Positions 1-23,305 of a stretch of DNA of 23,305 nucleotides are shown in pieces. Source of the DNA: a virus; IMG/VR virus record IMGVR_UViG_3300003267_000223, positions 1-23,305 of that record. One strand, written 5' to 3'. Every line of letters starts with the position of its first letter. The stretch's first letter is position 1. A model generated the notes under the pieces. That model did not search any database. It was given only the letters and a program-made list of their open reading frames with translations, and had not been told where the DNA came from. Position numbers and translations under genes: made by a program.

Positions 1-104
1 GCACCCTCTGGAGGATAGCCCAGATTATGAATAGAAATGGTATGTACAATAGGAACAATCAGCCTTGGACGACAAGCAGCGTATTTAGAATTACCAATAG
101 ACAT
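1..104 (-). CDS. Possible partial ORF running off the left edge
   Basis: An open minus-strand frame starts at an ATG at 104 (MSIGNSKYAACRPRL...) and stays open to the edge for 34 codons. No Shine-Dalgarno sequence precedes the ATG and its upstream DNA is the AT-rich promoter region of the plus-strand genes. A plus-strand frame (positions 3-116, ending ...RHFEL then TAA) is equally open and has a stronger purine bias at first codon positions, so the stretch could instead be the end of an upstream plus-strand gene. I cannot decide between them and recognise neither. Confidence 0.25.
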   Translation of the reverse strand, partial: MSIGNSKYAACRPRLIVPIVHTISIHNLGYPPEG

Positions 105-126
105 TTTGAATTATAAATTATATAAT
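98..126 (+). promoter_or_regulatory. Sigma70-like promoter for the three plus-strand membrane genes
   Basis: TAGACA (98-103) and TATAAT (121-126) are separated by exactly 17 nt, a near-consensus bacterial promoter. Transcription would begin near 133, giving a leader of about 24 nt before the AGAGG ribosome site (147-151) and the ATG at 157. Confidence 0.6.
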
Positions 127-156
127 AGTATAGCATAACAATAAATAGAGGTTAAA

Positions 157-504
157 ATGGAAAAGGTTAAATCAGTTATAAAAGATACTTATCAGTCGAT
201 AAAGAATTGGGCTTTCAAGGAGAAAATGAACAGCATAAAAGACGTTATTGTATGTTTTATTAAATTTACATTTCTCTCATTAATTGCAATATTAGCAGTT
301 ATTTTCATACCCATAATGGTAATATGTATTGTTCCCGTAGCTATATTTTTATTATTTCAAGGAGCATCATTGGCAATTGTATTCGGATGCCCCTTGTTTT
401 TACTTTTCTATCTTTTTGATAGATACATTATGAGAAGATCACTTCCTATTGAGACCACCAAGCACACGTGCTGCTGTGGCGGCTGCACCAAAACATGTAG
501 CTAA
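157..504 (+). CDS. Small multi-pass membrane protein with Cys-cluster tail
   Basis: This 115-residue protein has an amphipathic charged N-terminus (about residues 1-28), a long hydrophobic stretch from about 29 to 87 that fits two or three membrane segments, and a C-terminal tail with five Cys (105-107, 110, 114) that could bind metal or be lipid-modified. The start has an AGAGG site 5 nt upstream. It leads a three-gene plus-strand group with 531-836 and 846-1091. Its first 23 residues (MEKVK...SIKNW..KEK) resemble those of the next gene (MEKIK...AIREW..REK), so the two are probably related. The function is unknown; a holin, superinfection-exclusion or other envelope-acting accessory role would suit the location but is inference. 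Confidence 0.7.
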   Translation: MEKVKSVIKDTYQSIKNWAFKEKMNSIKDVIVCFIKFTFLSLIAILAVIFIPIMVICIVPVAIFLLFQGASLAIVFGCPLFLLFYLFDRYIMRRSLPIETTKHTCCCGGCTKTCS

Positions 505-530
505 TTAAAAACTAAAATAGAGGTTATAAA

Positions 531-836
531 ATGGAAAAAATTAAGATTATTGCTGCACAAACAGAATCAGCTATAAGAGAGTGGGTAAGAAGAGAGAAAA
601 AAAGAAAGATAAGTCGATTAGCATTCTGGATTTCTTGTATTTTGTTGTTGGGTTATTTCATACCAAATATAGTATTGCCAATTATTAGCGGTTATTATTT
701 TTTAAAGTTATCTATATGGATAACTGAATGGTTCCAATCAGAATATAGATATACAATGGAACGCAGAAGGCTATTCCTAAAAATTCTCGATAAAATAGAA
801 AAAAGAGTGGCCGATGAAGAAAAGCCTTTATTTTAA
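531..836 (+). CDS. Small membrane protein, paralogue of its neighbours
   Basis: The 101-residue product has a basic N-terminal helix (1-27), one long or two short membrane segments (about 29-64) and a charged C-terminal helix ending IEKRVADEEKPLF. The leader AAATAGAGGTTA before the ATG is nearly the same as that of the previous gene, suggesting duplication of the whole unit. Its N-terminus matches the upstream gene while its C-terminus (EKRVA..KPL[FW]) matches the downstream gene at 846, so it looks like the full-length version of a shared design. No enzymatic motif is visible. The function is unknown. Confidence 0.7.
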   Translation: MEKIKIIAAQTESAIREWVRREKKRKISRLAFWISCILLLGYFIPNIVLPIISGYYFLKLSIWITEWFQSEYRYTMERRRLFLKILDKIEKRVADEEKPLF

Positions 837-845
837 GAGATCAAA

Positions 846-1091
846 TTGAAAATTAAAAATATTATTTTAATTACTTTGTTTTTTTTAGGCCTGTACATTT
901 TTCCAATGATTACTGTATTTTCATACGTATCATATGGAATATATTTACTAATTAAACCTAACAATAATCTAAAAGATCTAGACAAGTCTTGGAGATTAAA
1001 GTTAAGAGTAGTGTCTCTTCTGTGGAAAGAAATGGGAAAAAAATGGACTGAACTAGAAAAAAGAGTGGCCGAAGATAAGCCACTCTGGTAA
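846..1091 (+). CDS. Small membrane protein, N-terminally shorter paralogue
   Basis: The frame starts at TTG (846), 6 nt after an AAGAGA-like site; no upstream in-frame start exists because a stop lies at 834-836. The 81-residue product begins directly with a hydrophobic segment (about residues 5-37) and ends with a charged helix, LEKRVAEDKPLW, almost the same as the end of the preceding protein. It therefore looks like that protein without the first 25-30 residues. Its stop codon lies immediately next to the stop of the convergent gene at 1092, leaving no room for a terminator between them. The TTG start is the least certain part of the call. Confidence 0.6.
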   Translation: MKIKNIILITLFFLGLYIFPMITVFSYVSYGIYLLIKPNNNLKDLDKSWRLKLRVVSLLWKEMGKKWTELEKRVAEDKPLW

Positions 1092-2309
1092 CTAAACTGT
1101 CTCAAATTTTTTGGCTAGCTTGTCTAATTCAGGTTTAGACTTTTCTTCTATAAGAATAGCAAAATTATCAGGTCTTCTACCGCCATTCTCATGAATTATT
1201 TTCTTCATGTTTTTGTATTTTATTTGGGAAGCTTCATTAAACATTTTCATATTGTTAATAATAGCGAGCTTTCCGTGGTCAGTTTGTGCTAATGTAGGAA
1301 TCATTTGTAAAAATGTTTTTAAATCTGCATCAGTTATACGCGATCCAAATACATTTTTAGCATCTCTAATAAAATCAGTGCTCAACTTTTCAAATTGCTC
1401 TGTATCACTAAATGCCCAATTTTGTCCCGATTGAAGTACTGAAGAAATAGGAGCGGCAATACTACCAATTGCAGTACCAATTGCAGTACCAAGAGCTGCT
1501 CCTGGCAATCCCCCTACTTTCAATCCTATTAATCCTCCAGTCGATGCACCTGCGGTAGCACCACCCGATGGGGAAAGTCCCTCTAGTCCTTTTAGAAATC
1601 TATACAATCCCGAATATGTTAGGTTTCCTTTTTTAATAAGAGCTTCCATCTTATTCAAACGCTTATCTGAAATATCTGCCACTTCTTTATTCGCAACTAA
1701 TTTTTCATACTCAGGAAGAGTTTCTTTATCTATTTCTTTCTGACGAGCCATTTGTTCTTTACGCTCTAGCTGTTGCTGTTTAGCTTTGGCTTGCTTGTCC
1801 AATCCTCCAATCAATGAGGATCTAACAGGAGACTTACTAACTTTAGCAGGAGCTAATTGCTGAACTTGAGGAACTTGTTGTTGTGCAACCGGTTGAGCAA
1901 ATTGAGGCTGTTGTATTACCGGAGCATTTTGTTGACCAGGAACTCCTTGTAACTGACTCAGCAATTCAGAAATTGGCAAACCCTGTAGTGCTTTTAAATT
2001 TCCAAGACTTTGTAATACCGGTTCTTGTGCTTGTTGTGGAGAAAGTTGTTCTAACATTCCTTGAAAAGGAAGCTGTTGCTCTTCCCCAGGATTAAGCATT
2101 CCTAAAGCTTGTAATTGAAACTTAGCCGGAAGTCCTGCTATGTATTGAGCGTCTGACATAGGAACACCCATCGCTTCCAGCTGACGAGCTATTTTCCCCT
2201 GTTGTAATTGACCGTAACGATCTTGTGCTAATTGTGCTAAACCAGCTCCTAGACCAGTGCCGAATGAATCAGCAAATCCGGGAGTTCTGGGTAGTATTTG
2301 CATTGCCAT
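1092..2309 (-). CDS. Putative virion ejection/internal protein (Gln-rich, glycine-rich membrane-like segment)
   Basis: This 405-residue protein starts at an ATG with GGAG 5 nt upstream, 9 nt after the preceding gene. Its N-terminal third is rich in Gly, Ala, Gln and Leu. Next comes a Gln/Pro-rich low-complexity linker (about residues 90-155), then a basic coiled-coil-like helix (KAKQQQLERKEQMARQ), and then a Gly/Ala stretch (GGLPGAALGTAIGTAIGS) of the sort that can insert into membranes, followed by a soluble helical end. This composition, and its place at the end of the tail operon beside 2319-2861, fit a podovirus DNA-ejection protein that leaves the capsid with the genome. The family is not recognised by sequence; the role is inferred. 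Confidence 0.6.
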   Translation of the reverse strand: MAMQILPRTPGFADSFGTGLGAGLAQLAQDRYGQLQQGKIARQLEAMGVPMSDAQYIAGLPAKFQLQALGMLNPGEEQQLPFQGMLEQLSPQQAQEPVLQSLGNLKALQGLPISELLSQLQGVPGQQNAPVIQQPQFAQPVAQQQVPQVQQLAPAKVSKSPVRSSLIGGLDKQAKAKQQQLERKEQMARQKEIDKETLPEYEKLVANKEVADISDKRLNKMEALIKKGNLTYSGLYRFLKGLEGLSPSGGATAGASTGGLIGLKVGGLPGAALGTAIGTAIGSIAAPISSVLQSGQNWAFSDTEQFEKLSTDFIRDAKNVFGSRITDADLKTFLQMIPTLAQTDHGKLAIINNMKMFNEASQIKYKNMKKIIHENGGRRPDNFAILIEEKSKPELDKLAKKFETV

Positions 2310-2318
2310 AACGTCTCC

Positions 2319-2861
2319 TTAAAGTCCTAATAATCCGCGTAAACCAATAGTTGCTCCAAACCCTGCTCCTTGTCCTAGTGAACCAAGAAGCCCACCACTT
2401 CCTTGTCTGAATGAATTTTCATATTGTGGTTGTAGACCGGTTAAAAGTAACTTTAATAGATTTCCTTGTTGTGCAAGATTGTATTGGGATCCTAAAGCAG
2501 CTAAGTCTGTCTCCAATCCAGATGCAGCCTGTCCTAGTCCTTGATTAAATGCACTGGATCTTTGACCACCAAGTGCTGTAAATCTTTCCGCAATTGAAGG
2601 AATTGTTTTCTGTGCAAAGTTTTGTCTTGCTTGATTAGCTATCGGTTCAAAATTAAATGGTGTTTGTTTTAGTCCACCAAGACCCATGCTCAACAATTGA
2701 GACATCGCTTGTTGTTGATCTGGACTGTAAAGAGCTGTTTGTTGAAGTTCGTCGGGAGCTCCTACAAGACCCTCGTATATTCTTCTTCCAAATCCCTTGT
2801 TCTGATTTAGGGGAATTGACCTTACTGCCGGATATCTGCCCTGCATGTTGCTGGCTATCAT
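2319..2861 (-). CDS. Putative internal/ejection protein (small)
   Basis: The 180-residue product begins MIASNMQGRYP and has GGAG 5 nt before its ATG. It is rich in Gln, Gly, Ala and Leu, with helical segments such as AERFTALGGQRSSAFNQGLG and a Gly-Leu-rich C-terminus (GGLLGSLGQGAGFGATIGL). Small Gln/Gly/Ala-rich proteins of this type usually lie between tail and ejection genes of podovirus-like phages. The next gene starts 9 nt downstream, so the two are one transcript from the divergent promoter region at 2870-2925. The precise role is unknown. Confidence 0.55.
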   Translation of the reverse strand: MIASNMQGRYPAVRSIPLNQNKGFGRRIYEGLVGAPDELQQTALYSPDQQQAMSQLLSMGLGGLKQTPFNFEPIANQARQNFAQKTIPSIAERFTALGGQRSSAFNQGLGQAASGLETDLAALGSQYNLAQQGNLLKLLLTGLQPQYENSFRQGSGGLLGSLGQGAGFGATIGLRGLLGL

Positions 2862-2870
2862 ATTATCTCC

Positions 2871-2924
2871 TTGACTTATAGGTACCTATGCTACCATGGT
2901 AGGCGATCTCATATTTGTAAACAA
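2871..2924. promoter_or_regulatory. Divergent promoter region with two adjacent perfect palindromes
   Basis: Two perfect 12-bp palindromes stand side by side with one base between them: ATAGGTACCTAT (2878-2889) and CTACCATGGTAG (2891-2902). The second holds TACCAT on both strands. On plus, TTGACT (2871-2876) lies 15 nt from an extended -10 (TG at 2889-2890, TACCAT at 2892-2897). On minus, TTGTTT (2919-2924) lies 17 nt from TACCAT (2896-2901). The divergent genes start at 2937 and 2861. This suggests overlapping divergent promoters that a dimeric regulator could control. Confidence 0.5.
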
Positions 2925-2936
2925 GAAAGGATGTTA

Positions 2937-3488
2937 ATGGCAGCAAGCTATGGACCACAAACAAATCCGGGCTTATTAGTTCCTACTACCAATGTGTGGG
3001 ATCCATCACAGCTCTATAATGTTGATGTCACTTCTCCTGAATTTAAAGAATTACTCGTAAGGCTTTATCAAAATATAAACACAATCGCTATCGCATTGAA
3101 CTTAAAAGACAGTGGATATTATGTAGAGACTGAATTTTTGACAGGCCAGCAGTTTTTTCCTAATCCTGCCTTGAGCTCAACAACTCCTCAAACCCCTGTA
3201 TTTCGAGGATCATTCAGAACAGTGGTAGATTTTGGTGCATTACCCAATGCAACTACAAAAAGTGTCGCGCACAATATTGATTTTGGTGACACCTACAGTT
3301 TTACCAGAATATATGCTGCTTCAACAGACCAAGTAAATCTTCAAGCACTACCAATCCCCTATGCAACTACTGTTCCTGGAAATGAAATAGAATTATGGGT
3401 TGATGCAACTAATGTAAACATACGAACTGCATCTGATTATAGTGCATACACGGTAACGTATGTCATTCTTGAGTACATAAAGCAATAA
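2937..3488 (+). CDS. Fibre-like / receptor-binding virion protein in inverted orientation
   Basis: I start the frame at the ATG at 2937 (MAASYGPQTN), 6 nt after AAAGG; the ATG at 2931 would overlap the ribosome site. The 183-residue protein has a short N-terminal part (DPSQLYNVDVTSPEFKELLV, probably the attachment end) and a beta-rich C-terminal domain with Asn, Thr and Tyr-rich strands (FGALPNATTKSVAHNI, NEIELWVDATNVNI, YTVTYVILEYIKQ). That end resembles small phage fibre or tip domains I know from tailed-phage genomes. It lies against the direction of all neighbouring virion genes, with its own promoter and a hairpin after it, which would suit an exchangeable host-range module. The exact family is not identified. 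Confidence 0.6.
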   Translation: MAASYGPQTNPGLLVPTTNVWDPSQLYNVDVTSPEFKELLVRLYQNINTIAIALNLKDSGYYVETEFLTGQQFFPNPALSSTTPQTPVFRGSFRTVVDFGALPNATTKSVAHNIDFGDTYSFTRIYAASTDQVNLQALPIPYATTVPGNEIELWVDATNVNIRTASDYSAYTVTYVILEYIKQ

Positions 3489-3525
3489 CGCTGCACTAGG
3501 GCCATTACAGCTCTAGCACAGCGTT
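3487..3525. terminator. Convergent hairpin between fibre-like gene and tail gene
   Basis: AACGCTG (3487-3493) pairs with CAGCGTT (3519-3525). Inside, after a 2-nt mismatch, CTAG pairs with CTAG, and the apex again folds as AGGGC/GCTCT around CATTACA. It starts at the stop codon of the plus-strand gene and lies 15 nt from the stop of the convergent minus-strand gene, so it probably terminates both. The T-tracts are short on both sides, so efficiency may be partial. Confidence 0.55.
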
Positions 3526-3539
3526 TCAAAAAAAGGAGA

Positions 3540-5675
3540 TTATTGCAATCTGCTTGCAGTTGGCATCGTGTAAAATGTCATTGCGTTAAGTTCGAAATCA
3601 CTCCAAGCAATATCAGTATCTGCAATCTGTTCATCGCTCATATAAATACGAAGTTGAATTCCTTCACCCTCTGCCTGCGTGTAAATAGGATGCCATAACT
3701 GATCTTGGTAATTCTCAAGGGGAACTAACGTATATGGTTTTGTTTCCAAAGTCCCACTTCCCAGCAATGCTCCTGTAGCTGAACCATCATCTAAAAGAGA
3801 TATAGTTGAATAGGACGGGAAATAATCTACCGTAACTTCACCATCAGATGTTTTATCGACTAAGAAATCTACTTTAGCAACGTAAGCGTTTCTTCCTTGA
3901 TCTACATAAAAGTTATACGGCTTGGTAAGAACATTTATGTTAGATACGCGAGCTATGGTGCCGCCGCCAGTATAGGTTCCTGATGCAGTAGTTGAAAGAA
4001 CGGTAAAGTTATCTGCATCAACAACTTCGTACACTTGGTAAATAATATCGTTGAAGTCTGTCATGCCTTCTGCATTTTCTAGTGCTATCCATTCGCCTGC
4101 CTGCAAATTGTGATTAATGGAAGTAATAGTAAATGTATTGGATGACTGAGAAATATTTGTTATAGAAAGTGCTGCTGCATTGCGCGCTAAGTTAGGCTCA
4201 ACTACAAACAAGAATCCTTGCTGGTTTCCCGCAATAACCTGTCTGAATCGAGCTTGGAGCACACCACTTCCCCACACTGAAATAGCTTCTTGCCACGTTT
4301 CAGTACTGGTTGCCCAGGTGATATTTGCTTGGTTTTGGTAATACCCAAAAGCAGTAATCGAATCTTCGTTAAATGCCCATGATCCCGTTGCATAATTAAA
4401 TACTAAAACACGATTGGTAAATGGATAATCAGTTGATCTATCAACACTCGGGAATGTCCAATAGACCATCTCAACATAATAATCACGAATACCTGCTACT
4501 CGATACACACCACCATTATCATTGTGTATATCAAATACTGCTTGAGGAATCTTTTGATCGATACGCTCAACGTTTGATCCATTGCATGCATGTATGCCGA
4601 CGTTCCCCACGGCAAGTGTAACTTTGTCGAAGGGAACAACGGAGAAAGTAGATTCACAACCGAGTTCGGTATTAATTTTCTGAAAGGTAAAAGGAAATAC
4701 TTCATTCCCGGTGTAAACAAGCTCCCACGTGCTTCTTTCAAAGAATACAATCAGACGATCTTTGATAAATTCAACAGTAACAATTTGTTCTTGTGTAGAA
4801 GCATCTATATATCCGCCTTTACCCGGAATATCTTCTCTGAATGCATCTGCTTGAATAGGACTTCCATTCTGAGAATAGCGACAGCGACTATAAAAATTGG
4901 TAGGAACTGATGCTATTGTCTCAACGGTGTTTAACATCAGTAGGCGATTTTTAAAATTAACTACAATGCGAGCAGTCTCTATAGTTTCTGTAGAATTATA
5001 TAATGGTGCAAAGGTAGTCCAGCTGGCACCATCCCAATACTTTACATTGTCAGGATCATTAAAGTTGGTAACGAACAATATATTTTCTGAAGCAGTGTTG
5101 CCATGCCAAGTATCTGACCAGAAAAACTGTGAATTATCACCTGTCCATGCCGCAGTTCCTAATCGTTCCCACGCACCACTGGTATATTGATACGCATATC
5201 GCGTGTCGAATGCATAGGTAGGTTCATCATTTATTGACCCCGTCTCATAATTAGCAATCCCCATAACAGGCAGAGCAGGATACCAATACACCGTATCTGC
5301 TATTGCTGAAAAGGTAACTTGATTAGCTGCTACCAACTGAGCAGTAACTGCAGAAGTAGTCAATAGTGCAACTGGAAATGATATGCTTGTTACAGTAAAG
5401 ATATCAGTACCTATAGAAAACTGTTGTCCGATGGCGATGTTTGATGGCGTAGTTACGGTCAGAACTGCAGGAACTAAACTGATTCTTAAGCGAGACATCT
5501 GAGGATCAGCAGGATCAGAGCCCATCAAATAGGAACCAAATCTTTTACGAACACGGCCACGAAAGACATAGGCGTTAGTAAGATTGGCGAAGGCATCGTC
5601 CGGCAGAATCCACGGCTTAACATCTGTTTCTAGACCAGTATTGATTGGTGCGATCATGAAACGATCGTATGGCAT
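3540..5675 (-). CDS. Large tail protein, P22 gp10-like stabilisation/tail hub candidate, with FCCH-like insert
   Basis: This 711-residue protein begins MPYDRFMIAPINTGLETDVKP, followed by LPDDAFANLTNAYVFRGRVRKRFGS. That opening is typical of podovirus tail stabilisation/tubular proteins that attach below the portal. The body is beta-rich with repeated Trp/Tyr-containing strands, as in beta-propeller-like tail proteins. Around residues 500-580 a module (ITNISQSSNTFTITSINHNL..GE..ALENAEGMTDFN) resembles the FCCH-like modules in 7461-7826 and 8297-9292. The ATG has AGGG 7 nt upstream. It follows the fibre-like gene 5677-6270 by one base. Tail assignment is fairly safe; the exact homologue is inferred. 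Confidence 0.7.
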   Translation of the reverse strand: MPYDRFMIAPINTGLETDVKPWILPDDAFANLTNAYVFRGRVRKRFGSYLMGSDPADPQMSRLRISLVPAVLTVTTPSNIAIGQQFSIGTDIFTVTSISFPVALLTTSAVTAQLVAANQVTFSAIADTVYWYPALPVMGIANYETGSINDEPTYAFDTRYAYQYTSGAWERLGTAAWTGDNSQFFWSDTWHGNTASENILFVTNFNDPDNVKYWDGASWTTFAPLYNSTETIETARIVVNFKNRLLMLNTVETIASVPTNFYSRCRYSQNGSPIQADAFREDIPGKGGYIDASTQEQIVTVEFIKDRLIVFFERSTWELVYTGNEVFPFTFQKINTELGCESTFSVVPFDKVTLAVGNVGIHACNGSNVERIDQKIPQAVFDIHNDNGGVYRVAGIRDYYVEMVYWTFPSVDRSTDYPFTNRVLVFNYATGSWAFNEDSITAFGYYQNQANITWATSTETWQEAISVWGSGVLQARFRQVIAGNQQGFLFVVEPNLARNAAALSITNISQSSNTFTITSINHNLQAGEWIALENAEGMTDFNDIIYQVYEVVDADNFTVLSTTASGTYTGGGTIARVSNINVLTKPYNFYVDQGRNAYVAKVDFLVDKTSDGEVTVDYFPSYSTISLLDDGSATGALLGSGTLETKPYTLVPLENYQDQLWHPIYTQAEGEGIQLRIYMSDEQIADTDIAWSDFELNAMTFYTMPTASRLQ

Positions 5676-5676
5676 A

Positions 5677-6270
5677 CTAGTACCCTATAGAAAAGAAACT
5701 AAATCCAGCGGCTGCTGCAGCACCATTAACCGAAGCAAATATTCTAAATTGGCTGTTGCTTAATATATCTACCAATCGAATTTCAAGATTTGCATAAGTA
5801 GTTCCGCTTGAAAACGGGGTAAGTTGTATGCTGAGCAATTGATTTGGTGGTGGATTAGTAATAGTAATAGTAGTCAGGCCATTACCGTTTCCGGATCCCC
5901 AGTTCATATAAATTCCCGAAGGAAGATATGTCCAACCACCCGCTCCTTGTGCAGGAGTAGAAGCACTTAAAATAGACGCAGTAAGTGGTATATCTGCTGT
6001 AGTAGCATTTTGAATTTTATGAACATATAACTCGTTCTTGTTAGTACTACTATTCAAAAAAGAATACGTTCCCAAATCACCAGCGCTAAACGTAGGCGCA
6101 GGAGATTGAACCGGATACGTTACTTTAGTGTGTTTACCTTCTGATGCAGAACCAAAAGTTCCATGATTAACATCAATAAGTTGTTTAATAGCCTGAAAGT
6201 TAGCAAGCAAGTCTGCTTGAGAATCTTTGAGTCTTTGTGATGCCTGTGGAATATTTTGCTGATACGCCAT
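5677..6270 (-). CDS. Putative tail/head fibre protein
   Basis: The 197-residue protein starts MAYQQNIPQASQRLKDSQADL with AAGGAG 4 nt before the ATG. The first 50 residues (SQADLLANFQAIKQLIDVNHGTFG...GKH) form a helix and turn seen at the start of many phage fibre and head-decoration fibre proteins. The rest is Ser/Thr/Asn/Gly-rich beta sequence with a GGWTYLPSGIYMNWGSGNGNG segment, a pattern common in fibre C-terminal domains that trimerise. It sits between adaptor and tail hub genes. The fibre assignment is a pattern judgement; its receptor is unknown. Confidence 0.6.
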   Translation of the reverse strand: MAYQQNIPQASQRLKDSQADLLANFQAIKQLIDVNHGTFGSASEGKHTKVTYPVQSPAPTFSAGDLGTYSFLNSSTNKNELYVHKIQNATTADIPLTASILSASTPAQGAGGWTYLPSGIYMNWGSGNGNGLTTITITNPPPNQLLSIQLTPFSSGTTYANLEIRLVDILSNSQFRIFASVNGAAAAAGFSFFSIGY

Positions 6271-6285
6271 AATTCTCCTTAGTGA

Positions 6286-7398
6286 TTACCAACTGCCCCA
6301 TTGAAACCCTGGTCCATATGCGCCTGTTCTATCAGTCTGTTGAGAGTAGATAGTAGCAGCACGATCATTGCCATATTGAACAAGCGTTCTGCGCAATATT
6401 AATCTTTCTTGCATCTTGTATTCAGGCATAATCATCTGAACACTTTCCATATCCATACGATCTTCAAATACCTTTTTAGCAGCACCATAGGCTATGTATT
6501 GCCACCATTCTTGTAGTTCAGGACTCTGATTAGTAGTCAATAACTCAGTAGGACGAATATACGCTTCCATATTGATCTTGTATGGCTGATCAGGAACTGG
6601 TCTGACCGTAAAAGCACCATCGTAAAACAATACCGCTTGTGGTAGAGCGATTGCTGTAGGAACCGTTTGAGAGTTTATAGGAGTTCCTGCAGCAGGAGCT
6701 GTTGGGAAAGTAATTGTATAATTTCCGGTAGCGTAATTTATATAGTTCGTCGTAGGAAACCCAGGATCAGTGTCATAGGGAGCTGAAAGCGCCAACGGTA
6801 ACGTAGTCGGTGGATCATTAGGCACATACAATAATCCCCATACAGTAGGCACCCCTGTCGATGCATCGACAATAGGGGAATCAATTAGGGTGAGCCCATT
6901 TCCGTTTGCATCGACAGAGGAAAAGAGGACATTATTTTGTAACAGACCATACTGCTGCTGATTTATATTTTGCGTACTAGCTTGCTGCGTATTTATTGTG
7001 CCGCTAAAAGAAGTGGTTGTTCCATCACCTGAAACACCAATAGAAGCAATACTTGAAAGTAATGGATATATACCAAAAAATTGTTCACGAGATTGCGATA
7101 CCATCGCTTGATATCCTGCTATATACACAGGAGGATGAATCGTAATATATCTGTTCTTAAAATCATACAGAGGATTAGTCGTATCTACGGTGTTAGTAGC
7201 ATACGTATCCACATATGGTTGAGTATAAAATGAAAATGTTGTTCTGAGATTAAATAATCTTAAATGTTCAGGAAAATCATATAGAACAAAGGTATTTACA
7301 TACTCATTAATTTGAGCGGTAGTTAGCTGTGCTTCAGACAGACTGCGTGTCAGTCGACGCACTTTGGTTTGTATTGCACTCAGTGTTGAATCTGCCAT
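6286..7398 (-). CDS. Head-tail adaptor-like protein
   Basis: I start it at ATG 7398 (MADSTLSAIQ), 7 nt after AGGAG, rather than at the TTG at 7404. The 370-residue product opens with LSAIQTKVRRLTRSLSEAQLT..QINEYVNTFVLYDFPEHLRL. A helical opening of this kind (VRRLT.....QL....I...N.....D.P) is characteristic of podovirus adaptor proteins that dock on the portal. The centre is Gly/Thr-rich beta sequence and the C-terminal part returns to helices (ELQEWWQYIAYGAAKKVFED). Its order after capsid genes and before the tail hub agrees with that role. Confidence 0.6.
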   Translation of the reverse strand: MADSTLSAIQTKVRRLTRSLSEAQLTTAQINEYVNTFVLYDFPEHLRLFNLRTTFSFYTQPYVDTYATNTVDTTNPLYDFKNRYITIHPPVYIAGYQAMVSQSREQFFGIYPLLSSIASIGVSGDGTTTSFSGTINTQQASTQNINQQQYGLLQNNVLFSSVDANGNGLTLIDSPIVDASTGVPTVWGLLYVPNDPPTTLPLALSAPYDTDPGFPTTNYINYATGNYTITFPTAPAAGTPINSQTVPTAIALPQAVLFYDGAFTVRPVPDQPYKINMEAYIRPTELLTTNQSPELQEWWQYIAYGAAKKVFEDRMDMESVQMIMPEYKMQERLILRRTLVQYGNDRAATIYSQQTDRTGAYGPGFQWGSW

Positions 7399-7460
7399 GG
7401 GCAAGCTCCTATATTAGGTTCTTAAGGCAGGCTAACAGGTATCTCTTTTATATCCAAAGA

Positions 7461-7826
7461 TTATGTTGCTCTATAGGGAAGGACGTTTTGAGTAGCTCCT
7501 TCCAACTGCTCATTTTCCTCACCAACAGGCACTACTTGTGCATATTGATAACTCAAAGGATAGCTGGAAGGAGTGGTATATGCATTGAAATTCGTCGTGT
7601 CTATATCAATGGTGAATGTATCATCGCCCGTCACGGTAATCACTCCCTGTTTTTGGTTGACTTCCACCATACCATAGCCAAGAGGTACTATCAGACGAAC
7701 AATCTCACCGCTTCGATAGTTATGCGCAAAGGTAGTGGTAATAAGCGCTGGGTAAGCATTTGTTATATTACTAATAATTCTCATAGCTCTCTGAAACGTA
7801 GGATTCTCCACCGCTAATATAGACAT
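7461..7826 (-). CDS. Small virion protein made of one FCCH-like beta module
   Basis: The 121-residue product has AAGGA 7 nt before its ATG. From about residue 15 it is a single module: IISNITNAYPALITTTFAHNY..GEIVRLIVPLGYGMVEVN, then a VTGDDTFTIDIDTTNFNAY end and QVVPVGEE. These match, nearly strand for strand, residues about 184-275 of the protein at 8297-9292 (VRFVVPAAFGMVQMN, VTVDIDSSSFTAF, ELVPVGED). The pattern fits the FCCH domain first described in ubiquitin-activating enzyme E1 and often annotated in phage structural proteins. It may be a tail or capsid accessory binding its larger relative. The role is inferred. Confidence 0.6.
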   Translation of the reverse strand: MSILAVENPTFQRAMRIISNITNAYPALITTTFAHNYRSGEIVRLIVPLGYGMVEVNQKQGVITVTGDDTFTIDIDTTNFNAYTTPSSYPLSYQYAQVVPVGEENEQLEGATQNVLPYRAT

Positions 7827-7836
7827 ATCGATTCCT

Positions 7837-8241
7837 TTACACGTTTTCTACAGTAATAATCGAATGAGCAGCAGAAGACAAGTCATCTATATCGATAAAT
7901 TCAAGCGATTGGAATCCAGCTCTTTTTACCTTCTGTCCAATACGCTGACTTGGTCTGCCACCATCATCTTGAGTATAGTGATGAACCGGATACCACATAT
8001 CATTTTCAACGTGCTTAGCGACTCCCAGAGGAATGGTATACATCTGTCCATCTACAAAACTATATTTTTCAATAGGGTCTTCTTTGTATTTACGAAAAAC
8101 AAAATCCATAGAACCACCAGGAACTTCATAAAAACGAAAGATTCCCCGTACCGGTTCTCTATCTTTGTCTCGTTGATATTTCAGATTGGGAACTTTTGAT
8201 TCTTTACTTACTTTTTTTACTTCTGATACTTTTTCTGTCAT
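7837..8241 (-). CDS. Conserved phage protein of unknown function
   Basis: The start is ATG 8241 (MTEKVSEVKK), 3-4 nt after AAGGAAG; upstream in-frame codons would run through a terminator hairpin. The 134-residue protein has a Lys-rich N-terminus and a conserved-looking core: REPVRGIFRFYEVPGGSMDF, then VDGQMYTIPLGVAKHVEN, DMWYPVHHY and a C-terminal GFQSLEFIDIDDL. I know this arrangement from proteins next to capsid genes in other phages, where it has no assigned function. Its position between two FCCH-containing virion proteins suggests a structural or assembly role. Confidence 0.6.
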   Translation of the reverse strand: MTEKVSEVKKVSKESKVPNLKYQRDKDREPVRGIFRFYEVPGGSMDFVFRKYKEDPIEKYSFVDGQMYTIPLGVAKHVENDMWYPVHHYTQDDGGRPSQRIGQKVKRAGFQSLEFIDIDDLSSAAHSIITVENV

Positions 8242-8254
8242 GGGCTTCCTTTCT

Positions 8255-8286
8255 AAAAAAGGGGGGGCATTACAGCCATCCCCCTT
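8255..8286 (-). terminator. Intrinsic terminator after the capsid-region gene
   Basis: On the minus strand a stem AAGGGGG/CCCCCTT encloses a small GGC-TGTAAT-GCC hairpin and is followed by TTTTTT. It lies 10 nt after the stop of 8297-9292 and just before the next ribosome site. It probably reduces rather than stops expression of the downstream tail genes, for which I see no separate promoter. Confidence 0.75.
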
Positions 8287-8296
8287 AGGTAGTGCT

Positions 8297-9292
8297 TTAT
8301 TGATTATCAACACTGAATGATTTACCAGCAACCCAGTAAATTACATCAGAAGTTGATCCCGCAGGGCTATTAGCGCCAGCAGCAAGAATCATACCGATAT
8401 AACCTTGGTTAACTGTTGCATCAGACAAGATATCAACACCTGCTGACAATGCTTCTGCAGTGTCTTCACCAACAGGAACCAATTCAGCAGCAGTAAATGG
8501 AACTGCAGCGCTTAATGGCCATGCAAAAGCAGTGAATGAAGATGAATCGATATCAACCGTAACACTGTTACCAGTAGTTGTTGTCGTATCAATTGCAGTA
8601 ATAGTACCTTGTAGACCGTTCATTTGTACCATGCCAAATGCAGCAGGAACTACAAATCGAACTAATTGTCCGACTTTAAATTGGTGCGTTACTGACAAAG
8701 TTACTACAGCAGAAGATGCTTGAGTAATCTTAGTGATATAACGACGACGTGGATAAAAGAGTGGATCCCACTTTATTTTCATCCAAGAACCAGTTGTACC
8801 AGCAACAATTTGAGACATATAGTCTAAGCTGAAAGTACCAGAGGTTAAGGTGTTATACCCAACGGTAAAATCAAATCCACCCAATTGTTGTGCACTCGCA
8901 ACATTGATCATACGAACAACATCACCAGCAACAAGTCCGTTAGTACCAGAGTTTGACACCACAGGTATTGCTGCGTTAGATACTGCAGTTACCGTCGCAT
9001 TTACCGCACCATTAGGGCTGGCAGAAGTATCTACAAGAGTAAACCCACCACTTGTTGCATAGCTAGACAAGTTAGCGGCGTTTGCTGCGTTAGATTTCTT
9101 ATATTCCCACATAGCACCGTCAGGAAACCCGCGTTGCCAGTAGTATTCCACACCAACCGCAGTTGTTTGAGACGCTGCAGCCACCGTAATGTTGTAGACT
9201 TTCATCCAATCAACATCAGAACGTATTTGTAACGTTTTTGCAGTACCAGCAGACGTAAATCTACCTTGTTGAATTATTGTATTGTCGGCCAT
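8297..9292 (-). CDS. Abundant virion protein with tandem FCCH-like modules (decoration or vertex candidate)
   Basis: I start it at ATG 9292 (MADNTIIQQGRF), 5 nt after AGGAG that overlaps the capsid stop codon. The 331-residue product is Ala/Thr/Val-rich and beta. One FCCH-like module is clear at about residues 184-265 (ITKITQASSAVVTLSVTHQF...VRFVVPAAFGMVQMNG). A weaker one precedes it at about 108-178 (AVSNAAIPVV...LVAGDVVRMINV..AQQLGGFDFTV). It follows the major capsid gene by 8 nt and is closed by a terminator, so it is expressed with capsid protein at high level. A capsid decoration or stabilising protein is the best guess. Confidence 0.6.
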   Translation of the reverse strand: MADNTIIQQGRFTSAGTAKTLQIRSDVDWMKVYNITVAAASQTTAVGVEYYWQRGFPDGAMWEYKKSNAANAANLSSYATSGGFTLVDTSASPNGAVNATVTAVSNAAIPVVSNSGTNGLVAGDVVRMINVASAQQLGGFDFTVGYNTLTSGTFSLDYMSQIVAGTTGSWMKIKWDPLFYPRRRYITKITQASSAVVTLSVTHQFKVGQLVRFVVPAAFGMVQMNGLQGTITAIDTTTTTGNSVTVDIDSSSFTAFAWPLSAAVPFTAAELVPVGEDTAEALSAGVDILSDATVNQGYIGMILAAGANSPAGSTSDVIYWVAGKSFSVDNQ

Positions 9293-9300
9293 AGTCTCTC

Positions 9301-10245
9301 CTATAATGTGCAACGAAGGTTGATTACCCAGAGATCGTTAGTGATTCTCGGTACTTCTGCGAATTTATAACCCACAGACACGTTTAGTGCTAATGGACCA
9401 TCATATATTGGTGGTCGATAGATAAAGCTTGCGCTATAACCATCTTGCTCAATACATGCATATGCTTCCATACCAACGCAGAAGATGTTGTACACCGTCG
9501 CGCCAAGGTTAGAACCATTAGCAGTAGTAGAGCCGATAGATGAAACGAGGAAACGCAAGTTACCAATAGCACCCCATTCTGAACGCAATGCATTCATTGG
9601 TGATGGATATTGGTTCTTTTGAATAAATCCAGAAACAGAATCCATAGACTTGGTTAAGTCAGTGTGACAAAGCGCAAAGTACGCATCACGAACTGGCGCT
9701 GTACCAAACTTATCTTCACCTTCAATGTTATCCATAATGGTGTATGCGTTATTGCTCAGCAATGAACGAACAACATCATCAACGTCTGAACGTGTTAATT
9801 CAGTTGGATTATCACCGTTTACACCACCAACACAGTTGATGAAGCTTGCAGTAGAAGCCAACATGTTACGGGTTAATTGATCTTCTGTTTGACGAAGTGA
9901 AACACCTAAACGTGCTGCACATTCGTTTAATACAGGGTCTTGGTTTTGCAAAGTAACTTGTTCGTTAATTTGCACATAAGTTCCATAGAAACTGATCTTC
10001 GCATCAATATCAACCGCAGTTAGATTTTGAGGCGGAGGAGTAACACCTGAATTACCAAGCGGAACCATTGCAGTGTCGAGAGGATTATATCTTCTCATAC
10101 GAAGCGTATTACCACCATTACGAGGCATTTGCTTCTTCATTGCAGGAATCTTATGAATCATGTTCGGAACCGGTACTGACAAGAGTTTATAACTAAAACT
10201 CTGTTGCACTGGCGATGGCAGAATAGCTGTAGTTGTTATTGCCAT
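9301..10245 (-). CDS. Major capsid protein, N4-gp56-like
   Basis: The start is ATG 10245 (MAITTTAILPSPVQQSF), 6 nt after GGAG; the upstream TTG at 10257 has no ribosome site. The 314-residue protein shows the layout of N4-gp56-type HK97-fold capsid proteins: an early basic segment (RNGGNTLRMRRYNPLD), then KISFYGTYVQINEQV, a long helix region with Arg/Glu (ECAARLGVSLRQTEDQLTRN), a PVRDAYFALCHTDLTKSM segment and a C-terminal YRPPIYDGPLALNVSVGYKF. It is about 80 residues shorter than typical members. It has its own promoter and structured leader, as expected for the most abundant protein. Confidence 0.85.
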   Translation of the reverse strand: MAITTTAILPSPVQQSFSYKLLSVPVPNMIHKIPAMKKQMPRNGGNTLRMRRYNPLDTAMVPLGNSGVTPPPQNLTAVDIDAKISFYGTYVQINEQVTLQNQDPVLNECAARLGVSLRQTEDQLTRNMLASTASFINCVGGVNGDNPTELTRSDVDDVVRSLLSNNAYTIMDNIEGEDKFGTAPVRDAYFALCHTDLTKSMDSVSGFIQKNQYPSPMNALRSEWGAIGNLRFLVSSIGSTTANGSNLGATVYNIFCVGMEAYACIEQDGYSASFIYRPPIYDGPLALNVSVGYKFAEVPRITNDLWVINLRCTL

Positions 10246-10397
10246 GAGCGTCTCCAAAAAAGAGAACTGGAAAAAGAGCGGTACAACCGCATATTGTAGG
10301 CTGACGAGACCTAGACTTCTGTCTTATGGGTGGACGAATCCCGAGATCGGTCCGGAAGTAGGTGAAGTGAGCGAAGCTTCCGATCGGCTCATGGGTA
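10246..10397 (-). promoter_or_regulatory. Structured leader of the major capsid mRNA
   Basis: About 145 nt lie between the predicted start of transcription and the capsid ATG, with no credible ORF. On the minus strand three hairpins can be drawn. The first has CCC/GGG, GAG/CTC and CGGAAG/CTTCCG stems with internal loops (about 10333-10395). The second is AGAC-AGAA-GTCT. The third is GCGGT-TGT-ACCGC followed by TCTTTTT just upstream of the GGAG ribosome site. The leader may stabilise the message or act as an attenuator. Confidence 0.45.
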
Positions 10398-10406
10398 GTT
10401 ATACCA
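10398..10406 (-). promoter_or_regulatory. Extended -10 promoter for the major capsid gene
   Basis: On the minus strand TGGTATAAC forms an extended -10 element (TGn plus TATAAC). It lies just downstream of the terminator ending the previous operon and has no good -35. It resembles the TGGTACAAT sites at 12724 and 13862. Confidence 0.5.
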
Positions 10407-10423
10407 GAAAAGTATTTTTTCAA

Positions 10424-10466
10424 GAAAAAAAGAGGGATCACAAAAGTAATCAACTGAGTGTCCCTC
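10424..10466 (-). terminator. Intrinsic terminator upstream of the capsid promoter
   Basis: GAGGGA pairs with TCCCTC (plus-strand 461-466 with 432-437 of this kilobase), extended by CAC/GTG with one bulged base. A run of seven T follows on the minus strand. It lies 17 nt after the stop of the small gene 10483-10656. Confidence 0.8.
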
Positions 10467-10482
10467 ATATGTAAGTAGTAGT

Positions 10483-10656
10483 CTATTCTATATCTTCATT
10501 ATCGCTTGGTTGATCAACCTCAAAGAATCGAAGCTCAAAGTTAGGGTGAACCCCATATTTAGTAGTGATCTCTAACGTTCCATCTCGATAAAACCCGTGT
10601 TCATCGCATATACGATCTAGTTCTTTTACTGCATCAATTATTTTTTGGATATCCAT
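10483..10656 (-). CDS. Tiny acidic protein, paralogue of the gene at 10703
   Basis: A 57-residue frame starts MDIQKIIDAVKELDRICDEH with GAGGAG 5 nt before its ATG. Its core reads VKELD....HGFYRDGTLEITT....NFELRFFEV. The neighbouring 64-residue protein has VKELD....LGFERSSTLDIST....VQLRFLPT in the same order, so the two appear to be tandem duplicates. It is the last gene before a strong terminator. No known family is recognised; the helix-beta-beta layout suggests a small folded domain, perhaps a minor structural or regulatory protein. Confidence 0.65.
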   Translation of the reverse strand: MDIQKIIDAVKELDRICDEHGFYRDGTLEITTKYGVHPNFELRFFEVDQPSDNEDIE

Positions 10657-10702
10657 ATCTCTCCTCTACAAAAAACAGTTGTTTTTGATACTTCCACTAT
10701 CA

Positions 10703-10897
10703 TTAATCATCGCCGAATGCTATCCACGTAGGAAGAAACCTCAATTGGACCGTACTAGCTTCATTTTTCACTGGAGTACTTATATCAAGAGTGCTTGATC
10801 TTTCAAAACCCAATTCCAAAACAAAAGCATCAAGCTCCTTAACTTTATCATTTATTTGCTGTATCTGTTCTGTAGTTACTTGAGTCATTCTTTCCAT
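10703..10897 (-). CDS. Tiny protein, paralogue of the gene at 10483
   Basis: The 64-residue frame (MERMTQVTTEQIQQINDKVKEL...) starts at an ATG that shares a base with the stop codon of the endolysin gene (TAATG), with AGGA 7 nt upstream, so translation is probably coupled. An N-terminal helix is followed by a beta-rich half (GFERSSTLDIST, TVQLRFLPTWIAFGDD). It shares the VKELD, GF.R, TL.I.T and LRF positions with 10483-10656. The function is unknown. Confidence 0.65.
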   Translation of the reverse strand: MERMTQVTTEQIQQINDKVKELDAFVLELGFERSSTLDISTPVKNEASTVQLRFLPTWIAFGDD

Positions 10898-11232
10898 TAA
10901 TCTTTCCTCTCAAAATGATTTCCGTCTGGTTTAGGAAATCTTCCACCCCATCTATTTTCAGGATGCAGTGTCTCCCACCATGTTCCAAACTTCTCATAAA
11001 GGGCAGACTCAGTCAGATATTGTCCTTCTGGTGAAAATAAATTCAGATCAATAGCCAATCTCTTGCAGTGCAGGGAATTAAGAATTCCTTTGCCATTTTT
11101 GGCATAGATCATTGCCTGTTCTGGAGTTCTATAAGATTCTCCAAGGGTACACATATACCCCTGTGAGAAAATGTAGGAGATTAGGAGACTTGCATGATGA
11201 GCAAATTCTTTTTGTTTGTCAGATAAAGTCAT
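10897..11232 (-). CDS. Endolysin, M15-family peptidase (L-alanyl-D-glutamate / D-Ala-D-Ala type)
   Basis: This 111-residue protein carries the M15 zinc-peptidase signature. S53-L-H55...A60-I-D62 matches S.H..(G).A.D, and the third ligand comes in the C-terminal PDGNHFER (H106, with D103 nearby as likely catalytic acid). An upstream SYRTPEQA segment (R35) is also usual for the family. The enzyme would cut peptide cross-links of peptidoglycan at lysis. It has no signal peptide, so it needs a holin to leave the cytoplasm; none is obvious beside it. Its ATG overlaps the scaffold stop (TAATG), placing the lysis enzyme unusually inside the capsid operon. Confidence 0.85.
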   Translation of the reverse strand: MTLSDKQKEFAHHASLLISYIFSQGYMCTLGESYRTPEQAMIYAKNGKGILNSLHCKRLAIDLNLFSPEGQYLTESALYEKFGTWWETLHPENRWGGRFPKPDGNHFERKD

Positions 11233-12071
11233 TACATCCTTCTACGCGATTCAAACATCTCTTTACGCAACTGCTCTTTTAAATCTTCAGTAAGGCCATT
11301 AGCAAATGCATTGGCACGACTTAACGGTGTATCTCCCTGCTGAGGAGCAATAGACACTAACGGCTTTGGCTTAGCAGCGTTTTTCTGAGCAATTTCCCGA
11401 TCTTGTGCATGAGTATCCTCACGGTGAATACCCATCTGTCTGATCAATGTATATGCAGATGACGCCTTTTTATATATATCGGGCGTATTGTGTATCATCT
11501 CTGCAATGTCAGGGAATTGTTCACGCAATAGATCGATATTGGAAGCGGATACAACTTTATCAAAATCCGGATACTGCAATCTTATTTTTTGTTCCGCCAA
11601 TGCTTCGGCTGATTGCATTTGGTAGCCCTTGAGTTGTTTTTCCAGTTCCTTAACCTTATGAGCCATTCTAGTAAGGTGCTTACCTTCAGCAAGTGCATCA
11701 GGAGCCAAATCAAAATCTTCATCACGACTCACCTCCTGAGTTTGTGATTTAGGAGTTTGTGCTTCTTGCAGCCTACGCATTAATTCATCACGTTCCCGCT
11801 CTAAGCGCTCTGCGCGTTCTGCCTTTTCTCTTAAAGCTCTAACATTCGCATTGTTTTCCATAGAAGGTTTTTTTGCTGGAGCGGCTTCTTGCGCCACTTC
11901 TTCTTGTGGCTGTTCCTGGGGAGTTTCTTGCTCGTGCATTGCAGGATCAGGCATAGCTTGTCGTATTGCTGGGTGAACATCATATTCTACGGGAGCTACT
12001 TGTTCTTGTTCTAATGGTGGCATCTCAATCTTAGGGGCTCTGCCTTTTGCTTGATCTTCGTGATAACTCAT
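11232..12071 (-). CDS. Capsid scaffolding protein (candidate)
   Basis: The 279-residue protein starts after AAGGAG and lies two to three genes before the major capsid gene. It is charged and mostly helical with no hydrophobic core. It has a Pro/Gln/Glu-rich N-terminus (about 15-70), a long Arg/Glu coiled coil (ALREKAERAERLERERDELM), a second helix (MAHKVKELEKQLKGYQ), a compact middle (IRLQYPDFDKVVS) and a basic C-terminus ending FESRRRM. A basic helical tail that binds coat protein is the norm for phage scaffolds. The assignment rests on composition and order. Confidence 0.7.
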   Translation of the reverse strand: MSYHEDQAKGRAPKIEMPPLEQEQVAPVEYDVHPAIRQAMPDPAMHEQETPQEQPQEEVAQEAAPAKKPSMENNANVRALREKAERAERLERERDELMRRLQEAQTPKSQTQEVSRDEDFDLAPDALAEGKHLTRMAHKVKELEKQLKGYQMQSAEALAEQKIRLQYPDFDKVVSASNIDLLREQFPDIAEMIHNTPDIYKKASSAYTLIRQMGIHREDTHAQDREIAQKNAAKPKPLVSIAPQQGDTPLSRANAFANGLTEDLKEQLRKEMFESRRRM

Positions 12072-12080
12072 ACTTCTCCT

Positions 12081-12584
12081 TTATGATTGCAAAATATTTG
12101 AATGTGCCTCTTCACCGTTGGCAATTTTAGCATGCTTGTACAGAGTTCCATCAGCAAAATCTAAAACATAACCAAGAAGCTGTTTTTCTTCGGGAACTAC
12201 CTTTAGAGCATTTTCCTTGAGAATAAAGCTTGTTTCTCTGTCCGGAATACACCACAGAAGATCTACTTGATCATACATAAGAGCTTTAGTTCTTTCTGGG
12301 TGCTTAGTGTATTTGTAGACGATTTGGTCATAATCAGGAGTGGGACACGTGAGTCGATTGAAAAAGTAATTCCTAAGAACATTCTGCATCAATCGTTCTT
12401 TTTTAGTGATAACCACTACATAAAAATTGCCCAGATACTTTTTCTTTCCTTCTTCCAAGCACTCATAGAAATTTTTTTCATAATCCATGAGCTGCTCACG
12501 CATCTGTTCGGTAGCATTTGTAGTCTCGAGTGGTTTAGACATAAGCTCAAGTGCTTGAGCTCCCACCGTTTTTCTTTTTTGCAT
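12081..12584 (-). CDS. Conserved phage protein of unknown function
   Basis: I start it at ATG 12584 (MQKRKTVGAQALELM), 5 nt after AGGAG; the longer frame beginning MAFLLPF runs through the leader. The 167-residue protein has a helical opening (LMSKPLETTNATEQMREQLMDYEKN), a central strand (LGNFYVVVITKKERLMQNVLRN), CPTPDYDQIVYKY, and LLWCIPDRET before a C-terminal LLGYVLDFADGTLYKH. I have seen this arrangement in phage head-region proteins without assigned function. It leads the scaffold-endolysin operon, so an assembly role is likely. Confidence 0.65.
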   Translation of the reverse strand: MQKRKTVGAQALELMSKPLETTNATEQMREQLMDYEKNFYECLEEGKKKYLGNFYVVVITKKERLMQNVLRNYFFNRLTCPTPDYDQIVYKYTKHPERTKALMYDQVDLLWCIPDRETSFILKENALKVVPEEKQLLGYVLDFADGTLYKHAKIANGEEAHSNILQS

Positions 12585-12650
12585 TACTTCTCCTGAAAAA
12601 GTCGAGCGCTGCCACTGTAGCAACGCCCATGTCAAAAATGGTAACAGGAA

Positions 12651-12701
12651 AGCCATCAGGAGATAAAAGGATTATGAGACTAAGAATATCTGCTGATGGC
12701 T
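12651..12701 (-). repeat. Inverted repeat in the leader of the scaffold operon
   Basis: AGCCATCAG (12651-12659) and CTGATGGCT (12693-12701) are perfect 9-bp arms around a 33-nt loop, located between the promoter at 12724 and the start codon at 12584. No strong T-run follows. It may stabilise the transcript's 5' end or bind a regulator. Confidence 0.55.
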
Positions 12702-12723
12702 AAATGAAGGATCTAGAGCCATT

Positions 12724-12732
12724 ATTGTACCA
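12724..12732 (-). promoter_or_regulatory. Extended -10 promoter for the scaffold operon
   Basis: The minus strand reads TGGTACAATAATGG just after the terminator at 12746-12778. The core nonamer is the same as at 13862-13870. No clear -35 is present. Confidence 0.5.
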
Positions 12733-12745
12733 TAAATTTAATAAG

Positions 12746-12778
12746 AAATAAAAATGGCCCCGCTTTTACACAGGGCCA
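12746..12778 (-). terminator. Intrinsic terminator closing the accessory cassette
   Basis: TGGCCCTG pairs with CGGGGCCA (8 bp, one G-U) around an 8-nt loop, then TTTTTATTT follows on the minus strand. It lies 22 nt after the stop of the small gene 12800-12955. Confidence 0.85.
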
Positions 12779-12799
12779 CATAAATCATAACCATATTTT

Positions 12800-12955
12800 C
12801 TATGATAATATCTTGTCTATCCATTGCCCGGATTTCTTATCCCAGTATTTCTTCTCTTGCTTAGTAACAAGACTACTAAAAAGAGGTGACCAAAAGCCAT
12901 ACCACGTAATTATCCACTGTATGGCTGCCACAATATAGTGTTCATTCTGAGTCAT
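12800..12955 (-). CDS. Tiny Trp-rich protein
   Basis: A 51-residue frame (MTQNEHYIVAAIQWIITWYG...) starts 8-9 nt after AAGGA and overlaps the previous tiny gene by 14 nt. A hydrophobic, aromatic N-terminal half (IVAAIQWIITWYGFWSPLF) could lie in or on a membrane. The C-terminal half is charged (TKQEKKYWDKKSGQWIDK). Five Trp in 51 residues is unusual. It shares the W.I.WY pattern with its neighbour. The function is unknown. Confidence 0.55.
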   Translation of the reverse strand: MTQNEHYIVAAIQWIITWYGFWSPLFSSLVTKQEKKYWDKKSGQWIDKILS

Positions 12956-13079
12956 GATTTTTAATCCTTCTCTCTTTAATCTTATACCAAATCATAAAGA
13001 TAATTGTTTCCCATATGAAAAACTCATACCAAGTAACAATCCTATATTTATCAAAATACCAAGAAATCCAGCACATCAT
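12942..13079 (-). CDS. Tiny aromatic, Trp-rich protein
   Basis: A 45-residue frame (MMCWISWYFDKYRIVTWYEF...) begins 6 nt after AAGGA and 15 nt after the stop of the secreted-protein gene. It contains five Trp, many Tyr/Phe and one central hydrophobic segment (FFIWETIIFMIWYKI) followed by a basic tail, as in a small single-pass membrane peptide. It is translationally coupled to 12800-12955. No family is recognised. Its placement suggests it works with the secreted protein or with the other tiny protein. Confidence 0.5.
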   Translation of the reverse strand: MMCWISWYFDKYRIVTWYEFFIWETIIFMIWYKIKERRIKNHDSE

Positions 13080-13094
13080 AGAATTCCTTACCTA

Positions 13095-13652
13095 TTAAGC
13101 AGGACCAGTTGCTACACCGCCCATTATTCCACCAGCAATCGCTGCTTTTTGCGCAAGTGCTTGTATAGGAACTTGTAAGGCAACATTAATAGTCTTATAG
13201 GCAGCTTTGGTAGCTAATTTTCCAGCCAACGGATTGCCAGTACTTGCTGTCGTAGCAATACCTACTCCAATAGAAGTAAGAATAATACCTGTTTGAGCCA
13301 ATATGTTTACACCGCCCCATCCAAGCCAGTATCCAACAGTTGCTCCACCACCGCCACCACCATTAAGGCGTGTTCCCAAACGAAGAGCAAGATCTCCATT
13401 AGTCATCCGGTTGGTAGTGATGTACTTACTAACTTGAGAAACTTGAGCAGGAGTTAATTTACGCAACGCAGGATCAACGTCATAGCTATTAACACGAGAC
13501 ACTGAGCCATTCTTGCGTACGGCAAATCCTTCTGTATCTTTAAAGACACCAGGACGGTTTTGTTTTACGAATTCATGTGTTTTGTGAGTCAACATTGCTT
13601 GTGCAGAAAATGCTGACAAAAGAAGAGAGAATATAAATGTTTTTTTAAACAT
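13095..13652 (-). CDS. Secreted Gly-rich protein with Sec signal peptide
   Basis: This 185-residue protein begins with a textbook signal peptide: KK, a hydrophobic core and AQA before a likely cut after residue 19. The mature part has a polar region (about 20-95), a run of six Gly near residue 98 followed by an aromatic YWLGWGG, and a long hydrophobic/small-residue stretch (about 113-135, NILAQTGIILTSIGVGIATT), then Ala/Gly-rich helices to the end. The ATG has AGGA 8 nt upstream. It is in a cassette with separate promoter and terminators. A secreted, perhaps membrane-inserting accessory that alters the host envelope is the likeliest role; no family is recognised. Confidence 0.7.
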   Translation of the reverse strand: MFKKTFIFSLLLSAFSAQAMLTHKTHEFVKQNRPGVFKDTEGFAVRKNGSVSRVNSYDVDPALRKLTPAQVSQVSKYITTNRMTNGDLALRLGTRLNGGGGGGATVGYWLGWGGVNILAQTGIILTSIGVGIATTASTGNPLAGKLATKAAYKTINVALQVPIQALAQKAAIAGGIMGGVATGPA

Positions 13653-13661
13653 GTGTAAATT

Positions 13662-13690
13662 CCTAGAAGTGTCGACACGTTGTCGACGGT
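13662..13690. repeat. GTCGAC repeat hairpin before the secreted-protein gene
   Basis: Two GTCGAC palindromes flank AACGT on the minus strand, giving both a direct repeat and a 6-bp hairpin about 20 nt upstream of the start codon at 13652. It may be an operator or a translational control element. Confidence 0.4.
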
Positions 13691-13700
13691 TTGGTTAAAT

Positions 13701-13856
13701 CTAATTGCTTTTATTGTTATTAAAATGCCGTTCTTCGGCGTTTAAAATGTATTCGCCTACATATATTCCTCCTGCACGCAAAAGATTTGCAATGGCTCAA
13801 ACATTACAAAATAATTCTTCGCGATCAAAATGTTTTGGGTTTGTCTCATAAACCAT
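13701..13856 (-). pseudogene. Small ORF interrupted by one in-frame TGA
   Basis: From ATG 13856 the frame reads MVYETNPKHFDREELFCNV, meets TGA (13797-13799), then continues in the same frame with AIANLLRAGGIYVGEYILN and a charged end to TAG at 13701. Both halves read like one 51-residue helical protein with G-first codons throughout. TGA serves as an ordinary stop elsewhere (for example the portal gene), so this is either a nonsense pseudogene, a recoded site, or a 19-residue leader peptide. No ribosome site is seen; the ATG lies only a few bases after the -10 element, so the transcript may be nearly leaderless. An alternative 30-codon frame overlaps it. Confidence 0.45.
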
Positions 13857-13861
13857 TATTT

Positions 13862-13870
13862 ATTGTACCA
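13862..13870 (-). promoter_or_regulatory. Extended -10 promoter of the accessory cassette
   Basis: The minus strand reads TGGTACAATAAATAATGG, sharing the nonamer TGGTACAAT with the promoter at 12724. It stands directly after the terminator hairpin at 13914-13943. Confidence 0.5.
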
Positions 13871-13913
13871 GACAGAGAAAAAAAATAAAGGAAAAGGTTA
13901 CAGACAGAAGAGA

Positions 13914-13943
13914 CGCGCCCTGCGATGTTACCAACAGGGCGCG
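13914..13943 (-). terminator. GC-rich terminator hairpin
   Basis: CGCGCCCTG (13914-13922) and CAGGGCGCG (13935-13943) form a perfect 9-bp stem with a 12-nt loop. The following minus-strand bases are TCTCTTCTGTC, a moderate U-tract. It lies 31 nt after the stop of the DUF6496-like gene. Confidence 0.7.
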
Positions 13944-13974
13944 AAAAAGAGTAGTAATGAAGCCAAAGGGAAAG

Positions 13975-14184
13975 TTACTTTTTATTTTTAACTGCTTTAC
14001 GTGCTTCGCTTAAAGCAATTGCTATAGCTTGTTTGCGTGATTTTACTTTTGGTCCTTTTTTAGAACCTGAGTGTAATTTATCTTCTTTAAATTCACGCAT
14101 AACTTTTTCAACTTTTTTTTCTTTTTTGCCGAGCTTGATATCTTTTTTAAGCACTCGGACTGCTTTTTTCATTTTCTTTTTCAT
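13975..14184 (-). CDS. DUF6496-like small basic protein
   Basis: The 69-residue, strongly Lys-rich protein ends with KVEKVMREFKEDKLHSGSKK, then GPKVKSRKQAIAIALSEARKA. The pattern V..VM.EFK...L.SGS......RKQAIAIALSEARKA is the hallmark of the DUF6496 family, found in phages and bacteria without known activity. The N-terminal 25 residues are nearly all Lys, Val and Leu, compatible with nucleic acid binding. GGGA precedes the ATG by 5 nt. It is the last gene before the terminator at 13914. Confidence 0.75.
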   Translation of the reverse strand: MKKKMKKAVRVLKKDIKLGKKEKKVEKVMREFKEDKLHSGSKKGPKVKSRKQAIAIALSEARKAVKNKK

Positions 14185-14241
14185 AATATTCCCGTCTGAT
14201 TTTTAACCATGCCATAACTAAATGCTGGGTGCTTTTTGACC

Positions 14242-14263
14242 AAAAGAGGGGACCGAAGTCCCC
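14242..14263 (-). terminator. Terminator with UUCG tetraloop
   Basis: On the minus strand GGGGAC and GTCCCC pair around TTCG, an especially stable loop, and TCTTTT follows. It lies 9 nt after the stop of the 14272-14409 gene. Confidence 0.8.
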
Positions 14264-14271
14264 CGCAGTAC

Positions 14272-14409
14272 TTAACGCACACGCTCTGTTTCTTCGAACA
14301 CCAGACGCTTTTCTGTTTTTGTATCAGTGCGCTTTTTCTGATCTTCGTTTTGTGGCTTGCCCAATACACGGTAAGCAATCTTGGTAGCCTTACCTTTTGG
14401 GCGCGGCAT
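14272..14409 (-). CDS. Tiny basic protein
   Basis: A 45-residue frame (MPRPKGKATKIAYRVLGKPQ...) follows the 88-residue gene after 11 nt and ends before a strong terminator. It could instead start at the in-frame GTG at 14418, which has AGGAAA about 9 nt upstream and would add three residues. The product is mostly charged (K/R/E, TDTKTEKRLVFEETERVR) with no hydrophobic core. Tiny basic proteins in this position often belong to the head, but nothing specific is recognised. Confidence 0.55.
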   Translation of the reverse strand: MPRPKGKATKIAYRVLGKPQNEDQKKRTDTKTEKRLVFEETERVR

Positions 14410-14420
14410 TCCCGGCACGA

Positions 14421-14687
14421 TTAATACTTTCCTGGTTGAAGATGCTTTTTCATTTCTGCGCCATCTTCGTCCATTTGCTTATTAATACCACGAATAGTGT
14501 CATCAAGACCGTAATCACTGTAGTAACCAGCTTTAGGCCATGCGTGATACTTCACATCTTGTGGTAAGTTTGCAATCGCATTGCGATCTTCGTTAAGCAT
14601 AGATCCATCTTGCTGTTCTAAGCGACGACGAGGATCCATTCCTGCGTACATATCTGCACCCAGAGATTTATAGTGACGTTTAGCCAT
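14421..14687 (-). CDS. Small phage protein between portal and scaffold, likely head-associated
   Basis: The 88-residue protein (MAKRHYKSLGADMYAGMDPRR...) has AGGAG 5 nt before its ATG. Its features are a short basic start, a MDPRRRLEQQDGSMLNED segment, AIANLPQDVKYHAWPKAGYY and an acidic C-terminal helix (DDTIRGINKQMDEDGAEM). I recognise the overall pattern from small proteins near portal genes in other phages, but not a named family. A large nested stem-loop stands just upstream at 14709-14751. A capsid assembly or minor capsid role is likely. Confidence 0.6.
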   Translation of the reverse strand: MAKRHYKSLGADMYAGMDPRRRLEQQDGSMLNEDRNAIANLPQDVKYHAWPKAGYYSDYGLDDTIRGINKQMDEDGAEMKKHLQPGKY

Positions 14688-14708
14688 AGCGGCTCCTTAA
14701 TAGTTACT

Positions 14709-14751
14709 GCAGTCCTCAAGTGTGTGACGAAACGTCACGAACTTGAGCTGC
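14709..14751. ncRNA. Nested 43-nt stem-loop (regulatory RNA or processing site)
   Basis: Stems GCAG/CTGC, CTCAAGT/ACTTGAG and GTGAC/GTCAC stack in one hairpin, with 2-nt internal loops or bulges and a 5-nt apex loop. All 16 pairs are Watson-Crick. No T-run follows on either strand, so it is not an ordinary terminator. It lies between 14768 and the ribosome site of the 14687 gene. Confidence 0.5.
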
Positions 14752-14767
14752 AAGGGTTAACCTCTAA

Positions 14768-14947
14768 CTACTCAGACTTAGGTACATCCTGCGCCTGCGC
14801 ATCGAGTTTCTTTTCACATTTTTCACAGTCTACTGGACTCTCATGTTGTTTGAGATAACTTTCAAGAATGCTTCGCGTCATGCACTTAATCTCATCTTGT
14901 AAGCATTCAAGACATATGCTCGCAACTCTAGCTAGTAATGGATTCAT
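14768..14947 (-). CDS. Small protein with two Cys pairs (possible zinc binder)
   Basis: I start it at ATG 14947 (MNPLLARVASICLECLQDE), since GAGGTG lies 4-7 nt upstream; the GTG at 14959 overlaps the portal stop but has no ribosome site. The 59-residue product has CLEC near the start and CEKC near the end (PVDCEKCEKKLD), a C..C ... C..C spacing able to bind one zinc. It is highly charged otherwise. It follows the portal gene directly. No family is recognised. Confidence 0.6.
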   Translation of the reverse strand: MNPLLARVASICLECLQDEIKCMTRSILESYLKQHESPVDCEKCEKKLDAQAQDVPKSE

Positions 14948-14955
14948 AACACACC

Positions 14956-16974
14956 TCACGCAATAGGGGGTTGTTGAACTATTCCTGACTCTTGTTGTTT
15001 AATTGCATTTGCAATCGCTACCATCTTTTCAATATGAGCAAGGTCCAAGCCTTCCATTTCTTTGAGAGCTTTCACAAAGGATAATAATGCTTCTTCTTCA
15101 TCTCTGACAGCAGCTGCCTTGCGCTCTTCAGCAAGCGCTTTATTTTCTTCAACACGACTAACCCGTTCAAGTCCAAGGCCACGATCAGCAACGGCACGAG
15201 CTTGCGCAAGTTCAGTCTTAGCTTGTTGTTCTTTCATTTGAGCTTGCATTTGCATCTGCTGCATTTGCTGCGCTTGTTGTGCATTCTTAGTTGCATTCTC
15301 AACGATCTTTTTCTTATTTTGTATTGTTGCTGCTTCAAGCAAGTCCTCGGCGGATATAGGAACTCCCGCTTCACGCAGTTGAAGCATCTGAGCAAACTGC
15401 ATCTGTTTTTGAGTGGCAGTGTTTAATCCTTCTTCTACAACAATGTCATACTTACCAAATGCTTTATTGTAAAATTGTGCCGTTGGCTCTTGTCCTTCAA
15501 GAATCTTTTTTACTTTGCCTGGTGTGAAGTTTGTCTGTATAAGATCAAGCATCAACTTACCTAATAGCTTTTGTGATCGATCAAGCTGATCAAAGAGTAT
15601 TTGCAGCGTAGTAAGTCCAGCACCCTGGCGAAGCATAGACAATACACCAGCTTTATCGTCAGTCGCAGAACCTAAAAGCTCTTCGTTAACACCAGATATC
15701 TCCATGACTTCGCGAGCCAAAAGTTCAGACAATTGGATCATTGATGGTGGTATCTGAGGAGCGACAATCTGTTGTATATCACTTATTTGAGCTTCTTCTT
15801 TAAGCGCAATACCTTTACCTTGTCCTATTTGATTCCATACGTCTTTAGGATTTACCAGCGCATTTTCTTTATATATCCAGCCCGAGTTTGCTTGAGATTC
15901 AAGAATGTCTAACTCTATAACTCGACGGCGATTATAGAGATATTGTGAGTCACGAAGTCCGCGCACAACACCCTGTATTCTTTGTGGGAAATAAGGCATT
16001 TGTGGATTGTAATAACCTAAAACGGGAACAAACGGATATTGGTCAATTCCCATTGGTTGACGACCATCATAAAGAACACGTCCTTCAATAACAATCGCCA
16101 ACCTGACAGAAGGAATTTCTTGTTCAATTACAGTAACTTGCGGATAGACTTGTAAGAAATATTTGAGTGCTTCATCGTCTTGACCGCGCCATTCTTGGAC
16201 TTCACCGGTTTGAGTGTCACACAACATCTTTTGCGATCTATAATCACGGTAATAATACTCATCATAACTAAGAAGGTTTTTATATCCATAGTTATAAGAC
16301 TCCGGCATAAATTGGAATTTTCCATCTTTGCCCGTTCCCGCATCATTCGCATTCAAGTCCATAATGATATCTTTTTGGTCGGGCAATAAAGAAAGCGCTT
16401 CGCGACGAGTAACAAAAGATCTTTTCCATACATAGTTACAGTCTGAAAGGTCTGCTTTTCTAAAATAAGGATCTATTAAAAAGCTATTGTAGGCACAATT
16501 ATCTACACGAATGTTGCCTGATATGGGGTCTTGTCGGTAATCCATCCAGACCTGCATCAAGTTCATACCAGTAACCAATGCGCCATGGAATGACTCGGAT
16601 ATGGTATCAAGAACATTTTCTTGGTTAGTGATCCACATTATTGTCTTGGTAAATTGATCAGCCGTTTCATTGTCACCATTTTCTAGGGGAGTAGCTACCA
16701 TTGATTTGCGATTACGTCGTTGGTATCCGTCGATAACGTTAATAGTGCGCCGTATTCTATTGAAGTTAAACATGCGACTACGGTTAGCAGGAAGATTACC
16801 ATAAAGGTCAGACCAAAGAGTTTGGTCTCCAGATTCAAATCGAGTATCGGTATCGGCTTCTGCCCAAAAAGATTGATTAATAGTGATGGATTCTGCATAG
16901 GCCGCTTCCATACGAGAAAGAATAGACTTGTGTTTCTCGTCATAATACTGCGGACCCAATTGGGGAAAGATCAT
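14956..16974 (-). CDS. Portal protein, P22-like
   Basis: The start is ATG 16974 (MIFPQLGPQYYDEKH), 7 nt after AAGGAG; the ATG at 16992 lies before that ribosome site. The 672-residue length and regions fit P22-like portals, which form the DNA-entry ring. They include a Trp/Asn-rich opening (LYGNLPANRSRMFNFNRIRR), VIDGYQRRNRKSMVATP, a long beta/helical wing, the ISGVNEELLGS segment with GAGLTTLQILFDQLDRSQ clip/stem helices, and a Gln/Ala-rich helical C-terminus (NAQQAQQMQQMQMQAQMKEQ) that could form the barrel. It is preceded by its own promoter and hairpin. Confidence 0.85.
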   Translation of the reverse strand: MIFPQLGPQYYDEKHKSILSRMEAAYAESITINQSFWAEADTDTRFESGDQTLWSDLYGNLPANRSRMFNFNRIRRTINVIDGYQRRNRKSMVATPLENGDNETADQFTKTIMWITNQENVLDTISESFHGALVTGMNLMQVWMDYRQDPISGNIRVDNCAYNSFLIDPYFRKADLSDCNYVWKRSFVTRREALSLLPDQKDIIMDLNANDAGTGKDGKFQFMPESYNYGYKNLLSYDEYYYRDYRSQKMLCDTQTGEVQEWRGQDDEALKYFLQVYPQVTVIEQEIPSVRLAIVIEGRVLYDGRQPMGIDQYPFVPVLGYYNPQMPYFPQRIQGVVRGLRDSQYLYNRRRVIELDILESQANSGWIYKENALVNPKDVWNQIGQGKGIALKEEAQISDIQQIVAPQIPPSMIQLSELLAREVMEISGVNEELLGSATDDKAGVLSMLRQGAGLTTLQILFDQLDRSQKLLGKLMLDLIQTNFTPGKVKKILEGQEPTAQFYNKAFGKYDIVVEEGLNTATQKQMQFAQMLQLREAGVPISAEDLLEAATIQNKKKIVENATKNAQQAQQMQQMQMQAQMKEQQAKTELAQARAVADRGLGLERVSRVEENKALAEERKAAAVRDEEEALLSFVKALKEMEGLDLAHIEKMVAIANAIKQQESGIVQQPPIA

Positions 16975-17044
16975 TGACACGCTCCTTAGCATCTAGTTAC
17001 TCGTAACAGACCCAGTGTAGGAGTGGAGAAAAGTGTAAACAAGT

Positions 17045-17075
17045 ATTATAATAGACAAGTCCTTTTGTGGGACAA
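17045..17075 (-). promoter_or_regulatory. Promoter for the portal operon
   Basis: On the minus strand TTGTCC (70-75 of this kilobase) is followed after 19 nt by TATAAT (45-50), or after 16 nt by TATTAT. It lies between the terminator-like hairpin and the portal start. Confidence 0.5.
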
Positions 17076-17087
17076 TGCTATAACAGG

Positions 17088-17114
17088 AAGGCTCTATGTA
17101 GACAGTGGAGCCTT
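17088..17114 (-). terminator. Hairpin ending the terminase operon
   Basis: AAGGCTC and GAGCCTT pair perfectly around a 13-nt loop, with CCTGTTAT following on the minus strand. The T-tract is poor, so termination may be partial. Confidence 0.5.
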
Positions 17115-17123
17115 CTCGAGTTA

Positions 17124-17318
17124 TTATGACCCCTGGTCACAAATATTTTTATCTTCCAATTCTTCTATTAGTTCATAATCTTCTATATAAAACAAGCGAT
17201 CTTCAAACTTGTTATGAAGCATCTGTCCTAATCTAAATTCAGGAACTGAGATCCATGCATTATATAATCGATCTAACACTTCACGCTTTTTTTGATTGGT
17301 GATCGCTCTTAAATGCAT
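17124..17318 (-). CDS. Small helical phage protein
   Basis: The 64-residue protein begins at the ATG touching the TerL stop (TAAATG), so translation is probably coupled. It reads REVLDRLYNAWISVPEFRLGQMLHNKF, then an acidic end (YIEDYELIEELEDKN). The pattern of a short helix, W..VP.(F/L)RLGQ.L and an acidic tail is widespread in small phage and bacterial proteins of unknown function. It contains no Cys-based motif apart from one Cys near the end. Confidence 0.65.
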   Translation of the reverse strand: MHLRAITNQKKREVLDRLYNAWISVPEFRLGQMLHNKFEDRLFYIEDYELIEELEDKNICDQGS

Positions 17319-18671
17319 TTAAAATCTTTCATTTCTAAAGAATCCAGGTAGCTCATCGCCACCATACATTGCTTGTCTATAATTCTTATCGAGTTCTTGA
17401 GCGCTCAATCCATCTTGTGTGCGCGGCAAAGATATGCATAAGTATCTCATAGCATCAGCATAATGGCTATGTACATCATGCAGTGGATGCGGCTTATACA
17501 CCTTCTTCTTGGCATCATATTCTTGTCGATAGTTTTCTAAAGATTTCAGCAATGGCGCACAATTCTTTTCATCAATCCATAACTTACTAAAAGAAGATCG
17601 AACGGATTCAATTCCATCGGCTATAGACAAATCGGGAGCAATAGTAAAATTGATTCCCAGCTGTCGTGCTTTTTCTAAACGAGTCATTCCCGAACCAAAC
17701 TCACGGACCTTTATATCATGAGGAGCAAAGTGACGACCGTACGTATACGGTTTTGACTGAAGTACTGAAACGTAATGCTCAAGGCCTTCTTTATTCTTAT
17801 CGTAGCAATCAATTATACGAACTGTTTGCCCAATGGATTGATAGAAGATAATGCACGTTGAGTCCCGAACACCAAGATCCCATGCAGTATGTACTTTAAA
17901 TCCATGCTCATAAGGAACGATGCCAATTTGTCCCTTAACACGCATCTTATCGAGATATTTGATGTAGTAAGCACCTTCAACGCCCATCTCAAAAGATGTG
18001 TAATACTCTTGTTGAATCAAATCTTCTGACATGATTCCTTCTTTGCGTTCTCTGTCTATCTCACCAAAAGGAATATGAAGCGTATCATCAACGGTAAGCT
18101 TTTGGCAGAACCATTCTTTAGAGTGTTGCGCTATCTGATACAACTCCCACAAGTGATTCTTTCCTCGCGGAGTAGACAAGAATATTGCTATCCCATCATT
18201 GGCAGCAAGTATTGGGCGTATGAACTGGTATGCCCTGGGATCTTGCAAAGCATATTCAGAAAAGACGCAAAGCTGGGGGTTGGTACCCATCAAAGAGTCA
18301 TAATTATCAGACCCAACAACCTGAAAGACAGATCCGTTTATGAATCGTATTTTCATTTCCTGAACGTTGATGCTATCAATGAGCTGCTTAGGAATGTAAT
18401 CAAGTACCCGTTCACCAGTATTGGTGATCGAATCAAACAGAATCTTACGGCCCTGCGAATAAGTGGGAAATATATAATAAACTACTTGTGCTTTACGCAA
18501 TGCAGCACGAATACAAAGATTAAATACCGTCATATCCTTGCCTGCTCGCCGTGGCCAAATAAGTAACGCTCGTTTATATTTCTTGTTTTCTATCGCATCA
18601 AAAAGACCAAGTTGATACTGTCTTGGCTTAAATCTATTCAAATGTATTTGTGCTTCTACAGATACAGTCAT
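17319..18671 (-). CDS. Terminase large subunit
   Basis: This 450-residue DNA-packaging motor has both domains. In the ATPase, the P-loop is WPRRAGKD (39-46), Walker B-like CVFSEY with E139 follows at 135-140, and the STPRGKNH coupling segment is at 166-173. In the RNase H-like nuclease, WDLGVRDST (D265, D270) gives the first acid and HSHYADAMRY near residues 418-427 the last. A Ser in place of the usual Asp before the Walker B Glu is a known variation of this phage group. The start has AGAGGG 8 nt upstream and overlaps 18634-19128 by 38 nt. Confidence 0.92.
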   Translation of the reverse strand: MTVSVEAQIHLNRFKPRQYQLGLFDAIENKKYKRALLIWPRRAGKDMTVFNLCIRAALRKAQVVYYIFPTYSQGRKILFDSITNTGERVLDYIPKQLIDSINVQEMKIRFINGSVFQVVGSDNYDSLMGTNPQLCVFSEYALQDPRAYQFIRPILAANDGIAIFLSTPRGKNHLWELYQIAQHSKEWFCQKLTVDDTLHIPFGEIDRERKEGIMSEDLIQQEYYTSFEMGVEGAYYIKYLDKMRVKGQIGIVPYEHGFKVHTAWDLGVRDSTCIIFYQSIGQTVRIIDCYDKNKEGLEHYVSVLQSKPYTYGRHFAPHDIKVREFGSGMTRLEKARQLGINFTIAPDLSIADGIESVRSSFSKLWIDEKNCAPLLKSLENYRQEYDAKKKVYKPHPLHDVHSHYADAMRYLCISLPRTQDGLSAQELDKNYRQAMYGGDELPGFFRNERF

Positions 18672-19128
18672 TATTCTTTCCCTCTATGTATCTATATAAC
18701 TCTTCTCGTACATTATCTATGGCTACTACAAGCTTATCTTTTTTACTGAAGTCTGACTTTATGCATATGCCATCAAGATATGGACCGGACTTCAAGCAAT
18801 AGCAGCACGCCCATATTCCGGTTTTTACATCTACATAGACCGTGTTTGCCAAAGAAGGTCCCTTCAGATGTTCGTAAGGACATGATTTTAATTCTTGTTT
18901 TTTTATAGCGTCAAAAGCTTTTAGCTCTCCATATTCTTGCCTCATGGAAGCTATTTCTTGCTTAATACGAATGCACTTTTGATCCATCTCATCAAGACTT
19001 TTTCGAGAAGATTCTTCAACTTTCTTAAAAAAGAGATAATCGCAAAAATCCTGCCATTCAACGCCAATCTCTTTCAAGAGTTCTTTGACAACCTTCATCT
19101 TTTTTGTTTTTTCTACAAGCGTTAGCAT
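18634..19128 (-). CDS. Coiled-coil protein with Cys cluster
   Basis: I start at ATG 19128 (MLTLVEKTKKMK), 6 nt after GAGG; a TTG at 19140 is weaker. The 164-residue protein has a helical charged first half (VKELLKEIGVEW, SSRKSLDEMDQKCIRIKQEIASMRQEYGEL), then SCPYEHLKGPSLANTVYVDVKTGIWACCYC, giving C..........C-C..C with a His, a plausible zinc site. It overlaps the terminase by 38 nt. The function is unknown; a packaging or DNA-binding helper would fit the place. Confidence 0.6.
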   Translation of the reverse strand: MLTLVEKTKKMKVVKELLKEIGVEWQDFCDYLFFKKVEESSRKSLDEMDQKCIRIKQEIASMRQEYGELKAFDAIKKQELKSCPYEHLKGPSLANTVYVDVKTGIWACCYCLKSGPYLDGICIKSDFSKKDKLVVAIDNVREELYRYIEGKNNDCICRSTNTFE

Positions 19129-19136
19129 CTTTGTCC

Positions 19137-19652
19137 TCAAAATAAATGCACCGACACATTAACCGGTATTACTTTCTCTATATCAGGTGCTTCTGGTCTA
19201 TTGCGATAATACTTAGCCTCTACACGTAGAATAGGCATCTCATATTGCCACAGCCCAACCTTGTGTGTCGTTGATTCAAAGAAATAGATTGATCCCATAC
19301 GCTCTATGATGCTCCAGAATTCTTCACGGGACATGTTCTTGTTGTCCATATCATTCATCATGGCAAGTGTATCATCAAGGGCGCAGACTATTGAGTTTTG
19401 TGGGGCCAATAACGAGAATGCTCGCCACACGCGCTGGCCCCCTTCACAAAGAATGTCTTTTAGTACGCATCCTGCTTGTCGCGCTTCTTCTGCTGAGGAC
19501 GCCTTGATTCCTTTAGAAAGAAATCCAATACATCTATCATTTATCATAGCAAGTTCTACGCGTATGTCGTAACGATCGTGGTGTATTTGAACAACTTTTA
19601 CCGGCAGGTCGGGAAGATTCTTAAACAGTAATACAACATCAGCATGATTCAT
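19137..19652 (-). CDS. Hypothetical protein
   Basis: The 171-residue product (MNHADVVLLFKNLPDLPVKVV...) has AAAGGA 5 nt before the ATG and overlaps the preceding gene by 14 nt. It begins with a strand-rich part (VKVVQIHHDRYDIRVELAMIND), continues with a helical middle (SSAEEARQAGCVLKDILCEGGQRVWRAF) and ends with another beta part (SIYFFESTTHKVGLWQYEMPILRVEAKYY). I see no catalytic motif. Its location between terminase genes suggests an early packaging or nucleotide-metabolism accessory. Confidence 0.6.
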   Translation of the reverse strand: MNHADVVLLFKNLPDLPVKVVQIHHDRYDIRVELAMINDRCIGFLSKGIKASSAEEARQAGCVLKDILCEGGQRVWRAFSLLAPQNSIVCALDDTLAMMNDMDNKNMSREEFWSIIERMGSIYFFESTTHKVGLWQYEMPILRVEAKYYRNRPEAPDIEKVIPVNVSVHLF

Positions 19653-19953
19653 TATATTCCTTTACTCGATAAGTAGGCTCAGCATCCTCATAAGTTAATC
19701 TCACACTAAGTGCTCCCGGCCATACTTTCTTACTCTTTTTATTGGTAACAATTTTTTCGTGGGGATATTTATCTAGACCACCATATATAAAGTGAGATTT
19801 AGGAGAAAAATCTGCATTGCGAGCATGGGCAAATCGATAGGCTTTATCACAACAATCATGGCAATGAATACGCAAGACTGATTGATATCTCCAAAAATGG
19901 GGAGATTCATGACCTATCGTACGACAATACTCACACTTGAGATTTTGTATCAC
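19639..19953 (-). CDS. Small Cys/His-rich probable zinc protein
   Basis: The GTG start (19953) overlaps the TerS stop (GTGA) and has GGAG 5 nt upstream. The 104-residue product has CEYC at residues 7-10, with H15/H19 close by, and HCHDCC at 30-35. The C..C...HC..C spacing fits a treble-clef or HNH-like zinc fold. The second half is basic with a KKSKKVWPGALSVRLTYED segment. I cannot see the His-Asn-His catalytic triad of an HNH nuclease, so no enzymatic call is made. Confidence 0.6.
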   Translation of the reverse strand: MIQNLKCEYCRTIGHESPHFWRYQSVLRIHCHDCCDKAYRFAHARNADFSPKSHFIYGGLDKYPHEKIVTNKKSKKVWPGALSVRLTYEDAEPTYRVKEYNESC

Positions 19954-20501
19954 TCTTTCTCCTTTACCTCACTGGTAGAGGGCATTGCAGGTATAACAAC
20001 CGTTATGTTTCTTTCAGAATTGCTTTCATTTCTTTTCAGATCGGCATGATATTTGTCTACTTCTGCCCATTCTGGGTCATAGCGATACAAATCCCTAAAG
20101 ACAACATCTTTATCCATCTTTTTTAACAGTGCTCCAGTTCTTCTTCTGGAAGCGATCATTAACTTTGCTTCTTTGTAAGCGGTTGCTATATCCGAGTGCT
20201 TGCTGACCCAATCCATAAGAGTTCGGTAAGGAATAGCATTCTCCATGCAAAAATACATTATTTCATAGGATGTCTCTTTAAATGCCCATTGATATAAAGC
20301 AGTTATTAGACGCTCTCTCCACTTGTCTTTATCGGGAAAGAATCGAAAGGCCTCTTCTGATAGATACATCGCATAAGTGCATTCTTTGTCGCCACTATTT
20401 GGATTAGTGATAGAATCATAAGTTGTTTTGTATTTTTTCTTTTTTGCAGTTTGTGGTTTTTCTGCGGCGCCTTCTATTGAAACAAGGGGCTTTTTATTCA
20501 T
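19950..20501 (-). CDS. Terminase small subunit (candidate)
   Basis: The 183-residue protein starts 7 nt after GGAG and overlaps the RusA-like gene by 8 nt. After a Lys-rich N-terminus comes a helix-turn-helix-like section (about residues 78-102: SYEIMYFCMENAIPYRTLMDWV), then ATAYKEAKLMIASRRRTGALLKKMD and FRDLYRYDPEWAEVDKYHADLKR. The HTH with a following long helix and a beta/acidic end is standard for the DNA-recognition subunit that hands DNA to TerL. TerL lies only three small genes downstream. Confidence 0.7.
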   Translation of the reverse strand: MNKKPLVSIEGAAEKPQTAKKKKYKTTYDSITNPNSGDKECTYAMYLSEEAFRFFPDKDKWRERLITALYQWAFKETSYEIMYFCMENAIPYRTLMDWVSKHSDIATAYKEAKLMIASRRRTGALLKKMDKDVVFRDLYRYDPEWAEVDKYHADLKRNESNSERNITVVIPAMPSTSEVKEKE

Positions 20502-20883
20502 CAGTTAACTCCGCTATTATTAGTTCTGTTCGCGGTTTACTATCATACACCTTATTAATCGATACGGAGTATAGTTGCGCAGCATCATTCCATAATACTC
20601 CTCGACAGGCTCTATCAAAGAACTTTAAAAGCGTCATAATATGCGGTCTGCCAATATGTGCATCTCCATAAGAGAGCCTCATATTAGGTCCGCGCTTGGG
20701 AAGGGGCAGAAAAAAGGAATAATGAACACGAAGAAGTCCCTTTAGCGGTGGTTGCTCATCATGCTGTAAATTAAGAGTTATTTGGGCTGATTGAATGGCA
20801 ATCTTCTGTGCCATGTATTCATTTTCTCTGTCACTACGAACGAGCTGTAATGGGTCTCCATTTAATACATACATTCTCTTCAT
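20494..20883 (-). CDS. RusA-like Holliday-junction resolvase homologue, catalytic acids replaced
   Basis: The 129-residue protein keeps the RusA layout: beta strands (GLLRVHYSFFLPLP), then HIGRPHIMTLLKFFDRACRGVLWNDAAQL and a final K-Y...PRTELIIAEL. Known RusA enzymes read RPDLDNLLK...W.DDAQ, and three Asp are essential (D70, D72, D91 in the E. coli protein). Here those positions are H81, M83 and A101; only D100, next to the third, remains. The fold assignment is good, but normal metal-dependent cutting is doubtful. The ATG has GGAG 5 nt upstream. It could be a binding-only version or use other ligands (H76, H81, D100). Confidence 0.7.
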   Translation of the reverse strand: MKRMYVLNGDPLQLVRSDRENEYMAQKIAIQSAQITLNLQHDEQPPLKGLLRVHYSFFLPLPKRGPNMRLSYGDAHIGRPHIMTLLKFFDRACRGVLWNDAAQLYSVSINKVYDSKPRTELIIAELTDE

Positions 20884-21054
20884 TTACTCTCCTTGATTTA
20901 ATTCCTCAACGGTAACACCTTCAAAGATGTCTATCTGGTAGCGGGCATAAAACTGTTGCCAGTAATACTCTTCTTGTTTCCTGACATGCTCAAGATATTG
21001 TTCTTGCTTACTGCTTGAAGTTAAAGACACTAAAACAACTAATAAATATTTCAT
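20884..21054 (-). CDS. Tiny protein with hydrophobic N-terminus
   Basis: A 56-residue frame begins MKYLLVVLVSLTSSSKQEQY, 6 nt after AAGGG and overlapping the previous gene by ATGA. The first 12 residues look like a membrane anchor or short signal; the rest is polar and helical (QYLEHVRKQEEYYWQQFYARY). The RusA-like gene starts one base downstream of its stop. No Cys follows the hydrophobic part, so it is not an o-spanin lipoprotein. The function is unknown. Confidence 0.55.
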   Translation of the reverse strand: MKYLLVVLVSLTSSSKQEQYLEHVRKQEEYYWQQFYARYQIDIFEGVTVEELNQGE

Positions 21055-21341
21055 CTGATTCCCTTAATAATAACATCGTCTACTTCTATCGGAGCTCCTG
21101 ATGAGGGCTCGCTTGGTCTATTAACTTTCTTCTTTGGTAGTTCAGTGATTTTTTTTGGTTTTACTGCACGCGGAGATTGAAATGCAGCGCGCCATGCATC
21201 AAAAAAATCATCACGTATTTCAATTTTATGAAACTCTGGATTGGGCGGAGTGCTCGGCCTTTTATCAAAACAATGCAGAGCCATAAAGAAACACAAAAAC
21301 ATGACTCCAACATAGACAAAAAAATCCATACACTTAGCCAT
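21051..21341 (-). CDS. Small single-pass membrane protein
   Basis: The 96-residue protein (MAKCMDFFVYVGVMFLCFFMALHCF...) has AAAGGA 6 nt before its ATG and overlaps the initiator gene by 8 nt. One membrane segment (about 7-24) is followed by a Pro/Lys-rich soluble tail (PKKITELPKKKVNRPSEPSSG) and ends VDDVIIKGIR. The topology suggests a cytoplasmic or periplasmic tail of about 70 residues. A spanin or holin identity is not supported by the sequence. It is coupled to 20884-21054. Confidence 0.6.
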   Translation of the reverse strand: MAKCMDFFVYVGVMFLCFFMALHCFDKRPSTPPNPEFHKIEIRDDFFDAWRAAFQSPRAVKPKKITELPKKKVNRPSEPSSGAPIEVDDVIIKGIR

Positions 21342-22671
21342 GCAAATTCCTTTCTAGTTCTTGAATTTCTTCTTTGAGCGATTGAATTCGATTAACGAGT
21401 CCACGCTTTGCTTCTTCATAAAAGAACCCCTGTTCCAGGTGGTCCATGTTGCAAACGGCTCTTTGCAGTTCTTGTTTCAACATCTGCAATCGAGGCTCTC
21501 CCTGAAGCTTTGCACGCTGTTCACGCTCTAAGCTTTTTAAGGAAATTCCCTGGCGCTTGGATACCTGTTGTAGTGATTCTGCAAGGGAATTAGGCTTGAC
21601 GTGTGATGGTTCTGGTCGTTTGTACATATCAGATGGACGTTCATCTGGTTCGTCATCTACTTTGTGTACCGGTATCTGTAATATCTCACACACGTTGTAA
21701 TACCAGTTCCACTCAGGAGTAAAGTTCTGCTGACGAGCATGCTCTTTACACGCCTTAAGCAGAAAGGCCATGGGATTTTTTATGCCACTTACTTTCTTGG
21801 TCATAGCCCACGCAGCCTTCAAGACAGACTCATCAAACGCAACTAGCTTCAAGTAATCTTCTTCTGGCACCTTAAAGGCATCGATGATTTCTCTCATAAC
21901 CGGAGACACCAAGCCAAAACGATTATCTCGGAGAATATTGCGAGTAATCTCTTCCTGGGGCAACTTCTTGATCCACTCACGCACTTCTTTTGCTACCATT
22001 TGTAACTTCTCCCGAGTACCGTTTCGGTATTCTCGTTGCCTTTTTGTCAAATACCCGTATCCATCACCATCCACAGCCCTCGCGTGCGCGTGCGTCATGC
22101 GCGTAGAGTACGGGTTACGGGTATATAAATAATTATTATATTTAATTAAACTTCTAATAGGGGTGACAGTTTCAGTGTGAAAGATTGTACTTATGGAAAT
22201 ATCTATTTTCTTTTCCGGTAGTGAATTTATATATGCTTCATACTTTGTGTCTGAGACGAGTTCTTCACAGAGCTTATAATCATTGATAGAAAATATATTG
22301 TTTTGAGATTTGGTGATATATCCATTCTGACACAGCCAATTGGTCCATCTTATGACACTTCTGGTACAACATCCTACCCGTGTTGCAAGGTATTTATTAC
22401 TCAGCTTCATAAAGGGGGCATGCCTAAACTCAAGCATGATCCTAACGATATCGTGAGCATATCCTCTCTTGTCTTTTAAAGGAGCTAATCTCTCCTGACT
22501 CTTCTTAGAAAAGGTGTGCGGTTTACAACAAAGAGGGTTTTTGTCATAACATTTCATGTCCTGAAAAACTTTTTCATCACGAATCGCTCGATTGGGACTT
22601 TTGTCTGCACCTGGTACATTACAGACATGACTTTTCATGAAACATCGATTGGGAGATGTTTTAGACAACAT
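21334..22671 (-). CDS. Replication-initiator-like protein with N-terminal winged helix
   Basis: The 445-residue protein starts after a perfect GGGAGG (4 nt). The N-terminus has several Cys/His (C10, C17, C41, C48, C49), possibly a metal site. Residues about 72-130 form a helix-turn-helix (YLATRVGCCTRSVIRWTNWLC) as in HTH_36-type phage and plasmid replication proteins. A low-complexity stretch (about residues 180-215, HAHARAVDGDGYGY) follows, then a helical domain (KKLPQEEITRNILRD...AWAMTKKVSGIKNPMAFLLKACKEHA) and a C-terminal coiled coil. The DNA coding the linker carries origin-like repeats. It is the second gene of the early operon. Initiator function is inferred from domain order and this feature. 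Confidence 0.65.
   Translation of the reverse strand: MLSKTSPNRCFMKSHVCNVPGADKSPNRAIRDEKVFQDMKCYDKNPLCCKPHTFSKKSQERLAPLKDKRGYAHDIVRIMLEFRHAPFMKLSNKYLATRVGCCTRSVIRWTNWLCQNGYITKSQNNIFSINDYKLCEELVSDTKYEAYINSLPEKKIDISISTIFHTETVTPIRSLIKYNNYLYTRNPYSTRMTHAHARAVDGDGYGYLTKRQREYRNGTREKLQMVAKEVREWIKKLPQEEITRNILRDNRFGLVSPVMREIIDAFKVPEEDYLKLVAFDESVLKAAWAMTKKVSGIKNPMAFLLKACKEHARQQNFTPEWNWYYNVCEILQIPVHKVDDEPDERPSDMYKRPEPSHVKPNSLAESLQQVSKRQGISLKSLEREQRAKLQGEPRLQMLKQELQRAVCNMDHLEQGFFYEEAKRGLVNRIQSLKEEIQELERNLHG
22051..22150. other. Origin-like repeats and AT-rich element inside the initiator gene
   Basis: ATACCCGTAT (22051-22060) is inverted relative to two direct TACGGGT copies (22109-22115, 22116-22122). 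Immediately beyond lies a run of 29 bases with no G or C (22122-22150). A G+C-rich block with GCGTGC repeats (22082-22102) lies between. Iterons beside an AT-rich unwinding element, within the initiator gene's linker, is the arrangement of lambdoid O-gene origins. Confidence 0.5.
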
Positions 22672-23008
22672 TTAACCTCCCGATCAAAAATTTCTCATTT
22701 TTATTCACGAAAATAGCTGCTTTACAGAATAAATTATCAGACAGATTTCCATTGCCACTAATTCTTCTTTTTCTTGCTTTTTCTTTCCGTTGATGAAATA
22801 ATACTAATTCGCGTGGTTTTATAATCATGTGCAATAAACAGCGGCAACATTGGACCTTGCAATAAATCTTATTTTGAAATACACTAGATTTATAAGTAGT
22901 TTTGCTTATAATTTGACAATTGGTCATGGTATACAAGCCCTTGTTGGTGATATATCCCGTCAAGGTTATCGTAAGATCTTGTTGTAAACCAGATTTATTG
23001 TTAAACAC
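22661..23008 (-). CDS. Small basic Cys-rich protein leading the early operon
   Basis: I choose the GTG at 23008 as start because AAAGGAG lies 6 nt upstream; the ATG at 23032 has no ribosome site and the ATG at 22927 has only AAGGG at 10 nt. The 115-residue product has a Cys cluster (IYCKVQCCRCLLH), a strongly basic segment (HQRKEKARKRRISG) and Asn-rich ends. Its stop overlaps the initiator start by 11 nt, with the initiator's ribosome site inside it, so the two are translationally coupled. It may be a DNA-binding regulator; no family is recognised. Confidence 0.5.
   Translation of the reverse strand: MFNNKSGLQQDLTITLTGYITNKGLYTMTNCQIISKTTYKSSVFQNKIYCKVQCCRCLLHMIIKPRELVLFHQRKEKARKRRISGNGNLSDNLFCKAAIFVNKNEKFLIGRLNVV
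22928..22936 (+). promoter_or_regulatory. Possible antisense extended -10 promoter
   Basis: TGGTATACA on the plus strand forms an extended -10, with a TTGACA nearby (22912-22917) but at too short a spacing (11 nt). Transcription would run to the plus-strand terminator at 23212. Weak evidence. Confidence 0.25.
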
Positions 23009-23066
23009 AAACGGCTCCTTTCTTGGAAGCATTGATTGCTGAAATGAAGAAGCAGTTTTTCAAAAC

Positions 23067-23117
23067 CATAAATTCTTTCGGGGATTTGTGTAACATAAAC
23101 TCTTTCGGGAGTTTGTG
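23067..23117. repeat. Two tandem 24-nt hairpin repeats with compensatory differences
   Basis: Copies at 23067-23090 and 23094-23117 agree at 21 of 24 positions. Each folds into a 6-bp hairpin: AAATTC/GGATTT and AAACTC/GAGTTT around TTTCGG. All three differences keep pairing (T-A to C-G, and T-G to T-A). They stand about 60-110 nt upstream of the start at 23008 and are likely regulatory. Confidence 0.65.
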
Positions 23118-23211
23118 ACTATAAAGGGGTTGTCAAAATCTCTTTGCTAAATACCGTCCAAGTGGTCGTAGGGAAAACAAACAATTGGGCCGGTGTGAAA
23201 ATTTCAAGTTC

Positions 23212-23258
23212 GACGGATAACTATATACTAATTATGGCTATCCGTCTTCTTTTTTTTT
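23212..23258 (+). terminator. Plus-strand intrinsic terminator
   Basis: GACGGATA (23212-23219) pairs with TATCCGTC (23239-23246) around a 19-nt loop; TTCTTTTTTTTT follows. No plus-strand gene is obvious upstream, so it may end an antisense transcript, or protect the minus-strand operon from opposing transcription. Confidence 0.7.
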
Positions 23259-23305
23259 CTAGAAGCTATAAACTTTTCCATCCTGGTGAAGGTTCTCACA
23301 TGGGC
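23228..23305 (-). CDS. Possible C-terminal end of a gene entering from the right
   Basis: A minus-strand frame open to the right edge reads AHVRTFTRMEKFIASRKKKK and stops at TAG (23228-23230). Only 25 residues are visible, with a Lys-rich end. It overlaps the plus-strand terminator hairpin. Too short to identify. Confidence 0.35.
   Translation of the reverse strand, partial: AHVRTFTRMEKFIASRKKKKTDSHN

Follow-up and report, generated by a model that had tools for sequence, protein, structure and literature searches.

The replication operon and its surroundings

What do two nearly identical hairpins do just outside the replication operon of a phage? The window—the whole stretch of 23,305 nucleotides analysed here—is a fragment (23.3 kb) of a podovirus-like phage whose longer relatives span 33-43 kb. 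Its minus-strand genes are, in order, a 116-aa ORF, the replication protein gene (rep), RusA, a putative small terminase, the large terminase and the portal. The frame of the 116-aa ORF contains no stops, as compared to 10-11 in the other frames, and profile searches (PHROG/Pfam) found no family for it. The replication protein matches the PHROG DnaD-like helicase loader (8.7e-5) and HTH_36 (2.2e-5, just under the Pfam cut-off), and no close relative of it was found in viral contigs or annotated phages. The twin hairpins flank this operon on its 5′ side and belong to the other strand; ~55 nt separate them from the first start codon that is plausible for the operon. The first-pass annotation, made from the sequence alone, had placed them upstream of the early operon, which is correct for this minus-strand operon. 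The features are as follows.

21334..22671, minus strand: replication protein, 445 aa, winged HTH/DnaD-like
22661..23011, minus strand: 116-aa ORF, first of the replication operon, with a GTG start after AAGGAG, overlapping the rep start
22885-22912, plus strand: second candidate promoter from the promoter scan, TAGATT-16-TATAAT
22944..22972, plus strand: weak candidate promoter, TTGGTG-17-TATCGT, start at ~22979, only at the 61st percentile of its own genome
23060..23258, plus strand: putative leftward (antisense) RNA, minimal extent, from the fold statistics of 23060-23262
23067..23090, plus strand: hairpin 1, CAUAAAUUCU-UUCG-GGGAUUUGUG, 10 bp with three G-U pairs; the copy is CATAAATTCTTTCGGGGATTTGTG
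23094..23117, plus strand: hairpin 2, CAUAAACUCU-UUCG-GGAGUUUGUG, 10 bp with two G-U pairs; the copy is CATAAACTCTTTCGGGAGTTTGTG
23121..23145, plus strand: predicted third hairpin, UAAAGGGGUU-GUCAA-AAUCUCUUUG
23212..23258, plus strand: intrinsic terminator directed away from rep, GACGGATA...TATCCGTC followed by TTCTTTTTTTTT, from the sequence and a terminator scan
23228..23305, minus strand: C-terminal end of the next upstream ORF, ending in AHVRTFTRMEKFIASRKKKKTDSHN before the stop codon (from its translation), cut by the contig end and overlapping the terminator; presumably the small HTH gene known from relatives

At the other end of the fragment, three small plus-strand ORFs (115, 101 and 81 aa; 157-1091) with hydrophobic segments converge with the late genes and have no PHROG match. 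The first of them (115 aa, 157-504) carries the Cys-rich tail that had been linked to the hairpins, and we found no support for that link.

Fold and strand of the twin hairpins

The twin hairpins are a real, well-formed pair. Two 24-nt copies, 27 nt apart from start to start and separated by a 3-nt linker, differ at three positions, as first described; the stem, originally given as 6 bp, is present and extends to 10 bp in each copy. As plus-strand RNA, both copies form a perfect 10-bp stem closed by a UUCG loop. All three differences had been considered compensatory. Two of them are indeed a true double change at pair 7-18, where the U-A of copy 1 is replaced by C-G in copy 2, while the third is a one-sided wobble change at pair 8-17, from U-G to U-A. 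The latter is tolerated only in plus-strand RNA, because the minus strand acquires a C-A mismatch. Since every non-Watson-Crick position in the two stems is G-U on the plus strand, the full fold is preserved only as plus-strand RNA.

The folding energies point to the same strand. Together, the two hairpins fold with -18.7 kcal/mol on the plus strand (z -4.0; none of 200 shuffles was equally good), while the minus strand yields an ordinary -7.8 kcal/mol (z -0.5), with copy 1 not folding at all. All 16 flank positions outside the core are paired in the window copies, as compared to 7.6 +/- 2.0 expected. Only three perfect hairpins with a 10-bp stem and a 4-nt loop occur on the plus strand of the whole window, and two of them are the twins; the third (18643-18666) lies at the 5′ end of the terminase gene. 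The proposal of selection on a folded form thus holds in that the paired state is kept, best as plus-strand RNA, and the signals from the family described below imply that this strand is transcribed. The strand asymmetry favours the plus strand and, resting on two or three independent positions, constitutes modest evidence. A compensatory change alone is not exclusive to RNA, because co-variation would likewise be expected in a dyad to which a protein dimer binds.

Downstream on the same strand, a strong terminator follows 95 nt past hairpin 2, and the stretch from the hairpins to the terminator (23060-23262, 203 nt) has a fold z of -5.0 on the plus strand versus -2.2 on the minus strand. The predicted third hairpin continues the 27-nt phase of the twins with an unrelated sequence, and this phasing could be chance. 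The location of the twins, the in-phase third hairpin and the terminator on one strand is consistent with a single RNA. Counter to it, the promoter scan found no good plus-strand promoter near the start of the replication operon in the window.

Transcription signals in the rep leaders of the family

Is leftward transcription a property of the family? The sample comprised the window and 39 relatives, 40 phages in all that have this leader. Their rep leaders contain 24 intrinsic terminators directed away from rep versus one directed toward it, with 20 of the 40 phages carrying one, counts in which near-duplicate relatives somewhat overstate independence. Shuffled leaders gave 1.5 away and 0.5 toward, and 238 control windows gave 11 and 11 (Poisson 6e-21). 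Within the 700 nt before rep, a sense-direction terminator occurs once in the 40 phages.

The promoter signals have the same polarity. A sigma70-like promoter on the anti-rep strand overlaps the rep start—called automatically, and approximate in some cases—in most relatives; in 20 of 40 phages, it reaches the 95th percentile or more of the genome to which it belongs (KS 7e-18). On the sense strand, two phages reach at least that percentile, which is no excess. Against dinucleotide shuffles, the anti-rep promoter beat 95% in 23 of 38 cases, while the same test at control starts scored 0/36 for TerL and 1/33 for the portal. Near-consensus examples are TTGACA-16-TATAAT in L022, TTGACA-16-TAGAAT in L185 and TTGACA-16-TATTAT in L193. 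In L027, the promoter TTGATT-17-TATAGT lies at +9, and the predicted RNA would start just before the CUUUCGGG repeats. Taken together, the two kinds of signal predict RNAs of ~75-280 nt, running from the rep start through the leader, and leader folding across 18 phages is stronger on the anti-rep strand (p 0.01).

A short RNA, transcribed leftward and antisense to the rep leader, is thus a probable product of the phage family, comparable to lambda OOP and the plasmid countertranscripts. These family-wide transcription signals are a stronger and more general result than the twin hairpins themselves. The paired plus-strand fold, the terminator and the terminators and promoters directed away from rep across the family all rest on sequence statistics.

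Core motif and repeat arrays in relatives

We also searched for the element in other phages. Tandem copies of the core CTTTCGGG occur, among 98 relative loci (1.28 Mb), only in L027 and L048 (L198 is the same contig as L027). In a scan with the paired CTTTCGGG pattern, these two are, among the matches listed, the TerL relatives that have the element where the window has it, and most of the listed matches are unrelated repeats. In both, the repeat directly precedes rep at its 5′ side, and its strand in relation to rep matches that of the window. The stems have been retained there only in part: L027 forms 21 of 32 flank pairs (13.8 +/- 2.4 expected; above chance and imperfect), and the complete copy of L048 forms 4 of 8. 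Folding of the L027 array and leader RNA revealed no unusual stability or structure. In L027 and L048, the linear core is thus better kept than the stem, contrary to the earlier claim that the folded form rather than a linear site is under selection; a linear motif kept better than the stem had been named along with that claim as evidence against it. The core is common to three phages only, whose stems do not align, which form no single clade in a quick portal tree, and whose Rep proteins are dissimilar, so that core motif and Rep similarity do not match. The rep-sense motif CCCGAAAG is found 10 times in 16.5 kb of rep leaders versus 5 times in 472 kb elsewhere, a 57-fold enrichment (p 5e-12) in which copies within one array are not independent.

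Hairpins comparable to those of the window, near-identical and in tandem, were found in one of 96 relatives' loci (L164), at the contig end 5′ of rep; in the first relatives, a generic search for hairpins in tandem picked up chiefly dispersed pairs that resemble chance matches. Neither the exact twin pattern nor that of a single hairpin had a homologue in the viral or genome collections, and seven matches to a relaxed hairpin pattern look like chance. DNA and peptide searches of annotated phages found no such element, and Rfam yielded no family at the gathering score in the window or 11 relatives, only chance matches. A host REP-like repeat was likewise not found among the hosts of the genome collection: the 24-nt palindrome pattern has no match in it, and the tandem core has only scattered ones.

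L163, L164, L165, L179, L203, L008, L012, L027 and L048 carry direct repeats in tandem, unrelated in sequence, at the rep start or immediately 5′ of it, and some of these arrays, as in L164, consist of hairpin-forming units. In L164 (1-403), perfect tandem 30-nt units, each a 10-bp hairpin on the anti-rep strand, reach the contig end, and 33- and 43-nt repeats extend up to the rep start along with two CTCGAAAG copies. The contig ends of L048 (1-50) and L164 (1-100) fall inside repeat arrays, which suggests that the assembly broke there and that the genomes themselves contain longer arrays. In L203 (3607-3900), a 97-aa leader ORF with tandem 54-nt repeats precedes rep and has a KPERLLRN motif like the PER repeats of L027. 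L027 also encodes GroEL-like (3-638, cut by the locus end) and GroES-like (1412-1663) proteins on the minus strand, as judged by eye from the translations.

Alternative explanations

The main rival to an antisense RNA is a set of DNA sites: iterons or operators by rep, bound by the initiator or a small HTH regulator, with the dyad reflecting dimer binding. The tandem arrays at or 5′ of the rep start in many relatives fit this reading, as do the enrichment of CCCGAAAG in rep leaders and the dyad iterons inside rep in three relatives. The latter (L025 7684-7729, L186 7365-7415 and L205 7690-7744) resemble the lambda O origin, and those of L025 and L186 adjoin an AT-rich palindrome. However, the asymmetric centre TTTCGG is conserved in the window while the symmetric arms change, the reverse of what a dimer operator would show; moreover, 27 bp does not correspond to an integer number of turns of the helix, and a shared initiator site sits poorly with the dissimilar Rep proteins of the core-sharing phages. 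We consider DNA sites unlikely on balance. The core might instead act in the sense mRNA, where CCCGAAAG(G) repeats near the initiation site of rep or a leader peptide would control translation, as GNRA mini-hairpins or protein-binding ribosome-binding sites. CGAAAGG indeed stands 16-20 nt before rep in L017, L027, L048, L169, L185 and L222, and the repeats of L027 and L048 can be read as peptides (PERSLRN.., TPERIYR..) overlapping the rep start codon. Nevertheless, the sense strand of the window folds poorly, its repeats are not beside a good start codon, and its PER frame lacks a start codon and is closed by a stop two codons ahead of the repeats; we consider sense-leader control improbable. 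The repeats as a protein-coding PER peptide were also rejected: the frame is open in L027 and L048, while that of the window lacks a start codon.

A minisatellite is a comparably poor candidate. Coding repeats spread by replication slippage would be tolerated because the unit is a multiple of three, with the palindrome incidental; the spacings (27, 27, 24, 18 and 24) are all multiples of 3, Pro-Glu-Arg repeats occur in all three phages and nowhere else in the 98 loci, and the perfect direct repeats of L048 and L164 reach the contig ends. Slippage leaves the full pairing of both window copies and the covarying pair unexplained. The least probable reading, and a very remote one, is a put-like antiterminator, in which a hairpin pair in the emerging early transcript alters RNA polymerase for read-through of the terminator 95 nt downstream. 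The arrangement of two adjacent hairpins and then a terminator recalls HK022 put, whose two stem-loops suppress terminators (PMC9378689), but the simple 10-bp hairpins lack its bulges, triplex and non-canonical pairs. Furthermore, no promoter lies just upstream, any downstream plus-strand genes are beyond the contig end, and the relatives in which the terminator persists do not conserve the hairpins.

Proposed antisense RNA

We give about even weight to the reading in which the twin hairpins are stem-loops of a short plus-strand RNA that limits the initiator. We infer that the window is transcribed, where transcription begins, that the RNA acts as antisense and what its loops do, as follows. 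The RNA would be transcribed away from rep through its leader and end at the terminator 23212-23258. Transcribed from the opposite strand, it would be perfectly complementary to the leader of the rep-operon mRNA, provided that this mRNA starts upstream. The UUCG loops, which fit the YUNR U-turn consensus, would make the initial contact with the mRNA, at its CCCGAAAG sites, and the RNA would limit initiator expression, as plasmid countertranscripts limit theirs and lambda OOP limits cII. The conservation of CCGAAAG(G) may itself serve the mRNA, because the motif often coincides with the rep Shine-Dalgarno (-16 to -20). Against this antisense RNA stand the partly kept stems of L027 and L048 and the fact that the hairpins are not general to the family, in addition to the lack of a good promoter in the window.

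More tentatively, and with less than even confidence, the whole uncultured podovirus-like family may control its initiator by a plasmid-style antisense RNA from a promoter inside the rep start, here equipped with tandem UUCG hairpins whose loops match the repeated CCCGAAAG sites of the leader. The best-known cases of antisense control of a replication gene are those of plasmids and, in the form of OOP RNA, of lambda; if the proposal is true, such control would be a general feature of a widespread, largely uncultured phage group. The tandem hairpins offer a concrete handle for separating the contributions of loop, linear site and stem.

Comparison with known systems

How does the window compare with characterised systems? 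It shares two adjacent stem-loops ahead of a terminator with HK022 put, whose RNA of ~70 nt has two stems with defined bulges and directly follows an early promoter; the stems of the window are perfect and free of bulges, no promoter was found directly before them, and fine structure, position and orientation differ. The phage family resembles lambda O and the plasmid iterons in having tandem repeats with dyads beside or inside the initiator gene, while the window itself has two copies, a conserved asymmetric centre and a location outside rep.

The resemblance to plasmid countertranscribed RNAs concerns the layout. RNAII of pMV158 is the complement of the stretch between copG and repB, and loops of the YUNR type are a recurring element of antisense systems that act by loop-loop contact (PMC4485353). 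The common features are a small regulator gene followed by rep, an antisense RNA over the leader (putative in the window), and a stem-loop with an intrinsic terminator (PMC4485353); the UUCG loop of the window fits the YUNR motif of the loop-loop systems. In contrast, the window belongs to a phage, its hairpin is duplicated and its regulation is putative, while RNAII of pMV158 has no U-turn motif.

Lambda OOP RNA (pO-oop-tO) is a short leftward RNA: its promoter sits at the replication gene start, and its intrinsic terminator is close to where the upstream regulatory gene has its 3′ end (PMC5869508; PMC3985674). The phage family has this geometry, with leftward signals running from the replication gene start to an intrinsic terminator. 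The leader terminator directed away from the replication gene is present in the window, as in the 24:1 bias of the 40 phages, and the opposite-strand promoter at the rep 5′ end reaches at least the 95th percentile in 20 of the 40, the window being weak at the 61st. The window terminator overlaps the end of the contig-cut upstream ORF; in most relatives, the terminator stops short of the upstream gene, and the main complement would therefore be the rep leader rather than a cII-like gene. The tandem UUCG hairpins of the window member and the unrelated phage family also set the system apart from lambda. Judged by these signals, the twin hairpins probably belong to an antisense RNA for the replication gene, of the OOP type.
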